Origin: Tannerella sp.
GTDB taxonomy: Bacteria; Bacteroidota; Bacteroidia; Bacteroidales; Tannerellaceae
Assembly: GCA_031271805.1 (NCBI GenBank)
Contig: JAISUX010000091.1
Coordinates: 29,753 to 93,752 of the forward strand
Length of the DNA stretch: 64,000 nt
Direction: 5' to 3'
The position numbers and the translations under genes were made by a program. Position 1 is the first letter of the stretch, and each line of letters opens with the position of its first letter. Below are positions 1 to 64,000 of the stretch, one piece after another. The notes under the pieces are model-generated. The model had not been told where the DNA came from, made no database searches, and saw nothing but the letters and a program-made list of their open reading frames with translations.

Positions 1-1014
1 CTCGAATTGGACGTCAACTACTATAACACGGTTACCCGCAACCAGATTTGGAACGTCCAAGTATCCAATATTTCGGGCTACAACTACGCGATGAAGAACG
101 CGGGCAAGGTAAGCAGTCACGGCATGGAGGTGAGCCTGAACGCTGACGTCGTCAAATCGAAAACATTCACGTGGCATACAGGCATAAACTGGTCGTTCGA
201 CCGTTCCTATATCGACGAGCTTGATCCTGAAAATCCGGACCTTGTCTTCACTGTCAAGTTGGCCGAAGGCATGTACACCCACGACAAGCTGGGCGAACGT
301 CGCGGCGCACTGTATTCGCGTTATGCCAAGAAATTCGTTTACGACCCCGCCGTCCACTCGCCCGATCTTGCGGCTTACGACGGAGCTATCATCCACGACC
401 AGGCTAAAAAGATTCAGCGTTCGGAGGAGCTTGCCGTGCTCGGCAATTATAATCCCGACTGGATCGGCTCGTGGAACAACTCCCTGCGCTGGAACGGCTT
501 CACGCTCTCGGCCTTGCTGACATGCAACTACGGTAACGACTTTTTCGCGCTCAAAGAAAAGGAATACTACCGCTATGGATTCGCGCCCCAAACGGGCATC
601 GACCGTAACAACGGCGGCGTGCTGCCGGTAAACGAGTTGTGGGACGACCCCGTCAACGGCATTCATCCCTTCCGTCCGGGCGACGAGATTGATCCCGAAA
701 CTTACTGGAAAGAGCATATCGGCGACGGCGAAAACAATGACTACTGGATTCGCGACGGTTCGTATGTCAAGCTCAAGGAGGCTAACCTCGCCTACGATTT
801 CCCGACTTCGCTGCTCCGCAAAAGTTTTATAAAAGGGCTGACCCTTTCGCTTATCGGACGCGACTTGGCGGTCTGGAGCAAAGTCAAATGGGTTGACCCC
901 GAAATATACGGTTATGACGACGAAGGTAAAGGCATCAAAATACCCGGAGCGTCGAAAGGCGGCGGCGTGCCGAGCGCTCGCTCCGTCGGCTTCTCAGTGA
1001 ACGTGAAATTCTGA
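1..1014 (+). CDS. SusC-like TonB-dependent outer-membrane transporter, C-terminal part (partial)
   Basis: The reading frame is already open at base 1, so this is the last 337 residues of a longer gene; the first codons are Leu-Glu-Leu, not a start. The content is that of a SusC barrel: alternating beta-strands, aromatic-rich turns such as GYNYAMKNAGKVSSHGMEVSL, the strand ELAVLGNYNPDWIGSWNNSL, and the SusC-type ending ARSVGFSVNVKF with a terminal aromatic residue for barrel assembly. SusC proteins import oligosaccharides through the outer membrane using TonB energy, with a SusD lipoprotein as lid. A SusD gene follows after 27 bp, which fits. The plug domain and signal peptide lie outside the window, so the substrate cannot be judged. 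The neighbouring secreted beta-galactosidase hints at a galactoside (inference). Confidence 0.9.
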   Translation, partial: LELDVNYYNTVTRNQIWNVQVSNISGYNYAMKNAGKVSSHGMEVSLNADVVKSKTFTWHTGINWSFDRSYIDELDPENPDLVFTVKLAEGMYTHDKLGERRGALYSRYAKKFVYDPAVHSPDLAAYDGAIIHDQAKKIQRSEELAVLGNYNPDWIGSWNNSLRWNGFTLSALLTCNYGNDFFALKEKEYYRYGFAPQTGIDRNNGGVLPVNELWDDPVNGIHPFRPGDEIDPETYWKEHIGDGENNDYWIRDGSYVKLKEANLAYDFPTSLLRKSFIKGLTLSLIGRDLAVWSKVKWVDPEIYGYDDEGKGIKIPGASKGGGVPSARSVGFSVNVKF

Positions 1015-1041
1015 AAAATAAACCAATAATCATTAATCATT

Positions 1042-2796
1042 ATGCGTAACATATATATATTTTTAGTAAGTTTTTTCTGCTATATTGCTTTCACGGCCTG
1101 CGATAACTGGGCTGATGATTTCAATGACAACAAGAATATTCCTAAAGTGCTGTCGGACGATCCGGCATCATTCATGGGCGCGATTCTTAACGGTCCTTTC
1201 CGCGACAACTCCGAGTGGGTCGCCCTGCAGAGCGTACAGCCCGTGGTCGGCACCATCGGCCGCAGTCGCTCGCTGAGCCAGGGCGGGCGTCATCGCGCCT
1301 GGCACGACTTCGACGGTCGCGTATGGCCGGTCTGCTACCCTACTCTGCCGAACATCAAGAACGTGCGCAACTCGGCTATCGCTTCCAACCAACCGCAATA
1401 CATCGCCGTGGCCGATATCTGGGAGTCGTGGATAATGTTCACTCTGACAACTTTCTACGGCGATATTCCGTATTTCGCAGCTGTCGAAGATACGCTTGTC
1501 TTTACCGTCGATTACGACCGCCAGGCGCTGATCTATCCGGCGATACTTGAGAAACTGCGTAACGCGAGCGAAATGATCGACGAGAATCCCGTCAATATCG
1601 ACGACAATTCGGATTACCTGTACGCGGGCGACATACGCCGCTGGCAGAAGTTCGCCAACTCGTTGCGCGTCAGGATGGCGATGCACGTGTATAACGCCAA
1701 TCCCGAACTGGCGAAAACGGTGCTTAACGAGATCGTTTCGTCGCCGCAAAAATATCCCGTCTTCCAGAGCAACGACGACAACTGCGCCATGCACTACGAC
1801 GGAAGCAACGACGACCGCAGCTCGGAGTTCTATCGCAGCCCCTCGACCTGGTCGGAGAATTGCCTCGTGAGCAATGTCATGACCGAAAGACTCATTACGC
1901 TCCGCGACCCGCGCCTCCCGCTGTATGCCTATCCGGTCAAAATGGTGCATGAGGAGGATAATTACCTCAAACCGTCGAATCCGGGACCGGTCAAGTATCT
2001 CGGCCACATGTACGGGCTGACTGTGAGCGACGGAGATGCGACATCATGGAACGGCGGCATCGAATATTCATCGGCCGTCGGGCCGTGGTTCCGCCACCTC
2101 GACGCCGAAGGCAACCGCACGGATGAGACGAAAAAGACGCCACTCTTCCTCGTCACTTACCCCGAACTGCTGTTCCTGCTCGCCGAGGCAGCTCAGCGCG
2201 GCATCATCAGCGGCGATGCAAAAACGTACTACGAGACGGGCATAAAGGCGGCTTTCGACCAGTACGGAGCGACGTTCACGAGCGAGGGATACGCCGGCGC
2301 TTATGCTTCCGAGGGACTGGCTTCGGCCGATGCTTATATCGCGCAGGCGCAGGTCAACTGGAACGGCGGGCGCGACAAACTGACGCTCATCGCGGAACAG
2401 AAATGGATTGCGTTGTTCAATGTGCCGTTCGAGTGCTATTTCGATCACCGACGTACGATGCTCCCGCTGCTCAGCTGCTCCAATCTTGCGGCAACCTACA
2501 GCGACGGCAGCGGCACGAAGTTCCCCGCAAGGGCCGACTATCCGGCTTCGGAAGAACAGAGCAACGCCGACGGCTGGGCTAAAGCCCGTGCAACGGGTTT
2601 CGACATCCCCATCACGGGTGACAATAACCGCACGCTCGCAAAAATGTGGCTCATCAACAACGCCAACAGCCCGGACCTTCAAATGCCTGTCTTCGTCGAA
2701 CCGCTCAGGGCGTCCGGCGAATACCCCGGCGGCGAAAACTTCAAAGCATGGTACGATGCGCACTATAAAGAACTCTACTGGTGGGAGTACGAATAG
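1042..2796 (+). CDS. SusD/RagB-family surface glycan-binding lipoprotein (SusD-like_2 type)
   Basis: This is a 584-aa lipoprotein: a hydrophobic N-terminus runs into the lipobox FTAC with the acylated cysteine at residue 20, followed by acidic residues as usual for surface-exposed Bacteroidota lipoproteins. The body carries SusD-type TPR helices: WQKFANSLRVRMAMHVYNAN, then TYPELLFLLAEAAQRG, and near the end KLTLIAEQKWIALFNVPFEC followed by HRRT. That last segment is typical of the SusD-like_2 subgroup. SusD proteins bind glycans at the cell surface and cap the SusC barrel. The gene follows the SusC end by 27 bp and is the last gene of its operon. The substrate is unknown. Confidence 0.92.
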   Translation: MRNIYIFLVSFFCYIAFTACDNWADDFNDNKNIPKVLSDDPASFMGAILNGPFRDNSEWVALQSVQPVVGTIGRSRSLSQGGRHRAWHDFDGRVWPVCYPTLPNIKNVRNSAIASNQPQYIAVADIWESWIMFTLTTFYGDIPYFAAVEDTLVFTVDYDRQALIYPAILEKLRNASEMIDENPVNIDDNSDYLYAGDIRRWQKFANSLRVRMAMHVYNANPELAKTVLNEIVSSPQKYPVFQSNDDNCAMHYDGSNDDRSSEFYRSPSTWSENCLVSNVMTERLITLRDPRLPLYAYPVKMVHEEDNYLKPSNPGPVKYLGHMYGLTVSDGDATSWNGGIEYSSAVGPWFRHLDAEGNRTDETKKTPLFLVTYPELLFLLAEAAQRGIISGDAKTYYETGIKAAFDQYGATFTSEGYAGAYASEGLASADAYIAQAQVNWNGGRDKLTLIAEQKWIALFNVPFECYFDHRRTMLPLLSCSNLAATYSDGSGTKFPARADYPASEEQSNADGWAKARATGFDIPITGDNNRTLAKMWLINNANSPDLQMPVFVEPLRASGEYPGGENFKAWYDAHYKELYWWEYE

Positions 2797-2800
2797 TTTG

Positions 2801-2844
2801 AAAAAAGCGAAGCAATCCGGGGATTTTTTTCCGGATTGCTTCGC
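2801..2844 (-). terminator. Rho-independent terminator, 14-bp perfect stem
   Basis: A perfect inverted repeat (2807-2820 with 2831-2844, 10-nt loop) lies between two converging genes. On the minus strand the stem is followed by a run of six T (complement of 2801-2806), so it best terminates the beta-galactosidase transcript, about 78 nt past its stop. On the plus strand no T-run follows the stem, though the hairpin may still slow read-through from the SusD gene. Confidence 0.75.
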
Positions 2845-2921
2845 ATGCCCGTATAACGTAATACGTTTAAAGCGCAACATGAGACGATACGAGCAACGAC
2901 ATCATGCGCACAGAAATAAAT

Positions 2922-5900
2922 TTAATGTGAGGGCTTCATGATGAATGTAAATTCGTAATCGCCGTAGGGGATACGGTACTGTTCGAGCGGCAGGGCGCCC
3001 CAACTGTTCACGCAGCCGAGACCCATCTGTTTGAGATCAATACAGAGATTGGTCAGCGGCGAGACGGGAACTTCGGGTGAATGGCGCTGGAGCTTGAAGT
3101 CGCCGTCGTCGAGCGACTCGACTGTGTAGTGCAACGCGGAAGCCGAGAAGGGCTTGTCGCTCACGAACTCAATTTCCGCACCGTCGAGCGACGTGAGCGT
3201 CCAGCATCGCAGGTCGGTCTTTGTGCCCGTCTCCTGCGGGCGGATATAAGGATAGAACTGTTCATCGACCGTCTGGCAGTAGCGGCCGATAAAAGTTGAG
3301 TTGTTGCGGTCGATGTAATTCTCCGTCGGGCCGCGTCCGTAGTAGCGTATGCGGTCGAACGAGGCGGGCAACTGCATCTTCATCCCGAAGCGGAACATGT
3401 CGGATACTTTCGCCGTCTTGTCGGCCGTCATTTTCTGCACAACCTTGACATCGCCACGGCCGTTGATAAGATAGGTGAGCGTCAGTTCGGCCGAGACGTC
3501 TTTGATTTCGTACCTGGCAACAACCTCAACCATACCACCCTCCTTGGCGCTCTTATCAATAGAAACAAGTCTGATGAACGGGTTACGCCATGCTTTGTAG
3601 CGGTTCTGCAGCTGAGCGCCGTAATCATTATCCGTCGGAGCGCGCCAGAAATTGGGTGTCAGAGCGCTGCCGTCGGCTATGTAGCTCTTGCCGCCGACCT
3701 CGTAGCGCGTCAGGTAACCCGTCCGACGATTGAAATCAAGCCTTACACCCTCACTTTCGACGATAAGATAATTGATGTCGTTGTCCTTAATCGCTACTTC
3801 GGGCAGCGGGCAGTTCTTGCAATCGGCTTCGGTAACAAACACCTCCGGCGCCGCCTTGCCAGGCCTTACCTCCAGCTGATTGCGGGCGACGGTATATCCG
3901 GCCGGAAGCAGCGTCTCGGCTTTTTTCAGTTTGAAATAAACATTGAGAAGTATTTCCGCCTCGGGACAAACGGCTGAAAGGTCGTATCCGAGCCGGATTT
4001 TGGCGTTCTGCAGGGGCTTAATGTCAAGGTGTTCGACGACGCCGGACTGCACCGCCTCGCCGTTGGCCAGCAAAGTCCATTCGGCGACATAGTCCGACAG
4101 GTCGCGGAAGAAATTCTCGTTATAGACGTTTATCTCGCCCTTAGCGAGGTCGGCCGCCGTCGCCCAAACGGATTGATAGATGAAGGCCACCTCCTCGGTG
4201 TGCGGGTTGGGCACACGGTCGGGGCTTATCAGTCCGTTGTCGAGGAAATTCTTGTCCGACGCATCGTAGGCATTGAAGTCGCCGCCGTAACCGTAAATAG
4301 CCACGCCGTCCTTATTTTTCCAATGCACCGACTGGTCAACAAAATCCCAAATAAACGCACCCTGGAACTTCGGATATTTGCGAATCAGATCCCAATATTC
4401 CTTGAACCCGCCTTCGGAATTACCCATCGCATGGGCGTACTCGCACTGTATAAGCGGCTTAGTAGCATCTCCCTGGGCGTACCTTTCACTTCCTTTATAA
4501 TCGAGGTACATGGGGCAATAGACGTCCGTAAAGTCATTGCCGTGCGCCTGCTCGTACTGCACGGGGCGGCTTTTGTCCTCGTTCTTTATCCACGTATAAC
4601 AAGCCTCGAAGTTAGGCCCGAAACCAGCCTCGTTGCCCAGCGACCAGAAGATTATCGACGGGTGATTGAAGCCACGCTGCACATTCCTCTGGTTTCTTTC
4701 GAGGTGAGCCGTAGCGAAGAGCGGATTCTTGGCCAAAGTACGCTCGCCGTAGCCCATGCCGTGCGATTCGACGTTGGCCTCGGCAACGACATAAATGCCG
4801 TACTCGTCGCACAGATCGTACCACAAATTGTTGTCGGGATAGTGACACGTACGAACTGCATTTATATTGTTCTCCTTCATCAGGCGAATATCCTGCAACA
4901 TGCGTTCGGGCGAGACATAATAACCCGTATTTGGATCCATCTCGTGGCGGTTAGCGCCCTTGAAAAGCACCGGCTGACCGTTGACCAAAATCTGCGCGTT
5001 CTTCATCTCTATCTTGCGGAAACCGGTCTTGATAGGCACAACTTCGACCGTCCTGTCTCCGGTCTTCAATACGGCCATCACGGTATAAAGATTGGGCGTT
5101 TCGGCCGTCCATTTCGCGGGGTTGGCGAGGCTCAGCGCGGTTGTAATCTTGCCGTTACCCTTCACCGTTTGCGACGCCACAACTTCGCCTTTAGTGTTCA
5201 GCAGGTCGAAACGCACCGTCCCGGCAGCCGACAGCGTCGCTTCTATCGCCAGACTGCCGTCGCGGTATTGCGCATCAAGGTCGGGAGTTATGCGTATATC
5301 CTTTATATATAAAGATTCGCGGGCGTAGAGGTAACAGTCACGTCCGACGCCCGAAAAACGGAAGAAATCCTGGTCTTCGAGATATGTCCCGTCGCACCAG
5401 CGGAAAGTCTGAAAGGCGAACAGGTTCTTCCCCGGTTTGACATATTTCGTGATATCGAACTCGGCTTCGAGCTTGCTATCCTCGCTGTAACCGACAAACT
5501 GCCCGTTTATCCATAGATAAATATTAGAAGTTACCGAGCCGAAGTGGGCGAATATCTGCTTGCCGCTCCAACCGGCCGGGATGGTTATCTCGCGGCGATA
5601 GGAACCGACATTGTTGTTTTCGACCGGCACTTCGGGCGGGTTGTTCTTGAACTGATTATGCCAGGCATAACCGGAATTGATATAAAGCGGCACGCCGTAG
5701 CCGTTGAGTTCCCAAAGTCCCGGCACGCTCATGGTTGCCCAGGCCTTGTCGTCATACGTTGTCTTGAAAAAATCCGTAGGGCGTTGGTCGGAATTTTTAA
5801 CCCAGTGGAATCGCCATTGCCCGTTGATACTTAAAAAATTCCCGGAATTTGCGGGATTGGAACCCAATAGTACTCCTGCCTCCGTCAAAGCGACGTTTTT

Positions 5901-6050
5901 TGCAAGTTCTTCCGACTCGTAGGCAAAATAATCCGTGTGCATGGGTGCACGGTTCAATTGATTGACGGCAGGATTCTTCCATTCGTCCTTTTGTGCTGAT
6001 ACCGAAATACTTACGAGCATCGCACCGCAGATAAAAAGTCTAAATTTCAT
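2922..6050 (-). CDS. secreted GH2 beta-galactosidase (LacZ-like, 1042 aa)
   Basis: Hydrolyses terminal beta-galactosides. The protein begins with a cleavable signal peptide (MKFRLFICGAMLVSISVSAQ), so it acts in the periplasm or outside rather than in the cytoplasm. The domain order matches LacZ-type GH2: N-terminal jelly-roll (about 60-230), immunoglobulin-like domain, TIM barrel (about 350-640), second Ig-like domain, and a C-terminal Bgal_small_N domain with the ENYIDR motif. The acid/base Glu474 lies in SLGNEAGFG and the nucleophile Glu537 in CEYAHAMGNS. Length is close to E. coli LacZ (1023) plus the signal peptide. It faces the SusC/SusD pair tail-to-tail and may serve the same locus, but it has its own promoter region. 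Confidence 0.95.
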   Translation of the reverse strand: MKFRLFICGAMLVSISVSAQKDEWKNPAVNQLNRAPMHTDYFAYESEELAKNVALTEAGVLLGSNPANSGNFLSINGQWRFHWVKNSDQRPTDFFKTTYDDKAWATMSVPGLWELNGYGVPLYINSGYAWHNQFKNNPPEVPVENNNVGSYRREITIPAGWSGKQIFAHFGSVTSNIYLWINGQFVGYSEDSKLEAEFDITKYVKPGKNLFAFQTFRWCDGTYLEDQDFFRFSGVGRDCYLYARESLYIKDIRITPDLDAQYRDGSLAIEATLSAAGTVRFDLLNTKGEVVASQTVKGNGKITTALSLANPAKWTAETPNLYTVMAVLKTGDRTVEVVPIKTGFRKIEMKNAQILVNGQPVLFKGANRHEMDPNTGYYVSPERMLQDIRLMKENNINAVRTCHYPDNNLWYDLCDEYGIYVVAEANVESHGMGYGERTLAKNPLFATAHLERNQRNVQRGFNHPSIIFWSLGNEAGFGPNFEACYTWIKNEDKSRPVQYEQAHGNDFTDVYCPMYLDYKGSERYAQGDATKPLIQCEYAHAMGNSEGGFKEYWDLIRKYPKFQGAFIWDFVDQSVHWKNKDGVAIYGYGGDFNAYDASDKNFLDNGLISPDRVPNPHTEEVAFIYQSVWATAADLAKGEINVYNENFFRDLSDYVAEWTLLANGEAVQSGVVEHLDIKPLQNAKIRLGYDLSAVCPEAEILLNVYFKLKKAETLLPAGYTVARNQLEVRPGKAAPEVFVTEADCKNCPLPEVAIKDNDINYLIVESEGVRLDFNRRTGYLTRYEVGGKSYIADGSALTPNFWRAPTDNDYGAQLQNRYKAWRNPFIRLVSIDKSAKEGGMVEVVARYEIKDVSAELTLTYLINGRGDVKVVQKMTADKTAKVSDMFRFGMKMQLPASFDRIRYYGRGPTENYIDRNNSTFIGRYCQTVDEQFYPYIRPQETGTKTDLRCWTLTSLDGAEIEFVSDKPFSASALHYTVESLDDGDFKLQRHSPEVPVSPLTNLCIDLKQMGLGCVNSWGALPLEQYRIPYGDYEFTFIMKPSH

Positions 6051-6086
6051 AGTCTGTTATGTAATTAATTTGAAAATAAGAGGTCG

Positions 6087-6114
6087 TAAAGATAGCAATT
6101 TTTTCAGCAAACAA
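6087..6114 (-). promoter_or_regulatory. possible promoter of the GH2 gene
   Basis: On the minus strand TATCTTTA (6087-6094) resembles the Bacteroidota -7 box with one mismatch. A TTG-type -33 element (complement of CAA at 6112-6114) lies 17 bp upstream. The gene start at 6050 would then have a leader of about 30 nt. Confidence 0.35.
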
Positions 6115-6137
6115 TATAAGTTGTGATAAAAAATTCG

Positions 6138-6145
6138 TATTTTTG
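6138..6145 (+). promoter_or_regulatory. -7 promoter element upstream of the YqeY-like gene
   Basis: TATTTTTG matches the Bacteroidota TAnnTTTG -7 box and places transcription start near 6150, about 20 nt before the ATG at 6170. It argues against any longer reading of the gene, because an upstream in-frame TTG overlaps the box. Confidence 0.55.
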
Positions 6146-6169
6146 CCGTCAAATTATAAAAATAATGTC

Positions 6170-6619
6170 ATGATTTTATTTGATCAAGTGAGTGCGGACA
6201 TCAAATCCGCAATGTTGGCGAAGGACAAGGTGAGGCTTGAAGCTCTTCGCAATGCGAAAAAGTATTTTCTTGAGGCGAAAACAGCGCCCGGCGCTAACGA
6301 CACGCTGACCGACGAAGCAGCCCTTAAGATTCTTCAGAAGTTGGTGAAGCAAGGCAAGGATTCAGCACAGATCTACTCCGAGCAGAACCGTCCCGAACTT
6401 GCCGAAGCCGAGTTGGCACAGGTAGCCGTATTAGAGACCTACCTCCCGAAGCAAATGTCGGCTGAGGAACTCGAGAGCGAGCTGAAGAAGATAATCGCCG
6501 AAGTCGGTGCTACCGGCGCGCAGGACATGGGCAAAGTCATGGGACGCGCCACAAAGTCGCTCGCCGGCAAAGCCGAAGGGCGCGTGATCTCGGAAACAGT
6601 TAAACGACTGCTTTCATAA
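6170..6619 (+). CDS. yqeY: GatB/YqeY-domain protein
   Basis: A 149-aa cytoplasmic protein of the YqeY family, related to the tail domain of the GatB subunit of tRNA-dependent amidotransferases; its exact role is not settled. Recognisable family segments are DIKSAMLAKDKVRLEALRNAKK near the N-terminus, YSEQNRPELAEAELAQVAVLETYLPKQMS in the middle and AQDMGKVMGRATKSLAGKAEGR near the end. The length is normal for the family. The ATG at 6170 is chosen because an upstream TTG lies on the promoter's -7 box. The CstA-like gene starts 3 bp after the stop, so the two are probably co-transcribed. Confidence 0.9.
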   Translation: MILFDQVSADIKSAMLAKDKVRLEALRNAKKYFLEAKTAPGANDTLTDEAALKILQKLVKQGKDSAQIYSEQNRPELAEAELAQVAVLETYLPKQMSAEELESELKKIIAEVGATGAQDMGKVMGRATKSLAGKAEGRVISETVKRLLS

Positions 6620-6622
6620 ATT

Positions 6623-8047
6623 ATGGTCACATTCATTATCGCCTTAATCATCCTGGTCGTGGGCTACTTAGTCTATGGCAGGGTGATGGAACGCATCTTC
6701 GGCGTAGAGCCTGAACGCCCTACACCGGCCTATACGATGCAAGACGGGGTCGATTATGTACCGATGCCCTGGTGGCGAGTTTTTTTGGTGCAGTTCCTGA
6801 ATATCGCCGGCCTCGGCCCTATTTTCGGCGCCATTATGGGCGTCATGTTCGGCCCCGCCGCTTTCCTGTGGATAGTCATAGGCACGATTTTCGGCGGCGC
6901 GGTGCATGACTTTATGTCCGGCATGATGTCTGTCCGCGAAGGGGGCGCCAGCCTTCCCGAACTGATAGGCAAAGAACTCGGCAAATATATAAAACTGATC
7001 ATGCGGATATTCACAATCGTGCTGATGGTATTAGTCGGCGCGGTGTTTATCTCCGGCCCAGCCGGACTGCTCGCCGGAATGATCCCCAAGGTAAGCCTGC
7101 TTACCTGGACAATTATCATCTTTGCCTACTATGTGCTCGCTACGTTGCTTCCTGTCGATAAACTCATCGGGCGCATATATCCCGTATTCGGTTTCGCGCT
7201 GTTATTCATGGCGGTCGGCATACTGTTCGCGCTGTTCTACAACGCCGCCCCGATAGTCGAACTGACGAGCGGGCTTGAGACTCACCATCCTAAAGGACTG
7301 CACATCTTCCCGATGATGTTCGTCAGCATAGCCTGCGGCGCCATTTCGGGCTTCCATGCCACGCAGTCGCCCATCATGGCTCGATGTATAAAAAATGAGA
7401 AATACGGCCGCAGATGCTTTTACGGCGCGATGGTTGCGGAAGGCATTGTCGCGCTTGTATGGGCTGCCGCCGCTTCGTCGTTCTTCGGCTCGCTCCAGGG
7501 ATTGCAGGAATATGTCGGCAACCTGCCGGCCAACGCCAACAAAGCCGCCGAAGTCGTCAATATCATCTCCAAGAATTGGCTCGGTATGGTCGGCGGATTC
7601 CTCGCCATCCTCGGCGTAGTCGCCGCACCTATCACTTCGGGCGACACAGCTCTGCGCTCTGCACGCCTCATAGCAGCCGACTTCCTGCACCTCGACCAGA
7701 AACCCATCGCCAAACGGCTTATCATCTCCGTACCGATTTTCATACTCACGTTCGTGATCTTGCAGATGAACTTTGAAGTGCTATGGCGTTACTTCGCTTG
7801 GTGCAACCAAACGCTCGCCGTCTTCACGCTTTGGGCGGTAACGGTCTATCTCTGCAGAAAGAAGAAAGCGTACGTAGTCTCGCTGCTCCCCGCGATTTTT
7901 ATGACTATGGTATGCTCGACTTACCTGTTCGTCGCCCCTCGTCCCGAAGGTATAGGCTTTCCCTACGAAATATCACTGATAATAGGCTCTGTAATAACGT
8001 TTTTTGTTATCGGATGTTTTATTTTATGGAAAATAAAAATCAAGTAA
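6623..8047 (+). CDS. CstA-family carbon starvation / pyruvate-type transporter
   Basis: A 474-aa inner-membrane protein with about 13 hydrophobic segments. The N-terminal signature is typical of CstA: MPWWRVFLVQFLNIAGLGPI, the run IFGGAVHDFMSGMMSVREGG, then GFHATQSPIMARCI and the APITSGDTALRSARLIAADF block. E. coli relatives CstA and BtsT import pyruvate or peptides. Shorter members like this one are common in anaerobes and lack the long C-terminal extension of E. coli CstA (about 700 aa). It sits 3 bp after the YqeY-like gene. The substrate in this organism is an inference. Confidence 0.92.
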   Translation: MVTFIIALIILVVGYLVYGRVMERIFGVEPERPTPAYTMQDGVDYVPMPWWRVFLVQFLNIAGLGPIFGAIMGVMFGPAAFLWIVIGTIFGGAVHDFMSGMMSVREGGASLPELIGKELGKYIKLIMRIFTIVLMVLVGAVFISGPAGLLAGMIPKVSLLTWTIIIFAYYVLATLLPVDKLIGRIYPVFGFALLFMAVGILFALFYNAAPIVELTSGLETHHPKGLHIFPMMFVSIACGAISGFHATQSPIMARCIKNEKYGRRCFYGAMVAEGIVALVWAAAASSFFGSLQGLQEYVGNLPANANKAAEVVNIISKNWLGMVGGFLAILGVVAAPITSGDTALRSARLIAADFLHLDQKPIAKRLIISVPIFILTFVILQMNFEVLWRYFAWCNQTLAVFTLWAVTVYLCRKKKAYVVSLLPAIFMTMVCSTYLFVAPRPEGIGFPYEISLIIGSVITFFVIGCFILWKIKIK

Positions 8048-8133
8048 TGATGCGATTTTTTCTGTTTTTTTTGAGAATTAATTAAACCAAATAATAAAAA
8101 TCGTATCTAACAAAAACTCAAAATACAGTTATA

Positions 8134-9027
8134 ATGAGCATTTCAATACGCGCGTTAAACAAACGATATCCAAACGGCAATCATGCGTTGAAAGATATCA
8201 ACATGGAGATACCATCTGGTATGTTCGGCTTGCTTGGCCCTAACGGGGCAGGCAAATCGACCCTTATGCGTATTCTCGTCGCCTTGATGGAACCTACATC
8301 GGGCGAGGTTGACGTCTTCGGTTACAACCTCATGAAAGAAAGAAAAGAAGTACGTAAAATCCTTGGCTACCTGCCGCAGGACTTCCGCTTTTTCGCTAAA
8401 TACAAGACTTACGAGTTCCTCGACTACGCGGCGCGGCTGTCCGGGATGAACAACGGCAAACAACGCCGCCAAGCCGTAGATACGATGCTCGAAAGCGTCG
8501 GGCTGTTCGACGTGCGCGAACGTTATGCCAACAAACTGTCGGGCGGCATGAAGCGTCGCCTCGGCATCGCCCAGGCGCTTATCCACAACCCTAAACTCAT
8601 CATCGTTGACGAGCCGACCACCGGCCTCGACCCGGAGGAACGCATCCGCTTCCGTAACATCCTCGCCGAAGTCAGCAAGAACGATGTAGCAATTATCCTC
8701 TCAACACATATCGTCGGCGACATCTCAAGCACATGCAACTGCATGGCGCTGATGAACAAAGGCGAAGTGGCGTTCTTCGGAGCGCCGCAGGATATGTTGA
8801 AGGAAGCCACCGGCAAGGTTTGGCGCATCAAAATCAAAGGCGACGACCTGCATAAAGTCGATGCCAAATATCCCGTCATCTCAACCATCCCCTCCGGCAC
8901 GGGCTGGGAAGTACAGGTCATTGCCGATGAGATAAAAGACTACGATGCGGAATCCATACCGCCCAATCTCGAACACGCTTATGTGTACTACATGGAAAAG
9001 AAGTTGAACCGTTGGACTAATGATTAA
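8134..9027 (+). CDS. ABC transporter ATP-binding protein (first gene of hybrid efflux operon)
   Basis: A 297-aa nucleotide-binding domain of the ABC-2 export type. Walker A GPNGAGKST has its Lys at 41, the Q-loop is in YLPQDF, the signature LSGGMKRRLG has its Ser at 136, Walker B LIIVDEP has Asp159-Glu160, and the switch His is in STHIVGD. The sequence around Walker A is nearly the same as in the ABC domain fused to the RND protein at 18715-23427 (both carry MFGLLGPNGAGKST and then MRI), which suggests the two could pair as an NBD heterodimer (inference). It is followed 5 bp later by a large permease, and the whole group to 24153 runs on one strand with very short gaps. Confidence 0.93.
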   Translation: MSISIRALNKRYPNGNHALKDINMEIPSGMFGLLGPNGAGKSTLMRILVALMEPTSGEVDVFGYNLMKERKEVRKILGYLPQDFRFFAKYKTYEFLDYAARLSGMNNGKQRRQAVDTMLESVGLFDVRERYANKLSGGMKRRLGIAQALIHNPKLIIVDEPTTGLDPEERIRFRNILAEVSKNDVAIILSTHIVGDISSTCNCMALMNKGEVAFFGAPQDMLKEATGKVWRIKIKGDDLHKVDAKYPVISTIPSGTGWEVQVIADEIKDYDAESIPPNLEHAYVYYMEKKLNRWTND

Positions 9028-9032
9028 ACAAT

Positions 9033-12000
9033 ATGTCGGCACTTACAAACATAGGATCCGTCGCTAAATACGAGAGCAAACTGCTGATGCGAAGCTGGTT
9101 TTACAGGATATTCCTTATCATTATCCTCCTGTTTATCACCGTCTTCAATCTCGCATCCATATATGGCGACGCGCCTTTCTGGATAATGAAAGCCATTACA
9201 TCGAACATCCCTTATATCAACCTGCTTTTCCTGAATACGGGGCAGGCAATAATCGCCGTTTTCCTGTCGTCCGAATTTCTGAAAGCCGACAAGAAACTCG
9301 ACACCTCGGAAGTGTTCTACGTGCACCCGCTGAGCAACGCCGAATATGTAATAGGCAAAATCTGGGGCAATATGAGAGTGTTTATCACTCTCGACCTGAT
9401 AGTTATCGCTGTCGTGGTGACTATCAACCTCACATCGGGCTATCCGGTCGATTGGGGCGCATACGTGACATATTTCCTGTTGATCTGCGTTCCTACATTA
9501 ATTTATATATTCGGATTGTCCGTCGGATTAATGCTTGTGCTTAAAAATCAGGCAATTACATTCGTAATACTGTTGGGATATATCGCCCTCACATTGTTTT
9601 ATATAGCCGACAAATTTTACTTCCTGTTCGATTACATGGTGTATAGCCTGCCTTTGGTGAAGTCCGGAATTGTCGGGTTCACCAATGCGGAAATGTTTAT
9701 TAATCACCGCCTTATATATCTGTTTTTAGGTTTGGGATTCCTCTGTGTGGCGATTTTCCTGTTCCGCCGGCTGCCAAACACCCGTTACGGTCGCTACGGA
9801 TGGCTTTTAGTCGCCCTGCTGTTTTTCATTTTCGGAAGTTATTCGGCTTATAATCATGTAAGTACAATATTAGACAGATCAGATTTGAGAGAAACGTTCG
9901 TCAGCGTAAATAATAAGTATGTCAATATGCCTAAAATGGTGATTTTGAGTTATGATATTTACGTCGAGCAACAACCCGAAACAATATCTTCGACCGTTGA
10001 AATGAAGGGAGTTGCGTTTGATAAATCGAAAACTTTCGCTTTCTGCCTGAATCCCGGACTAAAGGTCAACGAAATCGTCGAGGCCGGTTCTCCGCTATCA
10101 TTTACTCGTGATAATCAGATTATTATCATAGATTTCAATCGTGAATTATCGACGGACGACACAATTAGATTCACTATGAAATACGATGGCCGTATCGACG
10201 GAAGGTTTTGTTACCTCGACATCCCCGACGAAATAATTTCGGAAGTGTATTCAAACAACGGCATTTTCAAAATCGACAAACAATACAGTTTCCAGACTGA
10301 AAATTACGTGCTATTCACGCCGGAAGCATATTGGTATCCGAGGCCGGGAACCGCGTATAGCAGCGAAACTCCCGACTGGCAACGCACTTATTTCAGCGAA
10401 TTTAACCTGAGAGTCAAGACGATAAACGGATTGAGAGCCTTGTCGCAAGGGACTCAGTTAAGGCCGCTTCGCCGTGTTAGTCCCGAACTGCGCTATAATC
10501 AGGAACAGCCTCGCTGGCCTCAACGAAGCGACCGTCAAGGAGGCGCTCGCGGACAGGGAGGCTTCCGGGAACAAAGACCCGAAGGCGGATTCCAAGGACA
10601 ACGACCGGAAGGAGGTTTTCAAGGACAACGTCCGGAAGGAGGATTCCAAGGGCAAAGACCAGAAGGTGGATTCCAAGGGCAAAGACCTGAAGGCGGATTT
10701 CAGGGAGAGCGTCCCGAAGGCGGATTCCAAGGGCAAAGGCCGGAAGGCGGATTCCAAGGACAACGACCTGAAGGCGGTTTTCAGGGTCAGAGGCCGGAAG
10801 GTTCCGACAGTCTAAGGCAGTCTCAGGGTTTTGAACGCCGTCGGAGGCCGGACAATTTCGAAGAATCGCCGCGCCGCGACCGCCCGTTCCGTCCCGACTC
10901 ACTGTCCGGAAGATTCGATAGAGCCGAAGCAAACGATTCCGTTGCAGTACCAAAAGACAGTATTTTCATATTCAGGACGGATTATCCGTCGCCGTCACTG
11001 ACGCTTATCATCGGCGACTACGAAGAAAAGACAATGGAAGTTGACTATACCCAATACAGTGTTTGGTATATCAAAGGCAATAATTACTATACTTCGGTCT
11101 TCGATTCCATAATCGACACCATCCCCTCGCAGATCCGCGAACGACGTCGGGCGATAGAAACCAGCTATCTGCTGGATTATTCTTTCCGCCGCCTGTCAAT
11201 CGTCGAGACGCCGGTGCAATTCTTCAGTTACGTGCGTACATGGACACAGGCGCAGGAGAAATTACAGCCCGAAATGATACTTTTCCCCGAAAAAGGCGCC
11301 CTGTTCAACGAAGCCGATTTCGCAGGCCGTATGAAGAGGGAAAAACAAATGGCCAAAAATAACGGCCAGGACATAACCGATAAAGAAGCGACATTGAGGG
11401 CGCTCAACGCGATATTATTCATGTTCCAACGAACAGAAAGCAATATAAACTTTACCGAAGACAGAGGGCAGATAAATATTACGGCTACTCCGAATCCCTA
11501 TTTCATCTTCCCCGAACTGTATAATTTCCGCTACAATATCTATTCATCGGAATGGCCTGTCGCCAACCGTATTGTCGAACTGTATCTGCAAAACAAAACC
11601 GACAATAACCAGTGGATGCGTCAGACTAACGGCATAAGCAACAACGAGAAAGCCAATATCATATTGGGACAATATACGTTCAAGGACTTGCTGTCGAACG
11701 TCGATTATCGCGACTTGCTTGATAATATCGTATCGCTGAAGGCAAATTATCTGTTTGCACCTGCCGAACTGAATAAAGGGAACGATGAGTTCAGGGATTC
11801 GCTTAGGGCAATATTGAAAAGAAATATCTTCACTAACATGACTTTCGAGAGCCTGCTCGATACTCTCGGCTCCATCTCCGGAACCGACTTACGCAAACCT
11901 CTCGAAACATGGAACGATCCGGCTATCTTGCCCGTTTATACCGTAGGAATCCCCGAAGTGGTGAGGTTGACAAACCGCGACAAAGAGGTTTACATCATCA

Positions 12001-12974
12001 GGCTGCAAATAACCAACGATTCCGACGTTGACGGCATTATCAATGTTGAAACAAGTCTCGGCGGCGGTAATTTCGGCGGGTTCGGAGGTCGCATGACCTT
12101 CGGCGGCGGAGGTGGTGGCGTAGGCGGCGGCGGTGCGCGTATAATGTTCGGCGGCGCTCGCAACACCAACTTTGAGGGTGAGACGCGCAAAGTCTCCATA
12201 GCCGCGCATCAGACCAAGAAAATAGTATCCGTATGGGATGAAGCGCCGCGCAGTATCAGCATTAACACCCTGATCTCGGCCAATCTGCCCAACCTGATAA
12301 CCGTGCCCCTGAATAATATTATCCGCGAACGCAACAAACCGATCGACGAGGCCGGCGACTTCATCGTAACCAACGCTTCTTTCAACGTTCCGGGCGAGAT
12401 AATCGTCGATAATGAAGATTCTACTCTGTTCGCCGTCTCAAAGCCCGACATAGTGGGGCTGCTCCCGCAATGGCTCGAAATAGACGACAACAATTCGTTC
12501 CGTTATTCCGGAATATCGAACTGGCGGCCTCCGCTGCAATGGACACTGACGACCAACGAAAAATATTACGGCACACATATCCGCTCGGCCTACGTCATTA
12601 AAAGCGGTAGCGGCAGTCAGACGGCGACATGGAAAATCCCTGTTCCTGCGGCCGGACAATACGAATTGTATTATTATTACAGTCGCTCGAACGACCAGCG
12701 CCGCGGCAGCTTCCGCCCGGGAGGACCGGGAGGACCTGGTGGCCCCGGCGGAGGTAATCGCGGAGGAGGCAGTGGCGGCGATAATGAATATAAATTCAAA
12801 ATCAATTACGACGACGACTACGAAGACGCATACATTAATCTGTGGCGTTCCGACGAGGGCTGGACACCTCTCGGATCGTACTATTTTAATGCCGATACAG
12901 TGAAAGTCATTCTCACAAATCAATGCGGACAATCAACCGTAACCGCCGACGCAGTGAAATTAGTCAGAAAATAA
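9033..12974 (+). CDS. ABC-2-like permease with giant repeat-rich periplasmic region and M1-peptidase-like section
   Basis: A 1313-aa protein. Residues about 1-260 carry seven or so membrane helices in the style of ABC-2 permeases (KYESKLLMRSWFYRIFLIII onward). The rest is largely extracytoplasmic. Residues 515-586 hold eight nine-residue repeats of the type RPEGGFQGQ. Further on are glycine-rich stretches around 1015-1050 and 1225-1250. The middle section (for example VETPVQFFSYVRTWTQAQEK then LFPEKG) recalls the M1 aminopeptidase-like part found behind ABC permeases in Bacteroidota, but no HExxH zinc motif is present, so peptidase activity is unlikely. It sits between an ABC ATPase and a TolC-type gene, so a role in export is inferred. 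The exact function is unknown. Confidence 0.75.
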   Translation: MSALTNIGSVAKYESKLLMRSWFYRIFLIIILLFITVFNLASIYGDAPFWIMKAITSNIPYINLLFLNTGQAIIAVFLSSEFLKADKKLDTSEVFYVHPLSNAEYVIGKIWGNMRVFITLDLIVIAVVVTINLTSGYPVDWGAYVTYFLLICVPTLIYIFGLSVGLMLVLKNQAITFVILLGYIALTLFYIADKFYFLFDYMVYSLPLVKSGIVGFTNAEMFINHRLIYLFLGLGFLCVAIFLFRRLPNTRYGRYGWLLVALLFFIFGSYSAYNHVSTILDRSDLRETFVSVNNKYVNMPKMVILSYDIYVEQQPETISSTVEMKGVAFDKSKTFAFCLNPGLKVNEIVEAGSPLSFTRDNQIIIIDFNRELSTDDTIRFTMKYDGRIDGRFCYLDIPDEIISEVYSNNGIFKIDKQYSFQTENYVLFTPEAYWYPRPGTAYSSETPDWQRTYFSEFNLRVKTINGLRALSQGTQLRPLRRVSPELRYNQEQPRWPQRSDRQGGARGQGGFREQRPEGGFQGQRPEGGFQGQRPEGGFQGQRPEGGFQGQRPEGGFQGERPEGGFQGQRPEGGFQGQRPEGGFQGQRPEGSDSLRQSQGFERRRRPDNFEESPRRDRPFRPDSLSGRFDRAEANDSVAVPKDSIFIFRTDYPSPSLTLIIGDYEEKTMEVDYTQYSVWYIKGNNYYTSVFDSIIDTIPSQIRERRRAIETSYLLDYSFRRLSIVETPVQFFSYVRTWTQAQEKLQPEMILFPEKGALFNEADFAGRMKREKQMAKNNGQDITDKEATLRALNAILFMFQRTESNINFTEDRGQINITATPNPYFIFPELYNFRYNIYSSEWPVANRIVELYLQNKTDNNQWMRQTNGISNNEKANIILGQYTFKDLLSNVDYRDLLDNIVSLKANYLFAPAELNKGNDEFRDSLRAILKRNIFTNMTFESLLDTLGSISGTDLRKPLETWNDPAILPVYTVGIPEVVRLTNRDKEVYIIRLQITNDSDVDGIINVETSLGGGNFGGFGGRMTFGGGGGGVGGGGARIMFGGARNTNFEGETRKVSIAAHQTKKIVSVWDEAPRSISINTLISANLPNLITVPLNNIIRERNKPIDEAGDFIVTNASFNVPGEIIVDNEDSTLFAVSKPDIVGLLPQWLEIDDNNSFRYSGISNWRPPLQWTLTTNEKYYGTHIRSAYVIKSGSGSQTATWKIPVPAAGQYELYYYYSRSNDQRRGSFRPGGPGGPGGPGGGNRGGGSGGDNEYKFKINYDDDYEDAYINLWRSDEGWTPLGSYYFNADTVKVILTNQCGQSTVTADAVKLVRK
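10575..10805 (+). repeat. 27-bp coding tandem repeat (8 full units plus a partial)
   Basis: Eight consecutive 27-nt units (10575-10790) encode RPEGGFQGQ, with one Q-to-E change in the fifth unit, followed by a partial ninth unit (RPEG). Third codon positions differ between units while the protein repeat is kept. That points to selection on the peptide rather than a fresh expansion. The frame is preserved throughout. Confidence 0.95.
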
Positions 12975-12991
12975 TAACAAAATATAAACGT

Positions 12992-14500
12992 ATGAAATAT
13001 AGACAGTTAACAGTTAAGATTACAATGCTTATTGCCGGATGGTCAACCGTATCTATCGCTCAGGAAGGCGGGCAGATACGGGAGCCGATGACGATTGAGC
13101 AAGCGCTAAACATTGCCGAGCAGGACAACCCTGCGCTAAAACAGTTGAAGCTGACTCTCGAAAGCTATCAGTTACAACTCGTAGCACGGCGGGCATCGCT
13201 AAAGTCGCAATTCTCATTAGATTTAAGCCCTGTCTCATATAACCGAGGCAGAAGATTCGATACCCGCGTCTCGCAATGGTACACTAATGAGACTTTTAAT
13301 ACTTCCGGCACTTTCCGGGTCGATCAGCCGATCCTCCTGACCGACGGTACCATTTCTCTTATAAATACTTTCGGCTGGCAATCCAATGAATCTTCGGCCA
13401 ATGAACTGTCAACAAACGACGAGAGATTTTCCAACAATCTGTATTTAAGACTTCAACAACCGCTATTTACTTATAACACACGTAAGATGGCGCTTCAACG
13501 ATTGGAAGCTCAATACGAGAATGCGGGAATAGATTATGCCATCCGACGCCTCCAGACCGAGAGCAGTATCACCGAACAGTTTTATAACGTCTATCTTGAC
13601 CAAAGCCAACTCGACATCAGTAAGGAGGAACTGAAAAACTCGGAACAGAGTTATGAGATCATCAAAAACAAAGTCGAATCGGAGCTTCTTGCCAAGGAAA
13701 AACTGTTCGAGGCGGAGTTGAACCTTGCCAATGCACAGTTGAAAGTCGAAAACAGCGCCGTAACTCTCGAAAACGATAAAGATATTCTCAAACAAACTCT
13801 CGGTATTCCTCTCTCCGACGAGATTTCGGTCATCGCCGAAATAGTGGTTGACCCCGTTGCCGTTGATCTCGTCAGGGCCATACGACATGGATTGGAATCG
13901 CGTATGGAACTTCGCCGGCGCGAATTGGCTATTGACGAAGCCGAACTTAAAATGATCGAAATAAAAGACGAGAACAAATTCAAGGGCGATGTTTCACTGT
14001 CCGTGGGAATCGTCGGCGATAATTCAAAAATATCAAAAATATACAGTACACCCGAACAGAACCCGAGTATTGTAGTTAATTTTACCGTGCCGGTGTTCGA
14101 CTGGGGAGCAAGAAGAGCGCGTATCAGGGCGCAAAAGGCCGAACAAACAATAGCCAAACTGGAGTATAATGACCAGAAAACCGATATCGAACTCAATGTG
14201 CGCACGACATGGAGGACGCTCGAGAATACCCGTAGCCAGATTGATATTCAAGAGAAAACCGTCCGAAATGCGCAATTGACATACGACCTGAACCTGACAC
14301 GCTATCGCGAAGGCGAAATCACAGGTATGCAGATAAGTCAGTATCAGACGCAGCTGACAGACGCGAAACTGACGTATTCAAGGACTCTTATAAATTATAA
14401 GAAACAACTTCTCAATCTCAAAATCCTTTCCCTTTACGACTTCGAGAAAGACGAACCTGTCGTTCCGGTAAAAGAAATAACATTAGAAAATAATAATTAA
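12992..14500 (+). CDS. TolC-family outer-membrane efflux protein
   Basis: A 502-aa exported protein of the outer-membrane efflux (OEP) family. These form trimeric tunnels linking inner-membrane pumps to the outside. The start is taken at ATG 12992, just after the previous stop, because it gives a signal peptide (MKYRQLTVKITMLIAGWSTVSIAQ); a longer frame would overlap the preceding gene. Two repeated coiled-coil halves are visible: MTIEQALNIAEQDNPALKQL opens the first, and long Gln/Glu/Asn-rich helices and the FTVPVFDWGARRARIRAQKAEQ block mark the second. It lies 17 bp after the large permease and 12 bp before the adaptor lipoprotein, as expected for the outer component of a tripartite pump. 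Confidence 0.92.
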   Translation: MKYRQLTVKITMLIAGWSTVSIAQEGGQIREPMTIEQALNIAEQDNPALKQLKLTLESYQLQLVARRASLKSQFSLDLSPVSYNRGRRFDTRVSQWYTNETFNTSGTFRVDQPILLTDGTISLINTFGWQSNESSANELSTNDERFSNNLYLRLQQPLFTYNTRKMALQRLEAQYENAGIDYAIRRLQTESSITEQFYNVYLDQSQLDISKEELKNSEQSYEIIKNKVESELLAKEKLFEAELNLANAQLKVENSAVTLENDKDILKQTLGIPLSDEISVIAEIVVDPVAVDLVRAIRHGLESRMELRRRELAIDEAELKMIEIKDENKFKGDVSLSVGIVGDNSKISKIYSTPEQNPSIVVNFTVPVFDWGARRARIRAQKAEQTIAKLEYNDQKTDIELNVRTTWRTLENTRSQIDIQEKTVRNAQLTYDLNLTRYREGEITGMQISQYQTQLTDAKLTYSRTLINYKKQLLNLKILSLYDFEKDEPVVPVKEITLENNN

Positions 14501-14512
14501 AAACATATTGCT

Positions 14513-15565
14513 ATGAAGTATAGAATTTTATTATCTACGGCGGTTGTAGCCTTGATAACGGCCTGCAACTCCCAGATTCAGACAAATCAAAACGAAGTTG
14601 AGACGCCTGTGTCGGTACAGGAAATTAAGAAAGGCTCAATAAGCAAGTTGATTAATACTACCGGAACGGCCACGGCTACCTATAGCGTCGTACTCTCGTC
14701 CGAAATGAGCGGCTTGTACAAATTGCAAAACAACCCCGCTACCGGCCGCCCGTTCAAATTAGGCGACCAAGTGCGTAAAGGCCAGGTTGTTATCCGCTTG
14801 GAAGACAAGGAATACGAAAACGGCATAGCCATTGATTCCAAGAAATTAAGCCTCGATATAGCCGAGCAGGAACAGAAAAAACAAAAGGAACTCTACGAAA
14901 AGGGCGGCGCAACCCTGACCGAGATGCGTAACTCGGACGTATCCTTGACAAACGCGCGTTACAGCCTCGAAAACGCGGTCATCAGCCTCGAAAAGATGAA
15001 TGTCGTAGCGCCTTTCGACGGGGTAATAGTCTCGCTGCCGCATTATACCGACAACGGCCGCATCGCACAGGGACAGGAAATGGTAGGAATAATGTCATAT
15101 TCAAGCCTTTACATGGATGTCAACCTGCCCGAAAGCACCATCGGCTACGTGAAACAGAACCAACCGGTACATATAACCCACTATACTATCCCCGACGATA
15201 CGCTTCAAGGCGTTATAAGCCAATTGTCGCCCGCAATCAGCACCGAGACACGTACTTTCAAGGGAATGATTCAGATCGACAACAAACAACTGAAACTCCG
15301 ACCGGGCATGTTCGTCAAGGCCGATATAGTGGTCGATAGGGCTGAAAGCGCGATTATTATTCCTAAAGACGTCATCATGACAAATCGTAACCGTAAGTAC
15401 GTCTATATCGTAGAACGTAATACGGCCTTCCAGCGTATAATCCAGACCGGCCTCGAAGACGAAGAAAACATCGAAGTTACCGATGGGTTGAAAGAAAACG
15501 ATAACCTCGTTACCCGCGGCTACGAGACTCTGCGCGAAAACAGCCGCGTAAAGATTTTGAAATAA
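14513..15565 (+). CDS. RND efflux periplasmic adaptor (membrane-fusion) lipoprotein
   Basis: A 350-aa membrane-fusion protein. The lipobox ends at Cys18 (ALITAC), so it is anchored by lipid. Barrel-sandwich and coiled-coil parts follow: GDQVRKGQVVIRLEDKEYEN, a short hairpin rich in Lys/Glu/Gln, then the second lipoyl half NVVAPFDGVIVSLPHYTDNG. The beta-barrel segment LRPGMFVKADIVVDRAESAI and the C-terminal membrane-proximal domain complete the usual order. These proteins bridge an RND or ABC pump and the TolC tunnel. The RND gene begins 36 bp later. Because one operon contains both RND and ABC inner-membrane parts, which pump it serves is open. Confidence 0.93.
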   Translation: MKYRILLSTAVVALITACNSQIQTNQNEVETPVSVQEIKKGSISKLINTTGTATATYSVVLSSEMSGLYKLQNNPATGRPFKLGDQVRKGQVVIRLEDKEYENGIAIDSKKLSLDIAEQEQKKQKELYEKGGATLTEMRNSDVSLTNARYSLENAVISLEKMNVVAPFDGVIVSLPHYTDNGRIAQGQEMVGIMSYSSLYMDVNLPESTIGYVKQNQPVHITHYTIPDDTLQGVISQLSPAISTETRTFKGMIQIDNKQLKLRPGMFVKADIVVDRAESAIIIPKDVIMTNRNRKYVYIVERNTAFQRIIQTGLEDEENIEVTDGLKENDNLVTRGYETLRENSRVKILK

Positions 15566-15601
15566 GATTATCTTGATTATAAGATTGAATATCAGTATTT
15601 T

Positions 15602-18600
15602 ATGAATAAAATAATTAGTTTTGCGGTTAAGAATCCCGTTACGATTTGTATGATTGTGCTTGCAATCCTGCTCTTAGGCAAGATTTCATACGACAGGCTC
15701 AACGTAGATTTGCTTCCCGACTTGAACGCGCCGCGTCTCTTCGTCGAGGTCGAGGCCGGCGAGCGACCACCCGAAGAATTAGAAAAACTGTTCGTCGAGA
15801 ACATGGAGTCGATGGCTATCAGGCAGACCGATGTAAGGCAGGTGTCGTCAATCATCAAAGTCGGCTCGGTGAGAATAACCGTCGAATACGTCCAAGGGAA
15901 GGATATGGACGAGGCGTTCCTCGACCTCCAGAAGGCTATGAGCACTTTCTCTACTAATCAAGACATCGAGTCAATAAATATCACTCAACACAACCCTAAC
16001 ACCGACCCTGTGGTGTTGATAGCAATGTCGCACCGCACAATCAGCGATATGTCGGAGCTTAGGAAGATGGCCGAGAGCTATATTCGCAACGAGTTGATAA
16101 GACTTGAAGGAGTGGCCGAAGTGGCGCTGTCGGGCGAAGAAGTGCCGGTTCTGACCATCCGCACCGACCCCTACAAACTGAAGGCTTTCGACCTGACTAT
16201 GGACGACATAGCGCAGAAAATAGAATCTAACAACCAAAGCATTTCGGGCGGACGTGTCAGCGAACTCGGACTGCAATATCTCGTAAAAAGTTCGACGCTT
16301 TTTGCTTCGGAAGAAGATTTCAAACATCTTATCATAAGTTATAAGGCGACCGACGCCACAACAACAACGACCACGACTACTACGACGCAGGACAACCGCG
16401 CCCCGCTCTTTTTGAGCGAAGTAGCGACCGTAAAGTTCGAGAACGCCCGCCCCGAAAATATCGTCCGCATAAACGGCGAACGTTGTATCGGACTGTCGGT
16501 CTATAAAGAAATGCAGTTCAACACCGTCCGGGTGGTTGACCTTGTCGAGAAACAATTAGTCTCAATCCAACAGGCGCTTCCCGGATATAACTTCATGATA
16601 ATCAGCAATCAAGGCACATTCATCAAGCAGGCTATCGGCGAGGTTAAGAACAGCGCAATCATAGGAATTATCCTTGCCGTACTCGTCCTGTTCCTGTTCC
16701 TGCGCCGCATCGGGACGACACTTATTGTCAGCCTCGCTATACCGGTGTCCATAGTTGCGACATTCAACTTGATGTATTTCAACGGATTAACACTCAATGT
16801 CATGACATTGAGCGGCTTAGCTTTGGGAGGCGGCATGTTGGTCGATAACGCCATAGTCGTGATTGAGAGCATCTTCCGAAACTATGAACGCGGCCTAAGC
16901 CGCCGCGATTCGATAATTACCGGCACTTCCGAAGTGTCGGGGGCGGTCATAGCCTCGACGCTGACTACGATTGTGGTATTCCTGCCCATTGTCTATCTGC
17001 ACGGCGCTTCCGGTGAACTTTTCAAAGACCAGGCCTGGACGGTGGCGTTCTCGCTGATTTCGTCGCTGTTCGTCGCACTGTTGGTCATTCCCATGCTCTA
17101 CGACAAGATGACGGGGCGTAAGGACGCCAAAGTCGAAACCAAATCCATAAGGTTTAACTGGTACAGCAATGTTCTGAGCGGACTGATAAGTCATCGTTGG
17201 GTGGTCATTGCAGTGTCTTTCCTGCTGCTCGTCATTTCAGCGCTGTTGGTACCATTCCTTGGTACCGAATTTCTTCCGCGCTCCGAAAGCAAAACCTTCA
17301 CTATCTCGGTGAAAATGCCGGAAGGAACGCGCCTCGAACGCACCGACGCGGTAGTCGGCAATCTCGAATACCTGCTCAAGACAGTGAGCTCCGACAGCCT
17401 CTGCACGATATACAGCCATGTGGGCGAAGGCTCGTCCGACAACGAAGTGTTCGAGGGTGAACATACGGCGATGATGAAGATTATCCTGTCGCCTCAATGC
17501 CCCTATACTCCCGAACAAGTCATGGCTAAATTTGTCGATGTGACTACTAATATCGAAGGCCTCGAACTGACATTCAAACAGGACGATAATTCCTTGGGAG
17601 CAATCTTTGCTACCGACGACAATGTGCCTATCGTTGTCGAAGTCAAGGGCGAAGAACTCGACGAGATATCTAAAATTACGGACGAAATTCTGCCTGTATT
17701 GGAAAATGTTGATGGGATTTATAATATCAAATCGTCGATGGCCGACGGTGCGCCCGAACTTACCGTAACTATCGACCGCACAATGGCTGGAATCAACAAT
17801 ATCACGGTTTCGACTATTATCCAGCAACTACAGCAGTATCTGCAGGGACGCGACGTCGGAAAGATGGATTATAAAGGCGAAATGCGCGATATCGTGATAA
17901 AAGTGCCCGATATAACGGTCAATGACCTCTCCAACCTTATCATTCGTAACGGCACGCAAGAGTACCGCCTTCGCGAATTGGCGACGATAACGGGTTCGCG
18001 TGCACCTAAGGAAATCTTCCGCCGCAACCAAAACCGTATCAACAAGATACTTGCCGACATGAACCCAGGGCGCTCGCTCGATAAGGTGGCACAGCAGATA
18101 CGGACAGCCGTAGCAGATGTAGAACTCCCTAATAATTATACAATTAACGTCACAGGCGAGGAAGAACAACGCCAGGAATCAATGAATAGCCTCATGTTCG
18201 CACTGATACTGTCAATAGTCCTTGTTTTCATGGTGCTCGCCTCGCAGTTCGAATCTTTGCTGCATCCGTTCACAATCCTGCTGACTATCCCACTCTCGCT
18301 CGTAGGCTCGGTTCTGCTGTTCTTTATCACAGGCTCGACGATAAATATCATGGGCGTGATAGGAATAATAATGCTTGCGGGAATCGCGGTCAACAACTCT
18401 ATAATCCTTGTAGGCCGCATCTCTCAACTTAAAACCTCGATGGACCTCAAGAGCGCTATTGTACAGGCCGGACAGCAACGCATCAGACCTATCATCATGA
18501 CAAGCCTCACAACAATCCTCGCCCTGCTGCCGATGGCTTTCAACATCGGAGAAGGCGCTGCATTACGCTCCTCTATGGCTATAGCTGTCATAGGCGGACT

Positions 18601-18700
18601 TGTCACTTCAACACTGATGAGCCTTGTGGTTATACCATGCGTCTATTACGTTTTCGAACGTATGAAACAAAGGGTTTACAAACGTCAGCCGGAAAACTAA
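15602..18700 (+). CDS. RND-family efflux permease (HAE/AcrB-like)
   Basis: A 1032-aa inner-membrane proton-driven pump subunit with normal RND length and the two-fold layout: helix, large periplasmic loop, six helices, repeated. The transmembrane 4 motif MLVDNAIVVIESIFR retains one carboxylate (Asp415) where AcrB has two neighbouring Asp. The second-half helices include VFMVLASQFESLLHPFTILL and the GIAVNNSIILVGRI motif. A striking run of ten threonines (253-262) sits in the first periplasmic region. The next gene, 14 bp on, is a second RND protein with an ABC domain, so the two may form a hetero-oligomer (inference). The substrate is unknown. Confidence 0.93.
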   Translation: MNKIISFAVKNPVTICMIVLAILLLGKISYDRLNVDLLPDLNAPRLFVEVEAGERPPEELEKLFVENMESMAIRQTDVRQVSSIIKVGSVRITVEYVQGKDMDEAFLDLQKAMSTFSTNQDIESINITQHNPNTDPVVLIAMSHRTISDMSELRKMAESYIRNELIRLEGVAEVALSGEEVPVLTIRTDPYKLKAFDLTMDDIAQKIESNNQSISGGRVSELGLQYLVKSSTLFASEEDFKHLIISYKATDATTTTTTTTTTQDNRAPLFLSEVATVKFENARPENIVRINGERCIGLSVYKEMQFNTVRVVDLVEKQLVSIQQALPGYNFMIISNQGTFIKQAIGEVKNSAIIGIILAVLVLFLFLRRIGTTLIVSLAIPVSIVATFNLMYFNGLTLNVMTLSGLALGGGMLVDNAIVVIESIFRNYERGLSRRDSIITGTSEVSGAVIASTLTTIVVFLPIVYLHGASGELFKDQAWTVAFSLISSLFVALLVIPMLYDKMTGRKDAKVETKSIRFNWYSNVLSGLISHRWVVIAVSFLLLVISALLVPFLGTEFLPRSESKTFTISVKMPEGTRLERTDAVVGNLEYLLKTVSSDSLCTIYSHVGEGSSDNEVFEGEHTAMMKIILSPQCPYTPEQVMAKFVDVTTNIEGLELTFKQDDNSLGAIFATDDNVPIVVEVKGEELDEISKITDEILPVLENVDGIYNIKSSMADGAPELTVTIDRTMAGINNITVSTIIQQLQQYLQGRDVGKMDYKGEMRDIVIKVPDITVNDLSNLIIRNGTQEYRLRELATITGSRAPKEIFRRNQNRINKILADMNPGRSLDKVAQQIRTAVADVELPNNYTINVTGEEEQRQESMNSLMFALILSIVLVFMVLASQFESLLHPFTILLTIPLSLVGSVLLFFITGSTINIMGVIGIIMLAGIAVNNSIILVGRISQLKTSMDLKSAIVQAGQQRIRPIIMTSLTTILALLPMAFNIGEGAALRSSMAIAVIGGLVTSTLMSLVVIPCVYYVFERMKQRVYKRQPEN
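16358..16387 (+). repeat. poly-threonine tract in RND permease (10 Thr codons)
   Basis: Ten consecutive Thr codons (residues 253-262) of mixed type (ACA, ACG, ACC, ACT), between DA and QDNR in the periplasmic porter region. A flexible linker is the simplest reading. The ACN triplets make the DNA prone to slippage. Confidence 0.9.
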
Positions 18701-18714
18701 TGAATTTATAAGAG

Positions 18715-21700
18715 ATGAATTTTCTGTTAGATAGAAAGATTACGATATGTATGTTGTTTTTGGCTCTTACCCTGCTTGGGTACGTGTCATACAAACAATT
18801 ACCCGTCGAACTGCTGCCCAACGCCGAACTGCCTATGCTCTTCGTCACGGTCAACGGGCAGCAGGAAATGGAACCGGCGTACATCGAATCGGAAGTGGTT
18901 ATTCCGCTCGAAGGGGCGATTAGTTCTATCGGCGGCATCGACCAGATACAGTCGGAAATAACAAGCCGCTCGGCAACGATACAAATTGATTTTAAGGCCA
19001 ATATAAACTTCAAGGCAACGACCCTCAAACTTGAAGAAAAAATGAAAGAGGTATCGTCAACCCTGCCGGAAGACTTTACTATCCGCGTGCAAAAAGTCGA
19101 TGTCTCGTCGATGGCCAATGTCTCGTTTATGTCGCTGCAGGTACGTGGTTCGGGCGGTGTGGACAGGGTTCGCAATGTCGTGGACAAGGAAATCACCGCC
19201 GAACTTGAAAATATCGACGGCGTGGCCGCAGTCAATGTTTACGGCGGACGCGAAAAAGCCATAGAAATACGCCTCGACAAACAGGCTTGCCAAGCGCTGA
19301 ACATCACTACTTCACGTATCAGCACACTGTTGAACAGCAATAACCAGGAAAAAATATATGTCGGTAATGTTGTTGAGACCGGTAATCAATACTTTGTGCA
19401 TGTCAATTCGTCATACACAAAAGTCTCCGAACTTGAGAATCTGGTAGTCGCACCCGGCCCCATCCTGCTCAAAGACGTTGCTACGGTATTTTTCGACCTG
19501 AAAGAGGAGACTTCTTACAGCCGCGTCAACGGCAAAGAAGCGATTTCCGTCTCGCTCGCAAACGATTCGCAGGCTAATCTTATAGACCTCTCGCATCGTA
19601 CACGTGACGTCATCGACCACCTGAACGAAAAACTGAGATCTCTGGATGTAGAAATATCTATTGACAGCGACCAGGCCGAGACGATGGAAGAAAATATCGA
19701 CCAGATCATCAACCTCGCTCTTATCGGCGGCTTGCTGGCTGTACTCGTGCTGTGGTTTTTCCTGAAAAACCTGCGGCTGGTATTCTTCATCGCCCTCTCT
19801 ATCCCGATGTCCGTATTTACGGCGTTCAATCTATTTTACTCGGCAGGCATTTCAATCAATAGTCTCACACTTGTCGGAATGGCGCTCGCCGTCGGGATGC
19901 TGCTTGATAACAGCGTCGTCGTACTCGAAAATATTTATCGTCTTTCCGGCACAGGTTTGCCGCCGGAAAGAGCTGTTATTCAGGGAACTAAAGAAGTATG
20001 GCGAAGTATAGTCGCAGCAACCCTGACTACGGTGACCGTCTTCCTGCCATTCGTTTTTACGGATAATTTCCTGATAAAATTAATCGGCGACCATATAGGC
20101 GTGTCGATCATCTCGACGCTCTTAGTGTCAATGGCCGTAGCTCTGCTGTTTATCCCGATGACGGCCTACGTCATTCTCAAACGCAAAAACAGGAACTCGG
20201 TCTTCTATGAAAAAGTTTCGCTCGACCAGCGACCGGTGCAGGCTTATCTCGTGCTCTTGAAAACTTGCCTGCGCAATCCCGGTGCGGTTATTTTCGGTGC
20301 TATTGCGCTGCTTTTCGTTACGTTGATTTTGTCGCTTGCAACTCTTGTGTCTTCAAACCGCGAAGTCGATTCCGACCGTTTCAATATCCAGGTGACAATG
20401 GGCACCGGCAGCACGCTCGAAAGCACCGATAAGGTCGTCAGACTTGTCGAAGAACGCCTGAATGAAGTACCAGAAAAGTTGGATATCATCAGCAGAATCA
20501 ACGAAGAAGAAGCTACCGTAACACTTGTCCTGCAAGAGGATTACAAGAAAATTTCCAAGCGGACGCTCTCCGAAATCAAAGCTGACGTCGAATCGAAGAT
20601 GCCCGATATCGACGGCGGCGATATTAACGTCTCCGACGCCTTAAGCAGCAGTAGTAGCGGAGGTATAGGCGGCGGAAGTAGTAGTATGAGCGGAATGTCT
20701 TCGTTTATGCGATTACTTGGCATCGGCAATAATCAGGAACGGGTAGTCATCAAAGGCGCAGATTACGATATGATGCAACTTGTCGCTGAAGATGTACGCT
20801 ATTTCCTTGATGACCAGGATTTTATCCAAAATTCAAGGGTGTCATATACCCGTCGCCAACCGGAAGTAGTGCTTGATTTTGACCAGATACTGCTCACTAC
20901 TTACGAAATCACGCGCACAAATATCACTCAAGGCCTCGCAAGCCTCAACACCGAATACTCTTCGAATACGACTTTCAAAGTTAATGATGATTCCTACGAC
21001 ATCATCATCCGCGACCAAACCCCTGAAGAAGAGGAAGCCGAGGAACGCAAACAAAAGACTATCAACGATTTGGAAGCTGTGCAAATCGAAAATTCGAGCG
21101 GCGGACTGCATAACCTGAAGGACATTGCAAGCGTGAATCGCGGCTACGGACGCTCGCGCATAACACGTGTCAACCAGGACAAACAGCTCGAAGTGAGCTA
21201 CAGTTTTATCCGAAGCGTGCAGGATTCGAAATCGCTGCTCGAAAGCTACCGTGCCGATATCGACCAACTCGTCGCCAGCTATAACCTTCCTTCCGGAGTG
21301 GCTATCGAAGTTATTCACGAGGAAGATATGTTCGGCGAATTTAAGTTCCTGATTTTAGCCGCTTTCATACTCATTTTCATGATTATGGCCTGCGTATTCG
21401 AATCCGTCACTACACCTTTCGTGATGCTGTTCACAATACCTCTTGCCGCTATCGGCTCACTTGTCGCTTTGGTATTGACAGGCAACAGTCTGTTGAGCGC
21501 CAACACGCTTATCGGGTTCATCATCCTGCTCGGCGTCGTTGTCAACAACGGCATTATCCTCATCGACTATGTAAATATCCTGCGCAGCCGTGGCTTCCGT
21601 CGCGAGAGAGCGCTGATGATTGCAGGCCTCTCACGCATCCGCCCTATCCTCATTACGAGCATTACCACTATCATCGCCATGTTCCCCATGGCTATGGGCG

Positions 21701-23427
21701 ACAACGAATACGCCGGGGCTATCGGAGCGCCTTTCGCCATAACCGTTATCGGAGGACTGTCATTCTCGTCATTGCTGACGCTCGTCCTTATCCCGACCGT
21801 CTATATGGCGATGGAAAATACCTTGGCATGGTATCGCACGCTTTCGATTAAAACGAAGATACTGCATCTTATACTTATACTGGCCGGAATAGCGTGTATC
21901 TATCTCTATACCGACGATCTGCTGTGGCAGTCGATATATCTTGTCGCACTGGTAATCCTTGTTCCGGGCGTCACTTATTTCGCCCAGACAAGCCTGCGCC
22001 GTGCAAAAGCCGATGTGGTCGATCCGAAGAAGGATATCCATATCGTAATACGCAATCTCGTAAAGATTTACGACCGGCCGGGACTGTTCTCGCGCCAATG
22101 GAACAGCGGCTTAGTAATGCGTAAACGCCTCGGACTCACACTCGAATATCATTCGCTCAAAGACTTTGTCGGCCTCAGTTGGCAGTTCATACTATGGGGC
22201 TTCGGGTTTTATTTCACGTATTTTTATCTCGAAAACAAGTTCTGGTGCTTCCTCTTTTCTTTAGCTATGTATTTCTCGACGCTCCACCTGTGGCGGAAAA
22301 TACGCGCTTACCTTTTCTATCGCTTCAAAGGAAGCCGCACGGTGAAGATTCTCAACCGTATAATATTCTGGACCATACCCGTCCTGATCTTAGGCGGCCT
22401 ATACATAAAACTCGAAAGCGTTTCACTGACCGCAATAATCGGCGTACTGATGATTCTGGGGATAATCATCTATATCACATCGCATTATCTCTACGACAAG
22501 AATATCAATATCGAACGAATAAGCGGGAAATATGCCGGCCTGAAACGTTCGTATTTCCACCTCGTAAAACGCATACCTATATTGGGCAAAAGACGGCGCC
22601 CGTTCAAAGCTCTGCGCGGTATTTCATTCGATATCAAGACCGGAATGTTCGGCTTGCTTGGACCTAACGGCGCTGGTAAATCGACCTTTATGCGCATCAT
22701 CACCGGCATACTCGAACAAAGCTACGGCAGCATGTGGATAAACGGCCTTGATACCCGTGTCTATCGCGAGGAACTGCAAAGCCTCATCGGCTTCCTGCCT
22801 CAGGAATTCGGCACTTATGAGAATATGACCTCGACTGAGTTTCTTGATTATCAAGCCATTCTTAAAGGATTAACCAATGACCGTGTGCGCGCCGACCGTA
22901 TTGAGTATGTCCTCAAGGCCGTACACATGTACGAGCGCAAAGACGATAAAATCGGTTCGTTCTCCGGCGGCATGAAGCAACGTATAGGTATTGCACTGAT
23001 ACTGTTGCACTTACCGCGCATCCTTGTCGTCGATGAGCCTACCGCCGGCCTCGATCCTCGCGAACGCATACGCTTCCGTAACCTGCTCGTCGAACTGAGC
23101 AAAGACCGCGTGGTAATCTTCTCGACCCATATCATCGAAGACATATCGAGTTCCTGTAATCAGGTCGTCGTGGTCAATAAGGGCGAGTTAAAATATTTCG
23201 GCGTGCCCGAAAAGATGGTCGATATGGCCGTAGGAAAGGTATGGAAATTCCATATCGACCCCGATTCGTTCGAGGAAAAACTCGATATGTCGCTGGTAGT
23301 AAATAATATACAGGATGGCGATATGATACAAGTACGCTACCTGTCGGTAGGACAGCCCTACCCCGGCGCCGTTCAAGTCGAGGCTAATCTCGAAGATGCT
23401 TACTTATGTTTGTTGAAAAATATGTAG
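18715..23427 (+). CDS. RND efflux permease fused to extra membrane domain and C-terminal ABC ATPase
   Basis: A single 1570-codon frame with no internal stop. Residues 1 to about 1030 form a complete RND permease: MLLDNSVVVLENIYR with Asp398 in helix 4, two large periplasmic loops and twelve helices ending near VLIPTVYMAMENTLAW. Residues about 1031-1290 add some six predicted helices that are not part of a normal RND protein. Residues about 1296-1570 are an ABC nucleotide-binding domain with Walker A Lys1322, signature SGGMKQR (Ser1417), Walker B Asp1440-Glu1441 and switch His1472; all key residues are present. Normal RND proteins stop near 1050 aa. Proton-driven and ATP-driven modules therefore share one chain. 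A 240-aa ABC-2 permease gene follows after 3 bp. The fusion is seen directly; its function is not known. Confidence 0.9.
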   Translation: MNFLLDRKITICMLFLALTLLGYVSYKQLPVELLPNAELPMLFVTVNGQQEMEPAYIESEVVIPLEGAISSIGGIDQIQSEITSRSATIQIDFKANINFKATTLKLEEKMKEVSSTLPEDFTIRVQKVDVSSMANVSFMSLQVRGSGGVDRVRNVVDKEITAELENIDGVAAVNVYGGREKAIEIRLDKQACQALNITTSRISTLLNSNNQEKIYVGNVVETGNQYFVHVNSSYTKVSELENLVVAPGPILLKDVATVFFDLKEETSYSRVNGKEAISVSLANDSQANLIDLSHRTRDVIDHLNEKLRSLDVEISIDSDQAETMEENIDQIINLALIGGLLAVLVLWFFLKNLRLVFFIALSIPMSVFTAFNLFYSAGISINSLTLVGMALAVGMLLDNSVVVLENIYRLSGTGLPPERAVIQGTKEVWRSIVAATLTTVTVFLPFVFTDNFLIKLIGDHIGVSIISTLLVSMAVALLFIPMTAYVILKRKNRNSVFYEKVSLDQRPVQAYLVLLKTCLRNPGAVIFGAIALLFVTLILSLATLVSSNREVDSDRFNIQVTMGTGSTLESTDKVVRLVEERLNEVPEKLDIISRINEEEATVTLVLQEDYKKISKRTLSEIKADVESKMPDIDGGDINVSDALSSSSSGGIGGGSSSMSGMSSFMRLLGIGNNQERVVIKGADYDMMQLVAEDVRYFLDDQDFIQNSRVSYTRRQPEVVLDFDQILLTTYEITRTNITQGLASLNTEYSSNTTFKVNDDSYDIIIRDQTPEEEEAEERKQKTINDLEAVQIENSSGGLHNLKDIASVNRGYGRSRITRVNQDKQLEVSYSFIRSVQDSKSLLESYRADIDQLVASYNLPSGVAIEVIHEEDMFGEFKFLILAAFILIFMIMACVFESVTTPFVMLFTIPLAAIGSLVALVLTGNSLLSANTLIGFIILLGVVVNNGIILIDYVNILRSRGFRRERALMIAGLSRIRPILITSITTIIAMFPMAMGDNEYAGAIGAPFAITVIGGLSFSSLLTLVLIPTVYMAMENTLAWYRTLSIKTKILHLILILAGIACIYLYTDDLLWQSIYLVALVILVPGVTYFAQTSLRRAKADVVDPKKDIHIVIRNLVKIYDRPGLFSRQWNSGLVMRKRLGLTLEYHSLKDFVGLSWQFILWGFGFYFTYFYLENKFWCFLFSLAMYFSTLHLWRKIRAYLFYRFKGSRTVKILNRIIFWTIPVLILGGLYIKLESVSLTAIIGVLMILGIIIYITSHYLYDKNINIERISGKYAGLKRSYFHLVKRIPILGKRRRPFKALRGISFDIKTGMFGLLGPNGAGKSTFMRIITGILEQSYGSMWINGLDTRVYREELQSLIGFLPQEFGTYENMTSTEFLDYQAILKGLTNDRVRADRIEYVLKAVHMYERKDDKIGSFSGGMKQRIGIALILLHLPRILVVDEPTAGLDPRERIRFRNLLVELSKDRVVIFSTHIIEDISSSCNQVVVVNKGELKYFGVPEKMVDMAVGKVWKFHIDPDSFEEKLDMSLVVNNIQDGDMIQVRYLSVGQPYPGAVQVEANLEDAYLCLLKNM

Positions 23428-23430
23428 ATT

Positions 23431-24153
23431 ATGAAGATACGGAAAAATTATATTACAATCGCCGCAAGAATTGTCAGATACAACCTCAAAATCATCTTTG
23501 CGGGCAAGTTCTTTTGGTTTCTTGTCGCCGCCTTTGCCTTCTTCTCGTTCTTCATGTTTCAGGAGGCCTGGGATCGCAACAGCGAAATCAACGAAGGCAC
23601 AATATACACTCTCCTGATGTTCCCATGCCTGCTGTTGATTTTCTACCCGATAGTCTTCGGTATTCAAAACGACGAAGATAATCGTATTCTCGAAATCATC
23701 TTCGGCATCCCTAACTATCGTTACAAGGTATGGGGCATCCGCATGTTGATGGTCTATGTGGCGAACTACTTCATAATCGTGATTTTCGCCTACATCGCCC
23801 GCATATTGCTATACCCCGTCAATATCTTTGAAATGGCATGGCAACTGATATTCCCGATGCTTTTCTTCGGCAATCTCGCGTTTATGTTCACAACAATATT
23901 GCGTAGTGGCAACGGCACAGCCGTAGTGATGATAATCCTCGGCTTATTCTTCATGATCTTTATGAATGAAAATTCGTCGATAAAAAACTCGATGTGGAAT
24001 GTCTTCCTTAACCCATTGACCATCCCCCGCGACATGCACCCGACGATATGGCAAAACACCATCCTCCAAAGCCGTCTGTTCCTGCTAATAGCCGGCGTAG
24101 TCTTCCTGATGATCGGCCTCCTGAACCTCCAAAAAAGGGAAAAATTCATGTGA
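23431..24153 (+). CDS. small ABC-2-type permease, last gene of the hybrid efflux operon
   Basis: A 240-aa membrane protein with about six helices (FFWFLVAAFAFFSFFMF, IYTLLMFPCLLLIFYPIVFG, MLMVYVANYFIIVIFAYIAR, LIFPMLFFGNLAFMFTTILR, AVVMIILGLFFMIFM, LFLLIAGVVFLMIGLLNL). The segment GIQNDEDNRILEIIFGIPNY between helices 2 and 3 is typical of ABC-2 permeases. Its start is 3 bp after the stop of the RND-ABC fusion, so the two are translated together, and it probably provides transmembrane helices for the fused or stand-alone ATPase (inference). Confidence 0.85.
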   Translation: MKIRKNYITIAARIVRYNLKIIFAGKFFWFLVAAFAFFSFFMFQEAWDRNSEINEGTIYTLLMFPCLLLIFYPIVFGIQNDEDNRILEIIFGIPNYRYKVWGIRMLMVYVANYFIIVIFAYIARILLYPVNIFEMAWQLIFPMLFFGNLAFMFTTILRSGNGTAVVMIILGLFFMIFMNENSSIKNSMWNVFLNPLTIPRDMHPTIWQNTILQSRLFLLIAGVVFLMIGLLNLQKREKFM

Positions 24154-24388
24154 TGGTGATTATCGAAACTCCTTCGGTAGCCAAGTTTTTCCGACCTGAC
24201 TGGCCCCCAAAATCAGTAATAGTTTTTATCCGCGCTTAATTTTCTGTGTGATAGTTGTTTAATATCATTTCACCTGGCAAATCCGATTTCTGTGTGGATA
24301 ATCTCAACTTGTCTAATGTCACAAAACATTAGTAAACTGCAACACTTTGCTTTTTTGTGCAAAAATTTATCTCCGACAAGAATAATTT
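24154..24388. other. AT-rich intergenic stretch
   Basis: No convincing gene. It marks the drop from the moderate GC of the efflux operon to an AT-rich island. It contains an inverted repeat (24313-24319 with 24326-24332, 6-nt spacer) that could be a weak terminator or an operator, and two similar short blocks (near 24242 and 24290) reading TTTCTGTGTG. Confidence 0.5.
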
Positions 24389-24419
24389 TTTGGAAATATA
24401 AAATAAAGTAGTATATTTG
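24389..24419 (+). promoter_or_regulatory. strong Bacteroidota promoter of the RiPP cassette
   Basis: TTTG (24389-24392), 19 bp, then TATATTTG (24412-24419) is an exact match to the Bacteroidota consensus. Transcription should start near 24425, about 305 nt upstream of the precursor peptide start, leaving a long leader. Confidence 0.75.
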
Positions 24420-24424
24420 CAACG

Positions 24425-24662
24425 AAATTATAAACAATTATGATTTAAGAAACAGAAATAAAAAGTGCGTAATGCACACAAAATAAGACATATAAAATAG
24501 CGTTTGCTATTGTTCGAGATGCTGTGAAATGTAGGAAGTTTCTGGATAGTATCTTTAGAATAAGTCAGCGAATGTCTATGCTTTAGCATGGGTATGACTT
24601 TTCCAAGATACAAGGTTATTCCTACAACCGCACAGCATGGAGAGAGTATCCATGCTTTTTTT
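24425..24662 (+). ncRNA. structured RNA leader or small RNA upstream of the precursor peptide
   Basis: The transcript from the promoter at 24389-24419 would fold extensively. Two small hairpins come first (24465-24468 with 24474-24477; 24496-24501 with 24506-24511). A long rod follows: 24519-24526 with 24631-24638, 24531-24535 with 24621-24625, 24549-24555 with 24605-24611, 24562-24567 with 24595-24600, and a cap 24578-24581 with 24586-24589. All these pairings are perfect. A terminator stem (24634-24641 with 24649-24656) shares bases 24634-24638 with the closing stem of the rod, so the two cannot form together. It may be an attenuator or riboswitch-like leader, or a free-standing RNA; a rod with internal bubbles also recalls 6S-like RNAs. 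The family was not identified. Confidence 0.6.
24634..24662 (+). terminator. Rho-independent terminator at the end of the structured leader
   Basis: Perfect 8-bp stem (24634-24641 with 24649-24656), 7-nt loop, then a run of seven T. It overlaps the 3' strand of the long-range helix of the leader RNA, which could act as an antiterminator for the downstream peptide gene. Confidence 0.75.
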
Positions 24663-24729
24663 GTCTATATCAGATAATGGAGTAGCCGATAGCCAATTAA
24701 AGTGGAGGCGTAACTTTAATATTTTTTTT

Positions 24730-24894
24730 ATGTACACCCAATTATTAAATGACCTTATAACCAGGTCAGTAAGCGATCTTCAATTCTCGGGGCAATATCC
24801 CGAACGCGAAGAAACTCTTTTTAGCGGACGTTGCAGCGACGGAAGTTGCAGTGGCGATTGTACAGGTTCTTGCCATGGCGATGCTTCGCGTTAA
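24730..24894 (+). CDS. Cys-rich RiPP precursor peptide (54 aa)
   Basis: A short gene placed directly before a radical SAM/SPASM enzyme. ATG 24730 gives MYTQLLNDLITRSVSDLQFS as a leader-like N-terminus, then an acidic stretch (YPEREETLF) and a core of Gly, Ser, Asp and Cys. Cys are at residues 35, 40, 44 and 48, spaced four, three and three residues apart (CSDGSCSGDCTGSCHGD). Such CX3-type repeats next to a radical SAM maturase are typical of thioether-forming RiPPs; named Bacteroidota families of CXXX-repeat peptides are the closest I recall. A longer in-frame start at 24637 lies in the upstream terminator and is unlikely. A terminator follows 8 bp after the stop. The product is not known. 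Confidence 0.75.
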   Translation: MYTQLLNDLITRSVSDLQFSGQYPEREETLFSGRCSDGSCSGDCTGSCHGDASR

Positions 24895-24901
24895 AAACTT
24901 C

Positions 24902-24931
24902 GGGGCTGTCCAAAAGCACAGCCCCTTTTTT
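24902..24931 (+). terminator. Rho-independent terminator between precursor and maturase genes
   Basis: GC-rich perfect 8-bp stem (24902-24909 with 24918-24925) and six T. It begins 8 bp after the precursor stop and 36 bp before the maturase start. Partial read-through here would give much more precursor than enzyme, as in other RiPP operons. Confidence 0.9.
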
Positions 24932-24966
24932 ACATCCAAATATACTAACAAACGAGCGTAAATTAA

Positions 24967-25632
24967 ATGAAAAAATTCAACTTATCAATAATAATGACTC
25001 ATCAGTGTAATCTTAAATGTCTTTATTGCTATGAGACAATAAGAAACAAAAAGGTTATCTGCAAAGATACTGCCGTGAATATTATCAGACACTATTTAAA
25101 TAGTAAAGAATATGATGAAATCGAAATAGACTTTTTCGGAGGTGAACCATTTTTAGAATTTCAAAAAATCAAAGAAATATGTGAATGGGTTTGGAGTCGG
25201 AAATGGCGAAATAATTTCCTCTTTTTTACTACAACGAATGGTACTTTGGTGAAGGGCGAAATTAAGGAATGGTTACGAAATAATAGAAAAAGATTTTGGG
25301 TAAGTGTTAGTTTAGATGGAGAAAGAACAAGCCATAATATGAACAGAAGTAATTCATTTGATTGTATAGACATTCCGTTTTTTTACGAATGTTGGCCATC
25401 TCAAACTTTGAAAATGACTATTTCAAAAGAAACAGTCAACAATTTATATAATAACATTACTTATTTGCACTCGATTGGATTTAAAATAACCGGAACTAAT
25501 TTCGCAGAAGGAATAGATTGGGAAGAAAGAAAATTCACAAAAGTTGTCTGCGAACAATTAGATAAATTATGTCGCTATTATATTGATCATCCTGAAATAG
25601 AGCCTGTTCCATATAAATATGCCAATTTATAA
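24967..25632 (+). CDS. radical SAM peptide maturase, N-terminal part (frameshifted gene)
   Basis: A 221-aa radical SAM catalytic domain. The cluster-binding motif CNLKCLYC (CX3CX2C) is at residues 14-21 and binds the [4Fe-4S] that cleaves S-adenosylmethionine; FFGGEPFLEF carries the GGEP SAM-binding motif, and VSLDGERTSHN is a further family block. The frame stops at 25632 after PYKYANL, just where a C-terminal SPASM domain should begin; that domain is found in another frame from 25619. The two parts together give about 360 aa, a normal size for a radical SAM/SPASM maturase. The likely substrate is the Cys-rich peptide at 24730. As the sequence stands the enzyme would lack its auxiliary cluster domain. 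Confidence 0.85.
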   Translation: MKKFNLSIIMTHQCNLKCLYCYETIRNKKVICKDTAVNIIRHYLNSKEYDEIEIDFFGGEPFLEFQKIKEICEWVWSRKWRNNFLFFTTTNGTLVKGEIKEWLRNNRKRFWVSVSLDGERTSHNMNRSNSFDCIDIPFFYECWPSQTLKMTISKETVNNLYNNITYLHSIGFKITGTNFAEGIDWEERKFTKVVCEQLDKLCRYYIDHPEIEPVPYKYANL

Positions 25633-26050
25633 ATGCGAAGAAAAAAAACGAATGACGAAACGATGTGGATGTGGCGAATTGATGGCCGCGTATGAAGCAG
25701 ATGGGAAAAAATATCCGTGTACTTTTTTTACGCCAATGACTTTTAGTGTAGAACAATTGGCAATTATTGACACTATTGATTGGTCAAATGCTGAATACTT
25801 TATTGATGTAGAATGCTTTAACAACTGCTATATAGAGCCAGTATGTAATAGTTGTTACGGTGCAAATTTATTACAAAACGGTAAATTAAATATTAGAGAC
25901 AAAAGTAGATGTGAACTGATGAAAATCCGCGCCGTCTTTTCTGCGGCTCTTGCTGCGAACAGATTTGTGAAAAAACCAACTGATAATTACGAGAACGCAT
26001 TAACAGCAAAAGCGATTCAAAACATCAACAATTTATTCAATAGGATATGA
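25619..26050 (+). CDS. SPASM auxiliary-cluster domain, C-terminal part of the maturase (frameshifted gene)
   Basis: This frame continues the radical SAM gene. It carries CGCGELMAAYEADGKKYPC, the opening of a SPASM domain, then CFNNCYIEPVCNSC (CX3CX5CX2C) and a final Cys in RCELMK: the ligands for auxiliary iron-sulfur clusters that hold the peptide. The codon phase differs from the upstream part by one base (one extra base, or two missing, between about 25600 and 25619). Its stop overlaps the ATG of the following GNAT-like gene, as in a translationally coupled operon. It is more likely a gene fragment than an independent protein, though ATG 25619 could start one. Confidence 0.7.
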   Translation: MPIYKCEEKKRMTKRCGCGELMAAYEADGKKYPCTFFTPMTFSVEQLAIIDTIDWSNAEYFIDVECFNNCYIEPVCNSCYGANLLQNGKLNIRDKSRCELMKIRAVFSAALAANRFVKKPTDNYENALTAKAIQNINNLFNRI

Positions 26051-26564
26051 AATTTCAAATACGCAAGACTGTAGAACATGACATTGGACTATATAAAAAA
26101 TGCCTTGAGAACGATGAATTCAGATGGTTTCTTTATGGAAATAATAAGTTAAATATAGAAGAAAGTACTTTTTATAGAGGAAAACGACACCAAAAGTTCA
26201 TTGTTTCAAGAATTAACGATGATGATATTGAAGATATGGGGTTTTGTGACTTCTACTATAATCAAGATATTGAAGAATACATATATTCGGTGGAGTACTA
26301 CCAAAGTATTTCAATAGTGGAATTGGATTATTCGCGAATGTCATCGCATTATCATATATGTTCATCATTGATCCTATGAGTATTATTAAGGTGTACATAT
26401 ATAAATATAACCAACGCTCAAAGAGAATGGCGGTCGCATTGGGTTTTCAACCATACGAAGAAACCAACGATGAATACATTTTAAAATTAACTAATAATCA
26501 GTTTAATAATCCATTTGTCGGAAAAATACTAAACAGGTTGGATATTTTGGTTAAGGAAGAATAA
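26047..26564 (+). pseudogene. GNAT-family N-acetyltransferase-like gene with a frameshift
   Basis: The first frame (26047-26379) encodes a GNAT-like N-terminus (MKFQIRKTVEHDIGLYKKCL, then MGFCDFYY). Near 26288 the similarity jumps to the frame that ends at 26564, which reads GGVLPKYFNSGIGLFANVIA, then KVYIYKYNQRSKRMAVALGF and PYEET: the acetyl-CoA-binding and C-terminal parts of a GNAT fold. One missing base at about 26287-26289 explains both. Restored, the protein has about 172 aa. Its ATG overlaps the maturase stop, so it may have been a RiPP tailoring or self-protection acetyltransferase (inference). As written it is broken; an assembly error cannot be excluded. Confidence 0.7.
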
Positions 26565-26598
26565 AGCATATTCATTTTCGCACCGTATTTCTATGACA

Positions 26599-26640
26599 TC
26601 AGAAATCCACGCTTAGACGCAGGTTTAGTTGGCGTCCGGT
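26599..26640. repeat. 42-bp direct repeat, left copy
   Basis: Identical over 42 bp to 28243-28284, in the same orientation, 1644 bp apart. The right copy is exactly the last 13 codons and stop of the minus-strand TonB receptor gene; this left copy is an orphan of that gene end. The match stops sharply at both sides. See the right copy for interpretation. Confidence 0.95.
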
Positions 26641-26700
26641 GAATATATGCGAAAAATTTTGTATCTTTCCCCTATAAATTTTATCTGAAATTTTTATTCG

Positions 26701-26734
26701 TTTGTGTGTAATTGAAAATTTTATGCTATCTTTG
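26701..26734 (+). promoter_or_regulatory. promoter of the AlbA-type regulator gene
   Basis: TTTG (26701-26704), 22 bp, TATCTTTG (26727-26734): a good Bacteroidota promoter. The start would be near 26740, about 14 nt before the ATG at 26754. It supports 26754 as the original gene start. Confidence 0.65.
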
Positions 26735-26753
26735 CAATTCAAAATTATGGTAT

Positions 26754-28235
26754 ATGTCCGAATCTCGAAACATAGAAAGCAGCAAATCGATGACCAAACA
26801 GCATTTGTTGGAACATCTGCAAGACATTGAATGGGATAATTTCGAGGTCAAAAAAGCCGAGAACAAATTGCCCCAAAATTGTTGAGATACCGTGAGTGCG
26901 TTTGCCAACACTTCGGGTGGATGGATCGTTTTGGGTGTGTCGCAAAACGGAAAAACATTTGAAATCACAGGCGTTACCGATATGGAAAAATTGGAGCAGG
27001 ACTTGGGAAATACACTGCGTTCAAAAAATAAATTCAATGTAGTTATCAATCCTACTTTTCAAAAATTCAACATTGACGGCAAAAAAGTGTTAGCGTGTTT
27101 TATTCCATCGTCTGACGTTAAACCTGTTTATTACAACAGTTTGCAAAACACTTTCATTCGTACGGGCAGTGGCGACCAGCGAGCCACTGATTTTGAAATC
27201 AGTGCACTGTTTCGCGACCAGACCTTTGGAACAATGTCGGAAAAAATCGTTGAGGGAACTTCGGTTGAGTCGCTGAATAGAAGTTCGTACAACCGTTTTC
27301 GTGAATATCTGAAATGGCGAAATCCAGATTTGCGTTACAATCAAATGAGCGATGACGAATTTAACCGCCGTTTAAAAATTGTAAAAGATGGGAAACTGAC
27401 TTACGGCGGTTTGCTGTTTTTAGGTAAAAACGAAGAAATTACCGACACCTTTTCTGATTTTCGCATTGATTATTTTGAAATTCCGGGTACAAATTATTCC
27501 GATGCCGCAGTTCGTTACACATACCGAATCGACGAACAAGAAAACCTTTGGGAATACTATTTTGTGTTGTTTCAACGCTTGAAAAATTATGCCAATAATC
27601 CATTGACTATCGGTGAAATGGGTATCGGACACGAGGATACAAAAGAGATCGACGCTTTGCGCGAAGCGCTTGTTAACTTGCTCATTCACAGCGACTATTT
27701 CAGTATAATGAAACCGCGTATCCGTGTATTTACCAATCGTATCGAATTTGAAAATCCTGGTAGTTTGCCGCTTCCTGTCGAAGAACTTCTGAAAATAGAC
27801 GAATCGTTACCGAGAAATCCTGTTTTAGCAAAATTTTTCCGTGTAGCAAAACTTTGTGAGAGTGGCGGTTACGGTTTTGATAAAATGCTCGAATGGAAGA
27901 AACAAACCGGCAACAATGTTACTTTTGAAACCTCAATCGGTAAGACAAAATTTGCATTTTTTATCGACACAACAAAGATTGCAAAAGATGAAAGCGACAA
28001 TGAAAATGTCGTAAAGAATGTCGCAAACGATGTCGCAAAGAATTTAACTGAAAGACAGCAAATTATAGTAAAATTCATGTGTGATTTACCCACCATTACG
28101 GCAGAAGAAATGTCGCAAAGGCTATCCGTTGCACAACGCACAATACAGCGTGATATACAGGCACTTACAAAATCGGGAATTGTTCGCCGTGAGGGAGGAC
28201 GTTCTGACGGTAAATGGCTGATTGTAGAACAATAA
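26754..28235 (+). pseudogene. AlbA_2/Schlafen-type putative DNA-binding regulator with an in-frame TGA
   Basis: From ATG 26754 the frame reads MSESRNIESSKSMTKQHLLE and then WDNFEVKKAENKLPQNC, and meets TGA at 26883-26885. The same frame continues DTVSAFANTSGGWIVLGV. In this family a Trp normally stands at that place, so TGG-to-TGA is the simplest change. The rest (to 28235) is intact: an AlbA_2 domain, a RecG-related ATPase-like region (ALREALVNLLIHSDYF, GGYGFDKMLEWKKQ) and a C-terminal winged helix (ITAEEMSQRLSVAQRTIQRD). A GTG at 26892 could restart a 447-aa product but would cut into the AlbA_2 core. Such proteins are often found on mobile or defence islands. It lies between two 42-bp direct repeats. 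Confidence 0.75.
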
Positions 28236-28242
28236 GTTAGTT

Positions 28243-28284
28243 TCAGAAATCCACGCTTAGACGCAGGTTTAGTTGGCGTCCGGT
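28243..28284. repeat. 42-bp direct repeat, right copy (3' end of TonB receptor gene)
   Basis: This copy is the end of the minus-strand TonB receptor: 13 codons ending LRLSVDF plus the stop. With the left copy (26599-26640) it brackets the AlbA-type gene. Duplication of exactly a gene's 3' end is what a site-specific integrating element leaves (attL/attR), but no integrase is seen between the copies; a short recombination-mediated insertion is the alternative. Confidence 0.95.
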
Positions 28285-30663
28285 AAGATAGTTAGGCACG
28301 GATGATTGTTCTCCATAAACATCTGTAATCCAGTAATATGAATTGGTATTGCTGATGCCGAAGAGGTTGAATACATCGACTCCGAGCCATATATTCTTGA
28401 AATGACTGAAGAAGGCGCGGTCCATGATGGCGTCACTCTCGCCTGCAATCCGGTAAACAAAGCCGATGTCAACGCGGCGGTATGGCGGCAGGCGATAGCG
28501 GAACGATTCCCATCCTTTGTTCGGAATGGTGACCGGCAGACCTCCCGATAACATGCCTTTGAGGTTTATCATTGCCCGCTTGTTGCCCGGGAAATAGTCC
28601 TGAAAATATAGGGAAATGTTATAGAGCTGGTCGTTTGGCGTCGGCACAGTCAGGGTATTGTTAATCGTCTGCCGCGCCTTCATCAGCGAGACGCTAAGCC
28701 ATGAGTCGGCGCCCTGGACGAACTCGCCGAAGAACTTCATGTCGATGCCCATTGAGTAGCCCTTCGCCACATTATAGCCGTAATAGCGAATCTTGACATT
28801 ATCAATGGTATAGGGATTGATGTCATCCAACTTCTTGTAATAAAGCTCGGTAGTAAACTTGAAATTCCGGCTGATGGCGCGAAAAGTGTAGTCGCCGCCG
28901 ATAATAAAATGGGTTGAACGTTGTGAACGCAGTTTAGAGTTGAGATTAACGATGTTATTGCCGTTCTCGTCGGTGACAACCGAGCGCAATTCTTTGTAGA
29001 ACGGCGGCTGATAGTAAAGTCCTGTGGCAAAGCGCATTATCAGGTTTTGTTCCGTTGTGGGAATGAATCCGACAGACAGGCGCGGGCTTATAATCGTCTC
29101 GCGATTGTAGTCCCAATAGCTCCCGCGCACACCGCCGATGACAGTGAACATGCCCTGTGCGGTGCGAAACTTGAAAACATCCTGAATATAAGCCGAATAA
29201 CGCATACTCGACAGATCATTATCCGAAAAGAGGTTGCTGATGACGTTGACGGCCGTGCCTGTCTGAGGCAGGCTATAGCCCGACGAATCGCGACTTTCCC
29301 ACTCGCCTATGCGGTCGCTGATACGCTCGATTTGGGCGTTGACGCCGAATTTGAGCACGTTGCTCGCGTTAATCTTGGCTATCCCGAATGTGCCGACGTT
29401 GGCGACAGTCGAATGTAAACGATTACGGGCGTGTTCGTGGTAACTCGCAACGTCTAAAGCCGATTTGATATCATCGGTCGTCGTTCCTTTTTCGGCCGTA
29501 TTCTGCAAATATTCGCCCGTGATGTCGTAACTTTCTTCCTCACGACTGTTGAAAGCCGAGGCTTGAATGCCATACTGCACATCTTCGCTGCGTGTATATT
29601 TCAGCGTCATTGCGCCGAAAAGCGTTTGAAAACTGTCGCGTTCCTTGCCGTCGAAGTAAACACGGAAACTTAACGGATTCTTAGCCGTACCGTATGAAGT
29701 CATACGAGTATGAGGCGTGAAATTATAGTTGTTAAGCGACAGATTACCAAGAAAATCAGCCTCGAATTTGGAGTTAAAGCGGTAGGTGATAAATGTCTGG
29801 ACGTCAGTGTAATTAGGGTCATATTCCGCCTCAGTATCCATTGTTCCTAACAGCGAGCGGTTGGTCTTGTAACGTACTCCGGTCACTTGAGTGAGCTTGC
29901 CGACCGAATTGCCGACGTAGGCGCTACCGCCGAGCATACTCACTGTCGCCGAGCCTTCAAACTCCTGAGGCCGTTTATAAGTTATGTCGAGAACGGAACT
30001 CATCTTGTCGCCATACCGCGCCTCAAAGCCACCGGCAGAAAACTGCACATTAGCCGTCATCTCCGGATTGATGAAACTCAAGCCCTCCTGCTGTCCGGAG
30101 CGTATCAGTAGCGGGCGGAAGACTTCTAGGCCGTTCACATAAATGATATTCTCGTCGTAATTGCCACCCCGCACCGAATATTGCGTACTCAGCTCATTAT
30201 TAGACGATACGCCGGCATACGTCACGATAAGGCTCTCAATGCTGCCGCCGGAAGGGTCGGGCAATATTTTCATGCGACCGGCGTCAAGCGACTGCATCAT
30301 ATCGGCCTGATTACGGTGTGACGTGACCGATACTTCGCCGAGTTCTATCGACGAGTAACTCATTTTGACGTTCAGCCGGATATCTTGAGTCAGCGAAGGA
30401 ATAATCCGCTCGGATTTGTTGTATCCGAGGCAGGAAAAGACTAATACAACAGAATCGCCGGTCGCTACAGTCAACGAATAATAACCCTTTTCGTTGGTCG
30501 CCGTCCCGATTACCGTCCCTTTAACTCTGATATTGACCAATTCGATAGGGTTATTGTCTGCGTCGCGCACATTACCGAAAATTCGTGCACGACGAACTTC
30601 CTGTCCCATAGCCTCACCTGTCAAAACAGTAAAAATCAGACATATAATTATTCTTTTTATCAT
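28243..30663 (-). CDS. TonB-dependent outer-membrane receptor with carboxypeptidase-like N-domain
   Basis: A receptor of about 806 aa. ATG at 30663 is preferred because it starts directly with a signal peptide (MIKRIIICLIFTVLTGEAMG); an ATG 21 bp upstream adds seven polar residues. A CarboxypepD_reg-like beta-sandwich follows (RIFGNVRDADNNPIELVNIR, TNEKGYYSLTV), then the plug (LIVTYAGVSSNNELSTQYSV, RGGNYDENIIYVNGLEVFRP) and a 22-strand barrel ending in LRLSVDF. There is no SusD gene beside it, so it belongs to the general TonB-dependent group rather than a PUL. The ligand is unknown. Its 3' end is duplicated 1.6 kb away and only 7 bp separate it from the converging AlbA-type gene. Confidence 0.93.
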   Translation of the reverse strand: MIKRIIICLIFTVLTGEAMGQEVRRARIFGNVRDADNNPIELVNIRVKGTVIGTATNEKGYYSLTVATGDSVVLVFSCLGYNKSERIIPSLTQDIRLNVKMSYSSIELGEVSVTSHRNQADMMQSLDAGRMKILPDPSGGSIESLIVTYAGVSSNNELSTQYSVRGGNYDENIIYVNGLEVFRPLLIRSGQQEGLSFINPEMTANVQFSAGGFEARYGDKMSSVLDITYKRPQEFEGSATVSMLGGSAYVGNSVGKLTQVTGVRYKTNRSLLGTMDTEAEYDPNYTDVQTFITYRFNSKFEADFLGNLSLNNYNFTPHTRMTSYGTAKNPLSFRVYFDGKERDSFQTLFGAMTLKYTRSEDVQYGIQASAFNSREEESYDITGEYLQNTAEKGTTTDDIKSALDVASYHEHARNRLHSTVANVGTFGIAKINASNVLKFGVNAQIERISDRIGEWESRDSSGYSLPQTGTAVNVISNLFSDNDLSSMRYSAYIQDVFKFRTAQGMFTVIGGVRGSYWDYNRETIISPRLSVGFIPTTEQNLIMRFATGLYYQPPFYKELRSVVTDENGNNIVNLNSKLRSQRSTHFIIGGDYTFRAISRNFKFTTELYYKKLDDINPYTIDNVKIRYYGYNVAKGYSMGIDMKFFGEFVQGADSWLSVSLMKARQTINNTLTVPTPNDQLYNISLYFQDYFPGNKRAMINLKGMLSGGLPVTIPNKGWESFRYRLPPYRRVDIGFVYRIAGESDAIMDRAFFSHFKNIWLGVDVFNLFGISNTNSYYWITDVYGEQSSVPNYLTGRQLNLRLSVDF

Positions 30664-30736
30664 ATTCACGCTTGTTTGCAACAATAGATTATAAACGCGA
30701 AAAATCTTAAAAACGTATGTTTCTGTCTGAAAATAC

Positions 30737-30767
30737 TTGGAAATATCGACTATGAAGCGTACATTTG
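30737..30767 (+). promoter_or_regulatory. promoter of the DUF2520 gene
   Basis: TTG (30737-30739), 20 bp, TACATTTG (30760-30767). Transcription would start near 30773, which rules out an in-frame start at 30765 and supports ATG 30789. Confidence 0.6.
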
Positions 30768-30788
30768 CATTTCATTTTCAGTATAAAT

Positions 30789-31586
30789 ATGGAAAGTTTT
30801 GAATCATTTTTGGGCATGAAAGTTGTGTTGATAGGCGCCGGTAATGTAGCGACGCATCTCTCGACGGCATTGCGGAAAGCCGGATATCGAATATTGCAGG
30901 TTTACAGTCGCAGCATCGAAAGCGCCAAAACTTTGGCTCAAACTTTAAATTGCTCATTTACAACATATTATTCCGAAATACGTGAAGACGCCGACGTTTA
31001 TATTTTCGCCCTGAAGGACGACTCCCTGCCTGATGCCATTGCCGGCATCACACCTAATGACGGCTTATGGATTCATACTTCCGGAAGTGTTCCCATCGAC
31101 GTGTTTAAGGGTTATGTGAAGCGTTACGGCGTCATGTACCCTTTGCAAACATTCTCGAAAGAGCGTTATAAGGATTTCAATAATGTGCCGATTTTCGTTG
31201 AGGGCGTAGGCGAAGACGAGGAGTTTGCAGTGCATCAAATAGCCTCTTCGATATCGAGCTGCGTAAGCTTTTTGTCGTCCGAAAAACGCAAATACCTGCA
31301 CCTTGCAGCCGTTTTTGCCTGCAATTTCACGAATCATCTGTATTCGCTCGCATGGGATATACTTGAAAAACAGGATATTAATCCATCTGTTTTGCTTCCA
31401 TTGATTGACGAGACCGCGGCCAAGGTGCACGTCATGCGTCCTGACACCGCGCAAACCGGCCCCGCCGTCCGTTTCGATACGAATATCATTGCTAAGCACC
31501 TCTCAATGCTCGACGATAAACTATCCGAAGATATTTATAATTTAATAAGCGAAAGTATTCATTATAAAGCAATTACAAAACAATGA
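30789..31586 (+). CDS. Rossmann-like and DUF2520 domain protein
   Basis: A 265-aa cytoplasmic protein. Residues 10-120 form a Rossmann fold with the dinucleotide motif [17 protein letters not shown] (GxGNxA). The second half is the helical DUF2520 domain ([20 protein letters not shown], then [15 protein letters not shown] and QTGPAVRFD). The family resembles NADP-dependent dehydrogenases, but no reaction is assigned. It overlaps the next gene by 4 bp (ATGA), and this pairing with a KdsC-like phosphatase is frequent in Bacteroidales, so they share an operon. The start at 30789 follows from the promoter position. Confidence 0.88.
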
Positions 31587-32098
31587 TAAATTACGATTTA
31601 ACGAAAATAAAAGCATTTGTATTTGACGTTGACGGCGTTCTGTCGGCAAATGTCATTCCACTCGCTGTCAATGGCGACCCGATGCGCACCGTCAATATCA
31701 AGGACGGTTACGCTCTTCAACTTGCTGTCAAAAAAGGCTTCGAGATCGGCATCATAACAGGCGGTTATACCGACGCGGTACGCATACGTTTCGAACGACT
31801 CGGAATCAATCATATTTATATGCGAAGCAGCATCAAACTCAAAGACTATGAGGATTTTCTGCTCGCGACAGGCCTGAAGGACGAAGAAATCCTCTATTGC
31901 GGTGATGATATGCCGGACTATGCAGTAATGATGCGGGCAGGACTGCCTGTCGCACCAGCTGATGCCGACTTTGAAATCAAACGCATAGCCAAATACGTCA
32001 GCCCAGCAGCCGGCGGTTACGGCGTCGCCCGCGATGTCATCGAACAAACCTTGAAAGTACAAGGCTTGTGGCTCGACGACGATGCTTTCGGATGGTAA
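31583..32098 (+). CDS. kdsC: KdsC-like HAD phosphatase (KDO 8-phosphate phosphatase family)
   Basis: A 171-aa HAD-superfamily protein of the cap-less C0 type. The catalytic motif I is [10 protein letters not shown] with Asp15 and Asp17; motif II falls in GIITGG; Lys in [12 protein letters not shown] and the acidic motif [12 protein letters not shown] complete the site. [15 protein letters not shown] and [15 protein letters not shown] are typical of KdsC, which forms KDO for lipopolysaccharide from KDO 8-phosphate. Length is slightly below E. coli KdsC (188). The neighbour relation (4-bp overlap with DUF2520) suggests co-translation. Some homologues act on other sugar phosphates, so the substrate is probable rather than certain. 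Confidence 0.85.
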
Positions 32099-32148
32099 AC
32101 CGATTCAACGCCGGAACACCGATAAATAATATTTTTTCCTGCGGCTTG

Positions 32149-32178
32149 TTGTCGATTAGAAAACTTTTGCTACTTTTG
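32149..32178 (+). promoter_or_regulatory. promoter of the acyl-CoA synthetase gene
   Basis: TTG (32149-32151), 19 bp, TACTTTTG (32171-32178); the ATG is at 32197, giving a short leader of about 13 nt. Confidence 0.6.
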
Positions 32179-32196
32179 TGAAAAATATTTTCGAGT

Positions 32197-34260
32197 ATGA
32201 TTAACAAAGAATTGATAAATCCAAGGAGCATAGTTGTGGTAGGAGGGTCGAACAAGACTTCCAAACCCGGAGGAAACTGTATCCGCAACCTGCTAAACGG
32301 CGGCTATAACGGCAAACTATATGCTGTAAACGCCAAAGAAACTGAAGTTCAGGGTCTTAAATGCTACCAAGATGTGAAGGACATTCCGCAGACCGACTTA
32401 GCTATAATTGCCGTACCGGCGGCGGCTTGCCTCGATATAGTAAAGACCCTTACTGCCGAAAAAGGTGTTAAGGCTTTCATTATGTACACTGCCGGCTTCG
32501 GCGAAGAGAGCGCCGAGGGCGGCAAACTCGAAAAGGAAATCGCCGAGGTCATCGACCGGGCAAAGGCAAGCCTTATCGGGCCTAACTGCATCGGTATGCT
32601 CAACCGTTATCACCACAGCCTTTTCACGCTTCCGATACCGACTATCGACCCTTTCGGCATCGACATGATTTCGAGTTCCGGAGGGACGTGCATCTTTATA
32701 ATGGAATCGGCCATCAGGATGGGCTTACGTTTCAACTCGGTGTGGTCGATTGGCAACGCCGCTCAGATCGGAGTGGAAGACGTGCTCGAATACATGGATG
32801 AGAACTTCAATCCGGCGCTTGACTCCAAGATAAAACTGCTTTATATTGAGAGCATTAGAGAACCGGACAAGTTGCTCGAACACACGACTTCACTTATTCG
32901 CAAGGGCTGCAAGATAGCCGCCATCAAGTCGGGGACATCGAAATCGGGGATACGCGCTGCGTCGTCGCACACCGGCGCGATGGCTAATCCCGACCTTGCC
33001 GTCGAAGCTCTTTTCCGCAAAGCCGGCGTCGTGCGTTGCTACAGCCGTGAGGAACTCGCCACACTCGGCGCCGTATTCACCCTCAAGGAACTGAAAGGCA
33101 AGAATATAGCTATTGTAACTCATGCCGGCGGACCGGCGGTAATCCTGACCGACGCCCTTTCAAAAGGTGGCATGAACATTCCGAATCTGTCGGATACTGC
33201 CATAGCTAAAGATTTGAAAACAAAGCTATTACCCGGATCGTCGGTAAGTAATCCCATCGACATACTCGGTACGGGCGAACCTAAACATCTTGCCGTCGCT
33301 ATCGACTATTGCGAGAAGAAATTTAAGAACATCGACGGAATGGCGGTCATTTTCGGAAGCCCCGGACTGACACAGGTTTACGAGGCCTACGACGTGCTCG
33401 ACAAGAAGATGCGGACTTGCACGAAGCCTATTTTCCCGGTGCTACCGTCGGTAAGTACGGCCTTGGATGAAACTGACTTTTTCGTCAAGAAAGGGCATGT
33501 CAATTTTAGCGATGAGGTAGGTCTCGCCAATGCGTTGACTAAAATCTTGCAAACGCCGCATCCGTTACCTAACAATTTGGAACTCAAAGGAGTAGATATT
33601 CCGGTGATTCGCAGAATCATCGACGGCATACCCGATTCCGGATACATCGCGCCTGCTTATGTTCAATCTCTCTTTAAAGCCGCCGGAATCCCGATGGTCG
33701 AAGAACTTGCGTCGGACAAATGGGACGAGATCCGCGACTTCGCGTCACGCATAGAATATCCTGTTGCAGCTAAAGTCGTCGGGCCTGTACACAAGTCCGA
33801 CGTCGGCGGCGTGGCGTTGAATATCCGTAGCGAGAAGCACCTCGAAATTGAGTTCAACCGCCTGATGGAAATCGCTGGCGCCAAGGCCGTTCTTGTGCAG
33901 CCGATGCTCAAAGGCATGGAACTTTTCGCCGGTGCAAAATATGAAGATAAATTCGGACACATCGTCTTGTGCGGCCTCGGCGGTATTTTTGTCGAAATAT
34001 TCGAGGACGTCGCTTCAGGTCTGGCGCCGCTTGCAACAGAGGAGGCGATCTCTATGATACGCTCCCTGCGCGGCTACAAGGTTTTCAAGGGCGCCCGCGG
34101 GCAGGAGGGCATCGACGAGAACCAGTTCGCCCGCATAATCGTGCATCTTTCAGCCCTTTTGCGCTTCGCCACCGAAATCAAAGAACTCGACATCAATCCC
34201 CTGCTTGCCACCTCGAAAGGCATAATTGCCGTCGATGCACGCATCAGGATTGAAAAATAA
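32197..34260 (+). CDS. ADP-forming acetate/acyl-CoA synthetase (fused alpha-beta)
   Basis: A 687-aa enzyme that makes ATP from acyl-CoA, ADP and phosphate, releasing the acid: an energy-conserving last step in peptide or sugar fermentation. The N-terminal CoA-binding Rossmann domain ([20 protein letters not shown]) is followed by the succinyl-CoA-ligase-like domain with the phosphorylated His258 in [11 protein letters not shown]. The C-terminal ATP-grasp half reads [20 protein letters not shown] and [20 protein letters not shown]. Alpha and beta parts, separate in some archaea, are joined here as in many bacteria. It has its own promoter. The acid preference (acetate, propionate, branched) cannot be read from the sequence. 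Confidence 0.93.
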
Positions 34261-34264
34261 TTCG

Positions 34265-34272
34265 TATATTTG
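34265..34272 (+). promoter_or_regulatory. -7 box immediately before ruvB
   Basis: TATATTTG ends only 4 bp before the ruvB ATG (34277), 5 bp after the stop of the preceding gene. If used, transcription would begin at or next to the start codon, giving a leaderless mRNA. Confidence 0.5.
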
Positions 34273-34276
34273 CAAC

Positions 34277-35314
34277 ATGGAAGATAACGAATTTGACATT
34301 AGGGAGGAGGCTCGAAAGAGCGTCCCAGACCGGGAAAAGGAGTTCGAGAACAAGCTGCGACCGCTTGCTTTTGATGATTTCAAGGGGCAAGTGAAGGTGG
34401 TTGATAATCTTAAGGTGTTCGTCAAAGCCGCACGGATGCGCGGCGAGGCGCTCGATCACGTGCTGCTGCATGGACCTCCGGGTCTGGGCAAGACAACGCT
34501 GTCAAACATCATCTCAAACGAACTCGGCGTGGGTATTAAAATCACGTCCGGCCCTGTTCTCGACAAGCCCGGCGACCTTGCGGGCGTGCTGACATCGCTC
34601 GACCGTAACGACGTCCTGTTTATTGATGAAATCCATCGCCTCAGCCCTATTGTGGAGGAATATCTCTATTCTGCGATGGAAGATTATCGCATTGATATTA
34701 TGATAGATAAAGGTCCGAGCGCCCGCTCTATCCAGATAGATTTGTCGCCCTTCACGCTTATAGGCGCCACAACACGTAGTGGTCTGTTAACCAGCCCATT
34801 ACGTGCTCGATTCGGCATAAACATGCACTTGGAATACTACGATGTGGAGACGCTGACACGGATTGTACTTCGTAGCGCGGAGATTCTCGGTGTGAGGTGC
34901 GACCTCAATGCTGCAAAAGAGATTGCCGGACGCAGCCGCGGTACGCCGCGCGTATGCAACTCGCTGTTGCGGCGAGTGCGCGATTTTGCACAAGTCAAAG
35001 GTAGCGGCGACATCGACAAAGCCATCTCCTGCTATGCCCTCGAAGCCCTTAACATCGACCGCTATGGCCTCGACAGCATTGATAATAAACTGCTTAATAC
35101 TATTATAGATAAGTTCGGCGGCGGTCCGGTAGGTCTTACTACCCTCGCAACCGCCCTGAGCGAAGACCCGGGCACGCTTGAAGAGGTTTATGAGCCGTTC
35201 CTGATACAGGAAGGCTTCCTCAAACGCACCCCGCGCGGACGCGAAGTAACCGACCTCGCCTACCAACACCTCGGCAAAACCCGCTTCATCGCACATGGTT
35301 CGCTGTTTGAATAA
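34277..35314 (+). CDS. ruvB: Holliday junction branch-migration helicase RuvB
   Basis: A 345-aa AAA+ motor that with RuvA drives branch migration of Holliday junctions in recombinational repair. Walker A is GPPGLGKTT (Lys72), Walker B is [11 protein letters not shown], sensor 1 is [19 protein letters not shown] (with the arginine finger region), and the C-terminal winged helix contains [20 protein letters not shown] and [14 protein letters not shown]. All RuvB-defining motifs are present and the length is standard. The start at 34277 (MEDNEFDIR) is chosen because it directly follows a -7 box; a longer frame would overlap the preceding gene. Confidence 0.97.
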
Positions 35315-35376
35315 ATAAAATGGAATGTATTTCGGTGATTTTTTGTCGGTTTTATTTTAAAAGAAGAAGAAATGTG

Positions 35377-35384
35377 TATCTTTG
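35377..35384 (+). promoter_or_regulatory. -7 promoter element of the flippase gene
   Basis: TATCTTTG matches the Bacteroidota consensus; the start would be near 35390 with the ATG at 35399. An in-frame ATG at 35372 lies upstream of this box and is therefore not used. Confidence 0.6.
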
Positions 35385-35398
35385 CCCCAAAAAAGCGA

Positions 35399-36910
35399 AT
35401 GGCAGAACTGAGTAATAACAGCGTCTCCGCTATTGAAAAGAGCAAAGGCGGGATGCGGCAATTAGCCAAAGATACTGCTATCTACGGGATGAGCAGTATT
35501 ATTGGGCGTGTACTTAACTGGTTGTTAGTGCCTATGTACACTCGCGTACTTATTAATACTGGTGAGTACGGGATTGTCACCAACATCTACGGCTGGACGG
35601 CGCTGCTCCTGATCCTTCTGACTTACGGTATGGAGACAGGGTTTTTCCGGTTTATAAACCGGAAGGACGAAGCCAAACCGTTGCAAATTTACTCCACAAC
35701 CCTATATAGCATAGCATCTACTTCGCTGATATTCACCATATTAATCTCATCATTCATCTCGCCGGTCAGCGCCGCACTGGGTTATGCCGACCACCCCGAA
35801 TATATCGGAATGATGGCTTGCATAGTGGCCGTTGACGCTTTCTGCTGCATACCTTTTGCCTACCTGCGCTACCGCAACCGCCCTGTCCGCTTCGCAATCA
35901 TAAAGTTGCTCAACATCTTTCTCAACATCTTCCTCAACATCTTTTTCCTCGTGATATGTCCGGCGCTCAATAAGTCCAACTCGCAGTTAATCAGCTGGTT
36001 TTACCGTCCGGACTATGGTGTGGGATACATTTTTATCGCTAATGTGTTTACAACGGCATTTACGCTGCTGATGCTCCTACCCGACATGTTACCGGGATTG
36101 AAAGTCAAGCCTAATATACTGAAACTCAAAGAGATGATACGATATTCATTCCCGTTGCTAATACTTGGCGTAGCTGGGATTCTCAACCAAACGGCGGATA
36201 AGATTCTATACCCGTTTCTCTTTGAAGATAAAGCTGTTGCAGAAGCACAACTCGGCATTTACGGCGCCTGTTTCAAGATTGCCGTCATAATGGTGATGTT
36301 CATTCAGGCGTTCCGATACGCCTACGAGCCGTACATCTTTGCCAAACACCGAGCCGACGATAACCGCAAATCCTACGTCGAAGCCATGAAATATTTCATA
36401 ATCTTTGCATTAGTGATATTCCTCGGCGTGATGTTTTACTTGGATATCATCAAATATTTCGTCGGCTCAAACTATTATGCCGGACTATCGGTCGTGCCGA
36501 TAGTGATGCTCGGCGAACTTTTTTTCGGCATCTATTTCAACCTCTCGATGTGGTACAAACTGACCGACCAAACGCGCTGGGGGGCATATTTTTCGATTAT
36601 AGGATGTGTAGCTACAGTGCTGATAATCATACTATTTGTACCTCATTACGGCTTTATAGCCTGTGCCTGGGCATCGTTTGCAAGTAACTTAGTGATGATG
36701 CTACTCTCGTACTTTATCGGCCGAAAACGCTTTCCCGTAGCTTACGACATGCGTTCGGCCTTGATTTACACCATTTTAGCCACCGCATGCTACTTTGCCG
36801 CCATGTTGCCGGAAATTGATTCGGAAGTGCTGAAATTCGGGTACAGGACGCTTATTTTACTTGCCTTTCTGGGGATAGTGATTAAAAAAGAAAAAATAAA
36901 TAATCATTAA
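35399..36910 (+). CDS. polysaccharide flippase (Wzx/MATE-like, MVF superfamily)
   Basis: A 503-aa inner-membrane protein with 12-14 predicted helices. The opening LAKDTAIYGMSSIIGRVLNW followed by LLVPMYTRVLINTGEYG is typical of O-antigen/capsule lipid-linked oligosaccharide flippases, as are YSFPLLILGVAGILNQTADK and the paired C-terminal helices. Such proteins flip undecaprenyl-linked glycans across the inner membrane. No capsule genes are adjacent, as often happens for this family in Bacteroidales, where the gene sits near core genes. It is an independent transcription unit judging by the promoter. The substrate is unknown. Confidence 0.88.
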   Translation: MAELSNNSVSAIEKSKGGMRQLAKDTAIYGMSSIIGRVLNWLLVPMYTRVLINTGEYGIVTNIYGWTALLLILLTYGMETGFFRFINRKDEAKPLQIYSTTLYSIASTSLIFTILISSFISPVSAALGYADHPEYIGMMACIVAVDAFCCIPFAYLRYRNRPVRFAIIKLLNIFLNIFLNIFFLVICPALNKSNSQLISWFYRPDYGVGYIFIANVFTTAFTLLMLLPDMLPGLKVKPNILKLKEMIRYSFPLLILGVAGILNQTADKILYPFLFEDKAVAEAQLGIYGACFKIAVIMVMFIQAFRYAYEPYIFAKHRADDNRKSYVEAMKYFIIFALVIFLGVMFYLDIIKYFVGSNYYAGLSVVPIVMLGELFFGIYFNLSMWYKLTDQTRWGAYFSIIGCVATVLIIILFVPHYGFIACAWASFASNLVMMLLSYFIGRKRFPVAYDMRSALIYTILATACYFAAMLPEIDSEVLKFGYRTLILLAFLGIVIKKEKINNH

Positions 36911-36949
36911 AATATTCAACAAACAACTATCCATACCGCATTTTTTTTA

Positions 36950-36957
36950 TAAATTTG
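36950..36957 (+). promoter_or_regulatory. -7 promoter element of the S46 peptidase gene
   Basis: TAAATTTG, 24 bp before the ATG at 36981. The expected -33 position has no clear TTG. Confidence 0.45.
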
Positions 36958-36980
36958 CGCCTTGATAAAAAATATATTAT

Positions 36981-39122
36981 ATGAATTTAAAGAAAAAAAT
37001 AGGCGCTATTGCGCTATTTATAACATGTTTAGGTCAAATACACGCCGATGAAGGCATGTGGATCATCAATGAACTGAACGCTCAAAGCCTCGCGAAGATG
37101 AAAGAATTGGGATTTACTCCGGATTACAACTTTCTCTATGACAAAGACAATCCGTCGCTGGCTAATGCCGTCGTTATTTTCGGCGGCGGATGCACCGGAA
37201 TAACCGTATCCGACCAGGGCTTGATATTCACTAATCACCACTGCGGCTATTCTGCGCTGCAAAAATTGAGCAGCGTCGAGCACGACTACCTCAAGAATGG
37301 TTTTATCTCGCAAAGCGCTGAGGAAGAACTGCCTGTGGAAGACCTTTCCGTACGCTACCTCAGAGAAATTATCGACGTGACGGATAGCATCATTCCTGTG
37401 ATTTCGGATATCAAGGACGAATACAAGCGCGTCATTACGGCCGATTCGATAGGCAATGTTTTAAGGAGGAGCTTTGAAAAAGGTCGTTTCATTGAGACCG
37501 AACTTGTGCCCTTCTTCGCCGGTAACAAGTATTACATCGTCGCTTACAATGTCTATCGCGATGTACGCCTCGTTTTTGCTCCGCCTTCGACACTCGGCAA
37601 GTTTGGCGGCGACACCGACAATTGGATGTGGCCACGCCATACGTGCGACTTTTCCGTTTTCCGCGTCTATGCCGACTCCACAAACAGCCCGGCCTCATAC
37701 GACAAGAATAACCGTCCATACAAACCAACGTTCTTTGCGGAGGTATCCGTCGGTGGTTATAAAGAAAACGACTTTGCGATGACGATAGGTTTCCCCGGCA
37801 GCACCAATCGCTATTTATCTTCCTGGGGCGTCGATCAACGCATCAACAGCATCAACGCGCCCCGTATCGAAGTGCGCGGAATAAAGCAGGAAATATGGAA
37901 GAAAGCTATGCAGGCCGACGACGCCATACGTATCAAATACGCCTCAAAATATGCCGGTAGCTCTAACTATTGGAAGAACTCTATAGGCATGAACCGCGGC
38001 ATCGCCAACCTCAACGTCATAGAACGCAAACAAGCTGAGGAAGAAATTTTCGATCGCTGGGCGCAAAGGCCTGAAAATAAGGATATTTACGGCGACGTGT
38101 TAAAAACCATCAAAGACGGCTATCTCTCTATCAACGAACAACGCAAGTACCTGACATACTTATCGGAAGCTTTCGCTAACGGCGCCGAAATCATCCGCCT
38201 CGCACGCACATTCGGCAGTATCCCTAATCGTAATCTTTCGACAATCGACATTGAAGATTATCTCGAAGAGCGCATCCGCCCATTTTTCAAGGATTACGAT
38301 CCCGCTTTAGACCAAAAAGTCCTCGCTGCTATGATGAAAATAGCCAAAGAACGTGTCCCTGCCCAATACCTGCCTGACGTTTACAAGGAAATCGACAAGA
38401 AATACAAAGGCGACTACGAACGCTACGCTTCGGATTTGTTCAAAACTACCGTACTGCTGTCGGAGGACAAGATGCGCGAAGTGCTAAAAGACGAGAAAAA
38501 ATACAAAAAGTACGAAAAGAAAGACCCTGCCGCCGTGCTCTCACAGTCGGCGCTGATGTCGCTTATGGAGACTGCCGCTTCGCTCAATGATGCGAGTTAC
38601 GAGATAGAAAAAGGCGAGCGGCTATATTTTGCCGGACTTCAAAAAATATATCCGGATAGCGTATTTTATTCCGACGCCAACTTCACAATGCGCCTGAGTT
38701 ACGGCTCTATTAGCGGATACAGCCCTTATGACGCCGCATGGTACAATTATTATACAACCGATCGGGGCATACTCGAAAAAGAAGATTCGACGAGTTATGA
38801 GTTCTGGCTTCAAGACGACATAATCGACCTTGTCAAGAATCACAACTTCGGTTCGTATGCCAACGATAATGGTGAACTGCAGCTCTGCTTCCTGTCGAAT
38901 AATGACATTACGGGAGGCAATTCCGGCAGTCCGGTCATCGACAAAAACGGACGTCTAATAGGCCTTGCTTTCGACGGCAACTGGGAAGCCATGAGCGGCG
39001 ACATCGCGTTCGAACCCGCCTTGCAGCGCACAATCAGCGTCGATATCCGCTACGTGCTTTGGATGATTGAGAAATGGGGAAAATGCGACAGGTTAATCAA
39101 TGAACTCAAACTCGTAAATTAA
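36981..39122 (+). CDS. S46-family dipeptidyl-peptidase (DPP7-like)
   Basis: A 713-aa exported serine peptidase that removes dipeptides from peptide N-termini in the periplasm. The signal peptide ends near GQIHA; DEGMWIINEL and ITVSDQGLIFTNHHCGY (catalytic His near 86) begin the mature protein. The catalytic Ser648 is in GGNSGSPVID. Eighteen residues after it is Gly666 (FDGNWEA). In DPP11 this position is Arg, which selects acidic P1 residues; Gly is the DPP7 state for hydrophobic P1 residues. The C-terminus ISVDIRYVLWMIEKWG matches the family. It is found mainly in Bacteroidota and suits a peptide-fermenting lifestyle together with the ADP-forming acyl-CoA synthetase nearby. Confidence 0.94.
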   Translation: MNLKKKIGAIALFITCLGQIHADEGMWIINELNAQSLAKMKELGFTPDYNFLYDKDNPSLANAVVIFGGGCTGITVSDQGLIFTNHHCGYSALQKLSSVEHDYLKNGFISQSAEEELPVEDLSVRYLREIIDVTDSIIPVISDIKDEYKRVITADSIGNVLRRSFEKGRFIETELVPFFAGNKYYIVAYNVYRDVRLVFAPPSTLGKFGGDTDNWMWPRHTCDFSVFRVYADSTNSPASYDKNNRPYKPTFFAEVSVGGYKENDFAMTIGFPGSTNRYLSSWGVDQRINSINAPRIEVRGIKQEIWKKAMQADDAIRIKYASKYAGSSNYWKNSIGMNRGIANLNVIERKQAEEEIFDRWAQRPENKDIYGDVLKTIKDGYLSINEQRKYLTYLSEAFANGAEIIRLARTFGSIPNRNLSTIDIEDYLEERIRPFFKDYDPALDQKVLAAMMKIAKERVPAQYLPDVYKEIDKKYKGDYERYASDLFKTTVLLSEDKMREVLKDEKKYKKYEKKDPAAVLSQSALMSLMETAASLNDASYEIEKGERLYFAGLQKIYPDSVFYSDANFTMRLSYGSISGYSPYDAAWYNYYTTDRGILEKEDSTSYEFWLQDDIIDLVKNHNFGSYANDNGELQLCFLSNNDITGGNSGSPVIDKNGRLIGLAFDGNWEAMSGDIAFEPALQRTISVDIRYVLWMIEKWGKCDRLINELKLVN

Positions 39123-39124
39123 AC

Positions 39125-40117
39125 ATGCGATTTTCCATAATTGTCCCGATATATAACCGTCCGGACGAAGCGCACGAATTGCTCGAAAGCCTTGCTGCTC
39201 AGACATGTAATGATTTCGAACTTGTCCTTGTCGAGGACGGTTCAACCCGACCATGCGACAAAGAAGTCGAGATGTTCAAGGACAAAATGGATATTAATTA
39301 TATTGCAAAGGAAAATTCCGGTCGCAGCGACTCGCGAAATGTCGGAATGAAGAACGCACGAGGCGACTACTTCGTCTTCTTTGACTCCGACTGCATCATT
39401 CCTCCGGACTATTTTTCGACCGTAATAAGCTGTTTAACCGACGATTATGCCGACTGTTACGGAGGCCCCGACCGCGAACATTCGTCATTCACAACAATGC
39501 AGAAAGCCGTCAACTACGCCATGACCTCTTTCCTGACAACCGGCGGCATCAGGGGCGGCAAGATAAACATGGAAAAGTTCAAGCCGCGCACCTTCAACAT
39601 GGGCTTCTCGCGTAAGGTTTACGAGGCGGTAGGCGGTTTCAAGGATATGTATGGCGAAGATATTGATTTGAGCATACGCATCAGCCGCGCCGGATTCGTG
39701 ACCAAACTCTATCGCGAAGCCTACGTCTATCACAAACGCCGCGTCAATCTGAAGCGCTTCTACAAGCAGGTAAACATATTCGGAAAAGCCCGTATCAACC
39801 TCTATAAACTCTATCCCGACTCGTTAAAGTTGGTGCATACTTTGCCCGCGCTTTTTGTTATCGGCGCCGTAGCCATCCTCGTCGCTGCAATCTTCATCAA
39901 CAAATATCTTTTAATTTTACCCGCCGCCTATCTATCGCTGATTTTCATCGACGCCTGCGTCGGAACGCGAAGTCCGAAGATCGCCTTGCTCGCAATTGTG
40001 ACTTCACTTATCCAAATATTCGGGTATGGCCTGGGATTTCTTGAGTCATTTATCAATAAGATAATATTTCGTAAAAGCCTTGAAAATATCGAAACTATTA
40101 AAAAAGTATATAAATAG
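39125..40117 (+). CDS. family 2 glycosyltransferase with C-terminal membrane helices
   Basis: A 330-aa GT-A enzyme. It opens RFSIIVPIYNRPDEAHELLE and LVLVEDGSTRP; the metal-binding DxD region is FFDSDCIIP, and the acceptor-side motif is GEDIDLSIRISRAG. Residues about 235-310 form three hydrophobic helices that would anchor it in the inner membrane, with the catalytic domain facing the cytoplasm. It starts 2 bp after the peptidase stop, so the two are co-transcribed even though their functions look unrelated. The donor sugar and product are unknown. Confidence 0.9.
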   Translation: MRFSIIVPIYNRPDEAHELLESLAAQTCNDFELVLVEDGSTRPCDKEVEMFKDKMDINYIAKENSGRSDSRNVGMKNARGDYFVFFDSDCIIPPDYFSTVISCLTDDYADCYGGPDREHSSFTTMQKAVNYAMTSFLTTGGIRGGKINMEKFKPRTFNMGFSRKVYEAVGGFKDMYGEDIDLSIRISRAGFVTKLYREAYVYHKRRVNLKRFYKQVNIFGKARINLYKLYPDSLKLVHTLPALFVIGAVAILVAAIFINKYLLILPAAYLSLIFIDACVGTRSPKIALLAIVTSLIQIFGYGLGFLESFINKIIFRKSLENIETIKKVYK

Positions 40118-40168
40118 CTCGTTTTAGACCAATTTTAATTAACTTATGACGAAAAAAAGTCCGGGTTA

Positions 40169-40200
40169 TTTGCAAAACATCTGTTTTTTTAGTATCTTTG
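40169..40200 (+). promoter_or_regulatory. promoter of the Fur-family gene
   Basis: TTTG (40169-40172), 20 bp, TATCTTTG (40193-40200). A close match to the Bacteroidota consensus, 30 bp before the ATG. Confidence 0.7.
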
Positions 40201-40230
40201 CAACGGTTAAAAAATTGTAATAATAAAAAT

Positions 40231-40659
40231 ATGATGGACAGTACGAGCATTTACTTATCCGGTTTTGGCATACGTCCTTCGATTCAACGTATTGCCATTA
40301 TGCGCTATTTGCAGAATCACAAGACTCACCCGACCGCCGATGAAGTATTCGAGGCCTTGCGGGAGGATATTCCTACGCTCTCAAAAACAACAGTTTATAA
40401 CACTTTGAAATTATTTGTCGATAATGGCGCAGCTCTATACGTAGGTATTGATGAAAAGAACGCCCGTTTCGACGGGAATCTTGAACCCCACACTCATTTT
40501 CGCTGCAAAAAATGTGGAGCTATTACCGATATCCCTATGAACGTTGAAGACTTTTTGCCGAAAGAATTTAACGGAGATATCGACGAATTTTATATCTATT
40601 TGAAAGGATTGTGCGCCCAATGCAAGTCAAATAGTAATTCAAAAAACATCGTTTATTAA
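40231..40659 (+). CDS. Fur/PerR-family metalloregulator
   Basis: A 142-aa winged-helix repressor of the ferric-uptake family. The N-terminal DNA-binding part contains THPTADEVFEALREDIPTLS followed by KTTVYNTLKLF, typical of the recognition helix. The structural zinc site has two CX2C pairs, Cys92/Cys95 (RCKKCG) and Cys128/Cys131 (LCAQC). Metal-sensing ligands include Asp81 and the His pair in PHTHF. The arrangement is closest to PerR-type members, which sense peroxide through iron-catalysed His oxidation, but Fur-type iron sensing is also possible. The ATG at 40231 fits the promoter 30 bp upstream. A terminator follows. Confidence 0.9.
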   Translation: MMDSTSIYLSGFGIRPSIQRIAIMRYLQNHKTHPTADEVFEALREDIPTLSKTTVYNTLKLFVDNGAALYVGIDEKNARFDGNLEPHTHFRCKKCGAITDIPMNVEDFLPKEFNGDIDEFYIYLKGLCAQCKSNSNSKNIVY

Positions 40660-40690
40660 TCACAATGCGAATAAAATCGCAGCTAACTAT

Positions 40691-40726
40691 CACCCGGCAT
40701 GACTAAGATTTTGCCGGGTGTATTTT
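40691..40726 (+). terminator. Rho-independent terminator after the Fur-family gene
   Basis: Perfect 9-bp GC-rich stem (40691-40699 with 40712-40720), 12-nt loop, followed by TATTTT. It isolates the regulator from the downstream PUL. Confidence 0.85.
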
Positions 40727-40748
40727 GCTTATAATCAGGCAGATGGGC

Positions 40749-40763
40749 AAAAAAAAAAAAAAA
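40749..40763. repeat. homopolymeric A15 tract
   Basis: Fifteen consecutive A upstream of the AraC-type regulator promoter (-7 box at 40800-40807). It could act as a curved UP-like element, or vary in length between cells. Confidence 0.9.
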
Positions 40764-40799
40764 CAGAAAAGAATCGGTGATTTTTATGTTTTTTATTTG

Positions 40800-40807
40800 T
40801 AATTTTG
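40800..40807 (+). promoter_or_regulatory. -7 promoter element of the AraC-type gene
   Basis: TAATTTTG, with the ATG at 40829. No clear TTTG at the -33 distance. Confidence 0.45.
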
Positions 40808-40828
40808 CGTGTATTTACAAAAGGAAAC

Positions 40829-41719
40829 ATGAGTATGAAACCGATGTATCAGGAGCTGTCTTTTTTACCGGCAAATTATATTAATGTGTATAAAGAGGAT
40901 TTGCCGCATTTTGTCGTACCATGGCATTATCATCCCGAAATTGAGATAATGTACATCATTGAGGGTACGGGTACCCGTTTTGTCGGCGATTCGGTAGAAG
41001 CGTACGACGAGGGCGATATCTGCATGATTGGTTCCAATCTGCCCCACGAATGGCGGAATGTGGACAACAAAGCCTGTCCGCGCGCATTTTGCTACTGTTT
41101 GTTTATCCAAAAAGAGCTGTTTTCTACGGGATTATTCAATTTTCCGGAGATGAGGCATTTATACGGTTTGGTTGAACGCGCCGACCGAGGCATTAAATTT
41201 TGCGGAAAAACGCGGACGGAACTTGGCGTCTTAGTGCAAGAATATGTGAAAGAAGAAAAAAGCGCCGCAAAAATCGCCAAATTGATTCTCATCCTTGAGG
41301 TTATGGCGACTACGGACGAATACGAGTTGCTGTCCGGTACGGGGTATGCGATGCAGAATGTAAATACTCATGTATATGAACGTTTGGACAAAGTATGTCA
41401 ATATATCCATAAAAATTTCTCCGAGCCCATACGTTTGGAAGAAGTCGCTTCTTTAGCCGGACTGACGCCTAACTCGTTCTGCCGTTATTTCAAGAAACGC
41501 ATGCGGAAAACATTTATCCAATACCTGAACGAAATACGAATAGGCCATGCCAAAAAACTCCTTATCGAAGGCCGGGAGACCATCGCCACATTGAGCATGG
41601 AATCAGGATTCAACAATGTGTCCAACTTCATAGCACAATTCAAGCGTTCGACCAATATGTTGCCTTCCGAATACCAGCGCATATACCATAAACGAAATGT
41701 TAATGGTAAAATATCATAA
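40829..41719 (+). CDS. AraC-family transcriptional regulator of the PUL
   Basis: A 296-aa regulator. Residues about 20-110 form a cupin sensor (PWHYHPEIEIMYIIEGTGTR, DICMIGSNLPHEW), and the last hundred carry two helix-turn-helix motifs of the AraC type: EPIRLEEVASLAGLTPNSFC, then ETIATLSMESGFNNVSNFIA and FKRSTNMLPSEYQR. It stands directly upstream of, and on the same strand as, a SusC/SusD-based locus, so it most likely senses a breakdown sugar and activates that locus (inference). An ATG two codons further in (40835) is an equally possible start. Confidence 0.9.
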   Translation: MSMKPMYQELSFLPANYINVYKEDLPHFVVPWHYHPEIEIMYIIEGTGTRFVGDSVEAYDEGDICMIGSNLPHEWRNVDNKACPRAFCYCLFIQKELFSTGLFNFPEMRHLYGLVERADRGIKFCGKTRTELGVLVQEYVKEEKSAAKIAKLILILEVMATTDEYELLSGTGYAMQNVNTHVYERLDKVCQYIHKNFSEPIRLEEVASLAGLTPNSFCRYFKKRMRKTFIQYLNEIRIGHAKKLLIEGRETIATLSMESGFNNVSNFIAQFKRSTNMLPSEYQRIYHKRNVNGKIS

Positions 41720-41761
41720 TTATCAGTTAATATATTGAATCATCATTCTTGAAAATGCGCA

Positions 41762-41769
41762 TATCTTTG
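41762..41769 (+). promoter_or_regulatory. -7 promoter element of the beta-glucan PUL
   Basis: TATCTTTG with a possible TTG 23 bp upstream (41736-41738). The first SusC gene starts at 41801. The seven genes that follow probably share this promoter. Confidence 0.55.
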
Positions 41770-41800
41770 TCGCAATTTATTATAATTTTAATTCAATTTC

Positions 41801-44800
41801 ATGAAGAAGATCCTTTATTTTTTGTTCTTTGTAATACCTGTTTTGGGGTATTCGCAAACGTTTCAGATCTCAGGGACAGTAACCGATGCGTCCGACGGCA
41901 GTCCGTTGCCGGGAGCATCGGTCAGGAATCAGCGTAATGCCGGTACCGCTACCGATGTTGACGGAAAATATGTCTTTCAAGTGCAGAAAGGGGATGTTTT
42001 GACCTTTTCATTTTTGGGGATGTTGACTCAAACCGTTAAAATCGAAAATCAAACTACTGTCAATGTCATCCTGATACCCGACGATGTAAGTCTGGAAGAG
42101 GTTGTTGTCATTGCTTACGGACAACAAAAGAAAGTAACGGTTACCGGTGCGGTGTCGAGTATCGGCAACGAAAACCTTGTGCGCTCTCCGGCGGCCTCTT
42201 TAGGTAATGCTATTGCGGGAAAGTTGCCCGGCGTACAAACGGTACAGTATTCGGGTTTGCCCGGCGCCGACGACCCGATTATCCGTATTCGAGGTATAAG
42301 CACTTTCAACGGCGCTGACCCTTTAGTGCTCGTTGACGGAGTAGAGCGCTCATTCAGCCAGATAGATGCGAATGAGGTTGCCGATATTACCATCCTGAAA
42401 GATGCGTCGGCAACGGCGGTGTTCGGAGTGCGAGGCGCAAACGGCGTAATCTTAGTAACAACCAAACGCGGAGATGTCGGCAAACCGAGCGTTACGGTAA
42501 CAGCTCAAGCAGGTATTCAGCAAATCACACGATTTATTGAAACCGTAGATTCCTATACTTATGCAACGTCTTTCAACAATGCCCAGGCAGGCGACGGAGT
42601 AGCAAAAGCTAACCTGAAATTCTCGGATGCTGCTATTCAGCATTTCAAAGACAGAGATTTGCTGATGCTGTATCCCGATACCGACTGGCTGGATTATATG
42701 CTCGACAATCAGGCATGGCAAAAGCAGTATAATATTAATGTAAACGGAGGGAACGAAACGGCAAGATATTTCGTTTCGGTCGGTATGCTTGACCAGGACG
42801 GACTGTTCAAGGATTTCGGGTTCGACCCGGAAGCGCGTTTCAAATACCGCAGATATAATTACCGCGCCAATCTTGATATTAACCTGTCTAAAATCAGCCA
42901 GTTATCGGTAAATATCGGCGGTCGTCTGGAAGCGCGAAACTATATTGGAGATGACGAACAGGAGCTGTTTAGCTATCTGCAGAAAGCGGTGCCGTTTTCG
43001 GGCATCGGTTTGGATTCCGAAGGGCGCCGAATTATAGCAGACCAGGCTTTGGTAGGGGAATATGAAAATTCCGAACTCGGGCGCGTTTACCGCTTGGGTT
43101 ATGTGAAAGACAGCAAAAATGTATTGAACTTAGACTTGCAGTATCAGTTAAAACTTGATATGATAACCAAAGGTCTTGATTTCAAGATAAAAGGCTCTTA
43201 CAACTCGGAATACACGCAGCAGAAAAACCGCAAAAACGGCTATGGGACGGGAATTACATATAAAGCGACAGTCGATCCTTCCGGAGCGCTTGACGAAAAC
43301 GGCAATCCGAAAGTGGTGCTGGTGCGTCAGGGCGACGAGTGGCCTATACCCTATTCGGAAAGCCGATGGGGCGGCAGAAACTGGTATGCGGAGGCAGGAT
43401 TGAACTATGCCCGCAAATTCGACAATCACGATGTGGGCGCGCTTGTGCTGTACAACCAGTCCAAAACATATTATCCGTACGACAACCTGAGCCTGTACTC
43501 ATCCATCCCGACAGGTTATATCGGCCTCGTGGGACGTGTTACGTATAATTATGCAACCAAATATCTTGCCGACATCAATATCGGTTATAACGGATCCGAG
43601 AACTTTGCGCCGGGCAGACGTTACGGCTTTTTCCCGTCCGCGTCTATCGGTTGGATACCATCATCGGAGAAGTTTTGGGAGCCGCTTCACGACTTTATTC
43701 CATATTTGAAATTGCGCGGTTCTTTGGGAAGGGTCGGCAATGACAAAACAGGCGCTAACAGATTTCTTTATCTGCCGGGCGTGTATCAATGGTTAAGCGG
43801 AGGCCCCGACAACCACGGAGTAGCCGGTACGGCAAATTTCGGAACCAATAACAACAACTGGCTGCCGGGCGTCAGGGAAACATCGACGGGAAATCCTTAT
43901 GTAACTTGGGAAACGGCTACCAAACAGAACTACGGACTTGACATGAAACTATTTAACGAAAAGTTCAGCGTCAATATAGACTATTTTATCGAAGACCGTA
44001 CGGATATTCTCGTTTCGAATGCGGCTGTTTTGCCTTCGATATTGGGAATACAGTCCAATTCGGTCAATTACGGGCATGTCCGCAACAAAGGGTATGAAGC
44101 GATTTTGAAATGGGAAGACACGGTAGGCGACGTCTATTATTCCATCTCCCCCACCCTATCTTTTGCCCGCAGTAAGATAATCGACCAGATGGAAGTGCCG
44201 CCCGAATATCCGCATTTATCATCGACAGGCTATCCTGTGTGGCAGCCTTTCGGCTATGAATTTTTTGAGTTTTATGTTGCCGGAGAGACGGAAAAACATT
44301 ATCAGGATAAATACGGCGTGCCGATGCCCGACCAGGGAACGGTGATAAAAAACGGCGACTGTATATATGTTGACCTTACCGATGACGGGAAAATCGACCC
44401 GAATGACAGGCATGCGATAGGATATACGGAGATTCCGGAATATACCGCTTCTGTAAACCTGAGCCTCAGCTATAAAGGCTTCGATTTTTATATGTTTTGG
44501 ATAGGAGCGACGAATGTTAACAGGTATTTGGGACAATATTACCGTCCGCAATGGGGCGCTACCAACAATTCCGCATTGCTGCAATGGGTTTACGATTACA
44601 GTTGGCGTGAGGATAATGCTTCTACAGCACTTTTGCCTCGATTAACTTTTGCCAATATGGCTCACAACACTCTTGACTCGCGCGTATGGCAGATAGATGC
44701 TTCATATATACGCCTGAAAAACATGGAATTGGGATACACATTCCGCAAATTCCCGTGGATTCCTCAAATCGGTAATTTACGGCTGTACGCTACCGGATAT

Positions 44801-44923
44801 AACCTGCTCACCTTCTCAAGATTCAAGGCTAATGACCCTGAAAGCCGAGGCGGCGGATGGCCTAATTCTTTGTCATATCCGATGACGCGGGTGATCAATT
44901 TTGGTATAAAAGTAAACTTTTAA
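41801..44923 (+). CDS. SusC-like TonB-dependent glycan transporter (PUL, first pair)
   Basis: A 1040-aa outer-membrane transporter with the full SusC layout: signal peptide (MKKILYFLFFVIPVLGYSQ), CarboxypepD_reg-like domain (ISGTVTDASDGSPLPGASVR), the SusC signature SLEEVVVIAYGQQKK, a plug (PGVQTVQYSGLPGADDPIIR, VDGVERSFSQID) and a barrel ending GIKVNF. It imports oligosaccharides in partnership with the SusD protein encoded 11 bp downstream. GH9 and GH5 enzymes in the same locus point to a beta-1,4-linked glucan or mannan-type substrate (inference). An AraC-type regulator precedes it. Confidence 0.95.
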   Translation: MKKILYFLFFVIPVLGYSQTFQISGTVTDASDGSPLPGASVRNQRNAGTATDVDGKYVFQVQKGDVLTFSFLGMLTQTVKIENQTTVNVILIPDDVSLEEVVVIAYGQQKKVTVTGAVSSIGNENLVRSPAASLGNAIAGKLPGVQTVQYSGLPGADDPIIRIRGISTFNGADPLVLVDGVERSFSQIDANEVADITILKDASATAVFGVRGANGVILVTTKRGDVGKPSVTVTAQAGIQQITRFIETVDSYTYATSFNNAQAGDGVAKANLKFSDAAIQHFKDRDLLMLYPDTDWLDYMLDNQAWQKQYNINVNGGNETARYFVSVGMLDQDGLFKDFGFDPEARFKYRRYNYRANLDINLSKISQLSVNIGGRLEARNYIGDDEQELFSYLQKAVPFSGIGLDSEGRRIIADQALVGEYENSELGRVYRLGYVKDSKNVLNLDLQYQLKLDMITKGLDFKIKGSYNSEYTQQKNRKNGYGTGITYKATVDPSGALDENGNPKVVLVRQGDEWPIPYSESRWGGRNWYAEAGLNYARKFDNHDVGALVLYNQSKTYYPYDNLSLYSSIPTGYIGLVGRVTYNYATKYLADINIGYNGSENFAPGRRYGFFPSASIGWIPSSEKFWEPLHDFIPYLKLRGSLGRVGNDKTGANRFLYLPGVYQWLSGGPDNHGVAGTANFGTNNNNWLPGVRETSTGNPYVTWETATKQNYGLDMKLFNEKFSVNIDYFIEDRTDILVSNAAVLPSILGIQSNSVNYGHVRNKGYEAILKWEDTVGDVYYSISPTLSFARSKIIDQMEVPPEYPHLSSTGYPVWQPFGYEFFEFYVAGETEKHYQDKYGVPMPDQGTVIKNGDCIYVDLTDDGKIDPNDRHAIGYTEIPEYTASVNLSLSYKGFDFYMFWIGATNVNRYLGQYYRPQWGATNNSALLQWVYDYSWREDNASTALLPRLTFANMAHNTLDSRVWQIDASYIRLKNMELGYTFRKFPWIPQIGNLRLYATGYNLLTFSRFKANDPESRGGGWPNSLSYPMTRVINFGIKVNF

Positions 44924-44934
44924 AATTTGAAACA

Positions 44935-46863
44935 ATGAAAATTTCAGAAATAAAAATAGTTCCTTTTCTCCTGATTTTTGCGCTGGGAAGCTGTTTGTTG
45001 CCCTCATGCGTAGATGAAATAAATGTAGGAGACAAATTTTTGGAAAAGGCTCCGGGCGTTGACGTGAATATAGATACGGTATTTATGAAAGCGGAATATT
45101 CAAGATATTTCCTGTGGAATCTGTATAATAGCATCAACTGTCCGTTCAGCGGGGTTAATTTGTTAAATTCCTGCCCAATCGAATCTTTATCGGATATTTT
45201 CCATTCCCACGGAACATGGTCATGGTGTTATGAATATTATTATCCCGGGCTTGTTACCGAGGATTCCCAAGGCGACTGGATACGCGACAAATTCCCGTTT
45301 GCCGGCAACGACGACCGACCGGGTATCTGGCCTGCAATCCGCAAAGGATGGATATTTATTGAAAACATCGACCGTGTGCCCGACATGAACGAATCCGAAA
45401 AAAGCCAGCTGCGAGGAGAAGCGTATATCATCATGGCAACCCGCTATTTGGACGCTTTCAAAAATTTCGGAGGGCTTCCTTTGGTTGACCATTCTTATAT
45501 TGCGGGCGAGAATTACGAAAGAGGCCGCGCTACAACGGAAGAAACCATACAATTCATCGACAGCCTGATTCAAAACGCACTCGGCGAATCGGGATTGCCC
45601 TGGCGAGTAGAGGATTTGGAAAACTGGGCAGGGCGACTGACAAGAGCCGGAGCTTTGGCTCTGCGGGCAAAACTGTACCTGTTCGCCGCTTCGCCGCTGT
45701 TCAACGACGACCAGCCCTATATGCAATACGATAAGGAAGCTCCGTATCAGAATATTCTCCATGTTTGGAACGGCGGCAAAAAACAAACTTATTGGGATGA
45801 ATGCCTTAAAGCTTGCGAGGATTTTTTCAGGGAAAATCAGCAAAACGGCAACTGGTACGCTTTGATTCAGCCCGCTACACAGGATGAAGCCGGTTATTGC
45901 CAAGCATATCGCGAGGCATACTGGTACCGCGGAAACAGCGAAAAAATCATCGAAGTGCACAATGAATACACTCATGGCGAATGGACAGACCAGCTCTTAG
46001 GTCCCGGCAACGTGGCGCACCAGGGATTCTTAAACCCTACATTGGAATTTATGGAAATGTTTCCGATGGCTGACGGCAAAAACTATCCCTATAAAAATAT
46101 TTACGGCACAAACAATCCCGACAATATTGATATTTTCGCCAATCGTGACCCGCGTCTGTATGAAACGATGTTAGTCAACCGTCCGAAATTGCGTGAGAGC
46201 TACATGGGACTTGACCATGTGGAGATATGGAAAGGCGGAAATATAGAGTACAACTCGAATCTTAACGGCTGGGCGATACGTTTCCCGACAGGAATGGCTC
46301 TTTTCAAATGGGTATTGGACTTCTGGACTATGGCAAACCGTCCCGTATCGTATTCCTATATACGAATGGCGGAAATGCACCTGATATATGCCGAAGCCCT
46401 CGCCGAGACAGGCAATTTGACAAAGGCCTGCGAAGAAGTGAACAAGGTGCGCGCCCGCGTGGGATTGGGTAAAATCGAAGTGATGAACCCCGAATTGCAG
46501 CTTACTTCAAATAAAAACAACCTGATTACGGAAATTATGCGCGAACGCGCAGCCGAATTTGGTTTGGAAGACCAGAGGCTTTACGATATCATCCGCCGTA
46601 AAGAAGCAGATAAATTTACGAATCCGCTTCACGAACTGCATACATACAGGAAAACGGCTGACGGACAGAAAGATACACGCTCAGACACTCAACTGCAACC
46701 GGGAGAATCGTGGCCTGATTTTATCTACGATAAAGTGCAGATTACAGCCGGAGCGCGCAGATGGTGGGAACCGGGTTTCTGGACGAATAAATGGTTTCTT
46801 TCCCCGCTTGCACGCAAGGAAATCAATAAGGGTTACGGATTAACGCAAAACCCGGGTTGGTAA
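44935..46863 (+). CDS. SusD/RagB-family lipoprotein (first pair)
   Basis: A 642-aa surface lipoprotein. The N-terminus runs through LIFALGSC and LLPSC (Cys20 or Cys25 acylated). SusD features are SQLRGEAYIIMATRYLDAFK (TPR-like helix), RLTRAGALALRAKLYLFAAS, PVSYSYIRMAEMHLIYAEAL and EIMRERAAEFGLEDQRLYDI, and it ends in the familiar KGYGLTQNPGW. It binds the polysaccharide at the cell surface and closes the SusC barrel. It lies 11 bp after its SusC partner. Confidence 0.95.
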   Translation: MKISEIKIVPFLLIFALGSCLLPSCVDEINVGDKFLEKAPGVDVNIDTVFMKAEYSRYFLWNLYNSINCPFSGVNLLNSCPIESLSDIFHSHGTWSWCYEYYYPGLVTEDSQGDWIRDKFPFAGNDDRPGIWPAIRKGWIFIENIDRVPDMNESEKSQLRGEAYIIMATRYLDAFKNFGGLPLVDHSYIAGENYERGRATTEETIQFIDSLIQNALGESGLPWRVEDLENWAGRLTRAGALALRAKLYLFAASPLFNDDQPYMQYDKEAPYQNILHVWNGGKKQTYWDECLKACEDFFRENQQNGNWYALIQPATQDEAGYCQAYREAYWYRGNSEKIIEVHNEYTHGEWTDQLLGPGNVAHQGFLNPTLEFMEMFPMADGKNYPYKNIYGTNNPDNIDIFANRDPRLYETMLVNRPKLRESYMGLDHVEIWKGGNIEYNSNLNGWAIRFPTGMALFKWVLDFWTMANRPVSYSYIRMAEMHLIYAEALAETGNLTKACEEVNKVRARVGLGKIEVMNPELQLTSNKNNLITEIMRERAAEFGLEDQRLYDIIRRKEADKFTNPLHELHTYRKTADGQKDTRSDTQLQPGESWPDFIYDKVQITAGARRWWEPGFWTNKWFLSPLARKEINKGYGLTQNPGW

Positions 46864-46897
46864 TATTGTTGAATTTATCACTGTAAATTATAAGAAA

Positions 46898-49690
46898 ATG
46901 AATCATATATTTAAAGTTTGTTTACCTATACTTTTTGCCGTTGCCGGTCAGGTATCTGTCATTGCGCAAGTAATGCCTGAAGACAAAACCCGGCAGAAAG
47001 TGGATTTGGGATTTGGCAAAGAACAGAGCCTGTTTCTCACAACTGCTGCAGCCACCGTTATTTCCGGTGAAGAATTACGGCAAACTTCAGCCATAAGTCT
47101 GGCCGACGCACTCTACGGTCGATTATTAGGATTGACCGCACTCCAGACAGGCGGCTTTGCAGGCGATGAAAGCACAGGGTCTTCCCTAAATATCAGAGGA
47201 AGCCAGACTCTTTCGGACAATGGAATATTAATATTGGTCGATGGGTATGAACGACCTATCAACCGCTTGACGGTGGAAGAAGTGGAAAGCGTTACCGTGC
47301 TCAAAGACGCTGCTGCGGTAGCAATGCTGGGGCATGAAGGCATCAATGGAGTGGTTTTCGTGAAAACCAAACACGGAAAAGCCGGTAAAACGGAGATAAA
47401 AGTCGGATATGACCACAAATACACTTTCGGTCAGGAGTTTGCGGAAATGCTCAACGGATACGATTATGCCGTCGCCCTGAATAAGGCACGCTCCAACGAC
47501 GGACTTACTCCCACCTACACTTCCCAGGAACTCGACCTGTTTAAGTCGGGGACAGACCCTTACTTCTATCCCGATGTAAACTGGAAAGAGTTAGCGTTCA
47601 AAGATGCCGGCTCGGAAAATAACGCTAATTTGTCGGTAACGGGCGGAACTGACAAGGTGCAATTTTACACCCTGCTTGACTATACCGACAGCAAAGGTTT
47701 GCTGAACGCGCCTAAGCAGAAGGATTATGACCCGCAGTTGAAATATTCCAAAGCCAATATCCGCTCTAATGTTGACTTTGAATTGTCGTCAACAACGAAA
47801 ATGTCTGTCGATGTATTGGCAATTTTCCTTGAGACAAGCCGTCCCGCCGATGTTGATGCGAACGGCGCTACTTGGTACGTTTATAAAACTCCGGCAAGCG
47901 CATTCCCATACCAGACTTCAAGCGGAATCTGGGGCGGTAACGAAGCTTACGGCGACGGCAATGTCGTGGCGAAGATTCAGGAATCCGGATATATCAAAAC
48001 CCACCAGAGGCAATTATGGGCAAATGCCAAATTGGAACAGGATTTGAGTTTCTGGCTGAAAGGCTTGAGTTTCGCAATAGGCGGAGGTTATGACAATGCG
48101 TCAAACACCTACGAACAGCGTCACAAGGGACATCAATACGGTTATGAATACTATACCGGCGCTATCGGAGACAAATCCAATACTTCGGAAGTGATTATGG
48201 GTAATAAGCAGGAAAATCTGGAATTTAGCTATTGGGTTGACAGTCAGTGGCGAATAATGCAGGCTTACCTCGGTTTCTATTATCATACGTCTTTCCTTGA
48301 TGAGGATAATTTCAGCGCAGCAGCTGTTTACAATGCAAAAAATGAAGTTCGCGACGGGCAAAGTCAAACGTTTAACCGCGCGAACTGGACCGGCAGTTTT
48401 CATTATGATTACAAGACGAAGTATATTGCCGATTTGGTGCTATCGGCCAACGGTTCCAACCGCAGTTATCCGGCTAAATGGGGATTTTCGCCGACTTTGT
48501 CTTTGGGATATATTTATGCCGACAGTCCGGATAAGTTCCTGACTTACGGCAAATTGCGGGCGTCGGCTGGTATTCTTCATACCGATTATGTTCCGCAAGC
48601 GAGCATCTGGCGTTCCAACTGGGGCGATTCTCACGGCGAGTTCGTTTACGGGCCGAGCTTCTCCCGTTCGTGGGGAGCGTTTATGACCGCTTTCCCGACA
48701 ACAGATTTTTCGCAGGAACAGGCGACAAAATTCAATCTCGGCACGGATTTCCGCCTATTGAACGCACTTGATTTCACTATTGACGGATACTATCAGTTAA
48801 GGTCGCATATTCTGCTGAACGCACGCGAAGAAAACTCGTGGGTAGTCGGTATTCCATCGGCATACTCCGATGTGGGCAAGGTGAAAAGTTATGGAGTTGA
48901 AGCCGGCGTGTATTTCGCAAAGCAAATAGCTAAAGACCTGTATTTCAACGCGGCCGGCATGGTTACCTGGGGCAAAAATGAGATAACGGCGTATATCGAA
49001 AATCCTGCTTATCCCAACCTTTCCGTAATCGGCAAGGGCGTGAACGAAGCGTGGGGACTTGAATCCATCGGCTATTTCAAAGACCAGAATGACATCAACA
49101 ACAGTCCGCGCCAGGAATTTTCGGAAGTCAGCCCGGGAGATATAAAGTATAAAGACCAGAACAACGACGGCGTAATCAACGAATTTGACCGTATCGGTTT
49201 GGGCGGCAACACCGATTTCCCCAACCTGAACTATTCATTCAATCTCGGATTCGAATACAAAGGCTTCGGAGCGAACGCATGGTTCCAGGGAACCGGCGAT
49301 TACATGAAAAATTGTTTGTATATTGACGGAATTTGGGGCGTGGTTTCCGACAACAGGAATCTGTCGCGCGATTATTACGAAAATTCGTGGGACGTTGTCG
49401 GGGAATCGGCTCCGTATCCGCGTTTAAGTTCGCAATACGTGCCTAACAACGCGCAGAACAGCACGACCTGGTATAAAAATGTGCATTTTCTGAAGCTGCG
49501 CAATTGCGAGGTTTACTACAAATTACCGCAAAAGACTTTGAAAAGTCTGCGCATTGAAGGCGTCAAACTGTTTGTGCAGGGGCAGAATCTGTTTTCGTCC
49601 GATAATGTAAATGCAATGGATGCGGAAGTTCTTTCGACCGCTTATCCGGTGTTAAAATCGGTAAATATAGGATTAAATTTAACTTTCTAA
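46898..49690 (+). CDS. SusC-like transporter lacking the carboxypeptidase-like N-domain (second pair)
   Basis: A 930-aa TonB-dependent transporter about 110 residues shorter than its partner at 41801. After the signal peptide (ending near SVIAQ) it goes almost directly into the plug (TTAAATVISGEELRQTSAIS, LADALYGRLLGLTALQTGGF, VDGYERPINRLTVEEVESVT). The CarboxypepD_reg domain common to SusC proteins is absent. The barrel and the ending VNIGLNLTF are normal. It is followed 12 bp later by its own SusD gene. Two SusC/SusD pairs in one locus suggest uptake of two product classes or redundancy; which one handles what is unknown. Confidence 0.93.
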   Translation: MNHIFKVCLPILFAVAGQVSVIAQVMPEDKTRQKVDLGFGKEQSLFLTTAAATVISGEELRQTSAISLADALYGRLLGLTALQTGGFAGDESTGSSLNIRGSQTLSDNGILILVDGYERPINRLTVEEVESVTVLKDAAAVAMLGHEGINGVVFVKTKHGKAGKTEIKVGYDHKYTFGQEFAEMLNGYDYAVALNKARSNDGLTPTYTSQELDLFKSGTDPYFYPDVNWKELAFKDAGSENNANLSVTGGTDKVQFYTLLDYTDSKGLLNAPKQKDYDPQLKYSKANIRSNVDFELSSTTKMSVDVLAIFLETSRPADVDANGATWYVYKTPASAFPYQTSSGIWGGNEAYGDGNVVAKIQESGYIKTHQRQLWANAKLEQDLSFWLKGLSFAIGGGYDNASNTYEQRHKGHQYGYEYYTGAIGDKSNTSEVIMGNKQENLEFSYWVDSQWRIMQAYLGFYYHTSFLDEDNFSAAAVYNAKNEVRDGQSQTFNRANWTGSFHYDYKTKYIADLVLSANGSNRSYPAKWGFSPTLSLGYIYADSPDKFLTYGKLRASAGILHTDYVPQASIWRSNWGDSHGEFVYGPSFSRSWGAFMTAFPTTDFSQEQATKFNLGTDFRLLNALDFTIDGYYQLRSHILLNAREENSWVVGIPSAYSDVGKVKSYGVEAGVYFAKQIAKDLYFNAAGMVTWGKNEITAYIENPAYPNLSVIGKGVNEAWGLESIGYFKDQNDINNSPRQEFSEVSPGDIKYKDQNNDGVINEFDRIGLGGNTDFPNLNYSFNLGFEYKGFGANAWFQGTGDYMKNCLYIDGIWGVVSDNRNLSRDYYENSWDVVGESAPYPRLSSQYVPNNAQNSTTWYKNVHFLKLRNCEVYYKLPQKTLKSLRIEGVKLFVQGQNLFSSDNVNAMDAEVLSTAYPVLKSVNIGLNLTF

Positions 49691-49702
49691 CAACGAACGA
49701 AT

Positions 49703-51415
49703 ATGAAACGAACAAATAGATTATTAGCGGTTTTGTTGGCGTTTGGTTTTTCCGGATGTGTTAATTTGGAATACAACGAAGATGTAGTCCGCGACGAAGA
49801 ATGGGTTTACAACAGTCCTTTCAACGGCATCAAGAACTTGGTTTACGATGTTTACGGACAAGCGTTCAGCGAGTTTAAGGATAATTGGGGACTCACCGTT
49901 TACAACGGTTATAACGGCGCTCTCAGGGCATCGGCAACCGATGAGTCGGATTTTGCCAATTCCATATCAAATATTCACAAGTATTACAACGGAGGCTGGA
50001 CCCCGGCAAATCCTTTCCCCGAGACATGGGAAGTAGCTTACCGCGCAATTGCCGAAATTCATTATTTCCTTGAGAACGTCAGCAGAATGAGTTTGGAAGA
50101 ATATCGCTACGACAGTAATTATTCCAATATGGTGCTGCAGTTCGAGCTTTTCCCATACGAACTGCGCTTCCTGAGGGCGTATTTCTATTTTGAATTAGTT
50201 AAAACCTATGGCGATGTGCCTTTGGTAACGACTACGCTTACCAATTCGGAGGCCAACAATGTGGAACGCGCTCCGGTGCAGAAAGTCCTGAAGTTCATCG
50301 TAGATGAATGTGATGCTATCGCAGAATATCTGCCATATACCTATCTTACCGAGCCTTGGCAGGAAACGGGTCGCGCCACACGTCCGGCGGCTTTGGCGCT
50401 GAAAACCCGCGCATTGCTGTATGCCGCTTCGCCGCTGTTCAATACGAACAACGATAAAGAGTTGTGGAAACAGGCTGCGGCTGCCGCCAAAGTCGTGATT
50501 GACAAGGCTCCGGGCTGGGGCATCCGCTTGAGCGCATACAACCAGCTGTGGGGACACGATGCCTTCAATAACGCCGAAATTATCTGGGGAATAGGTCAAT
50601 GGGAATCCAATACTTTCGAGACAAACAACTATCCCGTCGGCGTGGAAGGCGGCAGTTCCGGCAACTGCCCGACGCAGTCGTTGGTGGATTCTTACGAGTT
50701 TGCAAACGACGGCAAGTCTTTCAAGGAGAGGTATCCGCAGTCGCAGATAAACGTTACCCAGGAGCATCCGTATGAGGGATTAGACCCGCGTTTTGCATTG
50801 ACAGTGGTCAAAAACGGCGACCGCTGGCCTACCAACAGCATCCAGCAATTGGAAATCCAAAGCTATCAGAACGGCTTCAACGGCGCTCCGAAGTACAATG
50901 CGACAACTACAGGCTATTATCTGCGTAAATATGTTGACGGCAACTGCGTTACAACCTACAATAACCCCACTGTCCGCCGTCATACATGGATTTACATGCG
51001 TCTGGCCGAAGTGTATCTCAACTACGCCGAAGCAATGTACCGTTACTATGGCGATGCCGATGCAAAGGGCGATTTCGGGATGTCGGCAAACGAAGCCGTA
51101 AATGTACTGCGCAACCGTTCCGACATCAATATGCCGGAATTTTCGGGGTCGGCTAACTTTGAAGAACGCTATATGCGCGAACGTATGGTTGAACTCGCAT
51201 TTGAAGACCATCGTTTCTGGGACGTTCGCCGATGGAAAAAAGGCAATGAATTTTTCGCAAACATAACCGTCGCCAACCAACAATTGGAAAACGGTGATGT
51301 CATTCTAAGAAGGGAGGTCAAAAACCGCCAATGGAACGATAAATATTATCTTTATCCCATTCCGCAGTCGGAATTGCAGAAAAACAGCAAAATGACTCAA
51401 AATCCGGGATGGTAG
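49703..51415 (+). CDS. SusD/RagB-family lipoprotein (second pair)
   Basis: A 570-aa surface lipoprotein with lipobox FSGC (Cys19). SusD blocks include LFPYELRFLRAYFYFELVKT followed by YGDVPLV, TRPAALALKTRALLYAASPL, HTWIYMRLAEVYLNYAEAMY and ERYMRERMVELAFEDHRFWD, with the end SKMTQNPGW. It follows its SusC partner by 12 bp and precedes a glycan-binding lipoprotein. The role is surface capture of glycan for the second SusC transporter. Confidence 0.95.
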   Translation: MKRTNRLLAVLLAFGFSGCVNLEYNEDVVRDEEWVYNSPFNGIKNLVYDVYGQAFSEFKDNWGLTVYNGYNGALRASATDESDFANSISNIHKYYNGGWTPANPFPETWEVAYRAIAEIHYFLENVSRMSLEEYRYDSNYSNMVLQFELFPYELRFLRAYFYFELVKTYGDVPLVTTTLTNSEANNVERAPVQKVLKFIVDECDAIAEYLPYTYLTEPWQETGRATRPAALALKTRALLYAASPLFNTNNDKELWKQAAAAAKVVIDKAPGWGIRLSAYNQLWGHDAFNNAEIIWGIGQWESNTFETNNYPVGVEGGSSGNCPTQSLVDSYEFANDGKSFKERYPQSQINVTQEHPYEGLDPRFALTVVKNGDRWPTNSIQQLEIQSYQNGFNGAPKYNATTTGYYLRKYVDGNCVTTYNNPTVRRHTWIYMRLAEVYLNYAEAMYRYYGDADAKGDFGMSANEAVNVLRNRSDINMPEFSGSANFEERYMRERMVELAFEDHRFWDVRRWKKGNEFFANITVANQQLENGDVILRREVKNRQWNDKYYLYPIPQSELQKNSKMTQNPGW

Positions 51416-51445
51416 CATATTGTTAAATTTTAATAATTAAGAGAG

Positions 51446-52510
51446 ATGAAAAAGAGTAATTATTTATATCAGTCGGTTTTCTTTATTTTCCTGTTGCTCG
51501 GGCTTGCAATGTACGGCTGCAAGGATGAACAAGGTTCCGCCGCAGAGGAAGGATTATCCATAAAAGTATTCAGTCCCTCAAAAGTGATGGAAGGACAGAA
51601 GATGGACATTACGGGCACAGGTCTCGGCAATGCCACAGCTGTTATCTTTCCCGGCGGCATTAGCGTTACTGCCATCGAGGCAACGAGCGACAACATGATA
51701 AGCGTAATCGTTCCGGCAGGTATTCCCGCCGAAGGCGGGGAACTGTCGGTCAAAGCAGGAGACGAAACGGCTGTCGCCAAAGTGCCTCTGACCGTCGGAA
51801 AACCGCAATATACCGCAATGACGCCAAGCCAGAAAGTCGGCACGGGAGATGAGTTCTTGGTTGTCGGCTCGGATATGGAATTTTTCGAGAAAGTTATTTT
51901 CCCGGGAGAAAGCGGCGATATCGTGATAGACGCCATTGATTTCGAAAGAAAATCCACAAGTTTGCTGCGTATCATGGTGCCTAAGGGGCTTCGTTCCGGA
52001 CCGGGGCAAATCAAACTGCAAACCGTATCCGGTTCGATTATCGCCTTACCCGAAATGGAACTGACAGCAGGTCCCTCCGGCGAATGGCAATGGGTGGAAT
52101 ATATCGCATGGGAAGGCGAATTTGACCTCAACGGCTGGGGCAATAATTTTTATGTCGAAGTAGCCTGGTTCAGAGGCTTGGGACCAAACGGAGAAGGACC
52201 TCAAATAGGCGATATCGTAAAGTTCTATTACACAATCTATTCCTATAACGAATGGCCTCAGTTTAAGTTTAATTACGGCGACTGGAGTGCGATTAACATA
52301 GAGGGATTGGACGGAGGAAGTATTGCACACAAAAACAATGTATTTACTACCAGCGATGTTACCGAATATGAGTTGCCTCCATTGACCGAAGACGACCTTC
52401 TCCCCTGGTTTACAGGCATCAAAGGCTCGAATGCCCTTGTTATCAACGGAGAAAAAATTATCTTCACCAAACTGGCGCTTAAAAAATACATCTGGGTAGA
52501 ATTTGATTGA
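51446..52510 (+). CDS. IPT/TIG-domain surface glycan-binding lipoprotein (SGBP-B-like)
   Basis: A 354-aa lipoprotein (lipobox AMYGC, Cys25). Two IPT/TIG immunoglobulin-like domains follow: IKVFSPSKVMEGQKMDITGT with GLGNATAVIFPGG (about 40-120), and YTAMTPSQKVGTGDEFLVVG (about 125-205). The C-terminal half (WQWVEYIAWEGEFDLNGWGN, YEWPQFKF-like beta-strands rich in Trp and Tyr) resembles the glycan-binding end domain of SGBP-B proteins from xyloglucan and mixed-linkage glucan loci. The position between SusD and the GH9 gene is the classical place for such a protein. The exact ligand is inferred from the neighbouring enzymes only. Confidence 0.85.
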   Translation: MKKSNYLYQSVFFIFLLLGLAMYGCKDEQGSAAEEGLSIKVFSPSKVMEGQKMDITGTGLGNATAVIFPGGISVTAIEATSDNMISVIVPAGIPAEGGELSVKAGDETAVAKVPLTVGKPQYTAMTPSQKVGTGDEFLVVGSDMEFFEKVIFPGESGDIVIDAIDFERKSTSLLRIMVPKGLRSGPGQIKLQTVSGSIIALPEMELTAGPSGEWQWVEYIAWEGEFDLNGWGNNFYVEVAWFRGLGPNGEGPQIGDIVKFYYTIYSYNEWPQFKFNYGDWSAINIEGLDGGSIAHKNNVFTTSDVTEYELPPLTEDDLLPWFTGIKGSNALVINGEKIIFTKLALKKYIWVEFD

Positions 52511-52554
52511 AAATAGTAGAATTGATTCCCTGTCTGTGAAATAATTTGATTAAT

Positions 52555-55191
52555 ATGAAAAGGATAGTATTATTGATTATAGCATCAGCATTGTTGCCGA
52601 TAAATACTTGGGCTACAAAGCTTTATAATATCAGCATCGCAGACAGGGAAATCATTCTCGTCACATTCAGAGACGGCGAAATCACCTTCAGGGACGATGC
52701 GACAGGCTGGAGCGCATATCTTAACGATAACGACGATACGCAAAACAGCCTCGTAACATTCGGTAATCCGCTGAATACCGCCGCGGCCAAACTTGCATCC
52801 AACTGGACAATTTGTTCCGACGACGATGCGACATACGGCGCTACCGGTCTTTCGCCGGTAAACTGCTACCGTAAATCGAAAATCAGCGGAATGGGGCAAT
52901 TCGAGTGGGTCACGGCGAAAAACGATTACAGATACGAGATGCCTTTTGACCATTTTATCTACCTCGTCCTCCCCCAAGCCCTGAAAGACAACTGCAAATA
53001 TACCATCAAAATCAGCTCCGAAACGGAAACCGACAAGACTTCCGTCGAACTTACCTTCGATATTTTCAATTCCCGCTCCGAAGCCATCCATACCAATATC
53101 GTAGGCTTTATGCCGACAAACGATTTGAATTTCGCGGATATTTATCTGTGGATGGGCGATGGCGGACATAGAAATTACAATGGTTTTACAGGCAACAAAA
53201 TATACCTGTACAATATTGATACTGAAGAGAAAAAAGTCGCGGGAACCGTCGGATTCTGGATGGATTCGGGAACGGATGTGGGATATTATGATTTCTTCAA
53301 ATCGCCTGTCTGGAAGGCCGATTTCAGCGCCAATGTTCCTGCCGGGAATTACAGGTTGGTTGTCGAAGGGATAGGATGCAGCGATGATTTTCAAATTCAA
53401 AAGGATATATACAAAAATCCTTATGACGTTTCCGTGAAAGGCTACTATTACATGCGTATCGGGGAAGATTGCATGGAATGTGTGCCCGTGCCCCGCCGAC
53501 CGCTCTACATCCCCGGCAAATCGCCCGAAAATACTGTCGTTTACATCACCACGATGCAACCTTATCATGCCGACTGGACAAAATTTTCAAGAGGCGATTA
53601 TTGGGATAATCCTAACGACTGGGCGGCATACAAAAAAGAAGGCTCGCCGGTCAATACAAAAGCTATCGGAGGTCATTCCGACGCTTTCGACTGGGACCGC
53701 CATCTCGGGCATATTTCCAATATCTACGATATGCTCCTGCCTTATTACATCACGCATGGAACCATCTCCGACGATAATTGCGGCATAAAAGAAAGCGGCA
53801 ACGGAATCCCGGATATCTTGGACGAAGCCCGCAATGAGGTGGATTTTTGGTTGAATCTGCGCGACGGAACGGGATACAGCCATGGCCTGACCAATCCTAA
53901 CAGTCGCAGCGAACTGTTCCAGGCCGGAAATACAACTGTCGCGGCTTGGGCTAATGCGGCCAATTCGGCTATGCTGGCGGAATGTTTCCGCATAGCCGGG
54001 AAAGACGATTTAATGAAAATCTATCTCGATTCGGCAAAAGTCGCTTTCCAATATGCTTTAAGCCAGTCCGATATGATGCTTTACAAAGGCCAGGATGTAG
54101 GCGAGGGCTACGTCAGGGGGAAAGACCTGAGAATGACGGCCGCCGCTTATCTGTACAACCTTACGGGCGATGTGACGTATGAAAATTATTTCGCTCAGGA
54201 TTGCGATATTACCAGCGCCACATCCGTCATCGCCGAACCGGGAAATAAAAACCAATTATGGGCGATAGCCGCGTATCTGTTCACCGACAGAACGGTGAAC
54301 TACCCCCAACTTCTTGCCAATATCAAACGCTCGGTGATATATCAGGCGCGCCAAAAAGAAGCCGGATATATCGAAAAACGCCCCTCGCGACGTGCATCAC
54401 ATGCCGATTTGGGCTATTACCATACCGAGCAAAATGTGCATCATACCATTTTAGCACACGCCATTACCGACGATTCTTCGGAAAAAGCGTTTTTCCTAAA
54501 AGCATTAATAGCCGAAGCCGACTGGGGACTTGGCCGCAATCCTCTGAATATGATACAGATGACCACCGCCGCAACAAAGCTCGAAAACGAACGTAGCGTG
54601 ATGAATGCTTATACGGCAGGACGCAACGACGGCACCCCCGGCGTGCATCCCGGACATACGCCGTACATGAATGTTGACGACTGGGGTGGAAGCATGTTTA
54701 TGGGTTTGCCGAGTTCGCTGTACAAAAACAGCTATCCGGCGCCGGCTACGCCAACCGGCAGTAGCTCTTGGGGTAACGAAATTAAAAAAGTCTGGCCGGA
54801 AGGAGAACTGTTTTTCGAAACGCGCTATGTTTACGCCCATTCCGAATTTACTCCGCAACAGACTATGCGCGGCAAAATGGCGCTGTACGGCTATTTGCAC
54901 GCCTTAGGAAAAGAAGCCGGCGATAATGCAATAGAATATGTCGAGTTGAATGACATAAAACCGCCGGAAGTGTTTCCCAATCCGGCCAAAAACGTCATAA
55001 ATATTCGCTCATTCAACGAATCGCTTCGTTTGCTCGAACTTTTTGACGTTCGAGGACAGCTGTTGAAAAAACAAACGGCTGCCGATTATTTTGCGTCGGT
55101 CAATATTTCCGATTGCCCTTTCAATGTGTATTTCCTGAAAATCACAACAGAGCGCAACGAATATACAAAGAAAGTTATCATCAGAAATTAA
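52555..55191 (+). CDS. GH9 cellulase/endoglucanase with C-terminal T9SS sorting domain
   Basis: An 878-aa secreted enzyme that cleaves beta-1,4-glucans by inversion. It has a signal peptide, an N-terminal Ig-like region (to about 330) and a GH9 (alpha/alpha)6 barrel. The catalytic Asp region is GGHSDAFDWDRHL (Asp376, Asp379), followed by NGIPDILDEARNEVDFWL; later come WGLGRNPLNMIQMTTA, the conserved HPGHTPYMN and the probable general acid Glu764 in YVYAHSEFT. The last 80 residues form a type A T9SS sorting domain (VFPNPAKNVINIRSF, then LLELFDVRGQLLKKQ and YTKKVIIRN), so it is exported by type IX secretion. ATG 52555 is chosen over an in-frame TTG upstream. Confidence 0.93.
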   Translation: MKRIVLLIIASALLPINTWATKLYNISIADREIILVTFRDGEITFRDDATGWSAYLNDNDDTQNSLVTFGNPLNTAAAKLASNWTICSDDDATYGATGLSPVNCYRKSKISGMGQFEWVTAKNDYRYEMPFDHFIYLVLPQALKDNCKYTIKISSETETDKTSVELTFDIFNSRSEAIHTNIVGFMPTNDLNFADIYLWMGDGGHRNYNGFTGNKIYLYNIDTEEKKVAGTVGFWMDSGTDVGYYDFFKSPVWKADFSANVPAGNYRLVVEGIGCSDDFQIQKDIYKNPYDVSVKGYYYMRIGEDCMECVPVPRRPLYIPGKSPENTVVYITTMQPYHADWTKFSRGDYWDNPNDWAAYKKEGSPVNTKAIGGHSDAFDWDRHLGHISNIYDMLLPYYITHGTISDDNCGIKESGNGIPDILDEARNEVDFWLNLRDGTGYSHGLTNPNSRSELFQAGNTTVAAWANAANSAMLAECFRIAGKDDLMKIYLDSAKVAFQYALSQSDMMLYKGQDVGEGYVRGKDLRMTAAAYLYNLTGDVTYENYFAQDCDITSATSVIAEPGNKNQLWAIAAYLFTDRTVNYPQLLANIKRSVIYQARQKEAGYIEKRPSRRASHADLGYYHTEQNVHHTILAHAITDDSSEKAFFLKALIAEADWGLGRNPLNMIQMTTAATKLENERSVMNAYTAGRNDGTPGVHPGHTPYMNVDDWGGSMFMGLPSSLYKNSYPAPATPTGSSSWGNEIKKVWPEGELFFETRYVYAHSEFTPQQTMRGKMALYGYLHALGKEAGDNAIEYVELNDIKPPEVFPNPAKNVINIRSFNESLRLLELFDVRGQLLKKQTAADYFASVNISDCPFNVYFLKITTERNEYTKKVIIRN

Positions 55192-55209
55192 TTTAAAATA
55201 TCATACAAA

Positions 55210-56259
55210 ATGAAAACAAAAATTTTTTTAACGCCTCTTTTTATCGCTTTATTACTCTGCGTACAAACAATTTATTCTCAAGATTTTGACCCATGGGGAC
55301 AGGGCGGCGCTATTCCTCCGAGCCGCGATGCCAACAAAAAAGCGATGCCTCTCATCCGCGTTGAAGGCAATAAGTTCGTCGATGCCGACAACAAAACCGT
55401 ACTCTTTCGCGGATTGTCGATATCCGACCCGGATTTGCTTGTCAGACAGGGACATTGGGGCAAAAAACATTTCGAGAAAGTTAAGGAAATGGGCGTAAAT
55501 TTAGTCCGTCTCCCCGTGCATCCTGCGGCTTGGCAGGCAAGAAAGGCTGATAAATACGTACAACTGCTCGATTCGGCGGTTACATGGTGCACCGAACTAA
55601 AAATGTATGTGATAATCGACTGGCATTCAATCGGAAACCTCGAAATGGAGATGTTTGAAAACCCGATTTACATCACCACAAAAGCGGAATCATACGATTT
55701 TTGGCGGAAAATATCGCAGCATTTCAGCGGACATAACACCGTCGCTTTCTACGAATTGTTCAACGAGCCGACAACGTTTGGCGGAAGGATGGGCGTCTGC
55801 TCATGGAGCGACTGGAAAAAAATAATGGAAAATATCATCGCCGTCATCCGCTCTTACGACAAAGAAACAATACCTTTGGTTGCCGGTTTCGATTGGGCTT
55901 ACGACCTCACTCCGATACGGCAGGAACCGATAAATGCTGTGGGTATAGGCTACGTTACCCATCCGTATTCCAACAAACGCACCAAACCGTGGGAGCCTAA
56001 ATGGGAAGAAGATTTCGGGTTTGCCGCATCAACCTATCCTGTTATGGCTACAGAATTTGGGTTCGATGACGTCTCGCCAGTATCGCTTGACGACGCCGGT
56101 CATTACGGCAACAGCATCATCGGATATCTCGAAAGCCGGGGAATTTCATGGGTTGCATGGTGTTTCGACCCTTCATGGCGACCGGTGATGCTAAAAAACT
56201 GGGATTACGAACTCAGCAACAGCGGCGCCTTTTTCAAACAGGCATTTCAGAAAAAATGA
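55210..56259 (+). CDS. GH5-family endoglucanase/mannanase-like glycoside hydrolase
   Basis: A 349-aa TIM-barrel enzyme with signal peptide (ending near TIYSQ). The acid/base Glu186 is in FYELFNEPT and the nucleophile Glu282 in PVMATEFGF. The conserved RLPVHPAAW (Arg on strand 2), IIDWHSIGN (His on strand 3) and HPYSNKR complete the clan A active site, and WVAWCFDPSW holds the strand-8 Trp. Unlike the neighbouring GH9 it has no T9SS tail, so it may work in the periplasm. It lies 18 bp after the GH9 gene and closes the PUL. GH5 members act on cellulose, beta-mannan or mixed-linkage glucan; the choice is not readable here. Confidence 0.93.
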   Translation: MKTKIFLTPLFIALLLCVQTIYSQDFDPWGQGGAIPPSRDANKKAMPLIRVEGNKFVDADNKTVLFRGLSISDPDLLVRQGHWGKKHFEKVKEMGVNLVRLPVHPAAWQARKADKYVQLLDSAVTWCTELKMYVIIDWHSIGNLEMEMFENPIYITTKAESYDFWRKISQHFSGHNTVAFYELFNEPTTFGGRMGVCSWSDWKKIMENIIAVIRSYDKETIPLVAGFDWAYDLTPIRQEPINAVGIGYVTHPYSNKRTKPWEPKWEEDFGFAASTYPVMATEFGFDDVSPVSLDDAGHYGNSIIGYLESRGISWVAWCFDPSWRPVMLKNWDYELSNSGAFFKQAFQKK

Positions 56260-56334
56260 CCGTTTTTCACCCCCTTATATCATGACTAATTTTTGACTAC
56301 ATCAAAAAAATAATCGTAAATAATTATAATTCTG

Positions 56335-56365
56335 TTGCATATTAAAAATATATTATGTACCTTTG
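56335..56365 (+). promoter_or_regulatory. promoter of rpsA
   Basis: TTG (56335-56337), 20 bp, TACCTTTG (56358-56365). Transcription near 56371 leaves a leader of about 60 nt before the ATG at 56432, which may be where S1 autoregulates. Confidence 0.7.
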
Positions 56366-56431
56366 CACCGCTTTTTTTATATAGAGAGTGGTAACATATT
56401 GTCTAACTTATTAATTTGCAGAGATTTAAAG

Positions 56432-58210
56432 ATGGAAAGTTTAAAAAACATTGTCCCGAACGAAGATTTCAATTGGGATTCGTACGAGAAAGGGGATGAC
56501 CTTACTACGGGAAAGAACGCAGAGGAGTTAACCAAGACTTACGACGAAACCTTGAGTACGGTGAAGGACAAAGAGGTTGTTTTAGGTACCGTGACCGCTA
56601 TGAACAAACGTGAAGTTGTTGTGAATATCGGGTTCAAATCGGACGGCGTAGTGCCAATGTCCGAATTTCGTTACAACACCGACTTGAAAATCGGTGATCA
56701 AGTCGAGGTGTATATTGAAAATCAAGAAGACAAGAAAGGTCAACTTATCCTTTCACATAAGCACGCTCGCGCAGCTCGTTCATGGGATCGCGTCAACGAA
56801 GCGCTTGATCGGGATGAAATCATCAAGGGATTTGTCAAATGTCGCACTAAGGGCGGTATGATTGTCGATGTATTTGGAATTGAGGCCTTCCTGCCCGGTT
56901 CGCAAATCGACGTCAAGCCTATTCGCGACTATGATGTTTTTGTCGGTAAAACCATGGAATTTAAGATTGTTAAAATCAATCAGGATTTCAAGAATGTGGT
57001 TGTTTCGCACAAGGCTCTTATCGAAGCCGAGCTTGAACTTCAGAAGAAAGAAATCATCTCAAGACTTGAAAAAGGCCAGGTTCTGGAGGGTACGGTCAAG
57101 AATATCACTTCGTATGGCGTATTCGTTGACCTCGGCGGTGTGGACGGTCTGATTCATATCACAGACCTCTCTTGGGGTCGCGTTTCGCATCCTGAAGAAA
57201 TAGTTCAACTCGACCAAAAAGTCAATGTCGTAATTCTTGACTTTGACGATGAGAAGAAGCGTATCGCATTAGGTCTCAAACAGTTAACGGCTCATCCGTG
57301 GGATGCTTTAGATAAAGACCTCAAAGTAGGCGACATCGTGAAGGGTAAAGTAGTTGTCATGGCAGATTACGGCGCGTTTGTAGAAATCGCACCGGGCGTC
57401 GAAGGCCTGATTCATGTTTCGGAAATGAGCTGGACGCAACATCTTCGTAGCGCTCAGGATTTCATGAAAGTCGGCGACGATGTCGAAGCAGTCATACTCA
57501 CATTAGACCGCGACGAGCGCAAGATGTCGTTAGGCGTCAAGCAGCTTAAACCCGATCCGTGGGATAATATCGAAGAACGGTTCCCGATCGGCTCGACACA
57601 TAAGGCTAAGGTTTGTAATTTCACTAACTTCGGCGTTTTCGTTGAAATAGAAGAAGGCGTTGACGGACTGATACATATTTCCGACCTTTCCTGGACAAAG
57701 AAAGTCAAACATCCGAGCGAATTTACGGCTCTCGGCGCCGAAATAGATGTTCAAGTGCTTGATATCGACAAGGAAAATCGTCGTTTAAGCCTCGGCCACA
57801 AGCAACTCGAAGAAAACCCATGGGACGTATTCGAATCCGTATTCACGGTCGGATCGATTCACGACGGCACGATTATCGAGACAATGGACAAAGGCGCAGT
57901 CATCTCACTGCCCTACGGCGTCGAAGGCTTTGCAACCCCCAAACATCTTGTCAAAGAAGATGGCACTCAAGCCAAACTTGATGAGAAACTTCAATTCAAG
58001 GTTATTGAATTTAACAAGGAAGCGCGTCGTATAATCCTGTCCCATAGCCGCATTTTTGAAGACGAACAAAAGACGTCGAAGAAAGAAGACGGCAAAAAAG
58101 GCTCGAAAAAAGAAGCCCTTCCGCAATCTTCCGTCGAAAAGACGACCCTCGGCGATATCGAGGAACTTGCCGCCTTGAAGGAGAAGATGGAAGTTGACGC
58201 CAAGAAATAA
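56432..58210 (+). CDS. rpsA: 30S ribosomal protein S1
   Basis: A 592-aa protein of six S1 (OB-fold) RNA-binding repeats, for example LGTVTAMNKREVVVNIGFKS, EGTVKNITSYGVFVDLGGVD with GLIHITDLSWG, GKVVVMADYGAFVEIAPGVE and AKVCNFTNFGVFVEIEEGVD. Each repeat ends in the usual hydrophobic DLSW or EMSW element. S1 brings mRNA to the 30S subunit; Bacteroidota lack strong Shine-Dalgarno use, so it is important here. The start at 56432 (MESLKNIVPNEDFNWDSYEK) matches Bacteroidota S1 and lies after the promoter. The C-terminus is Lys/Glu-rich. A strong terminator follows. Confidence 0.96.
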   Translation: MESLKNIVPNEDFNWDSYEKGDDLTTGKNAEELTKTYDETLSTVKDKEVVLGTVTAMNKREVVVNIGFKSDGVVPMSEFRYNTDLKIGDQVEVYIENQEDKKGQLILSHKHARAARSWDRVNEALDRDEIIKGFVKCRTKGGMIVDVFGIEAFLPGSQIDVKPIRDYDVFVGKTMEFKIVKINQDFKNVVVSHKALIEAELELQKKEIISRLEKGQVLEGTVKNITSYGVFVDLGGVDGLIHITDLSWGRVSHPEEIVQLDQKVNVVILDFDDEKKRIALGLKQLTAHPWDALDKDLKVGDIVKGKVVVMADYGAFVEIAPGVEGLIHVSEMSWTQHLRSAQDFMKVGDDVEAVILTLDRDERKMSLGVKQLKPDPWDNIEERFPIGSTHKAKVCNFTNFGVFVEIEEGVDGLIHISDLSWTKKVKHPSEFTALGAEIDVQVLDIDKENRRLSLGHKQLEENPWDVFESVFTVGSIHDGTIIETMDKGAVISLPYGVEGFATPKHLVKEDGTQAKLDEKLQFKVIEFNKEARRIILSHSRIFEDEQKTSKKEDGKKGSKKEALPQSSVEKTTLGDIEELAALKEKMEVDAKK

Positions 58211-58233
58211 ATACATATTACGAGGTTTATATT

Positions 58234-58276
58234 AAAGACGCCCACATTTGTTTTTAAGTGCGGCGTCTTTTTTTTG
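58234..58276 (+). terminator. Rho-independent terminator of rpsA
   Basis: Stem of nine pairs (58234-58242 with 58262-58270) with a 19-nt loop, ending in a T-run continuing to 58275. It excludes an early start for the next gene. Confidence 0.85.
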
Positions 58277-58284
58277 TGAAATTA

Positions 58285-58316
58285 TTTGGTTATACCCTCG
58301 ACTTGTATTATTTTTG
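58285..58316 (+). promoter_or_regulatory. promoter of the small membrane protein gene
   Basis: TTTG (58285-58288), 20 bp, TATTTTTG (58309-58316), 18 bp before ATG 58335. A near-perfect Bacteroidota promoter placed just after the rpsA terminator. Confidence 0.7.
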
Positions 58317-58334
58317 CAAGAAATTTTTATTGAT

Positions 58335-58961
58335 ATGAAAAGGAAATTAGTTTATTCGGACATTTTAAGGACAGTGTGGAAGGCTCTCCTGTCGCAAATC
58401 TGGCTGTTAGCCGGGCTGACTATCGGCATTACGATTATAATCTCGCTCCTCTTCATTTTCGCCGTCCCCGCTAAAGGCGAAACGCTTAGGATGAGCGGCA
58501 TAGTAGTATTCGCCATCTGCTTCTTTCTTTGCGGCATCTTTTATATGGGATTTTTGAAAAACTGCTTCCAGACGCTCGACGGCGAGGAAGCGCAATTCTC
58601 GGCTTACGGACAGGTCTCACGTAAGATTATTGAGTTTATTGTCGCCTACATAATCCTATCCATCATCGTTTTTGTCGGCACATTATTTCTTGTCATTCCG
58701 GGAATTTACCTCGCGTTGAGACTGCAATTTTTCGTTGCCGCAATGGTCGAAGACAACGCCGGCATATTCGAATCCCTAAAACGCAGTTGGGATATTACGC
58801 GGGGATATACGCTTGACCTGTTCGTACTTTCGCTTATCTCGATTGCGATATTTATGATAGGAATGATTGCATTTTTAGCGGGCATCTTCGTAGCTGCCCC
58901 TATGACTGAACTTATTTACTGCGCTACATATCGCAAACTAACCTCTCCCATCGCTACATAA
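58335..58961 (+). CDS. DUF975-like integral membrane protein
   Basis: A 208-aa protein with about five hydrophobic segments (LLAGLTIGITIIISLLFIF, IVVFAICFFLCGIFYMGFLK, IVAYIILSIIVFVGTLFLVI, FVLSLISIAIFMIGMIAFLA). The block FLVIPGIYLALRLQFFVAAM followed by SLKRSWDITRG is shared by uncharacterised membrane families (DUF975, glycerophosphodiester phosphodiesterase membrane-domain type). No catalytic motif is visible and no function is proposed. The start at 58335 follows from the promoter at 58285-58316 and the upstream terminator. Confidence 0.8.
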   Translation: MKRKLVYSDILRTVWKALLSQIWLLAGLTIGITIIISLLFIFAVPAKGETLRMSGIVVFAICFFLCGIFYMGFLKNCFQTLDGEEAQFSAYGQVSRKIIEFIVAYIILSIIVFVGTLFLVIPGIYLALRLQFFVAAMVEDNAGIFESLKRSWDITRGYTLDLFVLSLISIAIFMIGMIAFLAGIFVAAPMTELIYCATYRKLTSPIAT

Positions 58962-58991
58962 AATAAATAATAATTCATAATAAGAAAAACT

Positions 58992-60068
58992 ATGGTATTG
59001 AAAGAAAAATTCAAATGGTCGCTCGTCGTACCGACCAGTATGGGCATCCGCCTCACGCCTACTGCACAGGGGCAACCGATTCACACAAGCAATTATCTCT
59101 TTATGCAGGCCACAAGCGCCGAGACTAACGTCGCCAACGTGCCTGCTTACCTCGGATTGCCGGTAAAAGTGCTGACAACCTTTGTGAAAGGCAGTCCGAT
59201 AGCGCAGTTTATCAAGGACAACCTCCGTAGCCGCAACCTCGCCTACGAAGGCAAGGAAGTGGAACAAGGCGGTCCGTGGGGCTACCGGCATCAGATCAAC
59301 ATCGCCGACAGCGGCTTCGGCTCGCGCGGTCCGCGTGTGTGGAACGACCGCAGCGGAGAGGTAGGACGTACACTCAACGTCAAAGACTTTGATTTGGAGC
59401 GGCTTTTCGGTAGCGAAGGAGTACAGATACTTCATCTGTCGGGACTTATCGGCGCCCTTTCGCCCGAGACAAGCCGTTTCTGCCTTGAGCTGGCGCGTGC
59501 GGCGAAAAAATACGGCACAGCCATCTCGTTCGACCTCAATTACCGTGCGTCGTTCTGGAAAGGTCGCGAACAAGAATTGCACGAAATTTTCAGCGAGATA
59601 GCCTCAATATCGGATGTTTTGGTCGGTAATGAGGAAGATTTCCAACTCTGCCTCGGCATTGAAGGGCCTGAAGCCGGCGGTAAGGATATCGGCGCCAAGA
59701 TTGAGAGTTTCAAGGGGATGATACGCAACGTGAAGAAAACCTACCCCGGCGCGTCCGTGTTTGCAACGACGCTTCGCGAGGTCGTCAGCGCTAATAACCA
59801 CCTCTGGGGCGCTATCATGCTCGAAGGCGATAATTGGCATGTTATTGAACCGCGTCCGATCAATGTTCTCGACCGTATCGGCGGTGGCGATGGTTTTGTC
59901 GGCGGTCTGCTTTACGGCATACTGCGCGGCTGGGAGCCTGTCAAATGGGCGCAGTTCGGTTGGGCTACCGGCGCACTGGCGACGACCTTCCTAACCGACT
60001 ATGGACAGCCGGCCGACGAAGACCAGGTCTGGAGCATCTGGGGTGGTAATGCACGTGTACTGAGATAA
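58992..60068 (+). CDS. PfkB-family sugar kinase (KDG-kinase-like)
   Basis: A 358-aa ribokinase-fold enzyme. SAETNVANVPAYLGLPVKVL is the N-terminal substrate-side motif; ISFDLNYRASFWKG is typical of 2-keto-3-deoxygluconate kinases; the C-terminal phosphate-anion-hole motif reads DRIGGGDGFVGGLL with the catalytic base Asp300 (GGGD rather than the usual GAGD). It phosphorylates a sugar or sugar acid with ATP in the cytoplasm. It precedes by 13 bp a LarA-like gene, so a route for sugar acids is inferred. Length and motifs fit KdgK best, but other PfkB substrates are possible. Confidence 0.87.
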   Translation: MVLKEKFKWSLVVPTSMGIRLTPTAQGQPIHTSNYLFMQATSAETNVANVPAYLGLPVKVLTTFVKGSPIAQFIKDNLRSRNLAYEGKEVEQGGPWGYRHQINIADSGFGSRGPRVWNDRSGEVGRTLNVKDFDLERLFGSEGVQILHLSGLIGALSPETSRFCLELARAAKKYGTAISFDLNYRASFWKGREQELHEIFSEIASISDVLVGNEEDFQLCLGIEGPEAGGKDIGAKIESFKGMIRNVKKTYPGASVFATTLREVVSANNHLWGAIMLEGDNWHVIEPRPINVLDRIGGGDGFVGGLLYGILRGWEPVKWAQFGWATGALATTFLTDYGQPADEDQVWSIWGGNARVLR

Positions 60069-60081
60069 ATAGTCATAAAAT

Positions 60082-61347
60082 ATGTTATACTACCAACAAG
60101 GCGCCCGTAACAAGGCTTTCGGGCATGATGAGATCAAAAAGATACTCTTCGAAACATTCGATCGGCTGGGAACACGTCGAAAAGTCCTCGCCATACCGCC
60201 CGATTTCACCCGCTTTCACTCGCGGGCGGGAGAATTGACACGTTATGCTTACGAGTACTACGGCGAGCGGCTGACTGATATTATGCCCGCGCTCGGCACT
60301 CACTTCAAGATGACTGATGCGGAAATTGAAAAGATGTTCCCCGGCGTGCCCAATTCGCTGTTCAGGGTACACAATTGGCGTGATGATGTCGCAACAGTGG
60401 GAGTTGTCCCCGGTGATTTCATCAGGGAAGTATCCGAAGGCGCAGTCGATTACGATGTGCCGGTGCAGGTCAATAAATTGCTGCTCGAAGGCGGCTTTGA
60501 CCTTATCCTTTCGCTCGGTCAGGTTGTGCCTCACGAGGTTATCGGCATGGCGAACTATAACAAGAACATTTTCGTAGGCGTCGGCGGCTCGGAATGTATC
60601 AACAAAAGCCATTTTGTCGGTGCGGCTTACGGCATGGAACGCATCATGGGACGTGCTTCAAACCCCGTGCGTAAAGTCCTTAACTATGCATCCGAAAACT
60701 TTACTAATAACCTGCCTATCATCTATTTACAAACCGTGGTTTCGGAAGGAGAAGATGGACTTCAGATGCGTGGACTCTATATCGGCGATGATTTCGAGTG
60801 TTTCGAAAAAGCGGCGGCGTTATCGCTCGAGACCAACTTCAAGATGGTTGACCGCGAGTTCAAGAAAGTTATTGTCTATCTTGATCCTGAGGAGTTCCGC
60901 AGTACATGGCTCGGCAACAAGAGCATTTACCGTACCCGTATGGCTATTGCCGACGGTGGCGAACTCATTGTTCTCGCACCCGGACTACACCAGTTCGGCG
61001 AAGACCCGACCAACGACAAGCTGATACGCAAATACGGCTATGTCCACACGCCGCAGGTGCTGCAATATGTCCGCGAGAACCAAGACTTGCAAAACAGCCT
61101 CGGCGTCGCAGCTCACCTTATCCACGGCACATCGGAAGGCCGCTTTAGCATCACATACTGCCCCGGACACCTCTCACGGGAAGAAATCGAAAGCGTCGGC
61201 TTCAATTATGCCGAACTTGATGCGATGCTTCAGAAGTACGACCCCTCGACACTAAAAGACGGCTGGAACAGGGTTGACGATGAGGAGATCTACTATATCT
61301 CAAACCCCGCATTGGGGCTTTGGGCTTATCGTGAACGCTTCCATTAA
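60082..61347 (+). CDS. LarA-like (DUF2088) nickel-pincer racemase/epimerase homologue
   Basis: A 421-aa protein of the lactate-racemase superfamily, whose enzymes use a nickel-pincer nucleotide to epimerise 2-hydroxyacids. Recognisable parts: AIPPDFTRFHSRAGELT (N-terminal domain), PALGTHFKMT (equivalent of the LarA catalytic His108) and VVPHEVIG (equivalent of His174). The cofactor-lysine region, GGRK in LarA, reads GVGGSECINKSHF here; the Lys is kept but shifted, as in more distant homologues. LarA relatives include hydroxyacid racemases and a gluconate 2-epimerase. With the KDG-kinase-like gene 13 bp upstream, a sugar-acid substrate is the most likely (inference). No larB, larC or larE is present in the window. 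Confidence 0.8.
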   Translation: MLYYQQGARNKAFGHDEIKKILFETFDRLGTRRKVLAIPPDFTRFHSRAGELTRYAYEYYGERLTDIMPALGTHFKMTDAEIEKMFPGVPNSLFRVHNWRDDVATVGVVPGDFIREVSEGAVDYDVPVQVNKLLLEGGFDLILSLGQVVPHEVIGMANYNKNIFVGVGGSECINKSHFVGAAYGMERIMGRASNPVRKVLNYASENFTNNLPIIYLQTVVSEGEDGLQMRGLYIGDDFECFEKAAALSLETNFKMVDREFKKVIVYLDPEEFRSTWLGNKSIYRTRMAIADGGELIVLAPGLHQFGEDPTNDKLIRKYGYVHTPQVLQYVRENQDLQNSLGVAAHLIHGTSEGRFSITYCPGHLSREEIESVGFNYAELDAMLQKYDPSTLKDGWNRVDDEEIYYISNPALGLWAYRERFH

Positions 61348-61354
61348 GCCGGCT

Positions 61355-62248
61355 TCACTCTGAGGCGGCGGCAGCGTCGCGGATATATTCGAACATCTTA
61401 CCGATACGTTCACGCTCGTTACCGCTTCCGAGCGTCTCAATTGGCACGTACCCGTGATAATTATGGCGGCGCAGGATGTCGATCACACGCTTGACATCAG
61501 TCTTCGTTTCCACACCGTTGATATACAGGTTTTCCTTGATCTGCCACGAAACGGCATACCGGATCGTCTGCTCAATCTCGCGGTATGGATCGGTGCGGTA
61601 ACTACCGATATCAATCATCAATCCCACAGCGTCGGTTTTTATCAGTGCAAAGAGGTTTTCGACATCCGCAGCCGTTCTCAGGAAGTCGTTATGATTCTGT
61701 ACGGCGAGCGTGATACCGTATTTCTTCGCAAACTCCCCACATTCGTCGATCGCAAGCGCCACCTGCTGCGCCGTCTGAGACCAGGTTCGACCCTCAGGCA
61801 CTCCATTGCCGGAAAAAATCCGCAACGTCGAAGCACCCAACTTAGCCGCCACAACAACCCAATCCTTGACTAATTGCTTCTCCTTCGCCAACGAATCCGC
61901 GTCCGACAACGTGAAGTCATTCCTCACTCCCGTCCCGGCAAACTGGACGCCCTTCCTGAAAGCCCTGTATTTAAGCCTGTTGATATACTCATCGGAAGGC
62001 GTTGCCGGATATCCCTTGAAATAATATCCGGTAGCGTCAATGGCCGCAAACCCTATCTCCGAGCAATAATCAATCACGCTCTCAAGCGTCTCCTCACCTT
62101 TGTTCAACGGCGTGTTGAACGAATACAAATTCAAGGTAATCTTGATCCTGTCCCGAATATCCGAGACACCCGATGATTGCCCGAAAGCCATATTCCCAAG
62201 CGCCAAACCCAAAACCAAAACATTAAAACCGAAACTTCTCATAACCAT
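61355..62248 (-). CDS. exported sugar phosphate isomerase/epimerase-like TIM-barrel protein
   Basis: A 297-aa xylose-isomerase-like TIM barrel (AP endonuclease family 2 fold). Metal and substrate residues are suggested by LAVQNHNDFLRTA, GLMIDIGSYR and the closing GYVPIETLGSGNE; in such barrels Glu, Asp, His and Glu bind a divalent metal. It has a signal peptide (MRSFGFNVLVLGLALGNMAF), so it works outside the cytoplasm, as many Bacteroidota relatives do. ATG 62248 is preferred because the residues before it do not belong to the signal sequence; ATG 62272 and 62242 are alternatives. It converges with the LarA-like gene, 7 bp between stops. The substrate is unknown. Confidence 0.85.
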   Translation of the reverse strand: MVMRSFGFNVLVLGLALGNMAFGQSSGVSDIRDRIKITLNLYSFNTPLNKGEETLESVIDYCSEIGFAAIDATGYYFKGYPATPSDEYINRLKYRAFRKGVQFAGTGVRNDFTLSDADSLAKEKQLVKDWVVVAAKLGASTLRIFSGNGVPEGRTWSQTAQQVALAIDECGEFAKKYGITLAVQNHNDFLRTAADVENLFALIKTDAVGLMIDIGSYRTDPYREIEQTIRYAVSWQIKENLYINGVETKTDVKRVIDILRRHNYHGYVPIETLGSGNERERIGKMFEYIRDAAAASE

Positions 62249-62296
62249 ATAAATTAAACGTACTTGTTGCAAAGCATTTCATTAGTTTGATGACAG

Positions 62297-62304
62297 CAAA
62301 GATA
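62297..62304 (-). promoter_or_regulatory. -7 promoter element of the TIM-barrel gene
   Basis: On the minus strand TATCTTTG, a perfect -7 box, about 48 bp before ATG 62248. No clear -33 TTG was found. Confidence 0.45.
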
Positions 62305-62435
62305 TAAAATAAATTGGAGTGAAATTGTTACACCGTAGTAAAAATTTTTGCGGAAAAATTATCTATGTCAAAAAATGTCAAACGACTGATGTAAATTTGC
62401 AGACGGATTTAAATTAAAATGTAAAAATTATTTAG

Positions 62436-62443
62436 TATTTTTG
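62436..62443 (+). promoter_or_regulatory. -7 promoter element of cas12a
   Basis: TATTTTTG fits the Bacteroidota consensus and gives a start near 62450, about 25 nt before the cas12a ATG. A second candidate, TAAATTTG at 62392-62399, lies further upstream. Neither has a clear TTTG at -33. Confidence 0.45.
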
Positions 62444-62474
62444 TAGTCAGAAAAATAAATATAAATACAACGGC

Positions 62475-64000
62475 ATGAACGAATTTGCGAACTTGTACCA
62501 ACTCTCAAAAACTTTGCGGTTTGAGTTGAAGCCCGTAGGGGAAACATTGGATTATATCCAAAGAAGTGGTATTTTGGAGCATGATAACCACCGCGCCGAA
62601 AGTTACAAACTCGTCAAGAAAATCATTGACGAGTATCACAAGGACTTTATTGAACGAAGTCTCTTAGGAGTTAATAATAAGGAGTTAGTGGAACTTCTCA
62701 AACAGCATGAACCGCTTTATCGGAAGAAGGATAAAACGGATGCGGATAAAAATGCGTTGAAAGATGTTCAAACGAAACTGCGAAAAGAGATTGTAAAGGC
62801 TTTTGACACAAAACGGCTTTTCGGAAAAGAACTGATTAAAGAAGATTTGCTGGCGTTTGATTATGTGAAACAAAATGCCGAAAACACCGATTTAGTGCTC
62901 GAATTTAAGGATTTTACCACATATTTTACCGGATTCCACGAGAACCGTAAAAATATGTACTCCGACGAAGATAAGTCAACGGCTATTGCCTATCGACTGA
63001 TCCACGATAACCTGCCGAAATTTATCAGCAATATCACGGTTTTTGAGAAGATTAAAGAGCCGCTTGCAGACAAATTGTCTGAATTGTATAAAACATTTGA
63101 AGAATATTTGAATGTACGAGAAATAGCCGAAATTTTCAAATTGGGGTATTACAGCGAGGTTTTGACGCAAACTCAAATTGATGTCTATAATTTGCTAATT
63201 GGCGGGAAAACTTTGGAAGACGGAACAAAACTCAAAGGCTTAAACGAATATATCAACCTTTACAATCAGCAGCAAAAAGATAAAAATGCTCGTTTGCCCA
63301 AATTTACACCGCTTTTCAAACAAATTTTGAGCGACAGAGATGCCATTTCGTGGTTGCCGGAAACATTCAGAGACGACAATGACGTTTTAGAAACAATAGA
63401 AAAAGTTTTTAATGAATTGCCGTTTAATGAAATTCAAGCACTTATTGGAAAAATAAATGATTACGATTTAGAAAAGGTTTTCCTGAGAAATGACACCGGA
63501 TTAACCGATATTTCTCAAAAATATCTTGGGCATTGGTCGGAAATCACAAAAGCGATAGAAACACAGTTGAAATCCGAACATCCGAAAGGCACAAAAGAAA
63601 GCGAAGAAAAATACAATGAAAAAATCGCTAAGTTAATCAAAAATGCCGACAGTTTTTCAATAGCGTATCTTAACCTATGCACGAATAAAAGCATCGAAGA
63701 TTATTTCAAGGCATTCGGCAAAACTACATCCACCGTCATTGCGGACGAAGATCCGCAATCCCCTGATTTATTAGTTCAAATCCAAAACAATTACGAAGCA
63801 GTTAAATCCCTTTTAAATACTTCTTATCCGTCAGATAAAAAACTTAAACAGGACAAACAAAATGTTGAGAAAATCAAAACCCTGCTCGACAGCATAAAGG
63901 CATTGCAATGGTTTATCAAGCCACTGCTTGGAAAAGGCGATGAGCCGGATAAAGATGCCACATTTTACAGTGAATTTGAACGTTTGTGGCAGGAACTCGA
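62475..64000 (+). CDS. cas12a: CRISPR-associated endonuclease Cas12a (Cpf1), N-terminal 508 residues (partial)
   Basis: A long frame from ATG 62475 stays open to the window edge. The opening YQLSKTLRFELKPVGETL is the hallmark start (wedge domain I) of Cas12a. FHENRKNMYS at 154-163 followed by STAIAYRLIHDNLPKF, then IGGKTLEDGTKLKGLNEYIN, LYNQQQKDKNARLPKF and LFKQILSDR, match the REC1 region of characterised Cas12a proteins in order and spacing; REC2 has begun when the sequence ends. Full-length Cas12a has about 1200-1300 aa, so PAM-interacting, RuvC, bridge-helix and Nuc domains and the crRNA-processing residues are not visible. Cas12a is the single effector of type V-A CRISPR: it processes its own crRNA and cuts DNA next to a T-rich PAM. 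No cas4, cas1, cas2 or array occurs upstream in the window, so these would lie to the right. Confidence 0.96.
   Translation, partial: MNEFANLYQLSKTLRFELKPVGETLDYIQRSGILEHDNHRAESYKLVKKIIDEYHKDFIERSLLGVNNKELVELLKQHEPLYRKKDKTDADKNALKDVQTKLRKEIVKAFDTKRLFGKELIKEDLLAFDYVKQNAENTDLVLEFKDFTTYFTGFHENRKNMYSDEDKSTAIAYRLIHDNLPKFISNITVFEKIKEPLADKLSELYKTFEEYLNVREIAEIFKLGYYSEVLTQTQIDVYNLLIGGKTLEDGTKLKGLNEYINLYNQQQKDKNARLPKFTPLFKQILSDRDAISWLPETFRDDNDVLETIEKVFNELPFNEIQALIGKINDYDLEKVFLRNDTGLTDISQKYLGHWSEITKAIETQLKSEHPKGTKESEEKYNEKIAKLIKNADSFSIAYLNLCTNKSIEDYFKAFGKTTSTVIADEDPQSPDLLVQIQNNYEAVKSLLNTSYPSDKKLKQDKQNVEKIKTLLDSIKALQWFIKPLLGKGDEPDKDATFYSEFERLWQEL

Follow-up and report, generated by a model that had tools for sequence, protein, structure and literature searches.

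A leader RNA that precedes phage-defence, surface-protein and peptide genes apparently acts as an on/off switch in gut and environmental Bacteroidota

To our knowledge, few regulatory leader RNAs have been described in the Bacteroidota, which dominate the animal gut. Type III toxin-antitoxin loci of the ToxIN type combine a promoter, a structured RNA, a terminator and a protein gene in one defence-linked unit. Described multi-copy RNAs include Flavo-1 (RF01705), which occurs in Flavobacteriia, partly in 5′ regions (PMC9723704), and the GibS/FopS small RNAs, a family with terminators in Bacteroidaceae whose members consist of an unstructured 5′ seed and a terminator and act in trans (PMC7366714, PMC11697453). 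The leader RNA described here lies in a 64,000-nucleotide stretch of Tannerella sp. DNA (the window), and is compared below with these and other systems. It shares with riboswitches and leader attenuators its leader position, mutually exclusive helices and an intrinsic terminator that uses a strand of the upstream fold, but differs from the known ones in having no known ligand or regulated pathway, and in a cargo of restriction-modification (R-M) systems, exported proteins and RiPPs. With ToxIN-type loci it has in common the promoter-RNA-terminator-gene unit and the link to defence; however, it contains no RNA repeats, and R-M or exported proteins are found in place of a common toxin family. 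Like 6S RNA it forms a long bulged rod with its own promoter and terminator, but it is present in 4-28 copies per genome rather than one, consistently precedes an ORF and conserves alternative folds.

The initial annotation had proposed a 6S-like RNA as an alternative. This is disfavoured not only by the copy number and the constant position 5′ of a gene, but also by a covariance search with RF00013, which detected the E. coli and B. subtilis controls and gave no curated-score match in the window or in its own genome. The statement that no known family is recognisable has held up: Rfam 15 returned nothing at gathering threshold over the RNA in the window or at 34 homologue loci, and nothing convincing at a relaxed E-value. 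The sole Flavo-1 match (in locus L258) lies elsewhere than the leader RNA and does not overlap it. Identity with FopS was rejected on its description, as the structure given for FopS differs from that of the leader RNA, which has no Rfam match. A description of the family was found neither in Rfam 15 nor in the open-access papers searched; large surveys such as PMC8040213 contain further, unnamed candidates.

The layout in the window consists of a promoter, about 235 nt of structured leader, the terminator end at 24662 and a peptide ORF from 24730. Direct reading bears out the initial description of the promoter, which matches the Bacteroides consensus exactly, and TAnnTTTG boxes are found in most homologues 40-100 nt 5′ of the conserved 5′ hairpin. 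The features are as follows.

24389-24419, + strand: promoter of the Bacteroidota housekeeping type (TTTG at 24389-24392, 19-nt spacer, TATATTTG at 24412-24419), direct reading
24465-24477, + strand: 5′ hairpin I, GTGC GTAAT GCAC, from folding; similar small hairpins in close homologues
24486-24511, + strand: conserved AGACATAT followed by 5′ hairpin II, AATAGC GTTT GCTATT, from alignment and folding
24510-24515, + strand: strand a, TTGTTC, which can pair with GAATAA at 24558-24563 and thereby sequester the P4 5′ strand (93.6% of cells paired in the 78-sequence alignment)
24519-24638, + strand: rod with helices P1-P4 and apex, from folding and covariation
24519-24526/24631-24638, + strand: P1, from folding; length varies in the family
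24530-24537/24619-24626, + strand: P2, from folding and covariation
24549-24555/24605-24611, + strand: P3, from folding; length varies in the family
24562-24567/24595-24600, + strand: P4, from folding and covariation
24573-24581/24586-24594, + strand: apex, from folding and covariation
24526-24542, + strand: hairpin A, GAAA/TTTC, whose loop contains the P2 5′ strand, from covariation (71.6% of cells paired)
24614-24629, + strand: hairpin B, GGTT/AACC (GGY/RCC in the family), whose loop contains the P2 3′ strand; covariation at the third pair (UA:39, CG:22)
24585-24600, + strand: apical 3′ strand, partnered with 24573-24581/24562-24567 in the rod or with the tail in the terminator, from covariation and the window partition function
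24634-24662, + strand: tail and intrinsic terminator, with local hairpin arms 24634-24641/24649-24656 and U-run 24656-24662
24678-24709, + strand: second conserved leader element, TGGAGTAGCCGATAGCCA..AAGTGGAGGC, pseudoknot-like, just 5′ of the start codon; recurs 3′ of the RNA in L034, L035, L046, L122 and L139
24730-24894, + strand: cargo, a 54-aa candidate RiPP precursor peptide (MYTQLLNDLI...), from ORF reading
24967-25632, + strand: radical SAM enzyme (PF04055), apparently frameshifted, from Pfam

The candidate precursor has no Pfam match. The split radical SAM gene (24967-26050) likely continues in another frame as ORF 25619-26050, a pseudogene or a sequencing error, and a strong terminator-like hairpin, GGGGCTGTCC..AGCACAGCCCC-TTTTTT (24898-24934), lies between it and the precursor gene. 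The second leader element also occurs alone as GGAGTAGCCGATAGCC..AAGTGGAGGC at L006:1506-1543, about 23 nt before an ATG, where no rod was detected. Elsewhere in the window, a 1570-aa ORF (18715-23427) joins an AcrB-type RND transporter to an ABC ATPase domain, and its neighbours are another RND pump and an HlyD-type protein.

Folding of the 238-nt segment 24425-24662 gives -61.9 kcal/mol, as compared to -44.0 +/- 4.2 for shuffled sequences (z -4.2), and none of 200 shuffles was as stable. Without the tail, the predicted structure contains P1-P4, the apex and the two small 5′ hairpins, in agreement with the rod and hairpins originally described. When the tail is included, the minimum-energy structure pairs the apical 3′ strand (24585-24595) with 24646-24656, and therefore the competition is wider than one between closing helix and terminator. 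In prefixes folded from 24427, rod P1 has a probability of 1.0 up to base 24650; apical-tail pairing reaches 0.87 in the prefix ending at 24656, and in that ending at 24662 the values for rod P1 and apical-tail pairing are 0.55 and 0.39. Forced energies are -59.3 kcal/mol for the rod, -59.5 for the apical-tail terminator and -56.6 for the local terminator hairpin. Rod and apical-tail fold thus lie within 0.2 kcal/mol of each other and the predicted preference flips once the tail is transcribed, by an equilibrium calculation that ignores pseudoknots and kinetics and leaves some energies near ties.

The alignment of homologues for compensatory changes that the initial annotation had called for comprises 78 sequences, in which the tested rod columns were those of P2, P4, the apex and the 5′ hairpin, P1 and P3 being left out because their lengths vary. 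In the rod, 22 of 27 pairs show changes on both sides (237 such cells versus 70.7 in shuffles), and 89% of cells are paired as against 30-43% when slid. The alternative fold joins GAATAA to the TTATTC that follows the 5′ hairpin, and the tail to the apical 3′ strand plus CTTATC; here, double changes occur in 16 of 23 pairs (88 cells versus 18.2) and 90.8% of cells are paired (39-48% when slid). Within it, the tail helix formed by the apical 3′ strand shows double changes in all seven of its pairs, with 95% of cells paired. Since related sequences can exceed shuffles even when unstructured, the greatest weight is given to the slid controls and the types of pair. Hairpin II combines a near-invariant AGCGTTT with stem pairs changed on both sides, and both P2 strands sit in the loops of the small covarying hairpins A and B, so that the core may be a four-way junction with a kissing loop at its closure.

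The initial annotation had the closing helix compete with the terminator. The overlap exists in the window, where the terminator arm 24634-24641 runs into the P1 3′ strand 24631-24638 as described, but the competitor conserved in the family is another one. All of the 101 leaders tested favour the apical-tail helix over the local hairpin (mean -21.5 versus -7.6 kcal/mol), and therefore the closing-helix overlap is real in the window but secondary. The apical-tail pairing is also specific, own tails giving -21.5 and swapped tails -15.7 kcal/mol, and for 13 copies outside Bacteroidales -21.6 versus -13.8 kcal/mol. These pairing energies and the alignment point to the apical/P4 helix as what competes with the terminator throughout the family, the closing-helix overlap being a trait of the window's subclade. 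T-runs of at least four follow the tail in 89 of 103 copies (46 of 100 in the upstream control), and are weak in a few (L044). The family hence has mutually exclusive conserved helices, one of them an intrinsic terminator, as in leaders of the attenuator or riboswitch type. In Flavobacteriia (L256-L261, L263, L264, L266), the loop of a downstream hairpin of the TCACT..GGGTTT..AGTGA type matches the 5′ part of the terminator tail by complementarity, which may provide a further alternative pairing.

We consider it probable that the element is a cis-acting leader RNA of the attenuator class, whose two-state fold controls the gene behind it. In the proposed default state during transcription, the 5′ half would pair with the 3′ half to form the rod, with a four-way and possibly kissing-loop core (hairpins A and B); the rod would hold the apical strand off the tail, and polymerase would read through while the tail stays single-stranded. 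In the second state, TTATTC after the 5′ hairpin would capture GAATAA, and the apical 3′ strand, thus set free, would pair with the tail to form the intrinsic terminator, at which transcription would stop. The choice between the two states would be set by a signal, be it a ligand, a protein, an RNA or the rate of transcription, which would probably act through the core of the rod and the conserved hairpin at the 5′ side. The conserved alternative folds, their positions and their linkage to genes are observed; that the folds switch in the cell, which way each state acts and that a trigger exists are what we infer from them.

The genomic position of the copies is that of a leader. For 88 of 89 copies, the longest ORF in the downstream kilobase shares the strand of the RNA and for one it is opposite, as compared to 56 and 31 upstream (Fisher p about 3e-10). 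Usually, 40-105 nt separate the RNA from the start codon that follows. The original attenuator or riboswitch proposal is thus largely upheld in its mutually exclusive, covarying folds and same-strand gene, though with the apical rather than the closing helix as competitor. A few copies directly follow another gene, with no obvious promoter for themselves, one of them (G483) 14 nt after a gene that we take, from its sequence, to be DUF1016-like; DUF1016-like (putative nuclease) genes are also found directly 5′ of the RNA in L063, L069, L071 and L075. Inspection by eye had shown a minimal ATG-NNN-stop frame ahead of the hairpin in several copies; it is not a general feature, occurring in 29 of 101 (16.9 in shuffled sequences).

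Two subtypes can be distinguished by what follows the terminator. The sequence that links terminator and start codon shows complementarity to the rod 3′ strand in 64 of 95 leaders (z < -2, down to -11), and these leaders contain an extra downstream copy of the rod 5′ strand, which can pair up to the start codon. The resulting second rod is very long, with stability down to about -80 kcal/mol, and we know of no described class with a second rod that reaches the start codon. When leaders of R-M genes were folded, the mean pair probability of the first rod, initially about 0.9, dropped to 0-0.15 as the sequence was extended to the start codon. In this subtype the second 5′-strand copy would displace the first from the rod 3′ strand and mask the start region, which would put translational control on top. 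A read-through transcript would adopt the second rod, such that only young transcripts may be translated, or translation may depend on a factor. Cargo differs between the subtypes, the one with the second rod being found before R-M operons. Among the 95 first genes, Pfam finds N6_Mtase (19), N6_N4_Mtase (11), HSDR_N_2 (7), EcoRI_methylase (6), D12 (6) and C5 methylase (5), counts with possible overlaps between families, whereas the 31 leaders without a second rod have N6_Mtase and D12 once each and none of the other four. Hydrophobic N-termini are encoded by 21 of these 31 first genes but by 6 of the 64 others (p about 9e-9), and the cargo of the terminator-only subtype looks like mostly lipoproteins and secreted proteins, with RiPPs as well. 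The window leader belongs to this subtype (second-rod complementarity z -1.7). The RNAs most closely related to it stand before various unrelated genes, among them those of a secreted protein and a lipid A acyltransferase, and the RNA element is therefore not specific to the precursor peptide.

These observations bear on the possibility that the element is a free trans-acting small RNA, with a terminator that always works, a released 235-nt RNA, and a downstream gene having its own weaker expression. Its own promoter and terminator and the many paralogues per genome, as in the Bacteroides FopS family (PMC11697453), would fit such an RNA. We nevertheless judge it unlikely: a same-strand gene at short distance in 88 of 89 cases is not the independence expected of it, the conserved pairing of the R-M subtype runs past the terminator to the start codon, which would be pointless in a released RNA, and the copy 14 nt behind an upstream gene has no obvious promoter of its own.

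The distribution of the family is patchy. DNA searches yielded relatives both within the genus and from a second family of its order. A covariance model built from the window sequence alone (R1) matched 6 of 41 genus genomes and 33 of 393 sampled Bacteroidales genomes, and one built from the 78 sequences (R2) matched 33 of the 41, the window's own genome having 4 copies and one relative 28; these counts, and the phylum-wide one below, are lower bounds, since the first look scores few candidates per genome, and the E-values are rough because calibration was short. Across the phylum, R2 matched 44 of 395 genomes, including Flavobacteriia, a label inferred from neighbouring genes and the Flavo-1 match. 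An antisense R1 match (25 bits) was excluded as a palindrome effect. The genomes searched were mostly metagenome assemblies. Scanning 84,980 genomes of named species for the pattern gave at least 120 stretches; among the matches listed, 80 of 80 records belong to the Bacteroidota, the majority being Bacteroidales of rumen, horse, termite and oral origin. By sequence and predicted structure, the window leader is one copy of a large unnamed RNA family that is phylum-wide in Bacteroidota. Phage origin was rejected, with one weak viral contig only, and no plasmid match was obtained.

Such a patchy, multi-copy occurrence, with the same RNA before unrelated cargo and a near-identical RNA plus R-M operon in two families, could also be expected of a DNA-level mobility or recombination signal, a folded element marking mobile accessory-gene cassettes that a recombinase moves in trans. 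An IS1595/ISXO2-like transposase adjoins some flavobacterial copies, which would agree with this. This explanation seems improbable to us, as the transcribed strand folds better than its complement for 97 of 103 rods and 35 of 37 second rods, which favours action at the RNA level; the promoter, T-run and roughly fixed start-codon distance are features of leaders, and there is neither a conserved right end nor a consistently linked recombinase. Searches for integron-type attC or recombination sites found no cassette arrays or recombinase beside most copies, the IS1595-like gene lying near some flavobacterial ones, and revealed nothing convincing as terminal inverted repeats around flavobacterial copies. 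The transposase is divergent and just 5′ of the RNA in L256, L259, L260, L264, L327 and L331/L332 (Flavobacteriia; two in one genome), and other copies of it occur without the RNA. There is little chance, in our view, that the element is a constitutive mRNA-processing or stability element that sets half-life through RNase III without signal-dependent switching, since the very long helices, above all the second rod (to about -80 kcal/mol), would make suitable substrates but this would leave the conserved exclusivity of rod and tail, the sequence-conserved 5′ hairpin and strand a unexplained.

A stronger form of the cis-acting attenuator reading, which we put forward tentatively and hold to be rather doubtful, is a riboswitch-like Bacteroidota-wide class in which one common signal (a small molecule, a second messenger, or a stress or phage cue) would turn on a scattered regulon of R-M, surface lipoprotein and peptide genes; the downstream genes share no function that would point to a ligand. 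R-M operon regulation is so far known mostly to be exerted by proteins. With up to 28 copies per genome before R-M systems, exported proteins and RiPP genes, the family would, if the switch works as proposed, provide a shared control layer over phage defence and surface proteins with a directly testable trigger, and would represent RNA-based control of R-M operons. Note also that lipoprotein cargo in the window's order (L023, L035, L282, L288, L292, L293, L305) often opens with a conserved METGDHSNGASPKSLTSRG-like segment before the signal peptide, which may be coding or a further RNA element.
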